Shown here: positions 1-64,000 of the stretch, one piece after another
How the letters are laid out: every line of letters starts with the position of its first letter
Position numbering within the stretch: the first letter of the stretch is position 1
Source: Arthrobacter sp. B3I9
GTDB taxonomy: Bacteria; Actinomycetota; Actinomycetes; Actinomycetales; Micrococcaceae
NCBI RefSeq assembly: GCF_030816935.1
Contig: NZ_JAUSYO010000001.1
Coordinates: 1,860,001 to 1,924,000, forward strand
Direction: 5' to 3'
DNA length: 64,000 nt
The notes under the pieces: model-generated
What the model was told of the DNA's origin: nothing
Database searches by the model: none
Seen by the model: the letters and a program-made list of their open reading frames with translations, nothing else
Position numbers and translations under genes: made by a program

Positions 1-43
1 GTCATCGACGGTCGATGGCCCCTGAAGCACCCGGAGCGATCAC

Positions 44-919
44 ATGACAGCAGAAGCCAGCACCCAGGACCTTCTTCCCGCCGACCTCACCATGGGCACC
101 GTGATGCTCAAGGTCGGCGACATGAAGGTCATGACGGACTACTACCAGCGCGCCCTCGGCCTCGAGATCGTGGCCGAGCAGGACGGCGGGCTCTACCTGG
201 GCCGCCGGCACAAACCGCTGGTCCACCTCGCCCCGGCGCCTGGCCTCGCCATCCCTTCCCGCGGTGAAGCCGGCCTCTTCCACACCGCCCTGCTGTTCGA
301 GGACCAGCCGTCCCTCGCCGCCACCGTCGCCACTGCCGCCCAGTATGAGCCGCAGTCCTTCACCGGAAGCGCCGACCACCTCGTCAGCGAGGCCTTCTAT
401 TTCAGCGACCCTGAGGGCAACGGCATCGAGCTGTACTGGGACCGTCCCCGCGAGGCCTGGTCGTGGGAGGGGAAGAACGTGGTGATGGACAGCCTGGCCC
501 TTCCGCCGCAGCGGTACCTCGAGACATTCCTCACCGAGGAATCCGTGACCGGGCAGCGCGAGGCGGAGGCCGGCGTCGGGCACGTCCACCTGCAGGTGGG
601 GGACGTGCACTCGGCGCAGGAGTTCTACGTGGGGACGCTCGGCTTTGAAAAGACCGCAGGCTGGCACGGCCAGGCGCTCTTTGTGTCCGCAGGCGGCTAC
701 CACCACCACATGGCCATGAACGTATGGAACAGCCGCGGTGCCGGCCCCCGCAGGGACACGCTAGGACTCGGTGAGGTGCTGATCGAAGTACCCTCCGGCG
801 ACGACGTCGGAGCGCTCGCGGACCGCCTCCAGACCGCCGGCGTCCAGTCCCACCACACCGGCGCCGAACTGCGCTTCGAGGACCCGTGGCGCAACCGGAT
901 CCGCGTGGCTGTGCGCTGA
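44..919 (+). CDS. Two-domain VOC family protein (CatE-like ring-cleavage dioxygenase fold)
   Basis: The 291-residue protein has two vicinal-oxygen-chelate modules, roughly residues 15-140 and 170-288. Each opens with the typical beta-alpha start (TVMLKVGDMKVMTDYY and HVHLQVGDVHSAQEFY) and has a GLEIV/GFEKT turn. The first ends in EGNGIELYWDRP, where the Glu is the usual metal ligand; the second has a His-rich strand (GGYHHHMAMNVW). Two tandem VOC modules with this spacing match CatE-type extradiol dioxygenase relatives, which act on catechols or thiol adducts. The substrate cannot be read from sequence. The ATG at 44 gives the full first module. It stands alone before a repeat region, so context adds no pathway clue. 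Confidence 0.85.
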   Translation: MTAEASTQDLLPADLTMGTVMLKVGDMKVMTDYYQRALGLEIVAEQDGGLYLGRRHKPLVHLAPAPGLAIPSRGEAGLFHTALLFEDQPSLAATVATAAQYEPQSFTGSADHLVSEAFYFSDPEGNGIELYWDRPREAWSWEGKNVVMDSLALPPQRYLETFLTEESVTGQREAEAGVGHVHLQVGDVHSAQEFYVGTLGFEKTAGWHGQALFVSAGGYHHHMAMNVWNSRGAGPRRDTLGLGEVLIEVPSGDDVGALADRLQTAGVQSHHTGAELRFEDPWRNRIRVAVR

Positions 920-949
920 GCTTGAACCAACGCTCGTCGCCGGACGGCA

Positions 950-1405
950 GGGAGCATGTCCAGCCCTGGTAGTCCGCCAATGGACATGCTCAACGGTCGT
1001 GGCCTGGATTGGACATGCTCAACGTTCCCGGCTGGGACCACGGGGCATGTCCAATGGTTGAGGCGTGGAATGGACATAGTGGCTGTATGTCCATTGGCTG
1101 CGGCCAGCGGAGGGCATGACCACCGGTGAAGCGTAGTCAGAGAGGGCATGCCCATCGGTCGCAGCCAAGGAAGAGCATGTCCGGTCGGCGAGGCATGGAT
1201 TGGACATGCTCAACGTTCCCGGTGGGACCACGGGGCATGTCCAATGGTCGCGGCCCGGAATGGACATAGTGGCTGTATGTCCATTGGCGGCGGTCAACGG
1301 AGAGCATGTCCAGCGGGTGAGGCGTGGTCAGGGAGGGCATGCCCCTTGGTCGCGGCCAAGGGAGGGCATGTCCTGCGGGCAAAGCGCGTCCAAGGGAGCG
1401 CACGC
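950..1405. repeat. Nested tandem repeat array (about 30-bp units inside a 191-bp superunit)
   Basis: The stretch between the VOC gene and the next gene is built from units starting with a degenerate core, RRRCATGYYC. Cores begin at 952, 982, 1011, 1043, 1072, 1112, 1144, 1173, 1202, 1233, 1262, 1303, 1335 and 1364. Spacing is mostly 29-32 bp with two intervals of 40-41 bp. The interval pattern repeats: each core from 1011 to 1173 has a partner 190-191 bp downstream. The core itself is close to palindromic. Short open frames cross it but look like shadows of the repeat. I do not recognise the family. Confidence 0.9.
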
Positions 1406-1497
1406 CCCGTCGGAGCGCCGGCCGGGCTGGAGCGGCTAGGCTAAAGCGACGCTGAAAGCCGCGGCCCTGCGCCGCCAGACACCTAAGGACGAGTTCG

Positions 1498-1935
1498 ATG
1501 GGATTCACCGAAGTCTTTGCCGCCACCCACGATGAAGCCCTCAAGCGCGCAGCCGACCTCGAAAGCGGCCGCCAAGCCGCACCCGGCGCCGTCCGGATCC
1601 CAGACATCAGCGACTTCGAGATCGAGCGGCTCGGCGATCTGGCCGGCGCCGCGGTGCACGCAGCGGGCGCCGACTATGAGCTCGCGATGGTGGATGTGTC
1701 CAGTGACTCGCTGCTGGGTGTTCCGGCCGCCATGGTCCGGGCCCTGGCGGAGCTGCTGAGCTACGAGACCGAAGGGGAAGGCGACATCCTGGCAGAGGTC
1801 TCCGAGAGCTGGGCAGCCGAGGAGGACATGCCCTTCGGTGCCGAGCAGGCCGGGCGCTACGTCCGGCAGCTCGCCGAGCTGGCCGCCGGCGTGGACCCCA
1901 CCACGAAGGCCGGGTTGTACGTCTGGACCTCCTGA
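1498..1935 (+). CDS. Conserved hypothetical protein, acidic, 145 residues
   Basis: This small acidic cytoplasmic protein has no signal peptide or membrane segment. A purine-rich ribosome binding site (AAGGACGAG) lies about 7 bases before the ATG, and codon third positions are strongly GC, so it looks real. The C-terminal half is mainly predicted helix (LAEVSESWAAEEDMPF, YVRQLAELAAGVDP) and it ends in YVWTS. I do not recognise a family. It occupies the place before rpsP where ffh often lies in actinobacteria, and it is separated from rpsP by about 200 bases, so it is probably a separate transcription unit. Confidence 0.75.
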   Translation: MGFTEVFAATHDEALKRAADLESGRQAAPGAVRIPDISDFEIERLGDLAGAAVHAAGADYELAMVDVSSDSLLGVPAAMVRALAELLSYETEGEGDILAEVSESWAAEEDMPFGAEQAGRYVRQLAELAAGVDPTTKAGLYVWTS

Positions 1936-2143
1936 GGCCTAGGAGAAATCCGCCGAAAGAGCCCGCCGCGGGTGTCAAGTCGAAATCCCGCCGGTGATCT
2001 GGCACAATGGACAGGTACTCGATCTGCGTGGCCCCTCTCTCCACGTCCTGATCTTGTCCTTTTAGAACCCCCTAGTACGGCCCGCCCCACGGGTGCAGAA
2101 CGCCGGGCTCGACCCCGTTTCAGAAACAGGAGTGACCACAAAA

Positions 2144-2563
2144 GTGGCCGTAAAGATTCGCCTTAAGCGCTTCGGTAAGATGCGCGCACCGTACTACCGC
2201 ATCGTCGTCATGGACGCACGCTCCAAGCGTGATGGCCGTGCCATCGAAGAGATCGGCAAGTACCACCCGACCGAAGAGCCCTCGTACATCGAGGTCGACA
2301 CGGACCGTGCCCAGTACTGGCTCGGCGTCGGCGCACAGCCGTCCGAGCAGGTTGCCGCGATCCTCAAGATCACCGGTGACTGGCAGAAGTTCAAGGGTCT
2401 CCCCGGCCAGGAGGGCACCTTGAAGACCAAGGCTCCCAAGGTTGCCTTCGTTGCCCCGGAAAAGGGTTCCGTGATCATCCCGGAAGCCATCACCAAGAAG
2501 GCCAAGAAGGACGAAGCAGCCGAGGCCCCCGCCGACGCAGCAGAGACCACCGAGGCCGAGTAA
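2144..2563 (+). CDS. rpsP: 30S ribosomal protein S16
   Basis: S16 binds 16S rRNA early in 30S assembly. The protein begins [19 protein letters not shown], the family signature, and contains the conserved [11 protein letters not shown] segment. I chose the GTG at 2144 because AGGAG at 2128-2132 is 11 bases upstream and because S16 proteins begin at this point; an in-frame GTG at 2132 would overlap that site. The 139-residue length exceeds the roughly 85-residue core because of a Lys/Ala/Glu-rich tail, common in actinobacteria. It heads the rpsP-khpA unit, with rimM and trmD downstream after a terminator. Confidence 0.97.
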
Positions 2564-2564
2564 C

Positions 2565-2807
2565 TTGCTGGCCGAAGCGCTCGAACACCTCGTCCGCGGG
2601 ATCGTTGACAGTCCTGAGGATGTCAAGGTCAGTGCGAAGAACAACCGCCGCGGGGACACCCTCGAAGTGCGTGTTCATCAGGACGACCTCGGACGGGTGA
2701 TCGGCCGCCAGGGCCGCACGGCGCGCGCTTTGCGCACTGTGATCGGGGCGCTGGCGGATGGCGAGGCCGTGAGGGTCGACGTCGTCGACACCGACCGCCG
2801 CCGGTAA
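2565..2807 (+). CDS. khpA: KH-domain RNA-binding protein KhpA (YlqC family)
   Basis: This 80-residue protein is a single KH domain. It carries the GRVIGRQGRTARALRTVI segment, a canonical GXXG loop (GRQG) flanked by helices. Family members bind RNA, often with KhpB, and influence cell-size and division genes in Firmicutes. The start is an inferred TTG at 2565, one base after the rpsP stop, giving MLAEALEHLVRGIVDSP, which matches the usual family N-terminus. The near-zero spacing suggests translational coupling to rpsP. A strong terminator follows directly. Confidence 0.93.
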   Translation: MLAEALEHLVRGIVDSPEDVKVSAKNNRRGDTLEVRVHQDDLGRVIGRQGRTARALRTVIGALADGEAVRVDVVDTDRRR

Positions 2808-2832
2808 CGCTTCCAGCAGTACTTGTTTTTCG

Positions 2833-2877
2833 GTCCGGCCCCTTCACCAGATAATGGTGGAGGGGCCGGACTTTTTT
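2833..2877 (+). terminator. Rho-independent terminator after khpA
   Basis: A 16-bp stem (2833-2848 with 2856-2871, one G-U wobble) closes a short loop and is followed by six T residues at 2872-2877. It separates rpsP-khpA from rimM-trmD, so readthrough or a rimM promoter nearby would be needed for the downstream pair. Confidence 0.93.
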
Positions 2878-2923
2878 CCCTCCAACTTTTTCCAGCAACG
2901 CAAAACCCGGAACAGAGGAACAG

Positions 2924-3487
2924 ATGCAGCTTCAGGTGGCACGAATCGGTAAACCCCACGGCATCCGCGGCGAGGTGACCGTGCAGGTCCTGACCGACGC
3001 GCCGGAGGACCGCTTCGTTCCCGGCACCCAGTTCGTGGTGGAGCCTGCATCTGCAGGTCCGCTGACCGTGGAGAGTGCCCGCTGGAACAAGGACATATTG
3101 CTGCTTGCCTTCGAGGAGGTCGAGACCCGCAACGACGCGGAGACCCTCCGCGGGGCCAAGCTGTTCATCGAGACTGAGGAACTCGAGGACGACGACGATG
3201 ACGAGGGCTGGTACGAGCACGAGCTCGTCGGCCTGGACGTCCGCGTCGGCGGGAACGTCGTCGGCAAGGTCTCCGCACTGCACACGCTCCCGGTCCAGGA
3301 CCTGATCGTGGTCACCTCGAACGAGGGCAAGGAAATCCTCGTCCCGTTCGTGGAGCAGATCGTCCCTGAGGTCAACGTGGGCGAGGGTTTCATCCTTGTC
3401 ACCCCGCCGGCGGGACTCTTCGAGATCAATGCCGACGAGGAAACACGGCCCGACGGCGGCAAAGCCGCTCCCGGAGACAACGCCTAA
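2924..3487 (+). CDS. rimM: 16S rRNA processing protein RimM
   Basis: RimM assists maturation of the 30S head and binds ribosomal protein S19. The N-terminal RimM domain shows ARIGKPHGIRGEVTVQVLTD (residues 5-24). The C-terminal PRC-barrel half contains GLDVRVGGNVVGKV and LPVQDLIVV. A very acidic linker (EDDDDDEGW, about residues 87-95) joins the domains. At 187 residues it is slightly longer than the usual 170 because of that linker and a charged tail. The stop codon abuts the trmD start with no gap, so the two are probably coupled. Confidence 0.96.
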   Translation: MQLQVARIGKPHGIRGEVTVQVLTDAPEDRFVPGTQFVVEPASAGPLTVESARWNKDILLLAFEEVETRNDAETLRGAKLFIETEELEDDDDDEGWYEHELVGLDVRVGGNVVGKVSALHTLPVQDLIVVTSNEGKEILVPFVEQIVPEVNVGEGFILVTPPAGLFEINADEETRPDGGKAAPGDNA

Positions 3488-4300
3488 ATGAGAATCGACG
3501 TCGTCAGCATCTTCCCGGAGTACCTCGCACCGCTGGAGCTCTCGCTGATCGGGAAGGCGCGCCAGGATGGCCTGCTGCAGCTGAACGTCCACGACCTGCG
3601 GACCTTCACCACGGACCGGCACCGGACTGTCGATGACACACCTTACGGTGGCGGCGCGGGCATGGTCATGAAGCCGGAACCCTGGGCGCAGGCACTGGCC
3701 GCCGTAGCCGCGGACAGGCCGGGCACTTCCGCGGCCAAGCCGGTCCTTATCGTTCCGTCCCCGGCCGGGGAGCGCTTCACCCAGGCCACGGCCCACGAGC
3801 TGGCGGAGGAAGAGCAGCTGGTGTTCGCCTGCGGACGCTACGAGGGCATCGACGAGCGCGTGATGGAATGGGCCGCCGAGCACTTCACCGTGCGCCCCAT
3901 GAGCCTGGGGGACTACGTGCTCAACGGGGGCGAGGTGGCGGTCCTGGCGATGGTGGAGGCCATCGGCCGGCTGCTGCCCGGCGTCGTCGGCAACCCCGAT
4001 TCCCTCGTGGAGGAATCCCACTCGGACGGGCTGCTGGAGTACCCCGTGTACACCAAGCCCTCGAGCTGGCGGGACCGCGACGTTCCGGCGGTGCTGCTGA
4101 GCGGCAACCACGGCAAGATCGCGCAGTGGCGCCGGCACGAGCAGTACCGGCGCACCGCGGAGCGGCGCCCTGACCTGCTGGCCGGGTTCGACGCCGGTGC
4201 GTTGCCCCGTGCGGACCGTGCGGCTTTCGCGGACCTCGGGTACGACGTCGTCGACGGGCGCCTTCACCGCCGCCCGGACGCCGGCGGCGGGCAGAACTAG
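3488..4300 (+). CDS. trmD: tRNA (guanine37-N1)-methyltransferase
   Basis: TrmD methylates G37 of tRNAs reading CNN codons, using S-adenosylmethionine bound in a SPOUT trefoil knot. It shows [13 protein letters not shown] at the N-terminus, [13 protein letters not shown] near residue 55, [11 protein letters not shown] and the knot segment [25 protein letters not shown] forms the lid region before the C-terminal domain. At 270 residues it is slightly above the usual 230-260 because of an Ala/Gly-rich tail. The ATG follows the rimM stop directly. Confidence 0.96.
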
Positions 4301-4317
4301 CCGCCACCCTGTAGGAA

Positions 4318-4347
4318 TTGGCTGGACGGGCCCGGATGTGGCAAAAT
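4318..4347 (+). promoter_or_regulatory. Possible sigma-70-type promoter for rplS
   Basis: TTGGCT at 4318-4323 and CAAAAT at 4342-4347 are 18 bases apart. They sit in the 242-base gap between trmD and rplS, where a long leader would carry the L19 transcript. No experimental support can be read from sequence. Confidence 0.35.
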
Positions 4348-4542
4348 TAGTCCTTGTGCCTGCTGGGTTCGAACCTGCCACAGGGGGAGCGCTACCAACA
4401 GCCTGGCACCCCGGTCCCGTCAAGTCCTGACGGCGCCGGATCACACGCTTTCGGCGGGAATTCCCGGGCCGCCAATCCGCACCCGGGCTTGGCCGCCGTG
4501 ACCCAACGTGAATGACCTGTGGCGTTCACCAGGAGTGGATCA

Positions 4543-4902
4543 ATGCATATCCTCGATTCCGTAGACGCAGCCTCGCTGCGCACCGATGTTCCGACGTTCC
4601 GCGCGGGTGACACCCTCAAGGTTCACGTCAACATCATCGAAGGCAAGAACTCCCGTATCCAGGTATTCCAGGGCTTCGTCCTGGGCCGCCAGGGCGATGG
4701 CCTCCGCGAAACCTTCACCGTCCGCAAGGTCTCCTTCGGCGTCGGCGTTGAGCGTACCTTCCCGGTGCACTCCCCGATCATCGACAAGATCGAGCTCGTA
4801 TCCAAGGGTGACGTGCGCCGCGCCAAGCTGTACTACATGCGCAACCTCCGTGGCAAGGCCGCGAAGATCAAGGAAAAGCGCGACTTCCAGACCGCAAAGT
4901 AA
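4543..4902 (+). CDS. rplS: 50S ribosomal protein L19
   Basis: L19 lies at the 30S-50S interface. The 119-residue protein contains the family core [20 protein letters not shown], the segment [18 protein letters not shown] and the basic C-terminal [21 protein letters not shown] chose ATG 4543 because AGGAG at 4531-4535 is well placed and homologues start at MHILD. A 24-base longer frame exists upstream but lacks a ribosome binding site. A terminator-like hairpin sits about 110 bases downstream, inside the annotated start of the next gene. Confidence 0.97.
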
Positions 4903-4998
4903 GCCTGCCAGGCTTCCACCGCGGGTCCGAGGACCGTACCCGGTACGTCAGCCAGTCCGGCGCCGGAGCATCCGCAACAGCGCCACAGGATACGGATC

Positions 4999-5676
4999 AT
5001 GGACCACACAAAACGCCAGCCCAGGAAACTAGGCTGGCGTTTTGCGTTGCTGGCGCTGGCCCTGGCCGTCGTGATCAGCGGGGTGGTCCGCTCGCTCTGG
5101 CTCGACGTGTACTTCATTCCGTCCGCGTCAATGGAGCCGCTGTTCCGCGAGGGCGACCGGATCCTGGTCTCCCGGACGGCGCTGCAGGCCGAGCCGATCC
5201 AGCGCGGCGACGTCGTTGTCTTCGACGGCCGCGGCTCGTTCGCCCCGCTCAACAGCGGCAACGGCCCTGCCCTCGACGTTCTTGCGGAGGCCGGGCGCTG
5301 GCTGGGCCTCACCGGCAGTGACAGCACCTACGTCAAGCGGGTTATCGGGCTCCCCGGCGACCACGTGGTGTGCTGTGACGACTCGGGCCGGCTCACAGTC
5401 AACGGCCAGCCTGTTGCGGAACCATACGTGTATGCCGGCGACGCCCCCAGCGAGCAAAACTTCAGCGTGACCGTCCCGGCCGGACGGCTGTGGCTAATGG
5501 GAGACCACCGCTCCATGTCCGCCGATTCGCGGAGCCTGCTGGGCGCTCCAGGCGGAGGGATGGTACCCCTGGAGCGGGTGGTCGGCCGGCCGGTACAGAT
5601 CATCTGGCCGCTTGATAGATTTACAGCAGTACGACGGTCCGCTGCGGCCGCCGACACCACGACGAACGGACAGTAG
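4999..5676 (+). CDS. lepB: Signal peptidase I (first of two)
   Basis: Type I signal peptidase cleaves Sec and Tat signal peptides outside the membrane. One N-terminal membrane helix (about residues 14-31) precedes the catalytic domain. The Ser-Lys dyad is Ser44 in FIPSASMEP and Lys113 in YVKRVIGLPGDHV. Box E is visible as LWLMGDHRSMSADSR. At 225 residues it is a compact form. The ATG at 4999 lies before a terminator-like hairpin within codons 4-15; a TTG at 5047 would start after it but would remove the positively charged N-terminus. A second paralogue follows with no gap. Confidence 0.93.
   Translation: MDHTKRQPRKLGWRFALLALALAVVISGVVRSLWLDVYFIPSASMEPLFREGDRILVSRTALQAEPIQRGDVVVFDGRGSFAPLNSGNGPALDVLAEAGRWLGLTGSDSTYVKRVIGLPGDHVVCCDDSGRLTVNGQPVAEPYVYAGDAPSEQNFSVTVPAGRLWLMGDHRSMSADSRSLLGAPGGGMVPLERVVGRPVQIIWPLDRFTAVRRSAAAADTTTNGQ
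5010..5043 (+). terminator. Terminator-like perfect hairpin overlapping the 5' end of lepB
   Basis: A 12-bp perfect inverted repeat (AAAACGCCAGCC at 5010-5021 with GGCTGGCGTTTT at 5032-5043) closes a 10-base loop and ends in a short T tract. Its form is that of an intrinsic terminator for rplS, yet it lies within the first 15 codons of lepB as annotated. Confidence 0.7.
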
Positions 5677-6762
5677 ATGCCGGAAACCGGACCCCGGATT
5701 CCCGAGCCGCGGGGGCAGGACCAGCCCCGCGTGACCTCCTCAGCGATTCCGACCACGGGGCAGCCCATGAGTGCGGAATACCACCGTGCGCCTGACGCCG
5801 GGACGGCGCCGCAGCACGTGACGGCCGCGCTTCCGCACGTCAACGCGGCCCCGCCGGACGTTCACGGGACCGAGCCCGAAATCCACGGGACGGAGCCGGC
5901 GGAGCGCCCGGAGTCGGCCCTGCCGGAGGTTCACGGAACCGAGCGCGAAATTCACGGGGCCGAGCGCGCGGAGGGGCCGGGCGCGGCTGCTTCTGCTCCC
6001 GCGTCCGCCGGGCACCGGACCGAGTCCGGGCCCGCCCATGCCGGTCCCGAGTCCAAGCGGGCCAAGAGGGCGCAGGCGAAGGAAGGCCACAGTCCTCTCT
6101 TCCTCTGGCTCAAGGAAGTGGCCACCGTGGTGGTTGTGGCCATCGTGCTGTCCTTCCTGATCAAGACTTTCCTGTTCCGGGCGTTCTACATCCCGTCGGA
6201 ATCCATGGTCAACACGCTCGACGTGAACGACCGCATCTTCGTGAACCTCCTCGTGCCGGAGCCGATTGCACTCCAGCGCGGCGACGTCGTCGTCTTCAAG
6301 GACACCAAGGGCTGGCTCGCCCCGGCCGAGGAAAAGCCGAACGGGCCCTTCACTTGGGTGCAGGACGGACTGACGTTCGTCGGCCTGCTGCCGGACAACT
6401 CCGAACAGCACTTGGTCAAGCGGGTCATCGGGCTGCCCGGCGACCATGTCGTCTGCTGCGACGCCGACGGCGAACTGACGGTCAATGGGGCACCGCTGGC
6501 GGAGAAGTACGTCAACGCCGCCGAGACGCCGATGGTGCGGGAGTTCGACGTCGTCGTTCCCGCCGGGAAGGTCTGGGTCATGGGGGACAACCGGAACCAC
6601 TCCGCGGACTCGCGCGCCCACCTGGACACCAACGGCGGCTTCGTCGACGAGGCGGACATCGAGGGCAAAGCGGCCGTCATCGCCTGGCCGCTGAACCGCA
6701 TCACGTCCCTGGACAACTATCCGGACGTCTTTCGCAACGTTCCCGTGCCCTCTGGCAAATAG
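5677..6762 (+). CDS. lepB: Signal peptidase I (second), with long repeat-containing N-terminal extension
   Basis: The catalytic part matches the upstream paralogue: a membrane helix near residues 150-168, Ser176 in YIPSESMVNTL, Lys248 in LVKRVIGLPGDHV and box E VWVMGDNRNHSADSR. The first 145 residues are unusual: hydrophilic, Pro/Ala/Glu-rich, with repeats of the type VHGTEPE-IHGTEPAER-VHGTERE-IHGAERAEG near residues 62-98. This part should lie in the cytoplasm. A start at 5767 (MSAEYHRAP) would shorten the extension but keep the repeats. The ATG at 5677 immediately follows the lepB1 stop, so the pair is co-transcribed. Two signal peptidases with different cytoplasmic tails may differ in substrate access. 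Confidence 0.9.
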   Translation: MPETGPRIPEPRGQDQPRVTSSAIPTTGQPMSAEYHRAPDAGTAPQHVTAALPHVNAAPPDVHGTEPEIHGTEPAERPESALPEVHGTEREIHGAERAEGPGAAASAPASAGHRTESGPAHAGPESKRAKRAQAKEGHSPLFLWLKEVATVVVVAIVLSFLIKTFLFRAFYIPSESMVNTLDVNDRIFVNLLVPEPIALQRGDVVVFKDTKGWLAPAEEKPNGPFTWVQDGLTFVGLLPDNSEQHLVKRVIGLPGDHVVCCDADGELTVNGAPLAEKYVNAAETPMVREFDVVVPAGKVWVMGDNRNHSADSRAHLDTNGGFVDEADIEGKAAVIAWPLNRITSLDNYPDVFRNVPVPSGK

Positions 6763-6784
6763 CGTCTGCAGGTAGTGACTGTTT

Positions 6785-7450
6785 ATGTCTGAAGCACCAA
6801 CCCTCGACTACGAACGCCGGTTCCGCGGCTCCGGTGCCCGGCTCCTCGCCGGCATCGATGAGGTGGGCCGCGGTGCCCTGGCGGGGCCGGTCAGCGTGGG
6901 CATCGCCGTCGTGGACCTGTGGAAGCCGAAGCTCCTGGCGGATGTCCGCGATAGCAAGCTCCTCAAGGTGGCGGACCGGGAACGTCTCGTTCCGCTGGTC
7001 CGGACCTGGAGCGTTGCCTCCGCCGTCGGGCATGCCTCGGCGGGGGAGATCGACGCCCTCGGGATCATCGGTGCCCTGCGGCTCGCCGGGACCCGCGCCT
7101 GGCTTGCGGTTCTGGCCTCCGGCGTGACGCCCGACGTCGTGCTGCTGGACGGCAGCCACAACTGGCTCTCCCCGGCGTCCCAACCCTCGCTGTTCGACGA
7201 CGGTCCTGCGGAGGCCGGTTGCGACGCGCCGGTGCACACCCTCGTCAAAGCCGACATGCAGTGCCTCAGCGTGGCGGCGGCGAGCATACTTGCCAAGGTT
7301 GAGCGTGATGACCAGATGCGCCAGCTGCACACGGAGTACCCTGCCTTTGGTTGGGATGAGAATAAGGGCTACGGCACCGCAGCGCACAAGGACGCGCTAC
7401 GGGCTGCCGGGCCCACGCCGTACCACCGGGTGAGCTGGCAGCTCCTCTAG
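6785..7450 (+). CDS. rnhB: Ribonuclease HII
   Basis: RNase HII cuts RNA in RNA-DNA hybrids and at single ribonucleotides in DNA. The fold signature [14 protein letters not shown] contains the metal ligands Asp25 and Glu26. Asp122 ([10 protein letters not shown]) and Asp157 ([18 protein letters not shown]) complete the DEDD set. The 221-residue length is normal. It lies 22 bases after lepB2 and leads into DUF2469-yraN-yifB, an order conserved in actinobacteria. Confidence 0.95.
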
Positions 7451-7471
7451 CCGTCGGGCGGGCCGGCCGCA

Positions 7472-7516
7472 AGCATTTGGGCGGGCAGGGCGCTAGCATT
7501 TGGGCGGGCAGGGCGC
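7472..7516. repeat. Tandem direct repeat of 22 bp (two copies)
   Basis: AGCATTTGGGCGGGCAGGGC is part of an identical 22-base segment present at 7472-7493 and 7495-7516, a period of 23. It lies between rnhB and the DUF2469 gene, about 40 bases before the chosen start, so it could be an operator or a recent local duplication. Confidence 0.85.
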
Positions 7517-7556
7517 CGTGGCGCGAGCCGGGTGCCGGATGGTGCAAGATGGAACC

Positions 7557-7883
7557 ATGAGTGCCGAGGACCTTGAAAACTATGAGACCGACATGGAGCT
7601 CCAGCTCTACCGCGAATACCGCGACGTCGTCGGGTTGTTCAGCTATGTGGTCGAGACCGAGCGGCGTTTCTATCTAGCCAACCACGTGGACCTGCAGGCC
7701 CGCAGCGCAGACGGGGAGGTCTACTTCGACTTGACCCTGCAGGACGCCTGGGTGTGGGACGTCTACCGCTCCGCCCGTTTCGTCAAGAGTGTCCGCGTCA
7801 TCACCTTCAAGGACGTCAACGTCGAGGAGCTCCCGCGCAGTGAGGAACTGGCCCTGCCGAAGGTCGACGACCTCGGAAACTGA
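7557..7883 (+). CDS. DUF2469 family protein
   Basis: This 108-residue acidic protein (MSAEDLENYETDMELQLYR) matches the actinobacterial DUF2469 family, found beside rnhB and yraN but without an assigned biochemical role. It has a conserved aromatic centre (VVGLFSYVVETERRFYLAN and DAWVWDVYRSARFVKSVRV) and no membrane segment. I chose ATG 7557 because homologues start at MSAEDLE; an upstream in-frame start at 7500 would translate the direct repeat. The conserved position suggests a role tied to DNA or RNA maintenance, which is inference only. Confidence 0.88.
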   Translation: MSAEDLENYETDMELQLYREYRDVVGLFSYVVETERRFYLANHVDLQARSADGEVYFDLTLQDAWVWDVYRSARFVKSVRVITFKDVNVEELPRSEELALPKVDDLGN

Positions 7884-7975
7884 TTTCCGCCCTTAGCCAC
7901 TCCCGTAACTGAAGTTACCCACATAGGCCAACGCGCCCCTGTGGCGTGGGCCTTCTCCTGCCGCACGCTGGTTCC

Positions 7976-8332
7976 ATGAGAGCAAAGGACCTGTTGGGCC
8001 GGCGCGGCGAGGAACTCGCGGCCGAGTACCTTGAAGCCCAGGGCATGCTGATCGTGGACCGCAACTGGCGGTGTCGCGAGGGCGAGATCGACATCGTGGC
8101 ACTGGACGGCGATGCGCTGGTGATCGCTGAGGTCAAAACCCGACGGTCGCTCGCCTACGGGCATCCCTTCGAGGCCGTTGGGGTGGATAAGCTCGCCCGC
8201 CTGCACCGGCTCGGCTCGGCCTGGTGCCGGGACCATGAGCTGCGGATGCCGTTGCGCCGGGTCGATGTGGTTGCCGTGGTCGACAATGGCATCGGCAACC
8301 CGGACGTGGAACACCTCAAGGGGGTGGGGTAG
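7976..8332 (+). CDS. YraN (UPF0102) nuclease-fold protein
   Basis: The 118-residue protein has a restriction-endonuclease-like core: RRGEELAAEYLEAQGM, then GEIDIVALDGDALVIAEVKTR. The Asp and the E-X-K residues match the PD-(D/E)XK motif. UPF0102 members are often encoded with DprA and ComM, and a Holliday-junction or branched-DNA role has been suggested for the family without firm proof. The ATG at 7976 (MRAKDLLGRRGEE) is preferred. Its stop is directly followed by the GTG of the next gene. Confidence 0.92.
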   Translation: MRAKDLLGRRGEELAAEYLEAQGMLIVDRNWRCREGEIDIVALDGDALVIAEVKTRRSLAYGHPFEAVGVDKLARLHRLGSAWCRDHELRMPLRRVDVVAVVDNGIGNPDVEHLKGVG

Positions 8333-9880
8333 GTGGCGTTGGGCCGGTCCTATTCGGTGGCCCTCGTCGGACTCAACGGGTACATCGTGGAAGTCGAGGC
8401 CGACATCGGCCAGACCCTGCCGGCGTTCATCATTCTAGGGTTGCCCGACGCCTCGCTGAACGAGGCTAAGGAACGGATCCGCTCGGCGGCCCAGAACTCC
8501 GGTATTCCGCTGAGCCGACGGAAAATCACGGCCAACCTGATCCCGGCATCGCTGCCCAAGCGTGGTTCAGGCTTTGACCTGGCCATCGCCATGGCCGCGT
8601 TGTTGGCTTCCAATGATGTCCGCTCAACGGGGCGTACGGTCTTCATTGCCGAACTGGGCCTCGATGGAAGGCTGCGGCCCGTTCGGGGAGTACTGCCGGC
8701 GGTCATGGCCGCCGTGCGGGCCGGATACCCGGACATTGTCGTGGCAAGGTCCAACGCCGCGGAGGCCGAACTGGTCCCCGGCGCCCGGGTGCGGGGATAC
8801 TCGACCCTCGCCCGCCTGGCGTTCGACTTCGGCGCCGACCCGCAGGATCTGGCCCTCGGCTTCGAACCCGGGCCTGAGGACGATGACGTGGAAGCCGGCA
8901 CCGGGACAATCTCCGCTGTGCCGCCGGACATGCGGGACGTGTCCGGCCAAACAGAGGCCCGCAAGGCCCTGGAGGTTGCCGCGGCCGGGGCGCATCACCT
9001 CCTCCTGACGGGGCCGCCTGGCGCGGGCAAAACAATGCTGGCCGAGCGGCTCCCGGGACTCCTGCCGGACCTTGGCGACACCGAAGCGATGGAAGTAACC
9101 GCCATCCATTCCCTCTGCGCGCTTACCTCCGCATCCGTGCAGCTGCTGCGGCGGCCGCCGTACGAGAATCCGCACCACACGGCAACATCGGCCGCGATCA
9201 TCGGCGGCGGGTCCGGGCTGCCCCGGCCCGGAGCGGCGTCCCGCGCCCACCGCGGCGTGCTGTTTCTCGATGAAGCCCCTGAGTATGAGCGCCGGGTGCT
9301 TGATGCGCTCCGGCAGCCGCTGGAAAGCGGTGAGCTGGTGATCCACCGGTCCGCAGGCACGGCGGCATATCCTGCCCGTTTCCAGCTGGTGCTCGCGGCC
9401 AACCCTTGTCCCTGCGGCAAAGCTTCGGGGAAAGGGCTGGACTGCACCTGCACTCCAACGGTGCGCCGGCGCTATCTGTCGCGCCTGTCGGGTCCGCTGC
9501 TGGACCGCGTGGACATCCAGCTCGAAGTGGAGCGGGTATCGCTGGCCGACTTCGGCCAGCCGGGTTCAGAGGAGGACTCCGCAACAGTCGCCCAGCGGGT
9601 CGCGGCCGCAAGAAAGCGCCAGCTGGGGAGGCTGGTCCCATTCGGATTTGAGACCAACGCCCAGGTCCCCGGCAGATTGCTGAGGGGAACCCTACGGTTG
9701 GGGCCACCAACCACACGCATCCTGGACCGCGCCTTGGAGCGCGGCGTCCTGACGGCCCGCGGCTACGACCGCGTCCTCCGTCTGGCATGGACACTTGCTG
9801 ACCTGGCCGGGCGGGACCTTCCCGACGCCGACGACATCGGCCAGGCACTCAGCCTTCGGCAGGCAACCGCTCCCGCCTAG
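8333..9880 (+). CDS. YifB/ComM family Mg-chelatase-like AAA ATPase
   Basis: ComM-type proteins are hexameric helicases that aid branch migration during integration of transformed DNA. An N-terminal ChlI-like domain (YSVALVGLNGYIVEVEAD, SLPKRGSGFDLAIA) precedes the AAA+ module. Walker A is GPPGAGKT (residues 227-234) and Walker B is VLFLDEA (Asp313-Glu314). A Cys-rich insert, NPCPCGKASGKGLDCTC, follows, and the C-terminal helical domain carries the arginine region. At 515 residues it is the normal size. GTG at 8333 abuts the yraN stop. It is grouped with yraN and dprA, a DNA-uptake set. Confidence 0.93.
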   Translation: MALGRSYSVALVGLNGYIVEVEADIGQTLPAFIILGLPDASLNEAKERIRSAAQNSGIPLSRRKITANLIPASLPKRGSGFDLAIAMAALLASNDVRSTGRTVFIAELGLDGRLRPVRGVLPAVMAAVRAGYPDIVVARSNAAEAELVPGARVRGYSTLARLAFDFGADPQDLALGFEPGPEDDDVEAGTGTISAVPPDMRDVSGQTEARKALEVAAAGAHHLLLTGPPGAGKTMLAERLPGLLPDLGDTEAMEVTAIHSLCALTSASVQLLRRPPYENPHHTATSAAIIGGGSGLPRPGAASRAHRGVLFLDEAPEYERRVLDALRQPLESGELVIHRSAGTAAYPARFQLVLAANPCPCGKASGKGLDCTCTPTVRRRYLSRLSGPLLDRVDIQLEVERVSLADFGQPGSEEDSATVAQRVAAARKRQLGRLVPFGFETNAQVPGRLLRGTLRLGPPTTRILDRALERGVLTARGYDRVLRLAWTLADLAGRDLPDADDIGQALSLRQATAPA

Positions 9881-10015
9881 CGGCACCGGGAGCAGCGAAG
9901 ACGTCCTCTTTGCCCCAGGCGCCGCACGTACATGACGCCGCAGATGCAGGACGTCGCCCGCCCAAGCCGCCGCTCACACCTGCGGAACGATCAGCTTTTG
10001 GAAAGGACACCATAA

Positions 10016-11197
10016 ATGGAGGCCGAAAGGAGAGCCAGGGCTGCGTTGTCCCGGCTGTTCGAGCCGCAGGACGCCGCCGGACTGGCGCTCGTGCAGGTGG
10101 CGGGGGCGGAGGACGCGCTGCGAATCGCAATAGGCGAGCTTGCCGCCGGCCCGGAGATAGAGGAGGAGATATCCCGCGTGCTGGCGGACAGCGAGTCCGG
10201 CGGCTGGAACGGGCTGGCCACCGTTCGGATGCGTTGGGTTCCCCGGATTCCCGACCTCGCGCCGGACCGGGACCTGGCTACGATGCAACGGCTGGGCGGG
10301 CGCATGCTCATTCCCTCTGACGAACTTTGGCCCCGGCAGCTCGCGGACCTCGGCCTCCAGGAACCGATCTGCCTCTGGTGGCGCGGCGTCGAGCAGCCAC
10401 TGCCGCCGGCGTCCAGTGCCATCGCCCTGGTGGGTTCAAGGGACAGCACCTCCTATGGATCATCCGTCACGGGAGACCTCGCGTACTCGCTCGCGCAGCG
10501 AGGGTTTACGATCATCTCCGGAGGGGCCTACGGCATCGATGCCCACGCCCATCGGGCGGCCTTGGCCGGAAGCGGCGGGGGCGTTCCCACGATCGCCGTG
10601 ATGGCCGGGGGAGTGGACCGTTTCTATCCTTCCGGAAACGAGGACCTTCTGCGGGCCGTGGCAAACCAAGGAGCAGTTCTCGCCGAGGTCCCGCCCGGGT
10701 CGGCGCCCACCCGTTACAGGTTCCTGCAGAGAAACCGACTCATCGCGGCGCTGGCATCCGTCACGGTAGTGGTTGAAGCCCGCTGGAGATCCGGTGCCCT
10801 CAACACGGCCCACCACGCTGAAACCCTCGGCCGCGCCGTCGGTGCTGTGCCCGGATCCGTGCACAGCGCCAACTCAGCGGGATGCCACCGGCTGCTCCGG
10901 GAAGGCGGTGCAGTCTGCGTCACCGACGCAGGTGAGGTCGCCGAACTTGCGTCTCCAAGCGGGGAATCGCTCCCGGCGCCCAAGACGGGCAGGGCGGAAG
11001 TCCAGGACGGGCTGACGTTGGAGGACCTGATTCTGCTGGATGCCCTTCCGCTGCGGGCCACCAGCACGGTTGAGAAGCTTGCGACAGTGGCGGGACTGAG
11101 TGCAGACTCGGTCCGTGCCGGGCTCGGCAGGCTCGGACTGCTGGGGCTGGCGGAGTCGTACCGGGGCGGCTGGAAACGGTCGGGAAAGGGTGGGTGA
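10016..11197 (+). CDS. dprA: DNA-processing protein DprA
   Basis: DprA binds incoming single-stranded DNA and loads RecA. The Rossmann-like core is clear: IALVGSRDSTSYGS, GFTIISGGAYGIDAHAHRAAL, IAVMAGGVDRFYP and FLQRNRLIAAL. An N-terminal helical region of about 130 residues and a C-terminal winged helix (LDALPLRATSTVEKLATVAGL) flank it. The 393-residue length is normal. AAAGGACACC lies before the ATG at 10016. The 135-base gap from yifB shows no clear terminator. No other competence genes are in this window. Confidence 0.94.
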   Translation: MEAERRARAALSRLFEPQDAAGLALVQVAGAEDALRIAIGELAAGPEIEEEISRVLADSESGGWNGLATVRMRWVPRIPDLAPDRDLATMQRLGGRMLIPSDELWPRQLADLGLQEPICLWWRGVEQPLPPASSAIALVGSRDSTSYGSSVTGDLAYSLAQRGFTIISGGAYGIDAHAHRAALAGSGGGVPTIAVMAGGVDRFYPSGNEDLLRAVANQGAVLAEVPPGSAPTRYRFLQRNRLIAALASVTVVVEARWRSGALNTAHHAETLGRAVGAVPGSVHSANSAGCHRLLREGGAVCVTDAGEVAELASPSGESLPAPKTGRAEVQDGLTLEDLILLDALPLRATSTVEKLATVAGLSADSVRAGLGRLGLLGLAESYRGGWKRSGKGG

Positions 11198-11299
11198 GAG
11201 GATGCTCGGCGGTAGACGCCCTGATGCCGGGAGCCATGCCACGCCACGGCTCGCCGGTGGCCTCCTTGATCGGACGGCGAATCCTGCGACAGTAGAGGT

Positions 11300-12226
11300 G
11301 TGCCATCTCAGGAACTCCCGGCCCCGCTGGCCACCGCCGCCGAGGGCTTCGCCCGCTATCTGGAAGCGGAACGGGGCCGTTCCGTCCATACCGTGCGGGC
11401 CTACGTCTCCGACGTTGAAAGCCTCCTGGGCTTCGCGGCTTCGGAGGGCGTGGCGGATCTTCCCGGGTTGGAGCTTGGCACCCTGCGGCGCTGGCTCGGC
11501 GCCCAGAGCGAAGCAGGCATGTCCCGTGCCACCCTGGGCCGGCGCTCCGCCACCGCCCGGGCCTTCACTGCCTGGGCACTCCGTGAGGACCTGATCGACT
11601 CCGACCCGGCGCTCCGGTTGAAGGCGCCCAGACGGGAGAAGTCGCTGCCCGGCGTGCTCCATCAGGGACAAGTGCTCCGGCTGGTGGAGGGGGCGGAATC
11701 CGCGGCCGTCGAGGGCGGTCCGCTGCCGTTGCGGAACCGGGCCATGGTTGAGCTGCTGTACGCCACCGGTGTACGGGTCGGTGAGCTGGCCGGCCTGGAC
11801 GTCGATGACCTGGACCCGGACCGGCGGACCCTGCGTGTGCTCGGCAAGGGCAACAAAGAACGTACCGTGCCCTACGGCCTGCCGGCGGCACTGGCGTTGG
11901 ACGACTGGCTGCGCCGTGGCCGGCCCGCCCTCGCCACCGGAACGTCCGGACCCGCCCTGTTTCTCGGTGCCCGCGGCAACCGGGTGGACCAGCGCCAGGT
12001 CCGCAGCGTCGTGCGGGGCCTCCTCGAGGGCTTGGGGGACACCTCCGCAACCGGACCGCACGCCCTGCGCCACTCGGCAGCCACGCACCTGCTCGACGGC
12101 GGCGCAGACCTCCGCGCGGTGCAGGAGATCCTGGGCCATAGCAGCCTCGCAACCACGCAGATCTACACCCACGTCTCCGTCGACCGGCTCCGGAAGAGTT
12201 ATCTGCAGGCGCACCCGAGGGCCTGA
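11300..12226 (+). CDS. xerC: Tyrosine recombinase XerC
   Basis: XerC with XerD resolves chromosome dimers at dif. The N-terminal SAM-like domain covers about residues 10-100. The catalytic residues are visible: Arg159 (ATGVRVGEL), Lys183 (GKGNK), His254 and Arg257 ([12 protein letters not shown]), His280 ([14 protein letters not shown]) and Tyr289. The 308-residue length and context after dprA fit a housekeeping XerC rather than a phage integrase. The start is GTG at 11300 (MPSQELPAP). No dif-like site was identified nearby. Confidence 0.95.
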
Positions 12227-12534
12227 CGCCCGGTGCACAAGCGGCCGGCCGTCGGCCGCGCGGTAATTGTGACGCCAATCGACACCGCCCGGCGCGCCGC
12301 GAAAAGACTCGCCGAATCTCACTGGCGTAATTAGGTGGGGTACGGCACAATGGGAACCACGCCCGGCAACTCTCAACTGTAGCTTGAAGCTCTCCAGCCT
12401 CACGCCTCCACCGAGAAGCCGGTCAGCAACTTAATAGTCTGGCAGGATCACCGGCACAATTACGGACCGCGCAACAGGCAGACATCCAGGCAGAGGTCGT
12501 TGGGGAAGACGTACCTACAGCTATGGAGGATGGA
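12227..12534. other. 308-base intergenic region before the DUF3145 gene
   Basis: No gene is supported here. The part from about 12330 has lower GC and contains TTAGGTGGGG and GGCACAATGG, a weak promoter-like pair. The ribosome binding site for the next gene (GGAGGA) lies at 12525-12530. No terminator for xerC was found. Confidence 0.5.
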
Positions 12535-13038
12535 ATGTCTGTTGCACTGACCCGCGGTGTGTTGTTTGTTCACTCGGCCCCGACCGCACTGTGCCCCCAC
12601 GTTGAGTGGGCCATAGGATCGGTCGTGGACAAGCGGACCGACCTTGAGTGGACCGCTCAGCCAGCCGCGCCCGGAATGTTCCGGGCCGAGCTCTCGTGGA
12701 CCGGAACACCCGGCACGGGGGCACAATTGGCGTCCGCTCTGCGGGGCTGGGCGCATTTGCGCTACGAAGTCACCGAAGAACCCAGCCAGGGTGTTGATGG
12801 CGGACGCTGGTCTCACACGCCCGAGCTCGGCATCTTCCATGCCGTCACCGACGTGCACGGCAACATCATGGTCTCCGAGGACCGCATCCGCTACGCCTAC
12901 GAAGCAGGCGCCGGCGACCCCTCCGCGGTCTACCACGAGCTTTCCCTGGCCCTCGGCGAGGCCTGGGACGAGGAACTCGAGCCGTTCCGGCACGCAGCCG
13001 AAGGCGCCCCCGTGCGCTGGCTCCACCAGGTCGGCTAG
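12535..13038 (+). CDS. DUF3145 family protein
   Basis: The protein starts SVALTRGVLFVHSAPTALCP and contains HVEWAIGSVVDKRTDLEW, the conserved opening of actinobacterial DUF3145 proteins, which have no assigned function. At 167 residues it is normal for the family. It has no signal peptide or membrane helix. A central repeat of Trp-containing strands (DLEWTAQPAAPGMFRAELSW) suggests a beta-rich fold. ATG 12535 is favoured by GGAGGA at 12525-12530. It faces the fab cluster across two strong hairpins, so transcription of the two units converges. Confidence 0.9.
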   Translation: MSVALTRGVLFVHSAPTALCPHVEWAIGSVVDKRTDLEWTAQPAAPGMFRAELSWTGTPGTGAQLASALRGWAHLRYEVTEEPSQGVDGGRWSHTPELGIFHAVTDVHGNIMVSEDRIRYAYEAGAGDPSAVYHELSLALGEAWDEELEPFRHAAEGAPVRWLHQVG

Positions 13039-13087
13039 ACTCCTCCGGCGGACACGTCGCCAAACACTCCATAGCTACGCCAAATGA

Positions 13088-13128
13088 CAGATGGCGGCAA
13101 TGTTCATGAAGAACATTGCCGCCATCTG
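13088..13128. repeat. Perfect 18-bp-stem hairpin, copy 1 of a pair
   Basis: Left arm 13088-13105 and right arm 13111-13128 are exact reverse complements around a 5-base loop. The core GGCAATGTTC-N5-GAACATTGCC is shared with the second hairpin at 13162. No T tract follows on either strand, so it is either an atypical bidirectional terminator or a dispersed palindromic repeat. Confidence 0.93.
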
Positions 13129-13161
13129 GCGTTACAAGCGAGTCCCACCAGCATCGAGAAT

Positions 13162-13204
13162 GCAGTTGACGGCAATGTTCGCGGAGAACATTGCCGTCAA
13201 CTGC
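13162..13204. repeat. Perfect 19-bp-stem hairpin, copy 2 of a pair
   Basis: Left arm 13162-13180 and right arm 13186-13204 pair exactly around loop GCGGA. The inner 10 bp are identical to copy 1 but the outer arm differs (GCAGTTGAC instead of CAGATGGC), and in each copy the outer arms still match their own partner. That compensation suggests selection for, or precise mobility of, the palindrome. Confidence 0.93.
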
Positions 13205-13241
13205 CAACTCGGCGCAGCTGCGGGCAGCCGGGCACCCTGAA

Positions 13242-14477
13242 TTAGACGCTCCGCACCGCGATGACGGCGTTGTGGCCGCCGAAGCCGAAGGAGTTGCTCA
13301 GCGCCACGATGTTGCCGGAGGGCAGGTCACGGGCTGAGGTGACGACGTCGAACGGGATCTCCGGATCCTGGTTCTCGAGGTTGATGGTCACCGGTGCCTT
13401 GCGCTCGTAGACGGCCAGGACCGTCAGCACGGCCTCAACCGCACCTGAGGCGCCCAGCAGGTGTCCCATCTGGGACTTCGTGGCGGAGACCGCCACGTTT
13501 TCCACCTGGCTGCCCAGTGCCGTCTTCAGGGCCGTGTACTCGGGCTTGTCGCCCACCGGGGTGGAGGTGGCGTGCGCGTTGACGTGCACCACCTCCTCGG
13601 CCTGGATGCGGCCGTCGAACATCGCAGCCTTAAGGGCACGCGTGGCGCCCAGGCCCTGGGGATCCGGGGCGGTGATGTGGTACGCGTCGGCGGTGACCGA
13701 GGTGCCGGCAAGCTCGGCGTAGATACGAGCGCCACGGGCCAGGGCGTGTTCCTCGGCTTCCAGCACCAGCGCGCCGGCGCCTTCACCCATCACGAAGCCG
13801 TCCCGGTCGCGGTCGTAGGGACGCGAGGCGCGCTCGGGCTCGTCGTTCCGTCGGGAAAGCGCCTGCATCGAGGCGAACGCGGCGATCGGCATCGGGTGGA
13901 TGGCGGCTTCAGCGCCGCCGCAGACGACGACGTCCGCCTTCCCGGACCGGATCAGGTCCAGGCCCATGTGTACGGCTTCGGTGCCGGACGCGCAGGCGGA
14001 AACCGGGGTGTGGGCACCGGCGCGGGCGCCGAGGTCCAGGCTGACCGCTGCCGCGGGGCCGTTGGGCATCAGCATCGGCACGGTCATCGGCAGGACCCGG
14101 CGCGGGCCCTTTTCGCGCAGGGTGTCCCACGCATCCAGGAGGGTCCAGACGCCGCCGATGCCGGTGGCGAAGGCAACGGCGAGGCGGTCGTGGTCGAACT
14201 CGGTGATGCCGGAGTCGGCCCAGGCCTCGCGGGAGGCCACCACGGCGAACTGCGTGGACGGGTCCATGCGCTTGGCCTCGACCCGGCTGAGGACCTCGGT
14301 TGCGGGGTTCGTGGCGCGTGCGGCAAAGTGCACGGGCAATTCAAACTTGGCCACCCAGTCGTCCTCGAGCGTGTGCGCGCCGGAGACGCCCTTCAGCGCG
14401 TTCTTCCACATCGTGGGGACATCGCCGCCAATGGGCGTGGTGGCACCCAGACCGGTAATGACTACTTTGCGTGCCAT
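13242..14477 (-). CDS. fabF: 3-oxoacyl-ACP synthase II
   Basis: FabF condenses malonyl-ACP with acyl-ACP during chain elongation. The thiolase-fold Cys-His-His triad is visible: Cys162 (VSACASGTEAV), His302 (NAHATSTPVGD) and His339 (SQMGHLLGASG). A GFGGHNA motif lies near the C-terminus. The 411-residue length is standard. It is last in the leftward cluster fabD-fabH-acpP-fabF and ends about 40 bases before the twin hairpins. Confidence 0.97.
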   Translation of the reverse strand: MARKVVITGLGATTPIGGDVPTMWKNALKGVSGAHTLEDDWVAKFELPVHFAARATNPATEVLSRVEAKRMDPSTQFAVVASREAWADSGITEFDHDRLAVAFATGIGGVWTLLDAWDTLREKGPRRVLPMTVPMLMPNGPAAAVSLDLGARAGAHTPVSACASGTEAVHMGLDLIRSGKADVVVCGGAEAAIHPMPIAAFASMQALSRRNDEPERASRPYDRDRDGFVMGEGAGALVLEAEEHALARGARIYAELAGTSVTADAYHITAPDPQGLGATRALKAAMFDGRIQAEEVVHVNAHATSTPVGDKPEYTALKTALGSQVENVAVSATKSQMGHLLGASGAVEAVLTVLAVYERKAPVTINLENQDPEIPFDVVTSARDLPSGNIVALSNSFGFGGHNAVIAVRSV

Positions 14478-14674
14478 GGGATCACTCTCTGTCGGTGCGC
14501 CTGCCGGGTCGGGAACCGGAACGGTCTGCCGCGGCCTGCGAGGAAATACGGTGTGGCTCTGCAGACGGGTGCTGCAAGAGGTGCTGCAAAGTGGTCCGGC
14601 CCGGGGTGCTGCTGCAGCGCCCCGGACCGGCCGTGGATCTCAGCCGTTGCCGGCAGGAGCCAAAACGGACAGGC

Positions 14675-14920
14675 TCAGGCCTGCGCGCTTGCGATGAAGC
14701 TGACGGCGTCACCGACGGTCTTGAGGTTCTTGACCTCTTCGTCCGGGATGCGCACGCCGAACTTCTCTTCGGCGTTGACGACGATCGTCATCATGGAGAT
14801 CGAGTCGATGTCCAGGTCCTCGGTGAAGGACTTGTCCATTTCGACAGCCTCGGGGGCCAGGCCGGTCTCTTCGTTGACGATTTCAGCCAGGCCGGCCAGG
14901 ATCTCTTCGTTGCTAGCCAT
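14675..14920 (-). CDS. acpP: Acyl carrier protein
   Basis: ACP carries the growing acyl chain on 4'-phosphopantetheine attached at Ser40, in the motif EDLDIDSISMMTIV. The residue after Ser is Ile where most ACPs have Leu; this is tolerated in the family. The 81-residue acidic protein has the four-helix pattern. A good ribosome binding site (AAAAGGAGCC read leftward) lies before its ATG. It sits between fabH and fabF. Confidence 0.97.
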   Translation of the reverse strand: MASNEEILAGLAEIVNEETGLAPEAVEMDKSFTEDLDIDSISMMTIVVNAEEKFGVRIPDEEVKNLKTVGDAVSFIASAQA

Positions 14921-15064
14921 TGGTGGCTCCTTTTCTTGTAGGTGCCTTCCACGGCCGGGAGTGCCGGCCGCTTCGGGCGAAATGGTTCAAACCGAGAATT
15001 CGGCTTGGTGTGGGAATCCGTGCTGTGAAAGAACGTATTCAGTTTCGGGGGAGGTGGCGGGCGC

Positions 15065-16126
15065 CTACGGAAGCACGACCACTTGGGCACCGAACACCAG
15101 TCCGGCACCGAAGCCGATCTGCAGTGCGAGCCCGCCGCTCAGCTCAGGGTTTTCCTGCAGCAGGCGGTGGGTGGCCAACGGGATGGAGGCAGCCGAGGTG
15201 TTGCCGGCTTCCGCGATGTCCCGGGCGATCGTGACCGTCTCGGGAAGTTTCAGTTTCTTGGCCATCTCGTCGATGATGCGCATGTTCGCCTGGTGCGGAA
15301 TGAATGCGGCGAGGTCATCGGAGGTGATGCCGGCAGCATCCAGCGCCTGCTGCGCCACTTTGGCCATCTCCCAGACGGCCCAGCGGAAGACCGTCTGGCC
15401 GTCCTGGCGCAGGGTCGGCCACAGCGCGGCGTCCGTTGCAGCGGCTTCCTCGTCGGTGATCGCGCTGCCCCTCTTGCCGCTCAGGGACAGTTCGCGGATG
15501 TCCAGCATGGAGTGCGTCATGCCGATGGCATCCCACTTGCTGCCGTCCGAGCCCCACACCGAGGGCCCGATGCCGGGGAGATCCGAGGGGCCGATGACGA
15601 CGGCGCCTGCGCCGTCGCCCAGCAGGAAGGAGATGGTGCGCTCGGTGTTGTCGATGACGTCGGAGAGCTTCTCTGCGCCGACCACCAGGACGTAGTCGGC
15701 GGCGCCGGAGCGGACGAGGGCGTCAGCCTGCGCGATGCCGTAGCAGTATCCGGCACAGGCGGCCGAGATGTCGAAGGCCGGGGCCGGCGTCGCGCCCAGG
15801 CGGTCGGCGAGGCTGGCGGCGGCGGAGGGGGTGGCGTACGGGTGCGTGACGGTGGACACGATGACGGCGCCGAGCTGGGACGCGTCGATCCCAGCCTTCT
15901 CCAGCGCCTCGCGGGCAGCACCCTCGGCCATGTCGATCACGCCGACGTCGGCGGGGGCGCGGTGCCGGGTGATGATGCCGGTGCGCTGGCGGATCCACTC
16001 ATCCGAGGAGTCAATCCACTGGCAGACGTCCTCGTTGGTGACAATCACGCTCGGCCGGTAGGCACCGACTCCAAGGATGCGCGTGTTCTCGCGCAGGGGA
16101 GCCTGCTTCAAAGTGGGTGCGCTCAT
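15065..16126 (-). CDS. fabH: 3-oxoacyl-ACP synthase III
   Basis: FabH starts chains by joining acyl-CoA to malonyl-ACP; in branched-chain-lipid actinobacteria it prefers isobutyryl- and methylbutyryl-CoA. The triad is Cys124 (SAACAGYCYG), His278 (FIPHQANMRI) and Asn309 (EAGNTSAAS). At 353 residues it is slightly longer than the usual 320-340. Its start overlaps the fabD stop by four bases (ATGA), which indicates translational coupling. Confidence 0.96.
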   Translation of the reverse strand: MSAPTLKQAPLRENTRILGVGAYRPSVIVTNEDVCQWIDSSDEWIRQRTGIITRHRAPADVGVIDMAEGAAREALEKAGIDASQLGAVIVSTVTHPYATPSAAASLADRLGATPAPAFDISAACAGYCYGIAQADALVRSGAADYVLVVGAEKLSDVIDNTERTISFLLGDGAGAVVIGPSDLPGIGPSVWGSDGSKWDAIGMTHSMLDIRELSLSGKRGSAITDEEAAATDAALWPTLRQDGQTVFRWAVWEMAKVAQQALDAAGITSDDLAAFIPHQANMRIIDEMAKKLKLPETVTIARDIAEAGNTSAASIPLATHRLLQENPELSGGLALQIGFGAGLVFGAQVVVLP

Positions 16127-17052
16127 GCCTGTCCTTCCAGTTCTGCGAATAGGGCCAGGGCGGCGGACAGGTCGTCCGGGGTCTTGACGGTCACGGTCTT
16201 CACTCCCGGCATGGCGCGCTTGGCGAGTCCGGCAAGGGTCCCGGCCGGGGCCAGTTCAATCAGGCCGGTCACGCCGCGCTGCAGCATCGTCTCCATGCAC
16301 AGGTCCCAGCGTACCGGGCGGGACACCTGGGCGATCAGACTGTCGACGCCGGCATCACCGTCGGTGACTTCCGCGCCGTCGTAGTTGGACAGGAGGGGAA
16401 CCTGGGGCTTGTCCGGGTGCAGCGAGGGCCGGAGGGCCTGCAGCGCCTTGACAGCCGGGGCCATGTGCGAGGTATGGAAGGCGCCGGCCACCTTCAGCGG
16501 AATCACCCGGGCCTTGGCCGGGGGGTTTTCCCCGAGGGCCTTGAGCTGGGCCAGCGTGCCGGCGGCGACGGTCTGGCCGGCGCCGTTGACGTTCGCGGCC
16601 GTGGCGCCGCAGGCCTCGATCGCGGCCAGCACGTCCGCGGGGTCGCCGCCCACCACGGCGCTCATGCCGGTGGGCGTGGCCGCGGCGGCGGCGGCCATGC
16701 TGTTGGCGCGTTCACGGACGAACGTCATGGCTTCGGTTTCGGTCAGGACACCGGCAAGGGCGGACGCGGTGATTTCTCCGACCGAGTGGCCCGCAACGAT
16801 GACCGGCAGGGTGCTGAGTTCGACGTCGAACAGGGACTTGGCGGCAACCAGCCCGGCAGCGACGATGAGGGGCTGCGCGACGGCGGTGTCCTTGATGGTT
16901 TCCTCATCCGAGGTGGTGCCGTGCGCGATGAGGTCGATGCCTGCTATCTCGCTGAGCGCGGCCAGGTGGCCTGCTACGGGCGGCAGTTCCAGCCAGGGGG
17001 CAAGGAAACCAGGGGTCTGGGAGCCCTGTCCAGGGCAGACGATTGCAAGCAC
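16123..17052 (-). CDS. fabD: Malonyl-CoA:ACP acyltransferase
   Basis: FabD moves malonyl from CoA to ACP. The protein opens LAIVCPGQGSQTPG, the oxyanion region, and the nucleophile Ser90 lies in VAGHSVGEITA. I chose the GTG at 17052 because homologues begin at this point and a GGAAAG site precedes it; an in-frame start 51 bases further upstream adds residues not typical of the family. The resulting length is 309 residues, the normal size. It is the first gene of the fab operon. Confidence 0.94.
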   Translation of the reverse strand: MLAIVCPGQGSQTPGFLAPWLELPPVAGHLAALSEIAGIDLIAHGTTSDEETIKDTAVAQPLIVAAGLVAAKSLFDVELSTLPVIVAGHSVGEITASALAGVLTETEAMTFVRERANSMAAAAAATPTGMSAVVGGDPADVLAAIEACGATAANVNGAGQTVAAGTLAQLKALGENPPAKARVIPLKVAGAFHTSHMAPAVKALQALRPSLHPDKPQVPLLSNYDGAEVTDGDAGVDSLIAQVSRPVRWDLCMETMLQRGVTGLIELAPAGTLAGLAKRAMPGVKTVTVKTPDDLSAALALFAELEGQA

Positions 17053-17139
17053 GTATCCAGCTTTCCAAATTACTGCGGAATCAATGATGTTTTCCTGCAC
17101 CAAGCTCGCAGGGTCGGTTTGTAGGAAGTCTACAACGGG

Positions 17140-18384
17140 TCAGGCGTTACTCCGGGACGGTTGGCGCTCCGTGGCGGGCTTGGGCGGGGCGGACAGGCGG
17201 CCCACCACGAGGGCTGTCTGCAGCACAAACGCCTCCCGCGGGAGCAGCGGGTCCCAGCCCGTCACGTCGCAGACCCGCTTGAGCCGGTAGCGCACGGTGT
17301 TGGCGTGGACGAAGAGTTCCCGCGCGGTGGCTTCGAGAGAATGGCCCAGCTCGAGGTAGGTGCCGAGGGTTTCCACCAGCCCGTTGGAAGCCGCCACCAG
17401 CGGACGGTAGATGTTCTTCACGAGGGAGCGCCGGGCGGCATCGTCACCGGAAATCACCCGCTCCGGCAGGAGGTCGTCGGCCGCCACCGGACGCGGCGCG
17501 GACGGCCACGCCTTGGCCGCGGTCAGCCCCGCGAAGGCCGACTGCGCGGAACCGCTGGCCTCCAGCAGGGAGCCGGCTTCCGCGCCGTAAACCACGGGGC
17601 CGGGAGCGAACAGCTCGCTGAGTTTGAGGTAGGCGGTTTCCCGGTCATGGACGCCGCCGAGGATCAGGATCAGCCGGTCACCCTGGATTCCCACCAGCGC
17701 GTCCTCGGCGAAGCGCCCCGCGGTCCGGCGCAGCTCGCTGACGTAGCCGGCGCTCGGTTCGGACGGGGAATTGCCCACCATGACGGTGAAGCGCTCCTGG
17801 GCCTTCCAGCCGAGGGCGGCGATCCGTGACCGCAGGGCATCGGTGTTCTCGCCGCGCAGGATGGCGTCAACAATCAGCGCTTCAAGCCTGGTGTCCCAGG
17901 AACCTCGGGACTCCGCGGCGCGGGCGTAGACATCCGCAGCGGCGAACGCGACCTCGCGCGAGTACCGCAGCACCGCCTCGCGCAGGGCGGCCTGGTCTGC
18001 CTCCGGCGCAATCACGGGAGCCTGATCCTCGACCACCTCCACCACGATCCGGATGAGCTGCAGGGCTTTCTGCAGGCTGATCGAGCGTGTCAGCTCGGTC
18101 GGCGCGGTGCCGAACACATCCGAAAGGATCCACGACGGCGAGCTGGGACGCTCGTACCAGGTCACGAAGGCCGCGATGCCGTTCTGGGCGACCATGCCGA
18201 GGGCCGAGCGCTCGTCGGAGTTTAGCCGGCTGTACCACGGCAAGGACTTTTCCAGCTGGCGCAAGGTGGTGGTGGAGAGCTGGCCGACGCTCGCCCGCAG
18301 CTTCTTCAGCGTCTCGACCTTCTCCGGGGACATGGCTTTCGACGCCGGCTTGCGCTTTGCGGGAGTGGTGGTCGGCTCTGCCAT
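17140..18384 (-). CDS. PucR-type helix-turn-helix regulator, MabR/FasR orthologue
   Basis: The 414-residue protein has a C-terminal PucR helix-turn-helix (LGTYLELGHSLEATARELF followed by HANTVRYRLKRVCDVTGWDP) and a GGDEF-like middle region. Genes of this type directly upstream of fabD are MabR (Rv2242) in M. tuberculosis and FasR in Streptomyces, both regulators of fatty-acid synthesis. The match in position and domain layout supports that role here. ATG 18384 (MAEPTTTPAKRK) is preferred over an upstream frame start. It reads in the same direction as fabD, about 90 bases away, so it could be co-transcribed with the operon. Confidence 0.88.
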   Translation of the reverse strand: MAEPTTTPAKRKPASKAMSPEKVETLKKLRASVGQLSTTTLRQLEKSLPWYSRLNSDERSALGMVAQNGIAAFVTWYERPSSPSWILSDVFGTAPTELTRSISLQKALQLIRIVVEVVEDQAPVIAPEADQAALREAVLRYSREVAFAAADVYARAAESRGSWDTRLEALIVDAILRGENTDALRSRIAALGWKAQERFTVMVGNSPSEPSAGYVSELRRTAGRFAEDALVGIQGDRLILILGGVHDRETAYLKLSELFAPGPVVYGAEAGSLLEASGSAQSAFAGLTAAKAWPSAPRPVAADDLLPERVISGDDAARRSLVKNIYRPLVAASNGLVETLGTYLELGHSLEATARELFVHANTVRYRLKRVCDVTGWDPLLPREAFVLQTALVVGRLSAPPKPATERQPSRSNA

Positions 18385-18497
18385 GCATCGAGCATACGGC
18401 GCCCGCGGCCCAAGCTCCATTTGTGTAAAAGCTACAACCCGCCTTGCTCTGGATCACAGCCGCCGCCGACGCCCCGACGGCGTGTCGTGCGCCGCCT

Positions 18498-18565
18498 AAA
18501 CGACAACTTGAACGACGACTTAAACGACGACGGCGGCCCCCGCCTTCCGGTGGGGGCCGCCGTCG
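18498..18565 (-). terminator. Terminator region of aceE side with short direct repeats
   Basis: A 14-bp perfect stem at 18528-18541 and 18552-18565 encloses a 10-base loop between the regulator and aceE; here transcription runs leftward from aceE. Immediately to its left, 18498-18532 has a 12-13-bp motif (AACGACRACTTR) repeated about three times. Confidence 0.7.
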
Positions 18566-18592
18566 AACGCTCAATCTTGCGCTGAAGCGCGG

Positions 18593-21373
18593 TTAGGAGT
18601 CGCCGCCCGCGTTGCCGGTGGTGCCGGCGTTGACGTTGAGCAGCTTGTACTTCTCGATGGCCTGCGCGGGCGCCTGGGCGTCCACTTCACCGCGGCGGGC
18701 CAGCATCTCCAGGGAACGGACCACTACCGAGTGGACGTCGTTCTTGAAGAAGCGGCGGGCCGCGGCGCGGGTGTCGGAGAAGCCGAAGCCGTCCGCGCCG
18801 AGCGAGGCGAACTCGTTCGGGAGGAACTGCCGGATCTGGTCCGGCACGGCCTTCATGTAGTCCGTGACAGCCACGATCGGTCCGGTGGCACCGGCGAGCT
18901 GCTGGGTGACGAACGGCACGCGGGCCGGCTGGCCCGGGTTGAGGAAGGCCTCTTCCTCGGCGGCCATCGCGTCGCGGCGCAACTCGGACCAGGACGTCAC
19001 CGACCAGACGTCCGCGGAGACGCCCCAGTCCTCGGCGAGGACGCGCTGGGCCTCGAGGGCCCACGGCACGGATACACCGGAGGCGAGAATCTGCGTGCGC
19101 GGGCCGTCTATCTTGGCCGGCGCGAGCAGGTAGATGCCCTTGGTGATGCCCTCGACGTCGAGCTCCGCCGGTGCCGGCGGCTGCACGATCGGCTCGTTGT
19201 AGACCGTGATGTAGTACATGACGTTCCGCGACGGGTCGTTGTCCGCCGGGCCGGGGCCGTACATCCGGTTGAGCCCGTCCCGCATGATGACGCCGATCTC
19301 GTAACCGTACGCCGGGTCGTAGCTGACGACGGCCGGGTTCGTGGCGGCGAGGATGGGCGAGTGCCCGTCGGCGTGCTGCAGGCCCTCGCCGGTCAGCGTG
19401 GTGCGGCCGGCGGTTGCGCCGATGATGAACCCTCGGGTCATCTGGTCGGCAGCGGCCCAGAAGGAGTCACCGGTGCGCTGGAAGCCGAACATCGAGTAGA
19501 AGACGTAGACGGGGATCAGCGGCTCGCCATGCGTGGCGTAGGACGTTCCCGCGGCGGTGAATGCCGCCACGGAGCCGGCCTCGTTGATGCCGGCGTGCAC
19601 GATCTGCCCGGCGATGGATTCCTTGTAGGCCAGGACAAGTTCGCGGTCAACGGACAGGTAGTTCTGGCCGTTCGGGTTGTAGATCTTTGCGGTCGGGAAG
19701 AACGCGTCCATGCCGAAGGTCCGGGCCTCGTCCGGGATGATCGGCACAATCCGCTTGCCGAACTCCTTGTCGCGCATGAGGTCCTTGAGCAGCCGGACAA
19801 ACGCCATGGTGGTGGCTGCCTGCTGCTTGCCGGAGCCGCGGTTGGCCACCTCATAGGCCTTGTCATCCGGGAGGACGACGTCGGCGTGCTTGGAGCGGCG
19901 CTCGGGGACGAAGCCGCCGAGTTCCTTGCGCCGGCCCATCAGGTACTGGATCTCGGGGGAGTCCATGCCCGGGTGGTAGTAGGGCGGGCGGTAGAGGTCC
20001 GCTTCGAGCTGCTCGTCCGTGATCGGGATGCGCAGGTGGTCACGGAACGCCTTGAGGTCCGCGAGCGTGAGCTTCTTCATCTGGTGGGTCGCGTTGCGGC
20101 CCTCGAAGTGCGTGCCCAGGCCGTAGCCCTTGACGGTGTGGGCCAGGATGACCGTCGGCTTGCCCTTGAACTCGGTGGCGGCCTTGTAGGCGGCGTACAC
20201 CTTGTTGTAGTCGTGGCCGCCGCGCTTGAGGTTCCAGATCTCGTCGTCGGAGAGGTGCTGGACCATTTCCTTGGTCTGCGGGGTCTTGCCGAAGAAGTGC
20301 TCGCGGACGAACGCGCCGGACTCAGCCTTGTAGGTCTGGTAGTCGCCGTCGACCGTCTCGTTCATGATCTTGACCAGCGAGCCGTCCTCGTCCTTGGCCA
20401 GGAGGCTGTCCCACTCGCGGCCCCAGACCACCTTGATGACGTTCCAGCCGGCACCGCGGAAGAAGGCTTCAAGTTCCTGCATGATCTTGCCGTTGCCGCG
20501 CACCGGACCGTCGAGGCGCTGGAGGTTGCAGTTGATCACGAAGTTGAGGTTGTCGAGCTTGTCGTTCGCGGCAAGCTGGAGCAGGCCGCGGGACTCGGGC
20601 TCATCCATTTCGCCGTCGCCCAGGAACGCCCAGACCTGCTGGTCCGAGGTGTCCTTGATACCGCGGTTGTGCAGGTACCGGTTGGACTGGGCCTGGTAGA
20701 TGGCGTTCATCGGGCCGATGCCCATGGAGACGGTGGGGAACTCCCAGAACTCCGGCATCAGGCGCGGGTGCGGGTAGGAGGAAAGGGCGTGGCCTTCCTT
20801 GGACTTCTCCTGGCGGAAGCCGTCCATGTCCTCCTCGGAGAGGCGGCCTTCCATGAAGGCACGGGCGTACATGCCGGGGGAGGCGTGGCCCTGGAAGAAG
20901 ATCTGGTCACCGCCGCCCGGGTGGTCCTTGCCGCGGAAGAAGTGGTTGAACCCGACCTCGTAGAGCGTGGCGGCGCCGGCGTAGGTGGAGATGTGCCCGC
21001 CCACGCCGATATCGGGGCGCTGGGCCCGGTGCACCATGACGGCCGCGTTCCAGCGGAGCCAGGCGCGGTATTTGCGCTCGATTTCCTCGTCGCCCGGGAA
21101 CGGTGCTTCCTGGTCAACGGGGATGGTGTTGACGTAATCGGTGGTGGTGACCATCGGAACCCCGACGCTCTGCGCACCCGCGCGCTGCAGCAGCGCCCGC
21201 ATGATGTACTGGGCACGCTCGGTGCCCTGATCCTGAATCAAATCATCCAGGGACTCCAGCCACTCGGCGGTCTCTTCCGGATCACGATCAGGCAGCTGGT
21301 TTGTCAACCCGCTGAGGATATGGGAGGTATCTTCTCCTGCAGCCACGTCCAACCTCTCTTTGAGCGCATTCAT
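18593..21373 (-). CDS. aceE: Pyruvate dehydrogenase E1 component, homodimeric type
   Basis: AceE decarboxylates pyruvate with thiamine diphosphate and passes the acetyl group to E2. The large 926-residue single-chain form is the alpha2 type used in actinobacteria. The ThDP and Mg motif is [12 protein letters not shown], followed about 20 residues later by [15 protein letters not shown]. The N-terminal segment [17 protein letters not shown] is typical. ATG 21373 has GAGGG five bases upstream; a GTG at 21379 is the alternative. E2 and E3 genes are not in this window. Its neighbours (mabR, DUF3052, ahpE) match the mycobacterial order. Confidence 0.97.
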
Positions 21374-21773
21374 CGGCACCCTCAGCTCGCGGCAGGGTAG
21401 CTGCCTGGCGTGAACGCGACGTGTGCGACATATCGGTTACAACAGGCCCGGTCGTGTGCGCCGGGCCAAGGTCCAATCAAGACTATGCCTGCCGGTGTCA
21501 GCAGGGCGTCCGCCCTCGCGGGCGTAGTCGTCATGAGCCACTCTAGCCTTCACGGCAGGCGGATGCGTAGCGCTCACGTGGGCGCCCCACCGTATTTCCC
21601 GGGCATACTGGTTGTGTGACGAAGCGCCGCCCGGCGGCCTCCGGATCCTTCCGTGTGACGCAGAATATGGCGGATCGCGTTGCCAACAGCTTGAAGCGCA
21701 GGCTCAAAGGGTGTTGGCTTGGAGTAATGGAAATCACTAGGTTTGCACGAATCACTAAGCATAGGAGTTACAC
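21374..21773. other. Divergent promoter region between aceE and the DUF3052 gene
   Basis: No gene is supported in these 400 bases. The right end is relatively AT-rich and holds a direct repeat, AATCACTA, at 21732-21739 and 21750-21757, 18 bases apart, just before the ribosome binding site ATAGGAG. It should contain the promoters of both divergent units. Confidence 0.6.
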
Positions 21774-22193
21774 GTGAGCGAGGCCGACGCCGCCACTTCG
21801 GTAAATGTGGCGGAAAAACTGGGTTTCAAGACCGGGGATCTGATTCAGGAATTCGGTTATGACGACGACGTCGACTTCGACTTGCGTGACGATATCGAGG
21901 ATCTCACCGGCTCGGAACTCTTCGACGAGGACGACCATGAGGTAGTGGATGCGGCTATTCTCTGGTGGAGGGCCGGCGACGGCGACCTCGTCGACACCCT
22001 CGTCGATCCTCTGACCACCCTCACGGAGGGCGGCGTCATCTGGGTCCTGACCCCGAAATCCGGCCGTCCGGGCTACGTTTCGCCGGCCGATATCCAGGAT
22101 GCGGCTCCTACCGCCGGTCTCCACGTCACCACCTCCGCGGGCGTGTCCCGCGACTGGAGCGCAACCCGGCTGGTCTCCCGGAAGAACAAGTGA
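21774..22193 (+). CDS. DUF3052 family protein
   Basis: The 139-residue acidic protein matches the actinobacterial DUF3052 family (VAEKLGFKTGDLIQEFGYDDDVD near the start, VIWVLTPKSGRPGYVSPADI near the end). No biochemical function is established to my knowledge. It has no signal peptide. The start is GTG 21774 with AGGAG upstream. Its stop overlaps the GTG of the peroxiredoxin gene, so the two are co-translated. In mycobacteria the homologue also sits next to ahpE and aceE. Confidence 0.9.
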   Translation: MSEADAATSVNVAEKLGFKTGDLIQEFGYDDDVDFDLRDDIEDLTGSELFDEDDHEVVDAAILWWRAGDGDLVDTLVDPLTTLTEGGVIWVLTPKSGRPGYVSPADIQDAAPTAGLHVTTSAGVSRDWSATRLVSRKNK

Positions 22194-22684
22194 CGCAAAC
22201 CGTTGTAGCTGGTGGCGGAACCGTACCCGCCGTCGGCGCGCTGGCTCCCGACTTCGAACTGCTGAACCAGTTCGGGGAGCCGGTCAGGCTCTCCAGCCTC
22301 CGGGGACGCAGCGTGGTCCTGGTGTTCTACCCCTTCGCCTTCTCCGGTGTCTGCACCGGGGAGCTCTGTGAGCTGCAGGACAACCTCGGGCTTTTTGAGG
22401 ACGCAGACGCCGTCCTGCTGGGAATCTCGGTGGACAGCAAGTTCGCCCAGCGGGCCTACGCGCAAAAAGAGGGCTACGGCTTCGATCTTCTAGCCGATTT
22501 CTGGCCCCATGGCGCAGTGGCAGCACAGTACGGCGTCTTCGACGCCGAAAGCGGCATGGCAAAGCGCGGCACCTTCATCATCGACCCGAGCGGCATGGTC
22601 CGCTACGTGGTGGTGAACCCGCGCGGCCAGGCCCGGGACTTCGCCGAATACCGTGCCGCCCTGGCTGGCCTCGCCGGGGGCTGA
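22190..22684 (+). CDS. ahpE: AhpE-type peroxiredoxin
   Basis: The enzyme reduces peroxides through a peroxidatic cysteine. The thioredoxin-fold core VVLVFYPFAFSGVCTGELCEL has the catalytic Cys in the usual P-x3-T/S-x2-C position, and a second Cys four residues later that could act as a resolving residue or be incidental. GTFIIDPSGMVRYVVV is the typical C-terminal strand. The length is 164 residues. GTG 22190 overlaps the preceding TGA (GTGA), the clearest start. Longer readings in this frame would run through the DUF3052 gene. Confidence 0.9.
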   Translation: MTQTVVAGGGTVPAVGALAPDFELLNQFGEPVRLSSLRGRSVVLVFYPFAFSGVCTGELCELQDNLGLFEDADAVLLGISVDSKFAQRAYAQKEGYGFDLLADFWPHGAVAAQYGVFDAESGMAKRGTFIIDPSGMVRYVVVNPRGQARDFAEYRAALAGLAGG

Positions 22685-22715
22685 GCAATTGAGGCAGCGG
22701 CGCCCCGGGATCGGC

Positions 22716-23609
22716 ATGACTGGCTTCGCCAGCCTGCCGCCCGTCGCCGCGGCCAGTCCGGCCAGCGACGAGCTTGAGTCGTTGCGGGAGATCCGCAGCA
22801 TCCTCGCCGGCGACCGCTTCGCCGTTCTCACCGGGGCGGGCCTGAGCACGGACTCCGGCATACCGGACTACCGTGGCCCCGGCGCAGCACCCCGCGCGCC
22901 GATGACGTACCAGGAATTCATCGGCCAGGCGGAAAACCGCCAAAGGTACTGGGCCCGCAACCATATCGGCTGGTCCCACCTGCGCCGGGCCGACCCCAAT
23001 CCCGGGCACGCCGCCGTCGCCCGCCTGGAGCAACGCGGCCTCCTCACCGGACTCATCACCCAGAACGTAGACCGGCTCCATGAGGACGCGGGCAGCGTCA
23101 ACGTGGTGGACCTGCACGGCCGCTTCGACCGGGTGGTCTGCCTGCATTGCCAACGCCGTTACAGCCGCAGCCTGCTGGCGGGGGTGTTGGAGGAGCTTAA
23201 CCCCGACTTCCTGGACCGGGCCTTGGCGGCCGGCGTCGTCGAGATGGCCCCCGACGCCGATGCCAGCGTGGAGGACGCCGGCTTGATCGGGGAGTTCGTC
23301 GTGGCCCAGTGTCCGGCCTGCGGCGGAACGCTCAAGCCGGACTTCGTGTACTTTGGCGAAAACGTGCCCAAGGACCGGGTGGAGCGTTCGTACGCGATGG
23401 TGGACGAGGCCGGGGCGCTGGTTGTCGCCGGATCATCGCTGACGGTGATGAGCGGGCTTCGCTTTGTCCGCCACGCCGCGAAGCAGGGGAAACCGGTCGT
23501 CATCATCAACAGGGGGCAGACCCGCGGGGACGACCTCGCGACCATCAAGCTTGAGGCCGGCGTCAGCGAGTCGCTGACGTGGCTGGCGGACGAGCTCCCG
23601 CCACTGTGA
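22716..23609 (+). CDS. Sirtuin-type NAD-dependent protein deacylase
   Basis: The NAD-binding signature GAGLSTDSGIPDYRG lies at residues 40-54, ITQNVDRLHEDAG follows, and the catalytic base is His134 in DLHGRF. The zinc ribbon uses Cys142 and Cys145 (CLHC) with Cys199 and Cys202 (CPAC). It is therefore a complete Sir2-family enzyme. The 50-residue spacing between Cys pairs resembles class II (SIRT4-like) members. ATG 22716 gives 297 residues; an upstream in-frame start at 22653 would overlap ahpE. Targets might include metabolic enzymes such as those encoded nearby, but that is inference. Confidence 0.9.
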   Translation: MTGFASLPPVAAASPASDELESLREIRSILAGDRFAVLTGAGLSTDSGIPDYRGPGAAPRAPMTYQEFIGQAENRQRYWARNHIGWSHLRRADPNPGHAAVARLEQRGLLTGLITQNVDRLHEDAGSVNVVDLHGRFDRVVCLHCQRRYSRSLLAGVLEELNPDFLDRALAAGVVEMAPDADASVEDAGLIGEFVVAQCPACGGTLKPDFVYFGENVPKDRVERSYAMVDEAGALVVAGSSLTVMSGLRFVRHAAKQGKPVVIINRGQTRGDDLATIKLEAGVSESLTWLADELPPL

Positions 23610-23632
23610 TGGCCCGGCGGCCTGTGCCCGGA

Positions 23633-23663
23633 TTGGTGTTTTTCCCACGGGGTCCGGTAAAGT
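23633..23663 (+). promoter_or_regulatory. Possible promoter of tRNA-Val
   Basis: TTGGTG at 23633-23638 and TAAAGT at 23658-23663 lie 45-75 bases before the tRNA. The 19-base spacer is longer than ideal, so the exact boxes are uncertain. Confidence 0.4.
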
Positions 23664-23707
23664 AAATCTTCGTTGGTTGAAGCGCTGAGGCGCCGAAATC
23701 ACGGTTT

Positions 23708-23783
23708 GGGTCTTTAGCTCAGCTGGTAGAGCGCCACGTTTACACCGTGGATGTCATCGGTTCGATCCCGGTAGGACCCACCA
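23708..23783 (+). tRNA. tRNA-Val (anticodon TAC)
   Basis: The sequence folds as a complete cloverleaf: acceptor GGGTCTT with AGGACCC, D-arm AGCTCAGCTGGTAGAGC, anticodon loop TTTACAC giving TAC, and T-loop GGTTCGATCC. The 3' CCA (23781-23783) is encoded. A terminator follows ten bases later. Confidence 0.98.
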
Positions 23784-23792
23784 CGTCAGGAA

Positions 23793-23836
23793 GCCCCGCC
23801 ATTTTCGGAATACCCCGGAATTGGCGGGGCTTTTTT
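23793..23836 (+). terminator. Terminator after tRNA-Val
   Basis: GCCCCGCCA at 23793-23801 pairs with TGGCGGGGC at 23822-23830, followed by six T residues. Confidence 0.92.
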
Positions 23837-24324
<488 letters not shown>

Positions 24325-24615
24325 ATGGAACACGTGATGGTGAAGTCAGGTCCCGACGGAAAGCCAGCGGCGGTGGTCCGCGGCGGCCGGGAATGGGTGG
24401 TGGGCGCGGAACCGGTCCGCTGGTTTGAGCGGGTGAGCTGGTGGGAAGCGGAGCGGAGGATGCCCAAGGGGCTGAGCCGGGTGGACGTGGAAGTGTGGCA
24501 GATCCAGGCGACTCTGGGCTGGAACCGGGATTCCGCACTCACCACCATGGAACTCATCCGCGACGGGCTGGGCGGCGGCTGGCGCTTGCGGGAGGCTGTC
24601 GCCGATGCCGCCTAA
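24325..24615 (+). CDS. Small conserved protein (DUF6504-like)
   Basis: This 96-residue protein is rich in Trp and Arg (REWVVGAEPVRWFERVSWWE, VEVWQIQATLGWNRDSALTTME). The pattern recalls the actinobacterial DUF6504 proteins, sometimes found beside DNA polymerase or ImuA-type genes; no such neighbour is present here. No signal peptide or membrane segment is visible. It ends about 60 bases before a strong terminator shared with the convergent GntR gene. Confidence 0.7.
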   Translation: MEHVMVKSGPDGKPAAVVRGGREWVVGAEPVRWFERVSWWEAERRMPKGLSRVDVEVWQIQATLGWNRDSALTTMELIRDGLGGGWRLREAVADAA

Positions 24616-24673
24616 GGGCCGATGCTGCTCAGGGCCGATGGCGCCGGAAATCCGGCCGCTCCTGGCAATGGAA

Positions 24674-24718
24674 AAGCCTTCCACCGCGACTATTGGGGGA
24701 TGCCGCGGTGGAAGGCTT
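24674..24718. terminator. Bidirectional hairpin between convergent genes
   Basis: A 15-bp perfect stem (24674-24688 with 24704-24718) with flanking A and T residues lies between the DUF6504-like gene and the leftward GntR gene. Confidence 0.85.
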
Positions 24719-24798
24719 AGGACGAATATACCGTGAAAGCCGCCGGATGTTAAACCGGTGTTAATCCGGCGTCACGGCAGCTGCACATTAACCGGAAG

Positions 24799-25539
24799 CT
24801 AGCGCTCCTGCAGCGGCACGAAAACCCGGGGCTGGTTCTTCCAAGTGGGCTCCATCTCCGAAATCGTCTGGCGCATGATCTGGTTTGATGCTTCCCACGC
24901 GGCGGAGGCGTTACCGGTGGCGATGGCCTCGGCCACGTCCACGTGCCACTGCAGGGCCGTTGCGCGGGGGTGGTCCGGCATCAGGCCGTGAACGGTGCGC
25001 CCGGTCAGCGTCTCAGCCACCTGGCCCACCATGTTGGCGAACATCTCGTTGCCCGAACCGGTCAGCAGCAGCGAATGAAAGTGGATGTCCAGCTCCAGGA
25101 ACCGCGGCACGTCCCCGGCCTGGCCGGCGTCGCGCATTGCGTGCGAAACCTGGACGAGTTCACGGCGCAGTTCCTCGGGGGCGTTGACCGCTGCGAGCTC
25201 TGCCGCCACGGGCTCGACGGCGGCCCGCAGCTCTGCGAGGGAACGCAGCTGGCCCCCGCGTCCCTCCCCGGCAAGCCGCCAGCGGATGACGAGGGGATCG
25301 AAAGGGTTCCAGCGGTCGGCCGGCAGGACGCGGATCCCCACGCGCTTGGTGGTTTCCACCAGGCCCAGGGACTGCAGGACGCGGACGGCCTCCCGGACCA
25401 CCGACCGGGAGACCTTCAGTTCATTTTCAAGATGCTCGGCCAGCATGACATGACCCGCCGGAAGTTCACCTGCGACGATGCGGGCGCCGAGATGTTCGAT
25501 GGCCCGGTGGTGGAGGCTGGTTGGCATAGTCGTAAGCAT
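24799..25539 (-). CDS. GntR-family regulator with FCD domain, probably of gluconate metabolism
   Basis: The N-terminal winged helix (LGARIVAGELPAGHVMLAE, VSRSVVREAVRVLQSLGLVE) is followed by an FCD ligand domain with the metal-site His residues (LDIHFHSLLL, and HVDVAEAI). FCD regulators usually bind carboxylates. It is transcribed away from gnd across a 290-base gap, so the likely ligand is gluconate or 6-phosphogluconate; this is inference. An ATG at 25527 (MPTSLHHRA) is an alternative start. Length is 246 residues. Confidence 0.88.
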   Translation of the reverse strand: MLTTMPTSLHHRAIEHLGARIVAGELPAGHVMLAEHLENELKVSRSVVREAVRVLQSLGLVETTKRVGIRVLPADRWNPFDPLVIRWRLAGEGRGGQLRSLAELRAAVEPVAAELAAVNAPEELRRELVQVSHAMRDAGQAGDVPRFLELDIHFHSLLLTGSGNEMFANMVGQVAETLTGRTVHGLMPDHPRATALQWHVDVAEAIATGNASAAWEASNQIMRQTISEMEPTWKNQPRVFVPLQER

Positions 25540-25665
25540 AGTGCCGGGGGCCGGGCACGCAGCGGACGTCCGGCCGCCTGTTAGCAGGCGATGCCAACGG
25601 ACTGACGCGGCGGCCCGCCGGCCGTGCCCGGGATTCCGGTGTGGCCGCAGCGCAGCCGCCGGAAA

Positions 25666-25682
25666 TCATAGACTGTTTATGA
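25666..25682. promoter_or_regulatory. Candidate operator in the gntR-gnd divergent region
   Basis: TCATA-N7-TATGA forms a short inverted repeat midway between the divergent genes. It is compatible with a dimeric GntR regulator but the arms are only 5 bp, so chance is possible. Confidence 0.3.
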
Positions 25683-25830
25683 CGCGCCGTTGTTCCGCCA
25701 CGTGGGCGCTTCTTTTCGGCAGCCCGCCGGAATACATATGGTTTACGGACAGCCACTGTCCTACAAAGCGTGTTCCGCAAGACGTGCGGGACGATATGCA
25801 CTCGTTGCACAAGAATGAATTGGAGTTTTG

Positions 25831-27267
25831 ATGTCAGCACACATCGGTGTCACCGGCCTTGCGGTGATGGGGGCCAACCTCGCCCGGAACCTGGCCCGGA
25901 ACGGCTTCACCGTGGCCCTGCACAACCGGTCGGTGGAAAAGACCGACGCGCTCCTGGCCAAGCACGGCCAGGACGGCGACTTTGTCCGCACGGAAACGCT
26001 CCAGGAACTCGTGGACTCCCTGGAGAAACCGCGCCGCGTGCTGATCATGGTGAAGGCCGGCAAGCCGGTCGACTCCGTGATCGAACAGCTTGAGCCGCTC
26101 CTGGAAGCGGGCGACATCATCATCGATGCCGGCAACTCCCACTACGAGGACACCCGCCGCCGCGAAGCCGCACTGGCGAAGAAGGACCTGCACTTCGTGG
26201 GAATCGGCGTCTCCGGCGGCGAGGAGGGCGCGCTCAATGGCCCCTCGATCATGCCGGGCGGCTCCAGGGAGTCCTACGATGCCCTCGGCCCGCTGCTCGA
26301 GAAGATCTCCGCCCACGTTGACGGCCAGCCGTGCTGCGCGTGGATCGGCACCGACGGCGCCGGCCACTTCGTGAAGATGGTCCATAACGGCATCGAGTAC
26401 GCGGACATGCAGGTCATCGGCGAAGCCTTCGACCTGCTGCGCTCCGGCGCCGGAATCGAACCCGCCGAGCAGTCCAAGATCTTCGAGGAATGGAACAAGG
26501 GCGAACTGGCTTCGTTCCTGATCGAGATCTCCGCCGAGGTCCTCGGCCACGTCGACGCGAAGACCGGCAAGCCGTTCGTCGACGTCGTCGTGGACGCCGC
26601 CGGGCAGAAGGGCACCGGCCGCTGGACGGTCATCTCCGCCCTCGAGCTGGGTTCCCCGACGTCGGGCATCGCCGAATCGGTCTTCGCCCGTGCACTGTCC
26701 TCCCAGACGGAGCAGCGCAAGCTGGCCCAGGAGATCCTCGCCGGCGAAGAACTCGCCGTCGAGGTTCCCGAGACGTTCGTGGAGGACGTCCGCCAGGCGC
26801 TGTATGCCTCCAAGCTGGTCTCCTACGCGCAGGGGCTGGACATGCTCACCGCAGCCGCTAAGGAATACGGCTGGGACCTGAAACTGGACGAGATCGCCTC
26901 GCTCTGGCGTGGCGGCTGCATCATCCGCGCCGAACTGCTCAAGGAAATCACCAAGGCATACGCCGCCGAGGAGAAGCCGGCGAACCTGCTCTTCGCTCCG
27001 GCCTTCACCAAGGCCATCGCTGAGGTCCTCCCGGCCTGGCGCCGGGTGGTCTCCACCGCGGTCCAGCTTGGCATTCCGGTGCCGGTGTTCTCTTCCTCGC
27101 TGGCCTACTACGACGGGCTGCGCCGCGACCGCCTCCCCGCCGCCCTCATCCAGGGCCAGCGTGACCTCTTCGGCGCCCACACCTACGGCCGCGTCGACGC
27201 CGACGGCACGTTCCACACCCTGTGGGGCGAGGACAAGTCCGAGATCGAAGCCGTGGACACGCACTAG
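25831..27267 (+). CDS. gnd: 6-phosphogluconate dehydrogenase, decarboxylating
   Basis: The enzyme converts 6-phosphogluconate to ribulose 5-phosphate with NADP reduction. The nucleotide-binding start is IGVTGLAVMGANLARNLARNG, the substrate segment is GVSGGEEGALNGPSIMPGG, and the catalytic Lys-Asn pair lies in HFVKMVHNGIEY. At 478 residues it is the long homodimeric type. ATG 25831 has GGAG upstream; a TTG directly before it is less likely. It faces away from the GntR regulator. rpiB lies elsewhere in the window, at 60.7 kb. Confidence 0.97.
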   Translation: MSAHIGVTGLAVMGANLARNLARNGFTVALHNRSVEKTDALLAKHGQDGDFVRTETLQELVDSLEKPRRVLIMVKAGKPVDSVIEQLEPLLEAGDIIIDAGNSHYEDTRRREAALAKKDLHFVGIGVSGGEEGALNGPSIMPGGSRESYDALGPLLEKISAHVDGQPCCAWIGTDGAGHFVKMVHNGIEYADMQVIGEAFDLLRSGAGIEPAEQSKIFEEWNKGELASFLIEISAEVLGHVDAKTGKPFVDVVVDAAGQKGTGRWTVISALELGSPTSGIAESVFARALSSQTEQRKLAQEILAGEELAVEVPETFVEDVRQALYASKLVSYAQGLDMLTAAAKEYGWDLKLDEIASLWRGGCIIRAELLKEITKAYAAEEKPANLLFAPAFTKAIAEVLPAWRRVVSTAVQLGIPVPVFSSSLAYYDGLRRDRLPAALIQGQRDLFGAHTYGRVDADGTFHTLWGEDKSEIEAVDTH

Positions 27268-27366
27268 TAGCACTCTGTCCGGTCCGGCGGCCGGCGCTTC
27301 CCGTTACTCTGGGGGCGCCGGCCGTCGGTGTTTAAGCGGGAGGTTGGTGCTTAAGCGGAGTCGCCA

Positions 27367-27951
27367 CTAGATGTGGTAATCGATGAGGTACTCGGCGGGG
27401 TCGACGGCGGGTTTCGTCTCGCGCTGCGCGTCGCGGTGGCGCCAGATGCCCGGCACGCCGGTGACAATCGATTCGGCGGGAGTATCCTTCACCACGACGG
27501 CGTTGGCGCCCACGGCGCTGTCCCGTCCGATGGTGATGGGTCCCAGGATCTTGGCGCCGGCGCCGATCACCACGCGGTCCCCGATGGTGGGGTGGCGCTT
27601 GATCTTGGCAAGAGAGCGTCCGCCGAGGGTCACGCCATGGTAGATCATGACGTCCTCGCCGATCTCGGCGGTCTCGCCGATCACTACTCCCATGCCGTGG
27701 TCGATGAAGAAACGCCGGCCGATGGTTGCCCCCGGGTGGATCTCGATTCCGGTGAGGAAGCGGGCCAGCTGGGAAACCAGCCGTGCCGGGAAACGAAGGG
27801 CGGGGTTCTGCCACATCCGGTGCGTCAGGCGGTGAAACCAGATCGCGTGCAGCCCGGAGTAGGCAAAGAAGTTTTCAAAAGAGCCTCGCGCCGCCGGGTC
27901 GTGGGACCGGGCGGCGTCGAGGTCTTCCTTAAGCCTTGCGAAGAAGCTCAC
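27367..27951 (-). CDS. cysE: Serine O-acetyltransferase
   Basis: CysE makes O-acetylserine, the substrate of CysK. The left-handed beta-helix is clear from hexapeptide repeats ([50 protein letters not shown]). His residues at DHG and YHG form the active site. I chose GTG 27951 ([10 protein letters not shown]) because GAAAGG sits five bases upstream; the reading frame extends further but would run into cysK. The 194-residue product is the short EpsC-like actinobacterial form. The gap from cysK is 43 bases, so they form one operon. Confidence 0.95.
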
Positions 27952-27994
27952 AAAGACCTTTCTACCGAAGATCGTCGAAGGGCGAGCCGGGGGC

Positions 27995-28930
27995 TCAGCC
28001 GCGGATGTCGTCGTAAAGAACGGTGGAGATGTAGCGCTCCCCGAAATCGCAGACGACGGCAACAATGAGTTTACCGGCGTTCTCCGGGCGTTTTGCCAGC
28101 TCAAGGGCCCCCCAGACGATGGCGCCGGAAGAAATGCCGCCCAGGATGCCTTCCTGCACGCCGAGCTGGCGTGCCACGCGGACGGAGTCCTCCAGAGTGG
28201 CGTCCAGGACCTCGTCGTAGACATTGGTGTCGAGGATCTCGGGCACGAAGTTCGCGCCCAGACCCTGGATTTTGTGCGGGCCGGGTGCCCCGCCGTTCAG
28301 GATCGCGGAATCCTTGGGTTCGACCGCAATGACCTGGATGTCGGGGTTGCGTTCCTTAAGGACCTGGCCGACGCCCGTGACGGTTCCGCCGGTGCCGACG
28401 CCGGCGACGAAGATGTCCACCTTGCCTTCGGTGTCCGCCCAGATCTCTTCCGCGGTGGTGGTGCGGTGGATCTCGGGGTTGGCCTCGTTGGCGAACTGCC
28501 GGGCCCAGATGGAGTTTTCCGTGTTGGCGACGATGTCCTGTGCCTTCTCGACAGCGCCGCGCATGCCTTCGGAGCCGGGGGTCAGCACAATCTCGGCACC
28601 ATAGGCGCGCAGCATGACCCTGCGTTCCGTTGACATGGTCTCCGGCATGGTGAGGATGACCTTGTAGCCGCGGGCTGCGCCCACCATGGCGAGGGCGATG
28701 CCGGTGTTGCCGGAGGTGCCTTCGACGATGGTGCCGCCGGGCTTGAGGGCACCGGACTTTTCGGCGGCGTCGACGATCGCGACGCCGATGCGGTCCTTGA
28801 CGCTGTTCGCCGGGTTGTAAAATTCCAGCTTCACGGCGACCGTGGCGTCGAGCCCTTCGGTAAGCCGGTTCAACCGGACCAGCGGGGTGCCGCCGACCAG
28901 CTGGGTAACATCGTCATAGATCCGTGCCAT
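27995..28930 (-). CDS. cysK: Cysteine synthase A (O-acetylserine sulfhydrylase)
   Basis: The PLP-dependent enzyme makes cysteine from O-acetylserine and sulfide. The PLP lysine is Lys45 in [11 protein letters not shown], the substrate loop is [12 protein letters not shown], and the phosphate-binding segment is [10 protein letters not shown]. The 311-residue length is standard. The C-terminal end IRG does not carry the extra domains seen in CBS. It precedes cysE in the same operon. Confidence 0.97.
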
Positions 28931-28996
28931 GGGTATATGTGCCTATCTGAAGTAGGGAATGCTGAGGTCAGCCTAACGAGGGCGCTCAGGGGCTAG

Positions 28997-29521
28997 CTAA
29001 GCATTAAGCCATCCAGAGTAATATTTCCGGGCCTTCGCGAGTTTCGGGTTGATGATCACCTGGCAGTAGCCCTGTTCCGGGTATTTGGCGTAGAAGTCCT
29101 GGTGCATGGCCTCAGCGACATGGAACGTCGACAGCCGGGTCACCTCGGTCACTATCGGGTGGGACCACAGCGCCTGGTTCCGCTCTATGGCTTCCTCAAA
29201 GAGGACCTTTTCCTCGGTCGTCTCGTAGAACATCGAGGAGCGGTACTGGGTTCCGACGTCGTAGCCCTGGCGGTTAAGCGTCGTGGGGTCATGGAGGGCG
29301 AAGAACATGTCCAGGATGACCTCCGGCGGGATCACCTCCTCGTCGAACGTCACTGCCACGACCTCGGCATGGCCTGTGGTTCCGGAGCACACGGAGTAGT
29401 AGTCGGGGTTGCGGTCATGGCCTCCGGTATAGCCGGAAACGACGGTGCTGACGCCCTTGGTTTTCTGGTAGACGGCGTCGAGGCACCAGAAGCAGCCTCC
29501 GCCGAGGACAAAAGTTCTCAT
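28997..29521 (-). CDS. msrA: Peptide methionine sulfoxide reductase MsrA
   Basis: MsrA repairs methionine-S-sulfoxide. The signature GGGCFWCLDAVY has catalytic Cys10, and SGYTGGHDRNPDYYSVCSGTTGHAEVV follows. A recycling Cys is visible in EQGYCQVII. At 174 residues it is the short single-domain form. ATG 29521 is the family start; the frame stays open upstream but lacks conserved sequence. Confidence 0.96.
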   Translation of the reverse strand: MRTFVLGGGCFWCLDAVYQKTKGVSTVVSGYTGGHDRNPDYYSVCSGTTGHAEVVAVTFDEEVIPPEVILDMFFALHDPTTLNRQGYDVGTQYRSSMFYETTEEKVLFEEAIERNQALWSHPIVTEVTRLSTFHVAEAMHQDFYAKYPEQGYCQVIINPKLAKARKYYSGWLNA

Positions 29522-29628
29522 GACTCCTTCAATGGTTGAAGTGCCCCGATGATTCCCGGCCCGGCGGCGGGGAGTGTGGCGCGGCCGGTGGCGCGGCCCG
29601 GTGAGCGGTGCGCCCATAGGGTAAAAAT

Positions 29629-30573
29629 ATGGGTATGGATGCTGTGAACACCGACGTTTCAGGCGGCTCTGCCGGAGGCAATAACAGAGGCAATGACACG
29701 GGGGCCGGTATTGGGAGCGCCGCGGAGGAGATCTCCGGCCCGCCCACGCTGGGCATGGTCCTGCTGGCCGTGGAAGAGCTCTGGCCTGAGTCGCTGGCCG
29801 AGGAATGGGACGAAGTGGGTCTCGTGGCGGGGCATCCTTCCGCCGCGGTGAGCAGGATCCTCTTCGCCGTGGATCCGACCCTGGAAGTCATCGAGGAGGC
29901 CATCGAGTGGGGTGCGGGTCTGTTGATCACGCACCATCCGCTGCTGCTCAAGGGCGTGACGTCGGTCGCCGCCACCACCGCCAAGGGGCGGGCCGTGCAC
30001 CGGTTGATCGAGTCCGGTACCGGGCTGCTGACAGTGCACACCAACGGTGATTCCGCCGTCGGCGGAGTGTCCGATGTCCTGGCCGATGCGCTCGGGCTGC
30101 AGAACGTCTCCCCGCTGACGCCGGCGGCGGCCGGCCTGCCGGAAGAGGGAATCGGACGGGTGGGAGACCTTGAGGAGGTCCTCACCCTCGGCGACTTCGC
30201 GGCCCGGGTCTTTGGGATCCTGCCGGCGGTGGCCGGCGGAGTGCGTGTCTCAGGGGACCGGGACGGCCTCGTCCGGCGGGTTGCCGTCTGCGGCGGAGCC
30301 GGTGACTCCCTGTTCGGCCAGGTCCGGGCCAGCAACGCGGACGTTTACGTGACGGCGGATCTTCGGCACCATCCGGCGTCGGAGGCCCGCGAAGCCACCG
30401 TCAACGACAGGCCGTACCTGATCGATGTGTCGCACTTCGCCAGCGAGTGGCTGTGGCTGCCCGCCGCCGCGGAAGCACTCGGCAATGTCCTCAGCGACCA
30501 GGGGCACGACGTCGAGATCAGGGTAAGCACCACCAACAGCGATCCGTGGGACTTCATTCTGACTCCGGGCTAA
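29629..30573 (+). CDS. Nif3-like dinuclear metal centre protein
   Basis: This family (YbgI/YqfO) binds two metal ions; the cellular role is unsettled, and the older name GTP cyclohydrolase I type 2 is not well supported. Ligand motifs are LLITHHPLLLKG and HTNGDSAVGGVSDVLADALGL, with a C-terminal VSHFASEWLWLPAAAEAL in place of the usual HxxxE helix. The first 40 residues are Gly/Asn-rich and nonconserved, so translation might start later. It is followed by the coiled-coil gene at 30697, a common actinobacterial pair. Confidence 0.88.
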   Translation: MGMDAVNTDVSGGSAGGNNRGNDTGAGIGSAAEEISGPPTLGMVLLAVEELWPESLAEEWDEVGLVAGHPSAAVSRILFAVDPTLEVIEEAIEWGAGLLITHHPLLLKGVTSVAATTAKGRAVHRLIESGTGLLTVHTNGDSAVGGVSDVLADALGLQNVSPLTPAAAGLPEEGIGRVGDLEEVLTLGDFAARVFGILPAVAGGVRVSGDRDGLVRRVAVCGGAGDSLFGQVRASNADVYVTADLRHHPASEAREATVNDRPYLIDVSHFASEWLWLPAAAEALGNVLSDQGHDVEIRVSTTNSDPWDFILTPG

Positions 30574-30696
30574 GCCTGGCGTGCGAGGGGCCCCGGATGA
30601 GCGTAGCGAGGCTGGGGAGCACGCGACGCGCTAGAGTCTAGGAAGCGCCGGTAAGGTGCCCGGCTGACGCCGGTAGGGAACAAGCGGAGGTAAATA

Positions 30697-31434
30697 GTGG
30701 CCAAGGCAGCACCGGCGGAACAGTTGAAGTTGCTCGAATTGCAGGGACTCGATGCGAAGCTGAAGTCCTTGTCCAACCGCCGCCGAAGCCTTGAAAGCGA
30801 CTCCCGGATCACCGATCTCGAGGCTGCCCTGGGCGTCGCCAACGGCGCACTCGGCGCAGCGAAAGTAGCTGTCCACGACGCCGAGCTCGAGCTCAAGCGC
30901 GCCGAAGCGGACGTCGAACAGGTGGCCACCCGGATCGAACGCGACGAGGCCAAGCTGAACAGCGGGACCGGCCTGTCCAAGGATCTCGTAGCCCTGCAGA
31001 AGGACCTCGTCTCCCTCAACAAGCGCCGCTCCGACCTTGAAGACGTTGAGCTCGAGGTTCTGGAGCGCCTCGATTCGCTGCGCCTCAAGCAGGCCGAGCA
31101 ACAGCAGATCGTCAATGACATCCAGGCATCCTTTGGTGTCATCCGTGCCGAACTCGATGAGCAGCTGGCCGAAATCGCGGCCGAGGCCACCGTGGTGCGC
31201 GGCAAGCGTGCGGAGTTCGCCGAAGGACTGGACGCGGGCCTGCTCGCGGTCTACGAAAAGACGCTCGCCAAGCGCGGCGTCGGTGCGGCCCGGCTCTTCC
31301 ATGGCACGTCCGAGGGGTCGGGCATGCACCTGAGCCCGGGCGACCTGGCCGAGATCAAGGCCGCCGCCGAGGACGACATCGTGTTCTGCCCCGATTCCGG
31401 CTGCATCCTGGTGCGCTCCGCCGAGTGGGCGTAG
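30697..31434 (+). CDS. Coiled-coil protein of the C4 zinc-ribbon (DUF164) family, first Cys pair missing
   Basis: About residues 10-170 are a long antiparallel coiled coil (heptads rich in Leu, Lys and Glu). The C-terminal segment corresponds to the zinc ribbon, but only the second Cys pair is present (VFCPDSGCILVRS); where relatives have C-x-x-C there is LFHGTSEGSGMHLSPGDL. The zinc site is thus probably lost or altered. The start is GTG 30697 with GGAGG upstream. It follows the Nif3-like gene, as in many actinobacteria. No function is established here. Confidence 0.85.
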   Translation: MAKAAPAEQLKLLELQGLDAKLKSLSNRRRSLESDSRITDLEAALGVANGALGAAKVAVHDAELELKRAEADVEQVATRIERDEAKLNSGTGLSKDLVALQKDLVSLNKRRSDLEDVELEVLERLDSLRLKQAEQQQIVNDIQASFGVIRAELDEQLAEIAAEATVVRGKRAEFAEGLDAGLLAVYEKTLAKRGVGAARLFHGTSEGSGMHLSPGDLAEIKAAAEDDIVFCPDSGCILVRSAEWA

Positions 31435-31438
31435 CCCC

Positions 31439-31506
31439 GCCCAACTGAGTCGCAGTTGGAGTCGTCTTGAGGGCTCAGAACGACTCCAAGTGCCAGCTAG
31501 TTGGGC
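31439..31506. repeat. Nested inverted repeat between convergent genes
   Basis: Outer arms GCCCAACT (31439-31446) and AGTTGGGC (31499-31506) enclose an inner 10-bp perfect pair, TTGGAGTCGT (31456-31465) and ACGACTCCAA (31480-31489). It spans the yaaA stop codon and may be a bidirectional terminator. Confidence 0.8.
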
Positions 31507-32270
31507 TGACCCGGCAGGATGATGTTGAGGGTGTGCGGCTTGCGGGCCGTGCCGTCGACGAGTTCCGCGGTCCACTTTTCGGCCGCCGCCTTCTGCAGCT
31601 GGACGGGCGTCGCCGGGGCCTTGCCCCGCCGCGTCAGCAGGTGCCGCGCCAGCTCCCCGCGCGTGTGCTTGGCGAAATGGCTGACCACCTTGCGGACGCC
31701 GTCGACCTCCGTGAAGACGTTCACCGAGACAGTCTGCGCCGCCGGAGGAGTCCATGCTGCGGCGTAGGTGCTGGAGCGGCAGTCCACCAGCAGCTCACCG
31801 TCCGTGGCGGCGTGCAACGCCTTATTGAGTTGGGGCTTCCAGAACGACGCGAGCCGGCCGACGTGGGGCAGCGCCGTACCCATCGAGAGCCGGTACGCGG
31901 GCACCCGGTCCGCAAAGCGGATGGCTCCCCATAAGGCCGACACGACCAGCACCGTTGCGTCGGCCTTCCTGCGCTGCGCCGGCGTGAGGGTGTTGTAGCC
32001 CAGCGCGTCGTAAAGCACGCCGGAATAGACCTGGTGGGCGGGCGCTGCGGGTTCGGCGTGCAGCCGGGTGTTGCGTTCGACGTCGGCGCGCAGCGATGCT
32101 CCGACGCCCAGGAGCGCGAGGGCATCCTGGTGCGCGCTGACGGTTCCTAGGGCCTCTAGTACTTCCGCCCTGTGGCTGTTGAGTCCGGGAAAGCTCAGGG
32201 AGGCCCAGTCGACGGCGTCCCCGCGAGCGGCGGGAGTCTTGCCTTCGGAGGGCGGCAGCAGAATCAGCAC
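31497..32270 (-). CDS. yaaA: Peroxide stress protein YaaA (DUF328)
   Basis: YaaA limits iron-dependent oxidative damage in E. coli. The family start LILLPPSEGKTP and the motif QVYSGVLYDALGYNTL are present, as is VNVFTEVDGVRKVVSHFAKHTRG. At 257 residues it is normal. It converges on the coiled-coil gene across the nested inverted repeat. Confidence 0.92.
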   Translation of the reverse strand: MLILLPPSEGKTPAARGDAVDWASLSFPGLNSHRAEVLEALGTVSAHQDALALLGVGASLRADVERNTRLHAEPAAPAHQVYSGVLYDALGYNTLTPAQRRKADATVLVVSALWGAIRFADRVPAYRLSMGTALPHVGRLASFWKPQLNKALHAATDGELLVDCRSSTYAAAWTPPAAQTVSVNVFTEVDGVRKVVSHFAKHTRGELARHLLTRRGKAPATPVQLQKAAAEKWTAELVDGTARKPHTLNIILPGQPN

Positions 32271-32296
32271 CGTCCAATGCTACCGGGAGCCCCGGC

Positions 32297-33193
32297 TCAA
32301 CCCAGATGCTGGCCCAGGAAGGACACCATGTCCGGAAGGATGGACCGCCAGTAGGTCGCGTCGTGCCCGCCGGGCTGGAAGCCGCCCTCAGCCGGGCTGT
32401 TCAGGCCGCTCACGTAATCCTTCACCGAGGGATACAGCTCGTCCTCCGTGCCGCAGTCGATCCGCTTGGGTAGGTTTGCGAGTTTCGGCCGGAGAGCGAA
32501 GACATCGTTGGCCGCAAAATCCCGCGCATGGTCGAAAGCTCCGTCTATGCCGACGCCGAAATGGTCCCAGATGGCCGGGCTCATGGCAGCCACGGCCCGA
32601 AGGCCCGGCAGCTTCCGCTGCGAGGCGAGCAGCAGCGCGCCGAAGCCACCCATCGACAGCCCCAGCAGGGCGGTCCGTCCGGTGTCGAGTCCCCGCTGTT
32701 GGAGAAGCGGCAGGAATTCCTCCAGCAGCATCTTCTGCGGATCGATTCCGTTGGAGCGCTTGTGCCACCACCAGTCGCCGCCGTCCACTGATGCGAGGGC
32801 GAACGGTGTGCCGCCGGCGGCGAGATGGCGCTGAAGGACGTCCTGGGCCTGCAAGGTATCGAAGATTGTCCGGTTGTTGCCGTGCAGCCCGTGAAGGAAC
32901 ATCGCCACGGGGTACCGGGTCCCAGCGCCGGGGAAATTCTCAGCGCCGCCGGCGAGAACGGGCGTGGCGACGGTCCAGTGTGTGGCTTCCGCCGGACGGA
33001 ACGTGGAGACGAACGAACCGACGCTCAGCGCAACTCTCGGAGCAGCGGCAGGGGTGGACGCGGGACTTGGGGTCGTCGTCGTCCGGGCGGACGGCAGCGT
33101 GGGGGTGGAGGCGCAGGCGGAGAAGCCGGACGCGATCAGGCCGGCGGCCGCCAGCTGCAAGAACCGCCTTCGGGAAAGCGCGCACTCGTCCAT
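32297..33193 (-). CDS. Exported Tat-type lipoprotein esterase (alpha/beta hydrolase)
   Basis: The N-terminus has a twin-arginine motif (SRRRFLQLAAAGLIASG) ending in a lipobox (SGFSAC), so the protein is probably exported folded and lipid-anchored. A Thr/Pro/Ala-rich linker follows. The hydrolase domain has FLHGLHGNNRT, nucleophile elbow GLSMGGFGALLL and a C-terminal His in PGGHDATYWRS, as in the esterase D/antigen 85-like family. I chose ATG 33193 because the Tat signal begins there. The product is 298 residues. The substrate is unknown. Confidence 0.86.
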   Translation of the reverse strand: MDECALSRRRFLQLAAAGLIASGFSACASTPTLPSARTTTTPSPASTPAAAPRVALSVGSFVSTFRPAEATHWTVATPVLAGGAENFPGAGTRYPVAMFLHGLHGNNRTIFDTLQAQDVLQRHLAAGGTPFALASVDGGDWWWHKRSNGIDPQKMLLEEFLPLLQQRGLDTGRTALLGLSMGGFGALLLASQRKLPGLRAVAAMSPAIWDHFGVGIDGAFDHARDFAANDVFALRPKLANLPKRIDCGTEDELYPSVKDYVSGLNSPAEGGFQPGGHDATYWRSILPDMVSFLGQHLG

Positions 33194-33233
33194 CCCACGA
33201 TCATAGGCACCGGACTGCCGGCCGGAGGTTGTC

Positions 33234-34076
33234 CTAGGCGGCCTTGACCGGAGCGACCTGGGGAGAGGACGCCTCGGCTGCCTGGGCGGAAGCGGCCTCC
33301 GCGGCATGCGTTTCGCGCGACAGGAAGGCGGACAGCTCGCCGATCGTACTCATCAACGGAGCCGGGAAGACCACCGTCGAGTTGTTGTCCACGGCGATTT
33401 CCACCAGGGACTGCAGGTTGCGCAGCTGCAACGCCAGAGGGTGGACCATCATTGTGTCCGAAGCCTGGCCCAGCGCCGTGGCCGCGATGGCCTCGCCTTC
33501 GGCGGCGATGATCTTGGCACGCTTCTCCCGCTCAGCCTCCGCCTGCTTGGCCATCGCCCGCTTCATGCCGTCGGGCAACTGGATGTCCTTGAGCTCCACG
33601 AGCGTCACCTCGACGCCCCACTCCAGTGTGAGGGCGTCGAGGATTTCGCGGATATCGCTGTTAATGCGCTGCGTCTCGGACAGGGTCTGGTCCAGGCTGT
33701 GACGGCCGACGACCTTCCGCAACGTGGTTTGGGCAATCTGGTTGATCGCGGATGCCACATTCTCGATTGCCACGACGGACTTCACGGCGTCGATCACGCG
33801 GTAGTACGCCACCGCGGAAATGTCCACGCTGACGTTGTCCTGGGTGATGATGCCCTGCGACTGGATGGGCATTGTCACGATCCGCAGGCTGACCAGGTGA
33901 AGCTTGTCGATCACCGGGATGATGAACCGCAGCCCCGGCAACCGTACGCCGACCACCCGGCCCAGCCGGAACAGCACCCCCTGCTCGAACTGGCGCACAA
34001 CCCGGATCGACATCTTGGCCAGCACGAGCACCACTACGACGACGACGACCAGCACGATGATGGCGGTGAGATTCAT
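33234..34076 (-). CDS. Slipin (stomatin-like SPFH protein)
   Basis: A single N-terminal membrane helix (LTAIIVLVVVVVVVLVLA) precedes an SPFH domain: VRQFEQGVLFRLGRVVGV, LPGLRFIIPVIDKLHLVSLR, and TLRKVVGRHSLDQTL. The C-terminal part is a helix rich in Ala/Glu (AEAEREKRAKIIAAEGEAIAA), as in stomatins that scaffold membrane microdomains. At 280 residues it is normal. No NfeD partner gene is adjacent, which is slightly unusual for this group. Confidence 0.92.
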   Translation of the reverse strand: MNLTAIIVLVVVVVVVLVLAKMSIRVVRQFEQGVLFRLGRVVGVRLPGLRFIIPVIDKLHLVSLRIVTMPIQSQGIITQDNVSVDISAVAYYRVIDAVKSVVAIENVASAINQIAQTTLRKVVGRHSLDQTLSETQRINSDIREILDALTLEWGVEVTLVELKDIQLPDGMKRAMAKQAEAEREKRAKIIAAEGEAIAATALGQASDTMMVHPLALQLRNLQSLVEIAVDNNSTVVFPAPLMSTIGELSAFLSRETHAAEAASAQAAEASSPQVAPVKAA

Positions 34077-34202
34077 CGGATCACTTCCCTTGCGCGCCCC
34101 AAACCGGGGGAGCGGGTGCCTCCGGTCCTACTTCCATTCTCCCACCGGAGCCCCTGTTTGGACCCGGCGAGAGCCGCCCTCCGGGGACCGTAGAATGGAC
34201 AG

Positions 34203-34598
34203 CGGATGGGTTGACCAGGCGGCCGCGCGTCACGCAAGTGGCTCGAGGAACGTCCGGGCTCCGCAGAGCAGGGTGGTGGGTAACGCCCACTCGGGGTAAC
34301 CCGCAGGCCAGTGCCACAGAGAACAGACCGCCTGGGTCGTGCCGGTTTGAAAGCGGCACGGAACAGGTAAGGGTGAAACGGTGGTGTAAGAGACCACCAG
34401 CTTCCCGGGTGACCGGGAAGGCTAGGTAAACCCCACCCGGAGCAAGGCCAGACAGGGCACGTTTGAGGGCTGCTCGCCCGAGTGTCCGGGTAGGCCGCTG
34501 GAGGGCGTCGGCAACGGCGCCCGTAGATGGATGGCCGCTACTCCCGTGCTGGTAACGGCACGGGAACACAGAACCCGGCGTATCGGTCAACCCATCCA
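34203..34598 (+). ncRNA. rnpB: RNase P RNA (bacterial class A)
   Basis: The catalytic RNA of RNase P matures tRNA 5' ends. The P1 helix pairs GGATGGG at 34204-34210 with CCCATCC at 34591-34597. The conserved core is seen in CGAGGAACGTCCGGGCTCC and GCAGAGCAGGGTG near the 5' side, GGGTGAAACGGTGGTGTAAG in the middle, and ACAGAACCCGGCGTATCGGT at the 3' end. Exact ends are inferred from P1. Confidence 0.95.
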
Positions 34599-34710
34599 AC
34601 CAACTTCCTGCGGTCCCGTCTCCCAGCGCCTGTGTGAGTGACTTCACGCCCCCCGACTGCGACACAAACTGTGTGCCGCCTTAGAATGGATAGCGAACGT
34701 AGAAGTTCTG

Positions 34711-34747
34711 CCACCGGGTCTGCGTTCGCAGCCGGTGGTTTTTCTTT
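34711..34747 (+). terminator. Terminator-like hairpin upstream of gapB
   Basis: CCACCGG (34711-34717) pairs with CCGGTGG (34732-34738), followed by a T-rich tail TTTTTCTTT. It lies about 110 bases after rnpB and 120 before gapB. It could end the rnpB transcript or attenuate gapB. Confidence 0.75.
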
Positions 34748-34867
34748 GCAACACAGGCGGGTACCGGGGTGGACCGAATCCCCGGCGATGCCAGGTTCCG
34801 GACACCCCTCCGGCGGCCGACTTCCCCATACGAGGACGTATGCGGCGGATATTAGGAAGGTAATTCT

Positions 34868-36359
34868 GTGAGCCAGACGTCAGATTCTTGTCTTGATACG
34901 TGGATGGGCCGCGAGGCGCTCGCCGAGGCCATGATTCCGGTGATCGGCCGGCTGTACCGTGAGAACAACGTGTGTGACCTCCATCCACGGCCGCAGCCTG
35001 ATCAACAAGTCCACCATGAACATCCTGAAGGCACACCGTTTTGCCCGCCGGATGAGCAAGGAAGAGCTGCGGCTCGAGGAGACCGCCCCGCTGCTGGACG
35101 CGCTGACCAAGCTGGACCTTGGCGCTGCGGCGATCGATATCGCCCGCCTCACCGAGAAGTACCGGGCCGAGGGCGACGGCGTCAGCCTGGATGAGTTCCT
35201 CCGCCAAGAACTCGCCGAAGTCGTCGGAAAGCGCGGCGGCGACGACCGCACCAGCACCGACGTCGTCCTTTACGGCTTCGGCCGCATCGGCCGGCTCCTG
35301 GCCCGCCTCCTGATTGAAAAGGCAGGCGGCGGCCACGGCCTGCGGCTGCGTGCCATTGTGGTCCGGCGCGGTTCCGACAACGACCTGGCCAAGCGCGCCA
35401 GCCTGCTGCGCCGCGACTCGGTCCACGGGTCCTTCGAAGGCACCATCAAGGTGGACCTCGAGAACGACACCATCACCGCCAACGGCGTGCAGATCCAGGT
35501 CATCTACTCGGACAACCCCGCAACGGTGGATTACTCGGCCTACGGCATCCACGACGCACTGGTGGTCGACAACACAGGCCGCTGGCGCGACGCCGAAGGC
35601 CTGTCCCAGCACCTGCAGAGCAAGGGCGTGGCACGGGTGCTGCTCACCGCTCCGGGCAAGGGCGAGCTGAAGAACATCGTGCACGGCATCAACCACGGCA
35701 CCATCACCGACACGGACAAGATCGTCTCCGCGGCTTCCTGCACCACGAACGCCATCACGCCGGTCCTGAAGGCAATCAACGACCGTTACGGCGTCGTGCA
35801 CGGCCATGTGGAGACCGTGCACTCCTTCACGAACGACCAGAACCTGATCGACAACTTCCACAAGGGAGACCGCCGGGGCCGTTCCGCCGCGCTGAACATG
35901 GTCATCACCGAGACGGGTGCCGCCAAGGCCGTGGCGAAGGCCCTGCCGGAACTCCTCGGCAAGCTCACCGGCAGCTCCATCCGCGTCCCGACGCCGGACG
36001 TGTCCCTGGCCATCCTCAACCTGAGCCTGGAAAACGGCACCACCAAGGAAGAGGTCAACGATTTCCTCCGGGAGATGTCGCTGCACTCCGAGCTGCGGAA
36101 GCAGGTCGATTACATCGACTCGCCCGAGGTTGTCTCCACCGACTTTGTGGGCTCACGCCGCGCAGGCATCGTCGACGGCCTCGCCACGATCTCGAACGAC
36201 AAGAACCTTGTCCTCTACGTCTGGTACGACAACGAGTTCGGATACAGCTGCCAGGTGGTCCGCGTCATGGAGGAGATGGCCGGCGTGAACCCGCCGTCGT
36301 TCCCCGCCAAGGATGCGGCGTCGATCCTGGCTGCCGCCGGACTGCCGGCCGAGGTCTAA
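34868..36359 (+). pseudogene. Long-type glyceraldehyde-3-phosphate dehydrogenase (GapB-like) with a +1 frameshift near the start
   Basis: The expected N-terminus starts at GTG 34868 (MSQTSDSCLDTWMGREALAEAMIPVIGRLYREN) with AGGAAGG upstream. The frame breaks within GTGTGTG at 34970-34976, where one extra base shifts it; the continuation VTSIHGRSLINKSTMNILK is in the other frame and runs intact to 36359. The catalytic part is complete: YGFGRIGRLLARLL for NAD(P), catalytic Cys in SAASCTTNAITP, and YDNEFGYSCQ. The total of about 495 codons matches the roughly 480-residue GapB of Corynebacterium, which has an N-terminal extension. A start within the second frame (GTG 34959 or ATG 35016) could still give a near-complete enzyme. 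A sequencing error is also possible. Confidence 0.85.
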
Positions 36360-36439
36360 TACCGGGCCTCCCCGGGATGTGTTTGCTTTTCCCGGCCGGT
36401 CCTCTGGAATCGGCCGGGAAAGCCACCCACAATGGAGCC

Positions 36440-36649
36440 ATGGAACAGAACTCGGCTGTGGAGCACGAAACCACCCTGGAACACGCCCTCGACATTGCCC
36501 GCCGGAACGCCAAGGAAGCCAAGCGGCTCTTTGACGATGCCGTCGCCAAACGGGACGCCGGTGAGATTGACGACGCGCGGGTCAGGCAGCTGGAGGACCT
36601 GATGATCATCGCCAATGAAGACCTGGTGCGGGTGACCAGGGAGCAGTAA
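36440..36649 (+). CDS. Small charged hypothetical protein
   Basis: This 69-residue, helix-rich protein (MEQNSAVEHETTLEHALDIA, then RRNAKEAKRLFDDAVAKRDA) has a likely two-helix coiled-coil form and no signal peptide. The ATG at 36440 is preferred; an upstream in-frame ATG at 36377 would translate noncoding-looking sequence. It lies 80 bases after the GAPDH gene. I do not recognise a family. Confidence 0.6.
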   Translation: MEQNSAVEHETTLEHALDIARRNAKEAKRLFDDAVAKRDAGEIDDARVRQLEDLMIIANEDLVRVTREQ

Positions 36650-36764
36650 CCCCAGGCTTTCCTCCGGCAGCGGCGCCACTTGCCCTCCACACTGTGGAGA
36701 ACCCGAGGGCCGTCCTATCCCCGCCCTAGGCTTCAGACATGCAGCAGGAAATCTATCCTCCTCA

Positions 36765-37592
36765 GTGCCGCCGCCGGGGACGGTCGTGACGGCCACGTGG
36801 GCGGAGTTCCGGCGGGCGCGCCGCCGGTCCCGCCTGGCCTGGGCCATCCTGGCCGCCGGGGTCTTTGTGGTGGTTGGAGGACTGGGCTGGTTCTTCGCGG
36901 TCGGCCAGTTCACCGCCTTCGGGCCGCCGTCGGACGGGCCCCACGAGGCGCGGGTCCTTGCCCAGGGCTGGATGAAGGCCGTCCCGTCCGTCCGCGCGGT
37001 CCCGACCGGCGCCGCGCTTGCGTTGCTGGACACGCTGGCGGTCAAGGGCCGGGCGGCGAGCGGGGACTATGACCGCAGCGCGTTCGGCCAGGCTTGGCTC
37101 GACGTCGACCGCAACGGCTGCGACACCCGCAACGACATCCTCCGCCGCGACCTGGCGGACGTCGTCTTAACGGAAGCCTCCCGTTGCCAAGTCGCCGGCG
37201 GATCCTTCCAGGAGCCGTACACCGGGCAACGGACCACCTTCCGCCGCGGTGCGGAGAGCAGCAAGGCCGTGCAGATCGACCACGTCGTGGCGCTCGGGGA
37301 TGCGTGGCAGAAGGGGGCGCAAAAGCTGACACCCCAACAGCGCGAGCACCTCGCGAACGACCCCCTGAACCTCATCGCCGCCGACGGCCAGGCGAACCAG
37401 GACAAGAGCGCGTCCGACGCCGCCACCTGGCTGCCGCCGAACAGGAACTTCCGCTGCCACTATGTTGCCCGGCAGATCTCGGTCAAGGCTGCCTACCGCC
37501 TGTGGGTCACACCGGCGGAGAAGGACGCGATGAAAAGGGTCCTCGGGTCCTGCCCGCAGCAGCAGACCGTTGTCCCGCACCCGCTCCGCTGA
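36765..37592 (+). CDS. Membrane-anchored HNH nuclease (DUF1524-like)
   Basis: An N-terminal membrane helix (LAWAILAAGVFVVVGGLGWFF) places the rest outside the cell. The C-terminal domain has the HNH-type motif VQIDHVVALGDAW, then NDPLNLIAADGQANQDKSA and DAATWLPPN, as in DUF1524/GmrSD C-terminal nucleases. Conserved Cys residues (NGCDTRND, EASRCQV) may form a disulfide, which fits an exported enzyme. The start is GTG at 36765 or 36786. Secreted nucleases of this type are common in actinobacteria, for nutrient DNA use or competition; which applies is unknown. Confidence 0.83.
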   Translation: MPPPGTVVTATWAEFRRARRRSRLAWAILAAGVFVVVGGLGWFFAVGQFTAFGPPSDGPHEARVLAQGWMKAVPSVRAVPTGAALALLDTLAVKGRAASGDYDRSAFGQAWLDVDRNGCDTRNDILRRDLADVVLTEASRCQVAGGSFQEPYTGQRTTFRRGAESSKAVQIDHVVALGDAWQKGAQKLTPQQREHLANDPLNLIAADGQANQDKSASDAATWLPPNRNFRCHYVARQISVKAAYRLWVTPAEKDAMKRVLGSCPQQQTVVPHPLR

Positions 37593-37660
37593 GGGATCGG
37601 AGGCGTACGCGGAAGGCCGGGTTGATGATACGAAGACGGACTTGCTCAGTAGACTGCATC

Positions 37661-38113
37661 ATGGACATTGTGCGATACGTGACGCCGCTGCTGGGCAGCT
37701 GGCAGGGAACAAACCGCTCCCGGCTCATGCCGACGGATGATTATCAGGACTCGGCGGCCACCGCCACCGTAGAAGTGACGGCCGCGCACTTCGCGAGCAT
37801 CGCCTACACCTGGTCCGACGGCGAGAGCCCGCAGGAAGGCCTGTTGCTGATGGCCGGAGGAGCCACTGACGCGGAACCGGCCACTGCGGTCTGGGTGGAC
37901 TCCTGGCACACGGGCAGGGCACTTATGCAGTTCTCCGGGACTGTCGGCGAAGACGGTGTCCTCCTGCTCCACGGCTCCTACGCCGCGCCGACCGGCCCGG
38001 ACTGGGGCTGGCAGATCCACCTCCACCCGGCTCCGGACGCCCGCATCACCATGCACAACATCGTGCCGGGCGAGAACCCCTACCAGGTGGTGGAGCTCGC
38101 ACTCCAACGGTAG
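37661..38113 (+). CDS. Conserved hypothetical protein, DUF1579-like
   Basis: The 150-residue protein begins MDIVRYVTPLLGSWQGTNRS and continues with alternating beta strands (ATVEVTAAHFASIAYTWSD, RALMQFSGTVGEDGVLLLHG), consistent with a small beta-barrel. It resembles DUF1579-type proteins, which is tentative. No signal peptide is visible. The next gene starts 9 bases after its stop, so the two are probably co-transcribed. Confidence 0.7.
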   Translation: MDIVRYVTPLLGSWQGTNRSRLMPTDDYQDSAATATVEVTAAHFASIAYTWSDGESPQEGLLLMAGGATDAEPATAVWVDSWHTGRALMQFSGTVGEDGVLLLHGSYAAPTGPDWGWQIHLHPAPDARITMHNIVPGENPYQVVELALQR

Positions 38114-38122
38114 GGTGCCGGA

Positions 38123-38833
38123 ATGGACATCATTCTCGTACCCGGATTCTGGTTGGACGCCTCGTCATGGGATGAGGTCACACCTCCCCTCGTCGCGGCC
38201 GGGCACAAGGTCTACCCCCTGACGTTGCCCGGCCTCGAGTCCGCCGATGCTCCGCGGGCGGGCATCGGCCTGCGCACCCATGTTGACGCCGTCGTGGCGA
38301 AGATCGATGCCTTCGACGCACCCGTGGTCCTGGTGGGCCACTCCGGCGGGGGAGCCATCATTCACGGCGCCGTCGACGCCCGCCCAGACCGGGTGGCGCG
38401 GGCAATCTACGTGGACAGCGGCCCGCTCGCCGAGGGCGGGGTCATCAACGACGAACTGCCCACCGAAGGCAACGACATGCCGCTGCCGCCGTGGGAACTG
38501 TTCGAGGACGAGGACCTTGTCGACCTGACAGACGAGCTGCGGGCCATGTTCCGCGCCCGCGCCATCCCGCAGCCGAAGGCGGTGGCGCAGGACCAGCAGC
38601 ATCTCGGCGACGAACGCCGCTATGACGTTCCAGCCACCGTGATCGCCTGCGAATTCCCGTCCTCGATGCTGACGCAAATGATCGAGGCCGGCCACCCGTA
38701 CGTCGCGGAGCTCGGACGGGTCCGGGACGTCGAATATATCGATCTGCCCACCGGCCACTGGCCGCAGTTCACCAGGCCGGCCGAGCTCGGCGCCGCGATC
38801 CGGTCCGCCCTCGAACGGGCTTCCGGGAACTAG
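38123..38833 (+). CDS. Alpha/beta hydrolase
   Basis: The 236-residue cytoplasmic protein shows an oxyanion strand IILVPGFWLDASSWD, the nucleophile elbow VLVGHSGGGAIIHG and a C-terminal His in LPTGHWPQFTRP. These fit the alpha/beta hydrolase triad. Substrate is unknown; the small size and short lid suggest an esterase-type enzyme. It follows the DUF1579-like gene closely. Confidence 0.88.
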   Translation: MDIILVPGFWLDASSWDEVTPPLVAAGHKVYPLTLPGLESADAPRAGIGLRTHVDAVVAKIDAFDAPVVLVGHSGGGAIIHGAVDARPDRVARAIYVDSGPLAEGGVINDELPTEGNDMPLPPWELFEDEDLVDLTDELRAMFRARAIPQPKAVAQDQQHLGDERRYDVPATVIACEFPSSMLTQMIEAGHPYVAELGRVRDVEYIDLPTGHWPQFTRPAELGAAIRSALERASGN

Positions 38834-38988
38834 CCCGCCGTGGCAGTTCTGAACTGAGGAGGTTCCGCGCAAATTCCCCTCCTTTGGGACTCGCTGCCGG
38901 TGTGTCGCGCCAAACCGCCGTCGAATTCCTGCCCGTCGGCGTCAAAGTTGGGGAGATTCCGCGCGCGCGACTAGGGTCACCCGGGACG

Positions 38989-39561
38989 TCAGTGCCCGAA
39001 CGGGTCCGGGTCCACGCCGGGCATCCACGTCAGCCCGGGGACGCCCCAGCCGCTTTTCTTGGCCTGCTTCATGGCCTTGCGTGCGTACCGGTCGATCAGC
39101 CGGTTGACGTAGAGCTTGCCGTCGAGGTGGTCGTATTCGTGCTGGATCACCCGGGCGAACCAGCCGGTGGCCTCAAACTCCACAGGCTTGCCGTCGCCGT
39201 CGAATCCCTGGACGCGTGCCCACTCGGCGCGCTTGAGCGGGTACTGCCCGCCCGGAAAGGACAGGCACCCTTCCTCTTCCTCATCCGGGTCCGGCAGCGC
39301 GCCCGATACCTTCGAGAGCGTCAGCACCGGGTTGACCACGACTCCGGACGGCGGGGCGCCGTCGTCGTTGGCGTATTTGTAGACGAAGAGCCGCTTGCCC
39401 ACCCCGACCTGGGGTGCGGCGAGGCCGACGCCGTTGGCGGCGTCGTTGGTCTCGAACATGTCCGCGATCAGGGTGCGGAGTTCGTCGTCGAAAACTTCGA
39501 CCTCAGCCGCCCGGCGGTGCAGTACCGGCTCGCCCCAGATGGTGATTGGCAGAACGGTCAT
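38989..39561 (-). CDS. def: Peptide deformylase
   Basis: The enzyme removes the formyl group from new proteins. All three motifs are present: GVGLAAPQVG, EEGCLSFPGG with metal-binding Cys, and QHEYDHLDG with two His ligands and the catalytic Glu. At 190 residues with a basic tail (YARKAMKQAKKSGWG) it matches actinobacterial type I enzymes. A methionine aminopeptidase gene lies at 43.5 kb, so both N-terminal processing enzymes are in the window. Confidence 0.96.
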   Translation of the reverse strand: MTVLPITIWGEPVLHRRAAEVEVFDDELRTLIADMFETNDAANGVGLAAPQVGVGKRLFVYKYANDDGAPPSGVVVNPVLTLSKVSGALPDPDEEEEGCLSFPGGQYPLKRAEWARVQGFDGDGKPVEFEATGWFARVIQHEYDHLDGKLYVNRLIDRYARKAMKQAKKSGWGVPGLTWMPGVDPDPFGH

Positions 39562-39605
39562 GTCAGGTGTGTCCTCGAATGCTTCTTGGCGGTGCTTGGG
39601 AACGC

Positions 39606-40760
39606 TCAGCCGGCGATAGTGCGACCGACGACGTCGCGCATGATTTCATTGGTGCCGCCGAAGATCGTCAGCAGGCGGGCGGCGAGAAAGGCCTGGGCTA
39701 CGGGGTACTCCATGATGTAGCCGTAGCCGCCGTGCAGCTGCAGGCAGCGGTCGGTGATGGACTTGGCGCGCTCGGAAGCCCACAGCTTCGCACGGGCGGC
39801 GGCGGCGGCGTCGAGCTCTCCGGCGTTGAAGGCGAGAATCGCCTGGTCCACATAAGCCTCGGTGACCTCCACCTCGGTGAGGATGTCGGCAAGGGCAAAG
39901 CGGCTGTTCTGAAAGTCGATAACACGTTCGCCAAAGGCATTGCGTTCCTTCGTGTACCGGACAGTCGCCTCGTAGATGGCCCGGACGACGGCGGAGCTTG
40001 CCGCGGCGATCGCGAGCCGGCCCTGGGGGAGCTGCTCGGCGGCGTACTGCAGGCCCTTGCCCTCCTCACCCACGAGGTCGGCGTGCGGGACGCGGACGTT
40101 GTCGAAGAACAGCTCGGCCGTGTCCGAGGCCTTGAGGCCCATTTTGTCCAGCTGCTTGCCGGTGTTGTACCCCTCGCCCTTGCGGACCATGAAGAGGGAG
40201 AAGGAGTCGTGGTTTCCCCGGCCTGTGCCGCCGTCGGTCCGGGCCAGGACCAGGGAGGCATCGCCGGAAATGCCGTTGCCGATGAAGGTCTTCTGCCCGC
40301 TGACCAGCCAGCCGTCGCCGTCGCGGACGGCTTTCGTGCGGATGCCGCGCAGGTCTGAGCCGGCACCGGGTTCGGTCCAGGCGATGGACGTGACGGTCTC
40401 ACCGGACACCATGCCGGGCAGCCAGCGGCTCTTGAGGTCATCCGAAGCGTACGCCAGCAGGTGGGGGAGGACCATGTCGTCGTGCAGGTGGAAGGCGAGG
40501 CCTACCGCGAGGTGGTTGCTCTTGGCGAACTCCTCGTCCAGCACGGCCCGGAACCGGTAGTCGGCCATGCCCACGCCGCCGAACTCCTCCGGAACCGCGA
40601 GGCCCAGCAGGCCCTGTTCACCGGCCGCCGTCCACAGCTCGCGGGACATCATGTGGTCCCTGTCCCATTGGGCGTAATGCGGGGCCACGGTCCTGGCATT
40701 GAATTCGGCTGCCATCTCACGGAACATCTCGTGGTCTTCTTCAAAGAGCGTGCGCTTCAT
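39606..40760 (-). CDS. Acyl-CoA dehydrogenase
   Basis: A flavin-dependent dehydrogenase of 384 residues. The N-terminal helical domain, the central segment TSIAWTEPGAGSDLRGIRTKA (FAD site) and the C-terminal QLHGGYGYIMEYPVAQAF (with the signature before the catalytic Glu region) are typical. TIFGGTNEIMRDVVGRTI closes the protein. The catalytic base is expected in the EYP segment. The chain-length preference cannot be read. It lies 45 bases upstream of def in the same orientation. Confidence 0.93.
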   Translation of the reverse strand: MKRTLFEEDHEMFREMAAEFNARTVAPHYAQWDRDHMMSRELWTAAGEQGLLGLAVPEEFGGVGMADYRFRAVLDEEFAKSNHLAVGLAFHLHDDMVLPHLLAYASDDLKSRWLPGMVSGETVTSIAWTEPGAGSDLRGIRTKAVRDGDGWLVSGQKTFIGNGISGDASLVLARTDGGTGRGNHDSFSLFMVRKGEGYNTGKQLDKMGLKASDTAELFFDNVRVPHADLVGEEGKGLQYAAEQLPQGRLAIAAASSAVVRAIYEATVRYTKERNAFGERVIDFQNSRFALADILTEVEVTEAYVDQAILAFNAGELDAAAAARAKLWASERAKSITDRCLQLHGGYGYIMEYPVAQAFLAARLLTIFGGTNEIMRDVVGRTIAG

Positions 40761-40806
40761 TGCAGTCCTTCCGGTGACAGGTCCTTGGACGACGCTGGAC
40801 AGACAA

Positions 40807-40840
40807 CAAAGGCCGCACCGGATATCCGGTACGGCCTTCG
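40807..40840 (-). terminator. Terminator of tRNA-His
   Basis: Arms at 40809-40821 and 40826-40838 form a 13-bp stem with one mismatch. Read leftward it is followed by a T-rich tail (TTTGTTGT). It lies about 35 bases beyond the 3' end of tRNA-His. Confidence 0.8.
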
Positions 40841-40874
40841 TCTAAGGTCGGACAATTAAGCCGTCCTTCATGAG

Positions 40875-40948
40875 GGTGAGCGACGGGGGTTGAACCCGCG
40901 ACCTCCTGGACCACAACCAGGCGCTCTGCCAACTGAGCTACGCCCACC
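40875..40948 (-). tRNA. tRNA-His (anticodon GTG)
   Basis: The leftward sequence folds into a cloverleaf with anticodon loop TTGTGGT (GTG). The extra 5' G at 40948 pairs with C73 at 40875, the diagnostic feature of tRNA-His. CCA is not encoded. Confidence 0.97.
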
Positions 40949-41080
40949 ATGTGCCCCGCCATGCCCTCCGGTTGAACCGGCTGGCCGAAAAGGCAACGAC
41001 AAATAGCTTACCTGCTCTTCGGGGCAGCTTTCGCCACTTTTCCGGTTTCAGGCGAAAATTTCCGGAAAACGTGGCGCAGA

Positions 41081-41719
41081 TTACCCCGGGAGCTGCTCCG
41101 CGGGGCTCGTCCCGGCCGGCGCCATGACCTTTTTGGCGATCTGTTGGGCCGTGGCGCTGTCAGGTCCGGGGGCCGGAACAAACACGGCCTCGCGGTAGTA
41201 GCGCAGCTCGTCGATCGAATCCTTGATGTCGCCGAGGGCGCGGTGGCCGCCAAGCTTGGCGGGGGACTGGAAGTAGGCCCGCGCGAACCAGCGCCGGGAC
41301 AGCTCCTTGATGGTGCTCACGTCGATGACCCGGTAGTGCAGGTGCTCCACCAGTTCGGGCATGTCCCGGACCAGGAAGACGCGGTCCGTACCCACCGAGT
41401 TGCCGCCCAGGGGTGCCTTCTTGGGATCCGGCACCCACTTCTTGATGTAGTCCAGCACCATGGCCTGGGCTTCCGCCATCGTTTTGCCGTGCGGCAGTTC
41501 CGCCAGCAGCCCGGACCGCGTGTGCATGTCCCGCACGAAATCGCCCATCTGGGCCAGTGCGGCGTCGTCCGGCTTGATGACGACGTCGACGCCGTCGCCC
41601 AGGATGTTGAGTTCGGAGTCGGTCACCAGCGCGGCCACCTCGATGAGGGCGTCGTTCTTCGTGTCCAGGCCGGTCATTTCGCAGTCGATCCAGACGATGC
41701 GTTCGTTAGTAATAGGCAC
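41081..41719 (-). CDS. orn: Oligoribonuclease
   Basis: Orn degrades short RNAs, including pGpG, to mononucleotides. It is a DEDDh exonuclease: [10 protein letters not shown] has Asp12 and Glu14, and the later motif [19 protein letters not shown] supplies the catalytic His and Asp. The [17 protein letters not shown] segment contains the third Asp. At 212 residues it is slightly longer than E. coli Orn because of a C-terminal tail. Confidence 0.95.
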
Positions 41720-41757
41720 GCGCCCAGCCTACCGTTTCGTCCCCGTTCAGCTGTCCG

Positions 41758-43434
41758 ATGCTAGGATTTCGGGTACGCAGCCTTCGAAGTTTTTCGTTCT
41801 CGCGGCGTGCTCCCAGGCCAGCCCGTGCGGCCGCCGCGGGCGGATACGAGCCCCACGACAGATTGGACGATCCTGAGATGATGGCGCCTGTACCGGCGAC
41901 GGGGAAGACGGTCGAAGGTACGTCCCCTTCGGTGGTTGTGGCAGAAGTGGATAACGCCCGGTCGCCACTGCTGGCGGGGTTCGTCGGATCAATGTTCATG
42001 GCGATCGGTTCGCTGGGTGTCGGCTGGCTCGCGCCGGCCTCCGAGCTCCGGAGGGTCCCGCTGTTCATCTGGATGCGCACCGAAGCCGTCGGCGTGGGCG
42101 TCTGCATCGTCCTGCTGGCTTTCGGCGGGATGCTGCTGGTCCGTGCCTGGCTGCGGCTGGGCCAGCGTGTGCAGGTTTGGGGCGCCGGTGCCCGCAAGGC
42201 GACGTTGCAGGCAGTCGTCGCCTGGGGGCTGCCGCTGATGTTCTCCGTCCCGCTGTTCAGCCGCGACGTCTACGCCTATATCGGCCAGGGCCGCCTGATG
42301 GTGGAAGGCTTCAACCCCTACGAAAACGGCATCTCGGCGCTGTCCAACTATTTCCAGCTCGGCGCCGACAAGATGTGGACCGAGGCTCCTGTTCCTTATG
42401 GCCAGCTTTTCCTTTGGATCGAGCAGGCGGTCGTCTGGGTCACGAACGTGCATCCGGAAGGCAGCATCATGCTGTTCCGGCTCGCAGCCCTGGTCGGCAT
42501 CGTCCTGTGCGTGGTCTACGTGCCCAAGCTTGCCGAGCTGCACGGGGTCAACGCGCATCGCGCGCTGTGGCTGACCGCGGCCAATCCGCTGTTCCTCACC
42601 AACTTCATCGCCAGCGTCCACAACGATGCGCTGATGATCGGGCTGGCCCTGGCGGGGCTGTACTACTGCGCTACCCGCCGCGTCATCCTCGGGCTGGTGC
42701 TCGTCACGCTGTCCATCTCCGTCAAGCCCATCACCATCGTGTTCCTGCCTTTCATCGGCCTGCTCTGGGCCGGCAAGAACGCCAGTTGGCCGCGGAAGTT
42801 TGTGTACTGGGGCCTCACCGCCGGAATCAGCCTGGCATTGCTCTACGCCATGAGCCTGGTCAACGGCTTCGGCTTCGGCTGGATCAACGGACTTTCCGCT
42901 CCGGGCAGTATCTGGATCTGGTACGCCCCGGTCGGGCTGCTGGGCCTTGTGGTCGCCTCGATCTCCAATGCGTTCGGCCTCGACGGGTGGGGGCTCGCCA
43001 AGTGGGTGTACGACGCCGGCAAGCTGCTCGCGCTCGGAATCGTTGCCTGGCAGATCTTCCGGGGGGACCACGACCGCCTGATGCGCCGCCTGACGCTGGC
43101 GTTCGCCGCCGTCGTCGTCCTGGCCCCGATGATCCAGTCCTGGTACGTCGTCTGGCTCATTCCGCTCTTTGCGGTTACAGGCATCCGAGATGACTGGCAG
43201 GTCAAGGCGCTCTACTTCATCGTCTCCTTCTTCATGGTGTACGCCATCTCCGACCAGCTGGAAGTCTTCCCGTACCTGCAGACGGCGGACCTGGGCCTGG
43301 CCCTCGCCCTGGCCCGCAACGCCGCCGCGATCATCGCCCTGCTCTTCGCCCTCTACCTGATTTTCCTCGACCCGAAGACGAAGATGCTGTTCAGCAAGCC
43401 GGAGGAACCGGTCACCACCAGGCCGGTCATCTAG
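41758..43434 (+). CDS. MptB-like polyprenol-phosphate mannosyltransferase, polytopic membrane protein
   Basis: The protein has about 13 membrane segments and the GT-C motif SRDVYAYIGQGRLMVEGFNP early in the chain, as in MptB, which adds alpha-1,6-mannose during lipomannan-type glycan synthesis in mycobacteria and corynebacteria. The acidic RDVYAY site is the expected catalytic loop. The first 45 residues look nonconserved; ATG 41878 or 41881 (MAPVPATG) may be the true start. Arthrobacter makes lipomannan-like glycolipids, which agrees, but the product here is inferred. Confidence 0.82.
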   Translation: MLGFRVRSLRSFSFSRRAPRPARAAAAGGYEPHDRLDDPEMMAPVPATGKTVEGTSPSVVVAEVDNARSPLLAGFVGSMFMAIGSLGVGWLAPASELRRVPLFIWMRTEAVGVGVCIVLLAFGGMLLVRAWLRLGQRVQVWGAGARKATLQAVVAWGLPLMFSVPLFSRDVYAYIGQGRLMVEGFNPYENGISALSNYFQLGADKMWTEAPVPYGQLFLWIEQAVVWVTNVHPEGSIMLFRLAALVGIVLCVVYVPKLAELHGVNAHRALWLTAANPLFLTNFIASVHNDALMIGLALAGLYYCATRRVILGLVLVTLSISVKPITIVFLPFIGLLWAGKNASWPRKFVYWGLTAGISLALLYAMSLVNGFGFGWINGLSAPGSIWIWYAPVGLLGLVVASISNAFGLDGWGLAKWVYDAGKLLALGIVAWQIFRGDHDRLMRRLTLAFAAVVVLAPMIQSWYVVWLIPLFAVTGIRDDWQVKALYFIVSFFMVYAISDQLEVFPYLQTADLGLALALARNAAAIIALLFALYLIFLDPKTKMLFSKPEEPVTTRPVI

Positions 43435-43461
43435 GCGGTCTGTGGCCCTAGAGTTGGAGCC

Positions 43462-44229
43462 ATGGCCATGATTAAGACTCCAGCCGAGATTGCCCTGATG
43501 CGTGAGGCGGGCAGGGTGGTCGCGAACACCCTGGCGGCTGTCCGGAGCGCCGCCGCGGTCGGAGTGTCCCTGAAGGATCTGGACACCCTTGCGGCGGCAG
43601 TGATTGCCGAGGCCGGCGCCACGCCCGCGTTCCTGAATTACAAGCCGCGCTGGGCGTCAGTCCCGTTCCCGGGGGTCATCTGCACCAGCGTCAACGACGC
43701 CGTTGTGCACGGGATCCCCAACGACTACCGGCTCCGGGACGGTGACCTGCTCAGCGTCGATTGCGGCGCCTTCCTCGAAGGCTGGTGCGGCGACGCCGCC
43801 ATCAGCTTCATCGTCGGCACGCCGGACCCCGCGGACCAGGGGCTGATCGACGCCACCGACGCCGCCCTGGCGCGGGGCATTGATGCCGCCCGGATCGGGA
43901 ACAAGATGGGCGACCTCGGCTACGCGATCGGCGGCGCCTCACGCCGCGCCGGCTATGGCCTCCTTGCGGACCACGGCGGCCACGGGATCGGCAAGGCCAT
44001 GCACGCCGATCCGCATGTGCCCAATGACGGCAGGCCCGGCCGCGGCATCAAGCTGGCCGAGGGGCTCGTCATTGCCATCGAGCCGATGCTGATCCTCGGG
44101 GGCAACGACGACTATTTCCACGACGACGACGAATGGACCCTCCGCTCGGCGAACGGCCGCCGGGCCGCCCACAGCGAGCACACCGTGGCGGTCACGGCGG
44201 ACGGTCCGGTCATCCTGACCCTGCCTTAG
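43462..44229 (+). CDS. map: Methionine aminopeptidase type I
   Basis: The enzyme removes the initiator methionine. The pita-bread metal ligands are visible in LSVDCGAFLEGWCGDAA, DHGGHGIGKAMH, IAIEPMLILGG and AAHSEHTVAVT. The 255-residue length is typical. An ATG at 43468 (MIKTPAEIALMREAG) is an equally good start. It follows the mannosyltransferase by 27 bases. Confidence 0.96.
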   Translation: MAMIKTPAEIALMREAGRVVANTLAAVRSAAAVGVSLKDLDTLAAAVIAEAGATPAFLNYKPRWASVPFPGVICTSVNDAVVHGIPNDYRLRDGDLLSVDCGAFLEGWCGDAAISFIVGTPDPADQGLIDATDAALARGIDAARIGNKMGDLGYAIGGASRRAGYGLLADHGGHGIGKAMHADPHVPNDGRPGRGIKLAEGLVIAIEPMLILGGNDDYFHDDDEWTLRSANGRRAAHSEHTVAVTADGPVILTLP

Positions 44230-44741
44230 CGGCGGGCGCTGCCTTTGATCCGCTGCCGGTGGGCGGCGAGCCGCAGCTGGATGATGCGTGCGGCGCCGGC
44301 GATTGCCACCAGGACTCCGCCTCCGACGGCGGCGATGAACAAGGCGACGCCCAGGGCCACCGCTCCCTCCAGGCCAAAGAATTTCACCTGGACGTAGTCC
44401 TGGTTCTGCAGAATGAACACGATCAGCAGGATTAGCACCACCAGTGCGGAGGCGACGGCAACCCAGACCATTCCCGCCCGGGTGACCTTGCGCTGTTCCG
44501 GGCTTTCCGCCGGGCCGGAGCGGTCTGTTCCGGCCGTTCCTGCCGGCGTCCTGCCCGGGCCACCAACAGTGGCGACGCCGTCCGTTCGGGGTCCCGCAGT
44601 GGTCCCGGCGGCAAAATCCGCATCCGTCCCTGCGGGCGAGGCCTCGCTGGCGTAACCGCTGTCCGTGTAGCCGGCGTTGCCGGCCGCCGGAGGCTGCTGC
44701 GCGGGTTCGGTGGGGTCGAACTCTCGGGGTGTCTGGGTCAT
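44226..44741 (-). CDS. LapA-like (DUF1049) membrane protein
   Basis: The first 85 residues are hydrophilic and Pro/Gly/Ala-rich. Two membrane helices follow (MVWVAVASALVVLILLIVFI and GAVALGVALFIAAVGGGVLV), separated by QNQDYVQVKFFGLEG, the hallmark of DUF1049/LapA proteins. The function in Gram-positives is unknown. The stop overlaps the convergent map stop by four bases. ATG 44741 is preferred over longer frames. Product length is 171 residues. Confidence 0.87.
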   Translation of the reverse strand: MTQTPREFDPTEPAQQPPAAGNAGYTDSGYASEASPAGTDADFAAGTTAGPRTDGVATVGGPGRTPAGTAGTDRSGPAESPEQRKVTRAGMVWVAVASALVVLILLIVFILQNQDYVQVKFFGLEGAVALGVALFIAAVGGGVLVAIAGAARIIQLRLAAHRQRIKGSARR

Positions 44742-44998
44742 GGCGGCCGTACCTTTCACGAGTCGTCCCGGCGGGCGGGATGAGCGGCTCGACGCCGGGC
44801 GGCGTCCCTTGTGGCGGCGGAGGCCGGAAGCTTCCGGCCACTGCCCTTGAATCAATAGTAAGCCTACTGATCATGAGGATTCGGGTCCACCACCCCACCG
44901 GCGCCGCACGTGGCGGCACTGCGGGGCCCGCTGTTGGCACTGCCGGTGCGGCGGTATAACGTCAGGGCAAAGGGGTGCCTGACGGAGGAGGTGCGGCC

Positions 44999-46015
44999 GT
45001 GACCATCATCGACAACGCCGTCTATGTGGACGGTCACCGGACCGCTGACCCCGAAGGCCTGGAAGAGACGTACTTCATCCTGCGCCAGCGCCAGGGCATG
45101 GCCTGGATCGGGCTCTACCGGCCGGACGCGGAGGAGCTGCAATCGGTCGCGGACGAATTCGACCTCAATCATCTGGCCGTCGAGGATGCACTGGCGGGCC
45201 ACCAGCGGGCCAAGGTGGAGCATTACGGCGAGACGCTTTTTCTGGTGCTGCGCCCGGCCCGCTACCTGGACGACCTGGAAAAGGTCGAGTTCGGAGAGAT
45301 CCACGTCTTCACCGGTGCGGATTTCGTCGTCACTGTCCGCCGCGCCGAGTCGCCCGACCTTGCCCGCGTCCGGCGGCGGATGGAAGCTGACCCGGAGTTC
45401 CTGGCACTCGGCCCGGACGCGGTGCTCTACGCGATTCTTGACCAGGTGGTCGACGAGTACGAGCCCGTGGCCACCGGCCTGGAGAACGACGTCGACGAGA
45501 TCGAAGACGACCTCTTCGCGGCGGACCCGGGTGTCTCCCGCCGGATCTACGAACTATCCCGGCAGGTCATCATGTTCCAGCGTGCGACCGCACCCCTCAA
45601 TGCCATCCTGCAGACGCTGATGGCCGAATCGCGTAACCGCCATCCCGGACCGGAGTTGCAGGACCACTTCAGGGATGTGCTGGACCACGTGCTGCGCCTC
45701 AGTGAACGCATCACGGCTTTCCGCGCCCTGCTGCAGAACGCGCTGGCGGTCAACGCCGCGCTCGTGGCGCAGCGGCAGAACGACGAGATGCGGCTGCTGA
45801 CAGAATCCAGCTACGCCCAGAACGAGCAGGTCAAGCGGATTTCCTCATGGGCTGCGATTTTGTTCGCGCCGACGTTGATCGGCACGATCTACGGCATGAA
45901 TTTCCGCTCGATGCCCGAGCTCGACTGGGTCTTCGGTTATCCGATGGCGTTGGGGCTGATGGTGGGGATGGGCCTGGCGCTGTTCTGGACGTTCAAACAC
46001 AACAAGTGGATCTAG
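44999..46015 (+). CDS. corA: CorA-type magnesium/divalent-cation channel
   Basis: CorA forms a pentameric Mg channel. The cytoplasmic funnel covers about residues 1-270, with LNHLAVEDALAGHQRAKVE near the start. Two C-terminal membrane helices flank the selectivity motif YGMNFRSMPELDW, ending in the basic tail FKHNKWI. GTG 44999 is chosen because GGAGGAG (44984-44990) lies eight bases upstream. It is 338 residues, normal for the family. No Mg-sensing leader was recognised upstream. Confidence 0.95.
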   Translation: MTIIDNAVYVDGHRTADPEGLEETYFILRQRQGMAWIGLYRPDAEELQSVADEFDLNHLAVEDALAGHQRAKVEHYGETLFLVLRPARYLDDLEKVEFGEIHVFTGADFVVTVRRAESPDLARVRRRMEADPEFLALGPDAVLYAILDQVVDEYEPVATGLENDVDEIEDDLFAADPGVSRRIYELSRQVIMFQRATAPLNAILQTLMAESRNRHPGPELQDHFRDVLDHVLRLSERITAFRALLQNALAVNAALVAQRQNDEMRLLTESSYAQNEQVKRISSWAAILFAPTLIGTIYGMNFRSMPELDWVFGYPMALGLMVGMGLALFWTFKHNKWI

Positions 46016-46333
46016 GATTCCGGGACCGGAGATCCACGGGTAGGCGGAAATCCTGGTGGTGGGCAGACAATGAAGTGCCCGCCGGCGGTGAGGTGCCGGC
46101 GGGCTATACAGTTGTCTATTCAGTTGTGATTACCGTGCACAAGCCCGTGGTCCTCAACCGTTCTGCGCACGGCGCGGGCCGGAAACAATGGTCAGTTCGC
46201 GCTCACGCATCACCCAGCCTGCAACGACGACGGTAGCGGCCCGACCCTTGGAAAAGCTGGGGAGCCGGCATCGCCCGGAACAAAGAAGCGGCCCCGGCGT
46301 GCGTTTCCGCAGGCCAGAGCCGCTTTTCCTCGG
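46016..46333. other. Intergenic region between corA and tRNA-Arg
   Basis: It contains a GC-rich hairpin after corA (CCCGCCGGC 46078-46086 with GCCGGCGGG 46095-46103) and a terminator-like stem for the leftward tRNA at 46286-46325. No gene is supported. Confidence 0.6.
46286..46325 (-). terminator. Terminator of tRNA-Arg
   Basis: AAGCGGC (46286-46292) pairs with GCCGCTT (46319-46325); read leftward it ends in TTCTTTG. The loop is long (26 bases) with internal pairing possible. Confidence 0.55.
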
Positions 46334-46406
46334 TGCCCCAGGAGGGAATCGAACCCCCGACCGGCGGATTAGAAGGCCGCTGCTCTATCCCCTGAGCTAC
46401 TGGGGC
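46334..46406 (-). tRNA. tRNA-Arg (anticodon TCT)
   Basis: Leftward cloverleaf with acceptor GCCCCAG/CTGGGGC, D-arm AGCTCAGGGGATAGAGC, anticodon loop CTTCTAA (TCT) and T-arm GGGTTCGATTCCC. The last pair of the anticodon stem is a mismatch. CCA is not encoded. It borders the foreign segment that begins about 100 bases to its right, on its 5' side. Confidence 0.95.
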
Positions 46407-46510
46407 ATGACCGCCCGCCACACTTACCGGGCTGCGCCTCAAAAAGTTTACAGTGCCTTTCATCCGAAGGCGGGCAGGACAAAGCCGAATTTCAGCCCGG
46501 CACCTTCTGA

Positions 46511-46662
46511 CTTGTCCCCAACAGCGTCTATGGGCCGCGGGTTTTCCACATGGCGCGCTTCGGGCCTGCCCGCCGGGCCGCTGCGGCTTCGTTCCGCATG
46601 GGCTTGACCGAGCGGCGCTTCGACCGCACCGCCGGGCGCTGGGTTGACGGCAACACGAACTG
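46511..46662 (+). pseudogene. Remnant of the ssb upstream and 5' coding region
   Basis: Bases 46511-46578 match 49119-49185 (the ssb upstream region) with three differences, and about 46590-46662 match ssb coding sequence 49328-49401 with six differences. The roughly 140 bases between, including the ssb start codon, are missing. The residual frame reads FRMGLTERRFDRTAGRWVDG and stops (TGA) exactly where similarity to ssb ends. It is an imperfect direct repeat flanking the low-GC segment. Confidence 0.88.
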
Positions 46663-47166
46663 ATAGACAGTTTCAAAAGGCTCTATTTACTGGCCTTCTC
46701 GAAGTGTCCAAGGCTCAAGCGCATTGCAACGATCCCCATCCCTCTAGACTTGGTGATCTCGGACTGCGCCTTGACAAACGCGTCGTTATCCACGGCCCGC
46801 TTCTCATTGATGGAGTCCTCAATCACCGTCAAGAGCCCCGTGCTTGCCACCAGCATGGCTGTCATTGCTTGATCGACGAGATCTGTGTCGGTGAAGAGGC
46901 GGACCGTGTTCAGCATGCCCTGAAGGTCCTGTCTCAGCCGAAGTACTTCGCGTTCGTCCAGCCGTCGCGGATTACCGAAATGTCCTCGGACCAGCAGGCT
47001 TTCGTACTCATCGAAAGTCACAAGGAACTTCACGTAAAGGGCTTCCTTCTTCGCCAGTGTCGCCTCTGCCTGCTCATGGTTCTTGTTGAGCTTCCAGAGA
47101 TCCAGCTCTGCCTTATGCGCGTCTCGGACGTTCTTCCTGTTTACGTAGGCCGTAAGACCGGCACCG

Positions 47167-47172
47167 CCTAGG
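47167..47172. repeat. Target-site duplication, left copy (CCTAGG)
   Basis: CCTAGG directly precedes the IS end. IS481-family elements are known to insert at NCTAGN and duplicate it. The same six bases follow the other end at 48287-48292. Confidence 0.92.
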
Positions 47173-48160
47173 TGTACTGGTCAGGCAGGTTGGTTAAGCG
47201 GCTGATGGGCGGGCGGCCTCCGATTGCGGTGTGGGGCCTGTGGTGATTGTAGTGGTGCAGCCATGCCGGGAGCGCGTTTCTGCGGGCTGATTCGGAGGCG
47301 TAGAAGCGCTTGAAAGCCCACCCGTCGGCGAGGGTCCGGTGGAACCGTTCGATCTTTCCATTGGTCTGCGGGCGGTAGGGGCGGGTCTTCTTGACCTTGA
47401 TGTTCAGTTCCCGGCAGGTGTCCCGCCAGAGGTGGGATTTGTAGGCCGATCCGTTGTCGGAGAGAACCCGCTCAACGGTGGCGCCGCGGGCAGCGAACCA
47501 GGACACGGCCCGTTTCAGCACTCCCACGGCGGTGGCAGCTGTTTCGTCGCCATGGATCTCGGCGTAGGCGACCCGGGAGTGGTCATCGATGACGGTATGC
47601 ACGTGAGCGGTGCCGATCAGCGGGTTGCGGTAGCTGCTATGCGGTTTGGCAGGGGTACTTGCCCGATTCCTGTTGCCTTCCTGTCGGCCAACGTAGCGCC
47701 AGCCGCCACCGTCCGGGATGTTGCCGAGCTTCTTCACATCGACGTGGATCATCGCCCCCGGTGTCTCATGTTCGTAGCGGCGGATGACTTCTCCGGTGCG
47801 CTTGTCGATGTGATGCAACCGGTTCAGCCGGCACCGGACCAGGACTGCGTGGACCGTCGAGGCGGGCATGGCCAGCTTCGCTCCGATCGCGACCGGCCCC
47901 AACCGTTGCTTCCAGCGCAGATGCACGACCTTGCGCACCAGCTGCTGCGCGGTCCGGTTCGCCACCCGGTGCGGGCGCGAGGATCTGTCGGCCATGCCCG
48001 CCTGGCCCATAGCGGCGTAGCGTTCAGCCCAGCGCTTGGCGGTGGGCCAGGAGCAGTTGAATTGTTCGGCGGCCCGGGACACAGGCCAACCGTGGTCTAC
48101 GACGAGACGCGCAACGCGTAAACGTTGGCGCGGAGTCAAAGCGGCATTAGCGTGGGACAT
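47168..48160 (-). CDS. IS481-family transposase
   Basis: The 330-residue DDE transposase has an N-terminal helix-turn-helix (LTPRQRLRVARLVVDHGWPV, AAEQFNCSWPTAKRWAERY) and an rve catalytic core. The triad is Asp141 (IHVDVKKLG), Asp235 (VLSDNGSAY) and Glu271 (TNGKIERFHRTL), with the D-35-E spacing of this family. The frame is intact, so the element may be active. Its stop codon TAG comes from the target duplication (47168-47170), not from the element itself. Confidence 0.95.
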   Translation of the reverse strand: MSHANAALTPRQRLRVARLVVDHGWPVSRAAEQFNCSWPTAKRWAERYAAMGQAGMADRSSRPHRVANRTAQQLVRKVVHLRWKQRLGPVAIGAKLAMPASTVHAVLVRCRLNRLHHIDKRTGEVIRRYEHETPGAMIHVDVKKLGNIPDGGGWRYVGRQEGNRNRASTPAKPHSSYRNPLIGTAHVHTVIDDHSRVAYAEIHGDETAATAVGVLKRAVSWFAARGATVERVLSDNGSAYKSHLWRDTCRELNIKVKKTRPYRPQTNGKIERFHRTLADGWAFKRFYASESARRNALPAWLHHYNHHRPHTAIGGRPPISRLTNLPDQYT

Positions 48161-48286
48161 GAGGACCTCCTGGTCGCTGCAGCGGTTGTCTAAGCAACTC
48201 CACTGTGCAACCGGAGGTCCTCACCTTGGGGTCAACGACTCCAGCGAGTCACCACATTGACCGAACCAACGTCCCTGGGCAGTACA
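47173..48286 (-). mobile_element. Complete IS481-family insertion sequence (1114 bp)
   Basis: The ends are imperfect inverted repeats of about 23 bp: TGTACTGGTCAGGCAGGTTG at 47173 and, read leftward from 48286, TGTACTGCCCAGGGACGTTG. They both continue with GTT. CCTAGG target copies flank the element. One full transposase gene lies within. It interrupts the membrane-protein gene. Confidence 0.95.
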
Positions 48287-48292
48287 CCTAGG
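48287..48292. repeat. Target-site duplication, right copy (CCTAGG)
   Basis: Second copy of the target hexamer, immediately after the last IS base. Identical copies imply a fairly recent insertion. Confidence 0.92.
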
Positions 48293-48381
48293 CCCGCAAC
48301 AACTACTCCACAGGTGGTCACTATCAATCTCAACGTCTCGGCGTCCATGGCCCAAAAGTACCCAAGTCAGGCCCCGTCTGT

Positions 48382-48774
48382 TCAATCTCGGATGCCGAGA
48401 TCCTTCCTCATGGCCAAACGGAGCTTGTCGTAGGCCTCTCTGAAGTTCTCGGATGCCTCTTCGCGGGTCATCTTCGCCGAGATGTGCTCGTTGTGAGGAC
48501 GCGCAAAAGCATTGAGAGTCGCTGTGGTGAAGGCGGAAAGCGTCTTCTCGAGATGCTTCGGGATGAAGAAATCGACGTCGCCCGCGAGAAGAACCTCCGA
48601 GTTGGCATGAATTTCGTCGTTCACGCGTTTTACTAACGAAGGTGGTCGGCTCGTAGCGTCGGCCAGGAACCTTCCGGCTTGTATGTACCGGTGATAGACC
48701 TGACGCTTCTCATTGCGGAGCCATTGGGCGTGCTCACTTGCACGCCCAAGGAAAGCGCCCAGCCAACTGCCCAC
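48382..48774 (-). CDS. Hypothetical protein, upstream partner of the interrupted gene
   Basis: A 130-residue, charged, mostly helical protein starting at GTG 48774 (MGSWLGAFLGRASEHAQWLR). It has no signal peptide; helices with heptad-like spacing (KQVYHRYIQAGRFLAD-type, HLEKTLSAFTTATLNAF) suggest a coiled coil or four-helix bundle. Base composition is lower in GC than the flanking genes, pointing to transfer. It lies 34 bases before the interrupted membrane-protein gene. No ribosome binding site is obvious. I do not recognise a family. Confidence 0.65.
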   Translation of the reverse strand: MGSWLGAFLGRASEHAQWLRNEKRQVYHRYIQAGRFLADATSRPPSLVKRVNDEIHANSEVLLAGDVDFFIPKHLEKTLSAFTTATLNAFARPHNEHISAKMTREEASENFREAYDKLRLAMRKDLGIRD

Positions 48775-48786
48775 TAGTGCGCGTAC

Positions 48787-48829
48787 ACACCACCGGCTCT
48801 TGTTTCGGATAAGTCAGGGCCGGTGGTGT
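48787..48829. repeat. 11-bp perfect inverted repeat upstream of the unknown operon
   Basis: ACACCACCGGC (48787-48797) pairs with GCCGGTGGTGT (48819-48829) around 21 bases. It could end transcription coming from the degenerate frame on the right, or be a binding site. Confidence 0.65.
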
Positions 48830-48845
48830 CTACCGCGAACAGCCC

Positions 48846-49090
48846 AGATCAGAAGCGGATGATCTACGTTCAGATTTACTGGTGCTGCCGAGACCCGCGT
48901 TCGCAAATGGCATGGATCCTGACGATGTCGTCAGCGTTGTGCTTCGGGCCAGACGCGACGTGTGGCTGCGGGACGCTGTTGTTGCACGCAGAACGTAGGT
49001 CAGGACGTTCGGTAGCTCCCTGTCTTTGACGTCGGCACTTAAGACATCATCGTTGACGACGAGCAGAAGCATGCTCGTACCTTTCATCGC
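48846..49090 (-). pseudogene. Possible frameshifted gene remnant in the foreign segment
   Basis: Leftward, a frame begins MKGTSMLLLVVNDDVLSADV and continues KDRELPNVLTYVL, which looks coding. After that the same frame turns Ser/Thr/Arg-rich like a shadow, while the neighbouring frame reads ASGPKHNADDIVRIHAICER and stops. A single frameshift near 48990-49010 would explain it. No family is recognised and it could be chance. Confidence 0.3.
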
Positions 49091-49246
49091 ACGAGCCAGC
49101 CGTCGCAACTATGAAGAACTTGTCCCCAACAGCGTCTCCGGGCCGCGGTTTTCCACATGGCGCGCTTCGGGCCTGCCCGCCGGGCGGCGCCTGATCGACG
49201 CTGGAAGTGCCCGCTTAGGCAGAACACTTCGAGACAGGACAGAAGA

Positions 49247-49792
49247 ATGAGTGACAACATCACGGTCCGGGGCTTCGTCGCCACGGAGATCAAAAGCTCG
49301 ACGACGCCCGGAGGTGTGCCCACGGCGTCGTTCCGCATGGGCTCCACCGAACGGCGCTTCGACCGCACCGCCGGCCGCTGGGTTGACGGCAATACAAACT
49401 GGTTCACGGTACAGGGCTACCGCCAGTTGGCGGGGAACATGGGCTGCAGCATCAAGAAGGGCCAGCGCATCATCGTCGTCGGGCGACTTAAGCTGCGCAG
49501 CTGGGAAAAGGACGGGCGGGTTCATCACGCGGTGGAAATCGACGCCGAATCCGTTGGCCACGACCTCATGTGGGGCTCGGCGAACTTCATCCGCATGGCC
49601 GGCGCCGGGGGACAGGGAGCCGCCACCCAGCCCGCCATGACGCCCGGCGACGAGGAGCCCCGCGGCGACGATCCGGAGGTGGAGGCGGACCGGGATGGAG
49701 ATGACTTCGCCACGACGTTCATCGACGACGCGACCGGCGAGATGCAGGAGTTTGATCAGGAAACGGGTGAACTGAGGGGAGCTGCATCCTGA
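49247..49792 (+). CDS. ssb: Single-stranded DNA-binding protein without canonical acidic tip
   Basis: The OB fold is clear: ITVRGFVATEIKSSTTPGG, NTNWFTVQGYRQLAGNMGCS, KKGQRIIVVGRLKLRSWEKDG. The C-terminal region is acidic but ends ETGELRGAAS rather than DDDIPF, so the usual partner-binding tip is missing. It is therefore probably a secondary SSB paralogue (SsbB-like). ATG 49247 follows CAGGACAGAAGA. Its 5' part is duplicated in a broken form at 46511-46662. A lipoprotein gene and ettA follow in the same direction. Length is 181 residues. Confidence 0.92.
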   Translation: MSDNITVRGFVATEIKSSTTPGGVPTASFRMGSTERRFDRTAGRWVDGNTNWFTVQGYRQLAGNMGCSIKKGQRIIVVGRLKLRSWEKDGRVHHAVEIDAESVGHDLMWGSANFIRMAGAGGQGAATQPAMTPGDEEPRGDDPEVEADRDGDDFATTFIDDATGEMQEFDQETGELRGAAS

Positions 49793-49821
49793 TCCCAGGA
49801 GCCGCGTGGCAGACTTGCCAG

Positions 49822-50394
49822 GTGTTGCGTGCAGGGGCGGGAAGCGTATTAAGGCAGAGCGGGAACAGCTCTGTGCGATGGCGTGTGTCCGTCCTTGCGC
49901 TTCTGGCATTGCCGCTGCTGATGGCCGTTGGATGCTCGACCGGTGCCGGTAATGGCGTCGGTGCCGGCGGTGGAGACGGCGCGACCGGCTCCGCGCCGGC
50001 ATCCCTCGCGCCGCCCCCGGCCCCTGCCTCGTCGGCTGCGGCCCCGGCCCCGGTCCCGGGGGCACCGGACCCGGCGGCGGACTGGGCAGCCGCGGACCAG
50101 GCCGACGCCGCTGCCCAAGCCAGGGTCGAGGCGGTCCTGCGCGGTGCCAGCGAGCACGGAAATCCCGCCTCTGAGCAGCTTCGGAACGCTTTGGTCACTG
50201 CGGGGTTCCCCGCGGCGGACGTCGAGGTAACGGCGGACCGCACTCCGACGGGGTTGCAGCCCGATGCGGTCGAAGTCGGCGTAAGGCAGGGCGATCGCTG
50301 CCTGGTGGCACAAGTCCGCAGCGGCGCAGTGCATGTCACCGCCCTTCCGGTTCTGGCCGACGGACTGTGCCTGGTCGGCGGCGCGGTTCCCTGA
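49822..50394 (+). CDS. Lipoprotein with Pro/Ala-rich linker (DUF6993-like)
   Basis: A signal peptide ends in the lipobox LLMAVGCS, so the protein should be lipid-anchored at about residue 38. A low-complexity Ala/Pro linker covers about residues 50-85. The C-terminal 100 residues form a small domain (AVLRGASEHGNPASEQLRNA, GVRQGDRCLVAQVRSGAVHV) resembling DUF6993. The start is GTG 49822 or a downstream codon. Function unknown. It stands between ssb and ettA. Confidence 0.78.
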   Translation: MLRAGAGSVLRQSGNSSVRWRVSVLALLALPLLMAVGCSTGAGNGVGAGGGDGATGSAPASLAPPPAPASSAAAPAPVPGAPDPAADWAAADQADAAAQARVEAVLRGASEHGNPASEQLRNALVTAGFPAADVEVTADRTPTGLQPDAVEVGVRQGDRCLVAQVRSGAVHVTALPVLADGLCLVGGAVP

Positions 50395-50458
50395 ATGTGA
50401 GGTACGCAGCCGTTCATTGAATGTGAGTTATCCGGGCCGAGCCACTAGATTTGTAGGC

Positions 50459-52141
<1,683 letters not shown>

Positions 52142-52206
52142 CCACCGGGGCCTGACCCGCACCTAAGCTCCGCGCGGGCAGCAAGTGAACGAGGCTAGGC
52201 AAGCGA

Positions 52207-52240
52207 AATGGCCGGCTCCCCACGGGGAGCCGGCCATTTT
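52207..52240 (+). terminator. Terminator after ettA
   Basis: A 15-bp perfect stem (AATGGCCGGCTCCCC with its complement, 52207-52221 and 52224-52238) with a very short loop, ending in TTTT. It lies between ettA and the convergent tesB. Confidence 0.9.
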
Positions 52241-52263
52241 GCGTTTGTTGGTGGGGTCGGTGC

Positions 52264-53175
52264 CTACACGTCGGTGGGGACCCTGACCATGCCCTCCTGC
52301 GCCACCGTGGCCACGTGCCGGCCGTCTCGGCTGAAGATCTTGCCGGTGGCCAGGCCCCGGGCTCCCTGTGAACTAGGGGATTCCTGGACATAAAGGAGCC
52401 ACTCGTCCACCCGGACGGGGCGGTGCCACCACATGGCATGGTCCAGGCTGGCGACGGACATCCCGGGCGTGATCCAGCTCAGCCCGTGCTGGCGGAGGAC
52501 GGGTTCCAGGATTGTGTAGTCGCTGGCGTAGGCCAGTGCGGCGCGGTGCAGGCCTGCGTCATCGGGCATCGGTCCGAACGTCTTCATCCACACCGCATTC
52601 CGCGGCTCCCGCGGGCCGTCGGCAGAAACGTAGAGCGCCGGATCGACGTGGCGTACGTCGAAGGGCCTCTCGTACGACCAGTGCCGCGCCACGGGATGGT
52701 CGAACTTGCCGAGGAGGTCCGCCGTGCTGGGCAGCGACTCAGGGTCCGGTATTCCCGGCGGCATTTCGGACTGGTGCTCGATACCCTCGTCCTCGGTCTG
52801 GAACGAGGCGATCATGGACAGGATGGGCGTGCCATCCTGGTAGGCGTGGACGCGCCGTGCGGAAAAGGAACGGCCGTCCCGCAGCCGCTGGACGCCGAAG
52901 GTGATTGGCTTGTTCGCGTCACCCGGGCGGAGGAAGTACCCGTGCATGGAGTGCACGTTGCGGCCGTCGGGCACGGTGCGGCCTCCCGCGATCAGGGACT
53001 GCGCCAGCACCTGCCCGCCAAAAACCCGCTGCCGCGGCTGCTGCTGCGACGGGCCCAGGAAGATGTCCTCATCCGTCCGGGCACCTTCCAGCTCGCCGAG
53101 GTTCAGGAGTTGGAGGAGGGAGGAGGTGGGGTCCTCGGCGGGCATCGCCTGCAATCCGGCTTCGACTTCAGTCAT
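52264..53175 (-). CDS. tesB: Acyl-CoA thioesterase II (TesB)
   Basis: TesB is a double-hotdog thioesterase that hydrolyses acyl-CoA. The first hotdog has RVFGGQVLAQSLIAGGRTV and MHGYFLRPGDANKPITF; the second has ASLDHAMWWHRPVRVDEWLL and GRHVATVAQEGMVR. The Asp in SLDHAMW is the expected catalytic residue. At 303 residues it is slightly longer than the 286 of E. coli. The next gene on the other strand starts 64 bases away. Confidence 0.93.
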   Translation of the reverse strand: MTEVEAGLQAMPAEDPTSSLLQLLNLGELEGARTDEDIFLGPSQQQPRQRVFGGQVLAQSLIAGGRTVPDGRNVHSMHGYFLRPGDANKPITFGVQRLRDGRSFSARRVHAYQDGTPILSMIASFQTEDEGIEHQSEMPPGIPDPESLPSTADLLGKFDHPVARHWSYERPFDVRHVDPALYVSADGPREPRNAVWMKTFGPMPDDAGLHRAALAYASDYTILEPVLRQHGLSWITPGMSVASLDHAMWWHRPVRVDEWLLYVQESPSSQGARGLATGKIFSRDGRHVATVAQEGMVRVPTDV

Positions 53176-53238
53176 GGACTGACTCTAGACGTCACCCCGG
53201 CACCGCTCAAAAGAGGCGCAGCCGGTAGAGTCCATAAT

Positions 53239-53898
53239 GTGTCTGACGTCCTAACCCAGCCCCTGCAGTTCACTGATCCGCGCGACCTTGCCGACCTTCG
53301 CACCTTCGCCACCCGTGCCAGGTCCATCGACGACGGCGCCATCCGGCTCCAGGCCTCCGCCTCGGTGCTGGCCGCCTATGTGTGCGTATTACGGCCCCGC
53401 CTGCTGGGCGAGGCAACCCCGACCATCCTCGGCCTGCGGACCATGGCGCTGGCACAGCCCGCCGAGACCGACGTGACCGTCCCGCTGTCCGCGGTACTGG
53501 ACCGGCTCGCCCGGGCAGGGGAGAACGACGTCGAACTGCCGCTGCCGCCCGTGAACGTCACCGAGTCGTGGGCCGGCGTCGGGGCACCCCGCGGCGGCTG
53601 GGAGATTGTCGGTCGGCTGCAGGACCGGGAGCTGCGCGACGCGGCCGAGGCCGGCATCACCGAGGTGGCCGCCATCATGCCCGACAAGCCCGGTGCGCTG
53701 ATCGTCAACAACGCCCGCGCCACGGTCTGGGGCCGGGAACTCCCCGGCGCCGCCGGACTGCCGGCCGGGGCCGCCTTCGCCGCGCTCACGCTGGGATTCC
53801 TGGCGGACGGCGAACAGCAGCTGTACCGCGCCGGACGCTGGTTCCGGCTCAGCGGCCCCCGGGGGCATGTGCTGGCCCGGACCGGATCCGGACTCTGA
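53239..53898 (+). CDS. Conserved hypothetical protein, 219 residues
   Basis: A soluble Ala/Leu-rich protein starting at GTG 53239 (MSDVLTQPLQFTDPRDLADL). No signal peptide or membrane helix. The centre (PPVNVTESWAGVGAPRGGWE) and the C-terminal part (GLPAGAAFAALTLGFLADGE) are conserved-looking, but I do not recognise the family. A longer frame extends upstream through tesB on the other strand and is a shadow there. It is divergent from tesB. Confidence 0.75.
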   Translation: MSDVLTQPLQFTDPRDLADLRTFATRARSIDDGAIRLQASASVLAAYVCVLRPRLLGEATPTILGLRTMALAQPAETDVTVPLSAVLDRLARAGENDVELPLPPVNVTESWAGVGAPRGGWEIVGRLQDRELRDAAEAGITEVAAIMPDKPGALIVNNARATVWGRELPGAAGLPAGAAFAALTLGFLADGEQQLYRAGRWFRLSGPRGHVLARTGSGL

Positions 53899-53987
53899 TC
53901 CTGCCGCCGTCCCCCTGACGGTACGGGTCCCGCTGACGGAACGGGCCCGCTGCCTGACCGGGACGCGCGTCCCCGGCAGCGCCCGGA

Positions 53988-54446
53988 TCAGGCTCCGGAC
54001 GGGCTGTTCACCATCGAGAGGGCAGCGCGCTCCATGTAATCCCAGAGGGTTCCCTCATACAGCGGCGGCAGCTCCAGGGAGTCCACCGCGGCGCGCATGT
54101 GGAACAACCAGCGTTCCTTGGCCTCCGGCGTCACACGGAAGGGCTGATGGCGCATCCGAAGCCGCGGGTGCCCGCGTTCCTCGCCGTACGTCGTCGGGCC
54201 GCCCCAATACTGCTCAAGGAACATCAAGAAGCGGCGCTTAGCGTGAACGAGGTCCTCTTCCGGATACATCGGCCGCAGCAGGGGATCCGTGGCGACGCCG
54301 TCGTAAAACACATCGATCAGTTTCACGAACGTGTCGTGGCCGCCCACGGCATCGTAAAAGTTGTCGGTGTATCCGGGCTGGCTGAACGGGTCGTTCTGCA
54401 TCAGTTGCCTGGGCTGCCGGGGTTCACCGGCCATCGGAATCGTCAT
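53988..54446 (-). CDS. Truncated haemoglobin, group II (GlbO-type)
   Basis: The group II trHb signature is present: FYDAVGGHDTFVKLIDVFYD, then QYWGGPTTYGEERGHPRLRM with the proximal His in GHPRLRMRH. The B10 Tyr lies in VFYDGV and the G8 Trp in ERWLFHM. Such globins bind oxygen and can detoxify NO. At 152 residues it has a short N-terminal extension; MQNDPFSQPGY is an alternative start. Its first codons overlap the stop of the MscS gene by four bases (ATGA). Confidence 0.92.
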   Translation of the reverse strand: MTIPMAGEPRQPRQLMQNDPFSQPGYTDNFYDAVGGHDTFVKLIDVFYDGVATDPLLRPMYPEEDLVHAKRRFLMFLEQYWGGPTTYGEERGHPRLRMRHQPFRVTPEAKERWLFHMRAAVDSLELPPLYEGTLWDYMERAALSMVNSPSGA

Positions 54447-55114
54447 ATTGCTATTCTCCGGCTTTCTGCTGGGTGAGCCGCGGCTCCGGAAGTTTCCGCT
54501 TCTGCCTCGGCGGGAGGAACGTACGTGCCCTGGGAACGGTTGCCGACGCGCAGGATCTCGCCGTTACGTAGGTACCAGATGGCGCCGTCGTCGGCCCGGA
54601 CCCGGGTGATCCGCAACCCCATGGCCTCGACCTCACCCACCACCTCGGACGTTTCGATGATGTCGCCGATGCCGTACTGGTCCTCGATGGTGATGAAGAT
54701 GCCGGCCAGGAAGTCCCGGATCAACTGCTGCGCACCGAAACCGATGGCCACACCGAGGATGCCGACGCTGGTCAGCAACGGGGCGATGTCCACGTTCAGG
54801 TTCTTCAAGACGTACATGATGGTGATCACGGCGACCAGGACGCTGACGACGCTGTTGAGCAGCGAGCCGATGGTGTTCGCCCGCTGGACCCGGCGCTCGT
54901 GGTCCAGGGCGCGCAGCGCCGGTGCAACCCAGCGGAAGTGCGGCTTCTTGAAGAACGTTGTTCCGGCGGCGACGCGCTTGGTGATCCCGGCGATCAGGAA
55001 CGTGGCCACCAGAAACACGGAAACACCCACCCCGATGCTGATCATGACCCCGGGCAAATTGATGGCTGAGATATCCGGAGGGGTGATGGGGGTAGTCGTC
55101 GAAAAGCCGTACAT
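54443..55114 (-). CDS. MscS-family mechanosensitive channel
   Basis: Three membrane segments precede the beta domain: LPGVMISIGVGVSVFLVATF, SLLNSVVSVLVAVITIMYVL, and the pore helix SVGILGVAIGFGAQQLIRDF, the MscS signature. IEDQYGIGDIIETSEVVGEV opens the beta domain, and the protein ends soon after with NGEILRVGNRSQG and a short tail, so it lacks most of the C-terminal cage. ATG 55114 (MYGFSTTTP) gives 223 residues, small for the family. Translationally coupled to the haemoglobin gene. Confidence 0.92.
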   Translation of the reverse strand: MYGFSTTTPITPPDISAINLPGVMISIGVGVSVFLVATFLIAGITKRVAAGTTFFKKPHFRWVAPALRALDHERRVQRANTIGSLLNSVVSVLVAVITIMYVLKNLNVDIAPLLTSVGILGVAIGFGAQQLIRDFLAGIFITIEDQYGIGDIIETSEVVGEVEAMGLRITRVRADDGAIWYLRNGEILRVGNRSQGTYVPPAEAEAETSGAAAHPAESRRIAI

Positions 55115-55224
55115 CGTCTGGGGTTGCTCCTTGCTGCTGCGCTCCCGCGCTGTGCTGCCGGGCGGCGTTCGCCGGGCGCATAACACTCTGTTCTCTTTCA
55201 ACATTAGCGCCGTAGCGTAGCGGC

Positions 55225-56223
55225 ATGCGCATTCTGGTCCTTGGCGGTACAGCCTTCCTCTCCGCGGAAATCGCCCGGCAGGCGCTCGACGCCGGACACG
55301 AAGTGACGTGCCTCGCCCGCGGGACCGCCGCAGCGCCGCCGGCCGGGGCGCGGTGGCTGCAGGCCGACCGCTCAGCGGGCAAGGCCGCCTATACGGACGC
55401 GGAGAACACCGGATGGGATGCCGTCGTCGACGTCTCCCGGAACCCGGAGCACGCGCGCGAGGCCCTCGAAGTCCTGGCCGGAACTGCGCGGCACTGGACT
55501 TTCATCTCCAGTTGCTCCGTCTACGCCGACCACTCGGTCGCCGGGGCGGCGGAGGGCGCGGAGCTGCTGCCCCCGCTGGCTGCCGGCACCGGCCTGACCA
55601 TGGACAACTACGGCGAGGCCAAGGCCGCGATCGAACACCGGACCCGAGAACTGGCCGGGGACAAAGCCCATATCTGCCGGCCGGGGCTCCTTGGCGGGCC
55701 CGGTGACAGCTCGGACCGGTACGGCTACTGGCCGGCCCGCTTCGCCCGGGACCAGGAGCCCGTGCTGATACCGGACATCCCTTCGGACCCCACCCAGGTC
55801 ATTGACGTCCGGGACCTCGCGGCCTGGGTCCTGGCCGCAGCCGGGGCAGGCACCATCGGAACCCTGAACGCCGTGGGCGAGACCGTTCCGTTTGCTGCCT
55901 ACCTCGAAGAAGCCCGCCAGCTCAGCGACCAAGAAGCGGAGGTGGTGGCCATCCCCGGCGAGTGGCTTGCCGAGCACGGCGCCAACTACTGGGCCGGACC
56001 GGATTCGCTGCCGCTCTGGTTGCCGCCCGGCCAGGACGGCTTTCTGTCCCGCAGCAACGATCCCGCCCGTGCGGCCGGGCTCCGGCTCCGCCCCTGGATG
56101 GACACCGTGCGGGACGCCCTGGCGGACGAACGCCAGCGCGGTCTCGGCCGGGAACGCAAAGCCGGGCTCAGCCCGGAGACCGAGCGCCGGCTTCTGCGCG
56201 AGTACCGGGCCGAGACCGCCTGA
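55225..56223 (+). CDS. NAD-dependent epimerase/reductase family protein (SDR, extended type)
   Basis: The Rossmann start MRILVLGGTAFLSAEIARQA has the GGTxFL nucleotide motif. A Ser-containing strand (WTFISSCSVYADHS) carries a Tyr, and DNYGEAKAAIEH supplies the Tyr-x3-Lys pair, so the catalytic site is intact. The C-terminal half (IDVRDLAAWVLAAA, GTLNAVGETVPF) is typical of epimerase-like reductases. At 332 residues it is a normal length. Substrate unknown. It is divergent from the channel gene. Confidence 0.88.
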   Translation: MRILVLGGTAFLSAEIARQALDAGHEVTCLARGTAAAPPAGARWLQADRSAGKAAYTDAENTGWDAVVDVSRNPEHAREALEVLAGTARHWTFISSCSVYADHSVAGAAEGAELLPPLAAGTGLTMDNYGEAKAAIEHRTRELAGDKAHICRPGLLGGPGDSSDRYGYWPARFARDQEPVLIPDIPSDPTQVIDVRDLAAWVLAAAGAGTIGTLNAVGETVPFAAYLEEARQLSDQEAEVVAIPGEWLAEHGANYWAGPDSLPLWLPPGQDGFLSRSNDPARAAGLRLRPWMDTVRDALADERQRGLGRERKAGLSPETERRLLREYRAETA

Positions 56224-56274
56224 GCGCCGAGTCCGCCTGACCGCCCGGTCCCTGTGTACTCAGTCCCGAAGTCC

Positions 56275-56754
56275 TCAGTCGGAGTATTCGAACACCGTGC
56301 TGGGCTCGTGCAGCACCGGGAAGTTGACGCTCCGGGCAATGAAGCACAGCCTGTTCGCCTCGGCGTGTAGTTCCTCGAGCTCCACAGCCGCCGGAGCAGC
56401 CACCGTCACGCGGGGCTTGAGGGTCACGGACTCGAACTGGCCGCTTCCGTCCCGGTTGGTCCGCATCAGTCCCTCGGCGTGGTCTTCGTAGGCACTGACC
56501 ACCACCCCGTGCTTGACGGCCACATGCAGGAAGGACAGCATGTGGCACTGCGCCAGCGCCGCCAGCAGCAGCTGCTCGGGGTTGAACCGGGTCCGGTCGC
56601 CGCGGAAGCTGGGGTCCGCGGATCCCCCGAGCACCGGAAGTCCCGGGATCTCGACGTCGTGGTCCCGGGAATAGCCCCGGTAGGAGGCCGTACCCTCGCC
56701 GAGGTTTCCGGTCCACGTGACCGTCAGCGCGTAGCGGTGCTCGTCGAGGCTCAT
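56275..56754 (-). CDS. OsmC-family peroxide-detoxifying protein
   Basis: The 159-residue protein has the OsmC core: NPEQLLLAALAQCHMLSFLH with the first redox Cys, and the second in ANRLCFIARSVNFPV. A Trp/Gly-rich N-terminus (TVTWTGNLGEGTASYRGYS) is usual for this group. It reduces organic hydroperoxides in related proteins. Its ATG overlaps the pepN stop by four bases, so the pair is co-translated. Confidence 0.93.
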   Translation of the reverse strand: MSLDEHRYALTVTWTGNLGEGTASYRGYSRDHDVEIPGLPVLGGSADPSFRGDRTRFNPEQLLLAALAQCHMLSFLHVAVKHGVVVSAYEDHAEGLMRTNRDGSGQFESVTLKPRVTVAAPAAVELEELHAEANRLCFIARSVNFPVLHEPSTVFEYSD

Positions 56755-59318
56755 GCGCCGACGTCCGCCTGCCGCGCCCGCAGTGCACGCACCACGCCGT
56801 CGCGGTTTTCCAGCATCATCCGGCGCAGCGCGGCGCTGTCCTCCGGCAGCGAGGCAAGGAACTCGTCGGTGCGGTCCACGGTTGCCTGGCTGGTCAGCTG
56901 TGCCGGGTAGAGCCCGACGACGATCTGCTGCGCCAGGGCGTGCGTGCGTTCCTTGACGATGCCCGGGACGGCCTCGAAGTACTTCTCGGCGTAAGGCTCC
57001 AGCAGGGCAGTTTCCAGCACCCGGGTGAAGCCGTTGACGGCGGATCCCTGCAGGGCGTTGGACAGGTCTCCCTTAACCACGATCGACTCCCAGGCGGCGG
57101 CCTTGGCCTCGGGGGTGGGGATGGCTGCCTTGGCGAGGGCCGCGGCATTCTGCCCGGTGGCGGTGTTGTCGCGCTCCAGCTCGGCGTCGATCAGCTCCTG
57201 CCCGGCCCGGTCGCCAACCACGAGGGACGTAATCAGTTCCCAGCGCAGGTCCTGGTCCACCGCGAGGCCCTCGAGGGTCACAGAGCCGTCGAGCAGCCCG
57301 GCGACGTTCTCCAGCTGTCCTGCGCTGCGGGCAAGGAGGGCATAGGACTTCACGAACTGCAGCTGCGCGTCCGAGCCGGCCGGAACGCCGGAGGCGAGCT
57401 CCCACAGCCGGTCCGCCGCGGCAACGGCCGTGGCTTCCTTGTGCTCCTCTGCCACGTAGAAGTTCAGCGTGGTGGCCAGCTGGCGGAGCTGGACCAGGAT
57501 GACGGAGGAATCGGATTCCTCGGCGATGTTGGCGAGGATCAGTTGCACGTAGCCGCGGGCCGGGGTTTCACCGTCCCGGGCCGCGTCCCAGGCGGAGCCC
57601 CAGACGAGGGTACGGGGGAGGCTCTGGCTGAAGTCCTTCAAGTGCGCCGTGGCGGTCGCGAGCGACTTCGGGTCGAGGCGGACCTTGGCGTAGGCGAGGT
57701 CGTCGTCGTTGAGCAGGACCAGGTCCGGCTGCGCGAGTCCGGCGAGCGCCGGAACCTCGGTGCGTTCGCCGCCGACGTCGAGCTCCTCGCGGTGGACACG
57801 CTCGAGCTTCCCGGCAGCGGTGAGGTTGTAGAAGCCGACGGCGAGGCGGTGCGGGCGGATGGTGGGCTGGTCTTCGGTGGCGGACTGCAGGATTGCGAAG
57901 GAGGAGATCGTGCCGTCCTCATCCACGGACAGCTCTGGCTTCAGCGTGTTCACGCCGGCGGTCTCCAGCCAGAGCCGGCCCCACTGGTCGAGGTCCCGGC
58001 CGCTTGCCTTCTCGAGTTCGGCCATGAGGTCGCTCAGCTCGGTGTTCTGCCAGGCGTGCTTGCCGAAGTACTCCCGGACGCCGGCCATGAACTGATCCGG
58101 GCCCACCCAGGCGACCAGCTGGCGCAGCACGGACGCGCCCTTGGCATAGGTGATGCCGTCGAAATTCACTTCGACGTCCCGCAGGTCGTTGATCTCGGCA
58201 AAGATCGGATGCGTGGTGGGGAGCTGGTCCTGGCGGTAGGCCCAGGATTTCTCCACGGAGGCGAAGGTGGTCCAGGCGGAGTCGAACTTCGTGTTCTCGA
58301 CGGCGGCAAGGTGGGACATGTACTCGGCGAAGGATTCGTTCAACCAGAGGTCGTTCCACCAGCGCATCGTCACCAGGTCGCCGAACCACATGTGCGCCAG
58401 TTCGTGCAGCACGGTGATGGCGCGGCGCTCCACCTGCGCACCGGTGACCTTGCTGCGGAAGATGTAACCCTCGAGGATGGTGACGGCCCCGGCGTTTTCC
58501 ATCGCCCCGGCGTTGAACTCGGGCACGAACAGCTGGTCGTACTTCTCGAACGGGTAGGGGCAGCCGAACTGTGCCTCGAAGAACTCGAAGCCCTGGCGGG
58601 TCAGTTCGAAGATGTTGTCCGCGTCCAGGTACTGCATGAGGGATTTGCGGGCAAAGATGCCCAGCGGCGTGACCTTCCCGTCCGCCGATGTCACCTCGCT
58701 GCGGACGGACTGGTACGGTCCGGCGATCAGGGCGGTGACGTAGGAGGAGAGCCGAGGCGTGGGGGCGAACTCCCAGACGGAGCGGGCGCTGCCGTCCTCG
58801 CCGGGAATGGTCTCGACCGGCACCGGCGTGGGGGAGTTGGACACCACGGCCCAGTGCGACGGCGCGGTGACGGTGAACGTGAAGCTCGCCTTGAGGTCGG
58901 GCTGTTCGAAAACGGCGAACATCCGGCGGGAATCCGGGACCTCGAACTGGGTGTACAGGTAGACCTCGTTGTCCACCGGATCCACGAAGCGGTGCAGTCC
59001 CTCGCCGGTGTTCATGTACGGGGCCTCGGCCACCACCAGCAGATCGTTCACCGCGGCCAGGTCCGGGAGCTGGATCCGGATGCCGTCGGAAACTTCGGCC
59101 GGATCCAGCTCCCGCCCGTTGAGCATCACGCTGTGTACGGCGTGCGTCACGGCGTCGATGAACGTCGAGGCGCCCGGGGTGGCCGTGAACTTCACGGCGG
59201 TGGTGGAGCCGAAGACCTTCTCGCCGCGGGTCAGGTCCAGGCTGACCTCGTAGGACTCGACCTCGATCAGTTCAGCGCGCTCGCGTGCTTCGGCGCGTGT
59301 CAGGTTCATACCGGGCAA
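56751..59318 (-). CDS. pepN: Aminopeptidase N (M1 family)
   Basis: The zinc motif is HELAHMWFGDLVTMRWWNDL with the third ligand in LNESFAEYMS. The substrate-binding GAMENAG motif is present (EFNAGAMENAGAVTILEGY). At 855 residues it matches actinobacterial PepN. The TTG at 59318 has GGAGG seven bases upstream; ATG 59309 (MNLTRAEARERAELIE) is the other candidate. The ERAP1-like C-terminal domain is complete. It trims peptides in protein turnover. Confidence 0.95.
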   Translation of the reverse strand: MPGMNLTRAEARERAELIEVESYEVSLDLTRGEKVFGSTTAVKFTATPGASTFIDAVTHAVHSVMLNGRELDPAEVSDGIRIQLPDLAAVNDLLVVAEAPYMNTGEGLHRFVDPVDNEVYLYTQFEVPDSRRMFAVFEQPDLKASFTFTVTAPSHWAVVSNSPTPVPVETIPGEDGSARSVWEFAPTPRLSSYVTALIAGPYQSVRSEVTSADGKVTPLGIFARKSLMQYLDADNIFELTRQGFEFFEAQFGCPYPFEKYDQLFVPEFNAGAMENAGAVTILEGYIFRSKVTGAQVERRAITVLHELAHMWFGDLVTMRWWNDLWLNESFAEYMSHLAAVENTKFDSAWTTFASVEKSWAYRQDQLPTTHPIFAEINDLRDVEVNFDGITYAKGASVLRQLVAWVGPDQFMAGVREYFGKHAWQNTELSDLMAELEKASGRDLDQWGRLWLETAGVNTLKPELSVDEDGTISSFAILQSATEDQPTIRPHRLAVGFYNLTAAGKLERVHREELDVGGERTEVPALAGLAQPDLVLLNDDDLAYAKVRLDPKSLATATAHLKDFSQSLPRTLVWGSAWDAARDGETPARGYVQLILANIAEESDSSVILVQLRQLATTLNFYVAEEHKEATAVAAADRLWELASGVPAGSDAQLQFVKSYALLARSAGQLENVAGLLDGSVTLEGLAVDQDLRWELITSLVVGDRAGQELIDAELERDNTATGQNAAALAKAAIPTPEAKAAAWESIVVKGDLSNALQGSAVNGFTRVLETALLEPYAEKYFEAVPGIVKERTHALAQQIVVGLYPAQLTSQATVDRTDEFLASLPEDSAALRRMMLENRDGVVRALRARQADVGA

Positions 59319-59520
59319 AGTGGGGCCTCCAGGAAAGTCTCGGCGTTGACGTGAAGTTATTCTTTCACGCTGAGGTCCCTTGGCAAGTTGCGCGGGTCAC
59401 ATGGATTTTGCTGGGTGCCCTTACCGGCGTGCCTGCATGGGTGCCCTTCCGGGCGTGGCCGTCCGCACCCGCCTGCCCCGGCGTCTCACCCCCGGCGGCG
59501 GCCGGGGGTAGCGTTGGAGT

Positions 59521-60579
59521 ATGGGAAAGCTTCGGGATTCTGTGGACGCCAGGGCCCTGCGGTTTGCGTTGGGGTTCCCCGTGATGCTTGCCGTCGGCTT
59601 CGTGGTCTGTGCCCTTCTGATCCAGGCCGACCTGCCCGAGCCGCTCGCGGTCCGCTGGGCCGAGGGCGGTGCTGCCGACTTCGCACCCTTCGGTGCCGTC
59701 GTCGGAGTGGGGGCCGCCCTGATTGTGCTGATCGGCTGGGCCGCGCTGGTGCAGGCCGCCCCGCTCTCCCGTCCCGCGGTGATGCGGCGGATCATGATGG
59801 GGGCCGGCCTGACGATCAGCCTCTTCGTCACCACGGTCCTGGCCGCCGTCCTTGTCGGCCAGCTCGGCCTGGCGGACGCGAGGGAGTCCCGGGTGGACAT
59901 CACCGTGCTCGCCCTGGGCAGCGGCGCTGCTGTGGGCCTCGGTTTTGTGATGGGGTTCGTCTTCAAGGCGGACGAGCGTTGGTCCACCGACGATGACCGG
60001 GCCATGGAGGCGGCCCTGCAACGCGAACTGGATCCCGATGTCGGACGGGATGCGGTGAGCCTGTGGGTGCACGCGCGCAGTTCCGTTTTCGTGATGCTGG
60101 GGATCGCCTGCGTGCTTCCGGCCGCACTGCTGACCATCGCCGTGCCGTGGCTTGCTGCGGTCCTGGTGGTCCTGGGCCTGCTCGCCGCGGCATTCCTGGT
60201 CGCCCGCGTGCGGGTTGACCGCAGCGGCCTGCGCGTCTTCGCCGCAGGCTTCCTGCGGGTCATGGACGTTCCTGCCGCAGCCATCGAGGCGGCGACGCCG
60301 AAGGACGTCAAGGCTGCCGACTACGGCGGCTGGGGATACCGCAGTACCGGCAGAGCCACGGCGCTGCTGGTCAGCAGCGGCCCTGCCGTCGTCGTCGACC
60401 GTTCCGACGGGCGCAAACTGGCCGTCAGCAGCGGCAGTGCCGCGTCCGCCGAGCACGTGGCAAGGGTCCTCTCCACCGGGTTGCCGAGCGCGCCCGCCAC
60501 GGTGGGGACACGGCGGCCCTGTGACCGGCTCCTCCGAGAAGTTCCGGAGGCCCGGCGCGGCCGGCGGCCGGCGCACTAG
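59521..60579 (+). CDS. DUF1648-like membrane protein
   Basis: The 352-residue protein starts with a membrane helix (ALRFALGFPVMLAVGFVVCA) followed by a loop LPEPLAVRWAEGGAADFAP, close to the DUF1648 pattern. Four to five further helices lie between residues 60 and 205. A soluble C-terminal part (VRVDRSGLRVFAAGFLRVMD, WGYRSTGRATALLVSSGPAV) resembles a PH-like domain found in such proteins. The tail is Arg-rich. Function unknown. Confidence 0.8.
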   Translation: MGKLRDSVDARALRFALGFPVMLAVGFVVCALLIQADLPEPLAVRWAEGGAADFAPFGAVVGVGAALIVLIGWAALVQAAPLSRPAVMRRIMMGAGLTISLFVTTVLAAVLVGQLGLADARESRVDITVLALGSGAAVGLGFVMGFVFKADERWSTDDDRAMEAALQRELDPDVGRDAVSLWVHARSSVFVMLGIACVLPAALLTIAVPWLAAVLVVLGLLAAAFLVARVRVDRSGLRVFAAGFLRVMDVPAAAIEAATPKDVKAADYGGWGYRSTGRATALLVSSGPAVVVDRSDGRKLAVSSGSAASAEHVARVLSTGLPSAPATVGTRRPCDRLLREVPEARRGRRPAH

Positions 60580-60657
60580 TAGTCTTGGAACCGGCCCAGA
60601 ACCGCCCCCGGCAGCTCCTGTACCCGAGCTGTCCTGCCCCCAACTGAACGGATAGCC

Positions 60658-61149
60658 GTGACCTCCACAGATCTCCCGACCGTGCACATCGCAACAGACC
60701 ACGCCGGCATGGAACTCAGTGCACACCTCGTGAGCCACCTCCGCTCCACGGGTTACAACGTGGTGGACCACGGGCCCGCGACCTACGACGCGCAGGATGA
60801 CTACCCCTCCTTCTGCATCAACGCCGCGCTCGCCGTCGTGGCCGACCAGGCGGCGGGCCGCAACGCCCTCGGCATCGTGCTGGGCGGATCCGGCAACGGC
60901 GAGCAGATTGCTGCCAACAAGGTCAAGGGTGTGCGGGCCGCGCTGGCCTGGAACCTGTCCACCGCGAAACTTGCCCGTGAGCACAACGACGCGAACGTCG
61001 TCGCTGTCGGCGGCCGCCAGCACAGTGTCGAGGAGGCCACCTCCATCATTGAGGCTTTCCTGGCCGAGCCCTTCAGCCACGATGAGCGCCACGTCCGCCG
61101 GATCGACAAGATCGCGGCCTACGAGCGTACGGGCGAGGTCATCGACTAG
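60658..61149 (+). CDS. rpiB: Ribose-5-phosphate isomerase B
   Basis: RpiB interconverts ribose and ribulose 5-phosphate. The motifs VHIATDHAGMELSAHL and IVLGGSGNGEQIAANKVKGV are present; Ser replaces the active-site Cys of E. coli RpiB, as in M. tuberculosis, where a Glu acts as base. The 163-residue length is typical of actinobacteria. GTG 60658 is the start. Its last stop base is the first base of the next gene's GTG. Confidence 0.94.
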   Translation: MTSTDLPTVHIATDHAGMELSAHLVSHLRSTGYNVVDHGPATYDAQDDYPSFCINAALAVVADQAAGRNALGIVLGGSGNGEQIAANKVKGVRAALAWNLSTAKLAREHNDANVVAVGGRQHSVEEATSIIEAFLAEPFSHDERHVRRIDKIAAYERTGEVID

Positions 61150-62099
61150 TGCCGGAAGGCCATTCCGTCCACCGGCTGGCCCGCCAGTTCGCTGACGTTT
61201 TCCAGGGGGAGCGGCTCGCGGTCTCGAGCCCGCAGGGGCGGTTCGCGCAGGGCGCGGCGCTGCTGGACGGCCATGTGCTGACGTCCTCCGTTGCCCACGG
61301 CAAGCACCTGTTCCTTGGGTTCGAGCACGGGTTGCTGCTCCATGTCCACCTGGGCCTGTACGGGGCCTGGAACTTCGGCGGTGATGCAACGTTCCGCGGC
61401 GCCTCGAGCATCGGCGCACCCCGCAAGGTGGGGGAGCGGGAAGACTTCGACAACGCACCGGACGCCGCCGCCCTGGCTGGCAGCTACCCGGGAGACGCCG
61501 GCGCGGACAGCTACTCGGGTCCGCCCGACCCGGTGGGTGCCGTGCGCGTCCGCCTGGCCGGTTCGCATGGCTGGGCTGACCTTCGCGGCGCCACCACCTG
61601 CGAAGTGGTCACAAGGGCGGAAAGCGAACTTGTCCTGGCCCGGCTTGGCCCTGACCCGCTCCGGAACCGCCCCGGCGACCGGGACGCCTTCGTCGCCGGC
61701 GTGCGGGCCAGGCGCACGCCCCTGGCGGCCCTGCTGATGGACCAGAAAGTGATTGCCGGCGTCGGGAACGTCTACCGCGCCGAGCTGCTCTTCCGGCAGC
61801 GGCTCGACCCCTGGCTCGCCGGGAAGGCCCTGGCTGCCGACGCCGCCACCCGGCTCTGGGACGACACCGTCGCCATGATGTCCGACGGCGTCCGCCACGG
61901 CCGGATCATCACCACGCCGCCCCATTACTGGAGCCCCGCAACAGCCGGGGTACCGGGCGGAGGCCTGCCGGCCCCGGAGGAAGCCCACTTTGTCTACCGG
62001 AGGCAGGGCCTGGAGTGCCGGAACTGCGGAACCCCGGTGGCGCTCACGGATCTTGGCGCCCGGAAACTCTACTGGTGCCCTGGATGCCAGCAGATTTGA
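61149..62099 (+). CDS. Formamidopyrimidine/endonuclease VIII-type DNA glycosylase
   Basis: Base-excision repair enzyme. After the initiator, Pro2-Glu3 (MPEGHSVHRLARQF) form the catalytic start. The helix-two-turn-helix includes QKVIAGVGNVYRAELLFRQ, and the C-terminal zinc finger is CRNCGTPV...YWCPGCQQ. These are all the functional parts. PEGHSVH and the overall pattern favour the actinobacterial Nei2-like group rather than Fpg. At 316 residues it carries a Gly/Pro-rich insert near residue 110-125. GTG 61149 overlaps the rpiB stop. Confidence 0.92.
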   Translation: MPEGHSVHRLARQFADVFQGERLAVSSPQGRFAQGAALLDGHVLTSSVAHGKHLFLGFEHGLLLHVHLGLYGAWNFGGDATFRGASSIGAPRKVGEREDFDNAPDAAALAGSYPGDAGADSYSGPPDPVGAVRVRLAGSHGWADLRGATTCEVVTRAESELVLARLGPDPLRNRPGDRDAFVAGVRARRTPLAALLMDQKVIAGVGNVYRAELLFRQRLDPWLAGKALAADAATRLWDDTVAMMSDGVRHGRIITTPPHYWSPATAGVPGGGLPAPEEAHFVYRRQGLECRNCGTPVALTDLGARKLYWCPGCQQI

Positions 62100-62138
62100 G
62101 CATGAACCCTTGACCCGCCCCGGGGCCGCCGTCGGCCT

Positions 62139-62198
62139 ATCGATTGCTCCGTAACCGCCCTTTTGACCCGCGAGAAGGGCAGTTGTGGAGCAATCGAT
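62139..62198. repeat. Long inverted repeat after the glycosylase gene
   Basis: Outer arms ATCGATTGCTCC (62139-62150) and GGAGCAATCGAT (62187-62198) pair perfectly. The inner segment CGCCCTT/AAGGGC adds further pairing around a central ACCCGC loop. No T tract follows directly. Confidence 0.85.
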
Positions 62199-62210
62199 GG
62201 GCCCGGGCGC

Positions 62211-62242
62211 AAAAAAGCCCCTCCGGGGAGGGGCTTTTGCTT
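62211..62242 (-). terminator. Terminator of tRNA-Gly (bidirectional form)
   Basis: A 10-12-bp stem AAAAGCCCCT...GGGGCTTTT with runs of A on the left and T on the right. Read leftward, it follows tRNA-Gly by ten bases and ends in six T residues. Confidence 0.9.
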
Positions 62243-62252
62243 CATATTTCGG

Positions 62253-62323
62253 AGGGGACGACGGGAATCGAACCCGCGTAATCAGTTTGGAAGACTGAGG
62301 CTTTACCATTAAGCTACGTCCCC
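62253..62323 (-). tRNA. tRNA-Gly (anticodon TCC)
   Basis: Leftward cloverleaf: acceptor GGGGACG/CGTCCCC, D-arm AGCTTAATGGTAAAGC, anticodon loop CTTCCAA (TCC), T-arm GGGTTCGATTCCC. The discriminator is T, as expected for glycine. CCA is not encoded. Confidence 0.97.
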
Positions 62324-62471
62324 GGGATCTTGACCGTCCTGCATTCCTGCTGCGCAGTCGGGCAAACTTCCGGGCGGCTGTTGAAGCCAGATACAACTAA
62401 ACCTAATTCAGGGCCCCAGTGTCAAATGTGCAAATCCCCGCAGGATGACCGTAGACTGTTCTGTGCACTTA

Positions 62472-62546
62472 CGGGGTGTAGCTCAGCTTGGCTAGAGCAC
62501 CTGCTTTGGGAGCAGGAAGTCGCAGGTTCAAATCCTGTCACCCCGA
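62472..62546 (+). tRNA. tRNA-Pro (anticodon TGG)
   Basis: Cloverleaf with acceptor CGGGGTG/CACCCCG, D-arm AGCTCAGCTTGGCTAGAGC, anticodon loop TTTGGGA (TGG) and T-arm CAGGTTCAAATCCTG. CCA is not encoded. It lies directly upstream of tig. Confidence 0.97.
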
Positions 62547-62614
62547 CTCTGCGGTTACGGCCCAGTTTGTGGCAAGGCAGAACCCAACCCCCTAAAACCA
62601 GGAGTACTTAGACT

Positions 62615-64000
62615 GTGAAGAGCGCTGTCGAGAACCTCACCCCCACGCGGGTCAAGCTCAATGTTGAGGTCCCCTTTGAGGAATTGAAGCCCAGCATCGC
62701 AGAGGCATACAAGACTGTTGCTTCGCAGATTCAGGTCCCCGGTTTCCGCAAGGGCAAAGTTCCCTCCAAGCTCATCGACCAGCGCGTCGGCCGCGGCTAC
62801 GTGCTCGAGACTGCCATCAACGAGGGCCTCAACGGCTGGTACCAGGCCGCCGTGCAGGAAACCGGCATCCGCCCGCTGAGCCGCCCCGAGGTTGAAATCA
62901 CCGAGGTTCCGGACCCGTCCGCCACCGACGGCGAGCTCAAGTTCCACGCCGAGGTTGATGTCCGTCCCGAGATCGAGCTGCCGGACTACGCCGGCATCAA
63001 GGTTGAGGTTGCCGCCGCTGAGTCCTCCGACGCCGACGTCGAGACCGCCCTGGACGAGCTCCGCGGCCGCTTCGGCACGCTGAAGACAGTCGACCGCCCT
63101 GCGGCCGACAAGGACTTCCTCACCATCGACATCGCAGCCTCCATCGACGGCGCCGAGGTCGACTCCGCTTCCGGACTGTCCTACCAGGTTGGTGCCGGCA
63201 CCATGCTCGAAGGCCTTGACGAGGCCGTCACCGGCCTCAGCGCCGACGAGGACGCCATCTTCGACACCACCCTCGTGGGCGGCGACCACGCCGGCGAAGC
63301 CGCGCAGGTCAAGGTTGTCGTCAAGGCCGTCAAGGAGCGCGAGCTTCCCGAGGCCAACGACGAGTTCGCCCAGCTGGCCTCCGAGTTCGACACCATGGCC
63401 GAGCTCCGTGAGGACCTCGCCAAGCAGGCCTCCGAATCCAAGGTCGTCGAGCAGGGCGTAGAAGCCCGCGACAAGGTCTTGGACAAGCTCGTTGAGCTCG
63501 TCGAGGTTCCCGTTCCGGACTCGGTCGTCGAAGAGCAGCTGGAGCAGCACTTCAGCGCCGAGAACTCCCACGGTGAAGGCGAGCACGACACCGAGGAGCA
63601 CCGCGCCGAGGTCCGCGCCAACACGGCCCGCTCCTTCCAGAACGAGATCATCCTTGACGCCATTGCGGAAAAGGAAGAAGTCAATGTCAGCCAGAACGAG
63701 CTGATCGACTACATCGTCACCACGGCCAGCCAGTACGGCATGGACCCGAACCAGTTCGCCCAGATCATCGATCAGAGCGGCCAGGTCCCCATGATGGTTT
63801 CCGAGGTCCGCCGCCGCAAGGCACTGGCGGTTGTCCTCGGCCAGGCCGAGGTCACCGACTCCGAGGGCAACACGGTTGACCTCAGCGACTTCGTCCGCCC
63901 CGGCGGCGAAGAGGCTCCGGTCGAAACCGAGGTTGAAGCCGGCGTCGAAGAGGAAACCTCCGAGGCAGCCCCCGCCGAGGCCAAGAATGACGACCCGGCG
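62615..64000 (+). CDS. tig: Trigger factor (cut by the window edge)
   Basis: Trigger factor is the ribosome-bound chaperone with prolyl isomerase activity. The N-terminal ribosome-binding signature is [19 protein letters not shown] (near residue 42). The FKBP-like domain covers about residues 155-245, and the helical C-terminal arms follow. The last visible residues are an acidic tail ([18 protein letters not shown]), so almost the whole protein is present. Start is GTG 62615 with AGGAG 10 bases upstream. clpP/clpX usually follow tig but lie outside the window. Confidence 0.96.

Follow-up and report, generated by a model that had tools for sequence, protein, structure and literature searches.

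Positions 46663–49117 of the window, the 64,000-nucleotide stretch of Arthrobacter sp. B3I9 contig NZ_JAUSYO010000001.1 analyzed here, are very probably the remnant of a small temperate phage of this genus that split an ssb gene which its host later regained. The kind of element is ordinary. Its significance lies in the phage attachment site inside an SSB paralogue, where five prophages and two remnants sit among about 206 genus genomes, and in the matching clade of serine integrases. It is a viral landing site used repeatedly in the genus, and the hosts of the remnants regained the target gene while keeping phage cargo.

A displaced and decayed ssb 5′ end

The locus contains the following features:

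46332–46406 (−): tRNA-Arg (anticodon tct), also the left neighbor at the empty site
46407–46509 (no strand): ancestral tRNA-proximal spacer, retained left of the insertion only, from alignment with empty-site relatives
46510–46662 (+): displaced, decayed old ssb 5′ end, comprising an upstream block (46510–46581) and a coding block (46584–46662, codons 26–52), with about 132 bases including the start codon gone
46661–46662 (+): attL crossover dinucleotide TG (bases 1–2 of ssb Trp codon 52), identical at five prophage junctions and in the G032 remnant
46663–46680 (+): cargo-side phage attachment arm, from arm scoring of the window TG sites
46683–47166 (−): 3′ part of the cargo gene ORF1, cut by an IS; relative of a gene in the G045 pair on contig C108 (tblastx 35% over 117 aa, E 7e-18)
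47167–48292 (−): IS481-family element including target repeats; element proper 47173–48286, with CCTAGG at 47167–47172 and 48287–48292
48293–48348 (−): 5′ part of ORF1, start codon 48348–48346
48346–48375 (−): ORF1 start and head, a pattern shared with four G122 cargo genes
48382–48774 (−): ORF130 cargo gene, 130 aa, with a shorter N-terminus than its relatives
48778–48826 (−): ORF130 head, with an imperfect hairpin (48790–48826) and a promoter-like stretch; resembles cargo-gene heads of G097 and G032 by eye
48831–49117 (no strand): spacer between cargo and regained ssb
49118–49246 (+): upstream block of the regained ssb, beginning at ACTTGTCCC, the same point as in G032
49247–49792 (+): intact ssb paralogue, 181 aa, with an unoccupied attB (TG at 49400–49401)

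The 5′ region of ssb occurs twice in the window. In a blastn comparison of 46401–46720 against the window, the left upstream block matches 49118–49188 of the intact copy at 94.4% identity (68/72 columns, E 2e-26), and the left coding block matches 49323–49401 at 91.1% (72/79, E 6e-27). The third-best match reaches an E value of only 0.2, so the duplication is not a chance resemblance. The two blocks are separated by 2 bases in the left copy versus 134 in the intact copy, the ATG at 49247 among them, and the intact gene lies about 2.5 kb past the decayed one. At these values the two copies resemble each other more than either resembles G010 or G102 (best 58/71 and 68/79), the nearest relatives by ssb. 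The displaced region has no match among phage records.

The left coding block runs from codon 26 into codon 52, of which it includes the first two bases (N51–W52). The shared part thus stops at the TG of TGG, and the following A, which completes the apparent TGA, is already foreign. The first-pass annotation had recognized a decayed ssb copy with upstream and coding parts and a lost start codon, as well as a real junction; the copy begins at 46510 and covers codons 26–52 rather than about 28–51, and the similarity does not end exactly at a TGA. The segment between the copies, described there as low in GC, is so on average (0.598 versus 0.665 window-wide), but not uniformly, with 0.644 in the IS481-family element in its middle and 0.561 elsewhere.

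The empty site is widespread. tRNA-Arg lies 178–444 bp upstream of ssb in 94 of the 101 genus genomes in which ssb was matched from its start, a count that leaves out the split ssb of G122. In one of the 94, G005, the tRNA gene is called on the opposite strand. G010 and G102 both carry the empty site, with tRNA-Arg at 236 and 237 bp, respectively. These intervals bear out the earlier expectation of an empty site in relatives. An island attached at tRNA-Arg was considered and rejected: the tRNA gene is intact and the spacer on the left side is ancestral.

Prophages in ssb across the genus

Five of 204 genus genomes (G122, G023, G045, G097, and G108) have ssb split at Trp codon 52, with the break placed by the junction and the halves 16.1–19.6 kb apart (16,103 bp in G108). 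All of these junctions are consistent with crossing over at that codon's TG. The intervening DNA encodes integrase, primase, endolysin, terminase, portal, head, and tail genes, called by PHROGs in G097 and by tblastn similarity to G122 and G045 in the other four. A 17,454-bp IMG/VR contig begins at the ssb ATG and has the same junction, with an integrase 93% identical. When eight genomes with a weak ssb score were checked, leaving out G119 and G135 (63 and 68% complete), ssb was split in five, including the previously known G122, while G156, G027, and G068 (94, 68, and 82% complete) showed other SSB genes only.

The integrases form one clade of large serine recombinases. The five best matches among the 204 genomes are the five at ssb (49–100% identity, E ≤ 3e-131), and the sixth-best (E 8e-60, 38%) is located away from ssb. 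A search of 395 family genomes at E 1e-80 returned two matches, both genus members already counted. In the window's own genome, the best integrase match is a 36% fragment at C1:3629929, 1.7 Mb off.

Intact prophages leave ssb without codons 1–51. None of the five has a second ssb 5′ copy in the fetched region, and ssb resumes at codon 52 immediately after the phage arm. The earlier suggestion that the island itself brought a new ssb 5′ end is not supported by these prophages, and the intact ssb of the window consequently needs a second event. The other part of that proposal, insertion at ssb with the old 5′ end displaced beside tRNA-Arg, agrees with the five prophages, the shared TG, and the tRNA gene at 46332–46406.

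The window junction and a second remnant

The left junction of the window falls on the same codon-52 TG as in the five prophages. Against ten prophage arms, the 16 bases after this TG score highest of 7,429 window TG sites (85; runner-up 81). Against individual arms, between 2 and 12 of the 16 bases are identical, the maximum being with the G097 cargo-side arm. A pattern of ssb codons followed by TGA was found in four of 206 genus genomes, namely the window, G032, G122, and one chance match without ssb; the reversed-pattern control gave none. Among the 395 family genomes, it occurs in the window and in one chance match beside tRNA-Ala, with one match for the reversed control.

G032 contains a second remnant, which ends at the same codon-52 TG and whose arm ranks first of 2,351 TG sites in its locus. 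Its two ssb copies show a single difference in 155 bases from ATG to TG. The right upstream block resembles that of the window's clade (56/69 to the window right copy) and is unlike its own left copy. Different cargo lies between the same two junctions in the window and G032, as anticipated in the first-pass annotation, which suggested that other related genomes may carry different cargo there. The regained upstream block starts at the same base in both, a point against the phage remnant explanation, since independent rescues would not predict it. Integrase-driven joining at the ACTTG of this block was considered and set aside, since comparison of its flanks with the arms by eye gave no convincing match.

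Of the features that define the ssb prophage family, the window has the ssb 5′ part ending at the codon-52 TG and followed by a phage arm. It has no large serine integrase beside one end, no head, tail, or packaging genes in the segment, and no attR in which codon 52 of ssb follows a phage arm; the right border has a complete ssb instead. Because the integrase is missing, the element is a remnant rather than a prophage. Besides the two cargo genes and the IS, the segment holds small ORFs without a family above the cutoff, and no integrase, attR, or structural phage gene. Positions 48775–49117 gave a single weak 24-bp match (E 0.01) to the fetched loci. The island is not a kind of its own and is best read as what remains of a small temperate phage.

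Cargo genes

By sequence similarity, ORF1 and ORF130 belong to a family of small proteins often encoded near serine integrases, which are presumably morons (phage cargo). The N-terminus is hydrophobic in most relatives, and each gene has a promoter-like head. ORF130 contains the conserved EHxxWLRxxK region and a profile match, the latter by construction because its own row is in that profile. Used as a single query, ORF130 matches itself alone; independent relatives were found by an alignment-based protein search and by comparison of loci. A four-sequence alignment search, which scored the best 7,997 candidates by shared words, recovered at least 65 proteins including the window's own. Most are unnamed, and the named ones are hypothetical with the single exception of an uncharacterized membrane protein. 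The cargo has no match above the cutoff in Pfam and a single match in PADLOC (E 0.0099).

Of 43 places with cargo-family genes, 18 have a listed serine integrase no more than 45 kb away, with a chance expectation of about 0.8% per place. Three of these 18 are in ssb prophages themselves, and four, in G023, are outside its ssb prophage. Without the two ssb prophages (three places) and G023 (four places), 11 of 36 cargo places are near a serine integrase. The family occupies the integrase-distal end in only two of the five intact ssb prophages.

The ORF1 head pattern has its sole window match at that gene, while in G122 it has four matches in 99.9 kb, all at cargo genes, and the head is probably a leaderless promoter. 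A hairpin, seen by eye, occurs only before ORF130 and in G097 and G032, and is absent from some cargo heads. The four adjacent G122 cargo genes with like heads raised the candidate of an integron-like gene-cassette array, which was rejected, as these genes are the prophage end. The likeliest role of the cargo would be exclusion of other phages, with expression in the lysogen.

The element inside ORF1 has a transposase ORF at 47168–48160 (−) whose stop falls within the target repeat. The protein matches LZ_Tnp_IS481 (28.6 bits, cutoff 22.2) and rve (62.7 bits, cutoff 32.6). A DDE transposase with the IS481 N-terminal domain, inverted repeats, and a 6-bp target repeat are all present, and these are shared with the IS481 family, with nothing unusual. 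A copy 87% identical is found on a plasmid of Arthrobacter sp. Hiyo8.

Origin of the locus

As the sequences of the relatives show, the large serine integrase of the phage recombines attP with attB in ssb at the codon-52 TG, splitting the gene and leaving its promoter and codons 1–51 beside tRNA-Arg. Nearly the whole prophage, including integrase, structural genes, and attR, may then have been lost from the window, the cargo end being the part kept longest. The intact ssb was probably regained later, most simply when a close relative's ssb+ DNA recombined with the locus. The right exchange would lie in or beyond ssb, and the left one would have fused phage sequence to the upstream region of ssb at 49118. 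No intermediate of the regaining step was seen. The stranded stub has lost its roughly 132 bases, start codon included, and the retained ORF1 was struck by the IS481-family element.

The resemblance of the right upstream block in G032 to the window's clade rather than to its host's left copy, despite near-identical ssb copies, together with the different cargo between identical junctions, could also reflect a cassette. A unit of ssb 5′ end, phage arm, cargo, and ssb 5′ end would then move between strains by homologous recombination within the ssb repeats and exchange its cargo, with neither phage nor integrase involved. This is possible but doubtful: it is represented by just two examples among roughly 206 genomes, neither a circle nor a recent transfer was seen, and the copies in the window are not homogenized, the left one having decayed. 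It is a later stage of the phage remnant explanation more than a full rival. The stronger claim that phage cargo has escaped its phage, the ssb 5′ repeats making an integrase-less cassette that spreads and is exchanged among Arthrobacter at ssb, is somewhat less likely still.

A complete ssb at the right border in both the window and G032 would be expected if a phage or island carried its own ssb promoter and 5′ end and rebuilt the gene upon integration. None of the five intact prophages has such a copy, however, and their ssb lacks codons 1–51. Moreover, the attP and attB of a serine integrase are not alike beyond the core, and native ssb codons beside the core at attR would therefore be unexpected. 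This explanation is improbable. The least credible explanation involves no phage, only a local duplication of the ssb 5′ region in tandem and then an insertion unrelated to it. The duplication by itself would yield both copies, but this reading leaves unexplained the stop at the TG used by five prophages and the other remnant, the arm similarity, and the cargo family.

The phage remnant and its intact relatives also have practical meaning. The attachment site is a candidate integration site for Arthrobacter genetics, and lysogens represent a natural ssb-paralogue knockout.

Comparison with known systems

Among the prophages that carry a large serine integrase and reside in a protein-coding gene are phiC31, Bxb1, and A118, the last in comK. 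The ssb prophages are like them in the short crossover core, split target gene, lack of a long direct repeat, and integrase beside one end. They differ in that the target is an SSB paralogue at Trp codon 52 and in that the window retains only a remnant with the target gene regained. Among the matches listed in a search of open-licence literature by title and abstract start, ssb was not found as an attachment site, which is weak evidence of absence. Islands at tRNA-Arg(tct) in G081, G082, and G070 occupy the same intergenic interval as the window element, but their break lies within the tRNA gene, by eye, and ssb is whole and unduplicated.

Elkhorn and Lore are small Arthrobacter phages (about 15.5 kb) that we take to belong to cluster AN. 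Among 50,697 phage records, the G122 large terminase is closest to phages of this type (44.9% over 94%). The ssb elements are temperate prophages whose terminase has its relatives in very small Arthrobacter phages. A small genome is also held in common with cluster AN-type phages; the likeness is that of the G122 large terminase and is not an assignment to AN. A published survey names Maggie for cluster AN and describes Galaxy as the only one of its 46 phages to encode an integrase (PMC5513430). The ssb prophages differ in having genes for a serine integrase and a replication protein.

The ssb site and its empty counterpart in relatives

The low-GC segment at 46663-49117 of the window, whose host genome is a single contig of 4.12 Mb, lies between two copies of the ssb 5' region. 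The left copy is broken, as the first-pass annotation had proposed: in a blastn search within the window, 46510-46662 contains two blocks similar to the intact copy (94% of 72 columns and 91% of 79, each with E ~1e-26), with no other comparable match in the window. Between these blocks, the left copy lacks about 132 bases of the intact one, including the start codon, and similarity stops on the TG of ssb Trp codon 52. The segment is composed as follows.

Features of the segment and its right border
Minus strand: ORF1, a cargo gene split in two by an IS481-family element
Minus strand, inside ORF1: the IS481-family element, flanked by a 6-bp target repeat
Minus strand: ORF130, a second cargo gene, with its promoter-like head
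287 bases between the ORF130 head and the intact ssb upstream block: spacer
Right border, from 49118: intact ssb upstream block, then ssb

GC content is 0.644 in the IS element and 0.561 in the remaining segment, against 0.665 for the window. The transposase ORF (47168-48160) takes its stop codon from the CCTAGG target repeat.

Upstream regions of ssb were fetched from 101 genus genomes with ssb matched from its start, leaving out G122, in which ssb is split. An empty site, expected from the first-pass annotation, is present in 94 of them: tRNA-Arg(tct) lies 178-444 bp upstream of ssb, within 300 bp in 90 genomes, and at 236 and 237 bp in G010 and G102, the nearest relatives judged by ssb. Seven genomes depart from this arrangement. 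Besides G032, they are G050, where a transporter and a regulator of the LysR type were seen by eye in the 2.2-kb interval; G098, with 7.3 kb; G081, G082, and G070, in which 12-19 kb of fetched sequence contains no tRNA-Arg; and G160, which lacks it in the 3.1 kb up to the contig end. Alignment with relatives shows that the left ssb copy of the window retains the ancestral tRNA-proximal spacer and the right copy does not; the left copy is therefore the original in place.

Prophages that split ssb

A sequence pattern joining ssb codons to a following TGA matched four of 206 genus genomes (the window's own, G032, G122, and G152), and its reversed control none. The G152 match is due to chance, as there is no ssb at that place. 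The G122 locus runs from ssb codons 1-51 through four small minus-strand genes and a set of tail, tape-measure, capsid, portal, and terminase genes to a replication protein and a serine integrase, beyond which ssb continues from codon 52 (names from reading and similarity to G097 genes). A split was therefore expected in other genomes with a poor ssb score, and four of seven examined have one (G023, G045, G097, and G108), with 16-18 kb between halves; the other three (94, 68, and 82% complete) showed other SSB genes only. Each of the five genomes with a split ssb has a further SSB gene, so the split ssb is a paralogue.

Core to core, the five prophages span 19,552, 16,301, 16,973, 17,897, and 16,103 bp (the last in G108); G023 and G097 have the integrase on the left, G122, G045, and G108 on the right. 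A further pattern, built for a different arm type (an arm being the attachment sequence beside the crossover TG), matched exactly G023, G097, and G108 among 204 genomes. In G097, PHROGs identified genes for an integrase, a primase, an endolysin, a terminase, and the portal, major head, major tail, tape measure, and minor tail proteins.

All junctions are consistent with a crossover at TG inside AAC-TGG or equivalent. The 16 bases after each TG, on both strands of the window, were scored against the ten prophage arms. The sequence following the TG at 46661 ranks first of 7,429 sites (85; next 81), and the G032 arm ranks first of 2,351 in its locus. Against single arms, the window matches best the cargo-side arm of G097 (12/16) and worst the integrase side of G122 (2/16); cargo adjoins the arm in the window as in G097. 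Judged by its sequence, the left junction is an attL, and we are confident in reading the segment as a prophage remnant at an ssb attachment site.

The cargo gene family

Similar promoter-like heads occur near the start codons of cargo genes in G122, G097, G032, and the window (by pattern match in G122 and the window, by eye in the others), and a hairpin precedes those of G097, G032, and ORF130. These heads would imply leaderless expression. A family profile found 65 proteins, the named ones from Arthrobacter-group bacteria or unclassified, and 43 places in 30 of 204 genomes. Eighteen of these places have a listed serine integrase no more than 45 kb away, with ~0.8% expected per place; without the ssb prophages and G023, the count is 11 of 36. 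The family sits at the end away from the integrase in only two of the five prophages (G122 and G097). Runs of neighbouring family genes also occur outside the ssb site, at L178 (G023:C1:342352-344388) and L182 (G195:C7), a few kb from an endolysin-like gene.

Origin of the intact ssb

The first-pass annotation had the island supplying the new ssb 5' end, which the prophages do not bear out. None of the five carries a second one: protein searches found one N-terminal and one C-terminal part per region, and each prophage's own ssb 5' region, as a nucleotide query, matched only itself. The intact ssb of the window therefore needs another event. The regained copy agrees with the stranded one at 68/72 positions of the upstream block and 72/79 of the codons, compared with 58/71 and 60/79 for G010 and 56/69 and 68/79 for G102. 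It is nearer to the stranded copy than to either relative, which suggests that the donor was closely related to the host.

G032 holds a second remnant with a different cargo gene of 234 aa. Between ATG and TG, its ssb copies show a single difference in 155 bases, but its regained upstream block resembles that of the window's clade rather than the host's own, so DNA came from outside, at least in G032. We are fairly confident that ssb was regained through recombination with DNA of a relative. Both regained upstream blocks (49118 in the window; the right copy at L052 in G032) begin at ACTTGTCCC, despite differing cargo and spacer, and this common start may reflect common descent of the rescued arrangement. 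A less likely reading is that segments rescued in this way now travel as cassettes, through homologous recombination at ssb.

A TNTCCACAT motif upstream of ssb (49118-49246 in the window) is present in 20/20 aligned sequences, with several in G050. We take it to resemble a DnaA box, and it could perhaps reflect replication-linked control of ssb.

Comparison with known elements

Large islands lie between tRNA-Arg and ssb in G081 (L054), G082 (L055), and G070 (L068). Beside ssb, foreign sequence adjoins a partial tRNA-Arg gene; sliding clamp-like or ParB-like genes were seen by eye within 7 kb. Unlike the ssb prophages, these islands are tRNA-attached and form a different class. In the 7.3-kb island of G098 (L083), 20 bp of the tRNA-Arg end are repeated exactly.

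The G097 integrase has some match at 1e-15 in 74 of 204 genus genomes. The five integrases at ssb rank highest (49-100% identity, E no worse than 3e-131); next comes one with E 8e-60 and 38% identity, 1.5 Mb away from the ssb of its genome, and some shorter matches reach 41%. In a set of 395 genomes sampled from the family, the 1e-80 level is reached by G097 and G108 alone. Among phage records, no relative exceeds 38.6% in the best 20 of 419 rows. A 17,454-bp IMG/VR contig, whose integrase is 93% identical, opens with the ssb ATG and shows the junction of the prophages. In phage records, the G122 terminase is closest, at 44.9%, to that of Elkhorn and related Arthrobacter phages of 15.5 kb, presumably cluster AN. 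According to a study of 46 phages, cluster AN genomes average 15.5 kb and Galaxy is the only likely temperate phage (PMC5513430).
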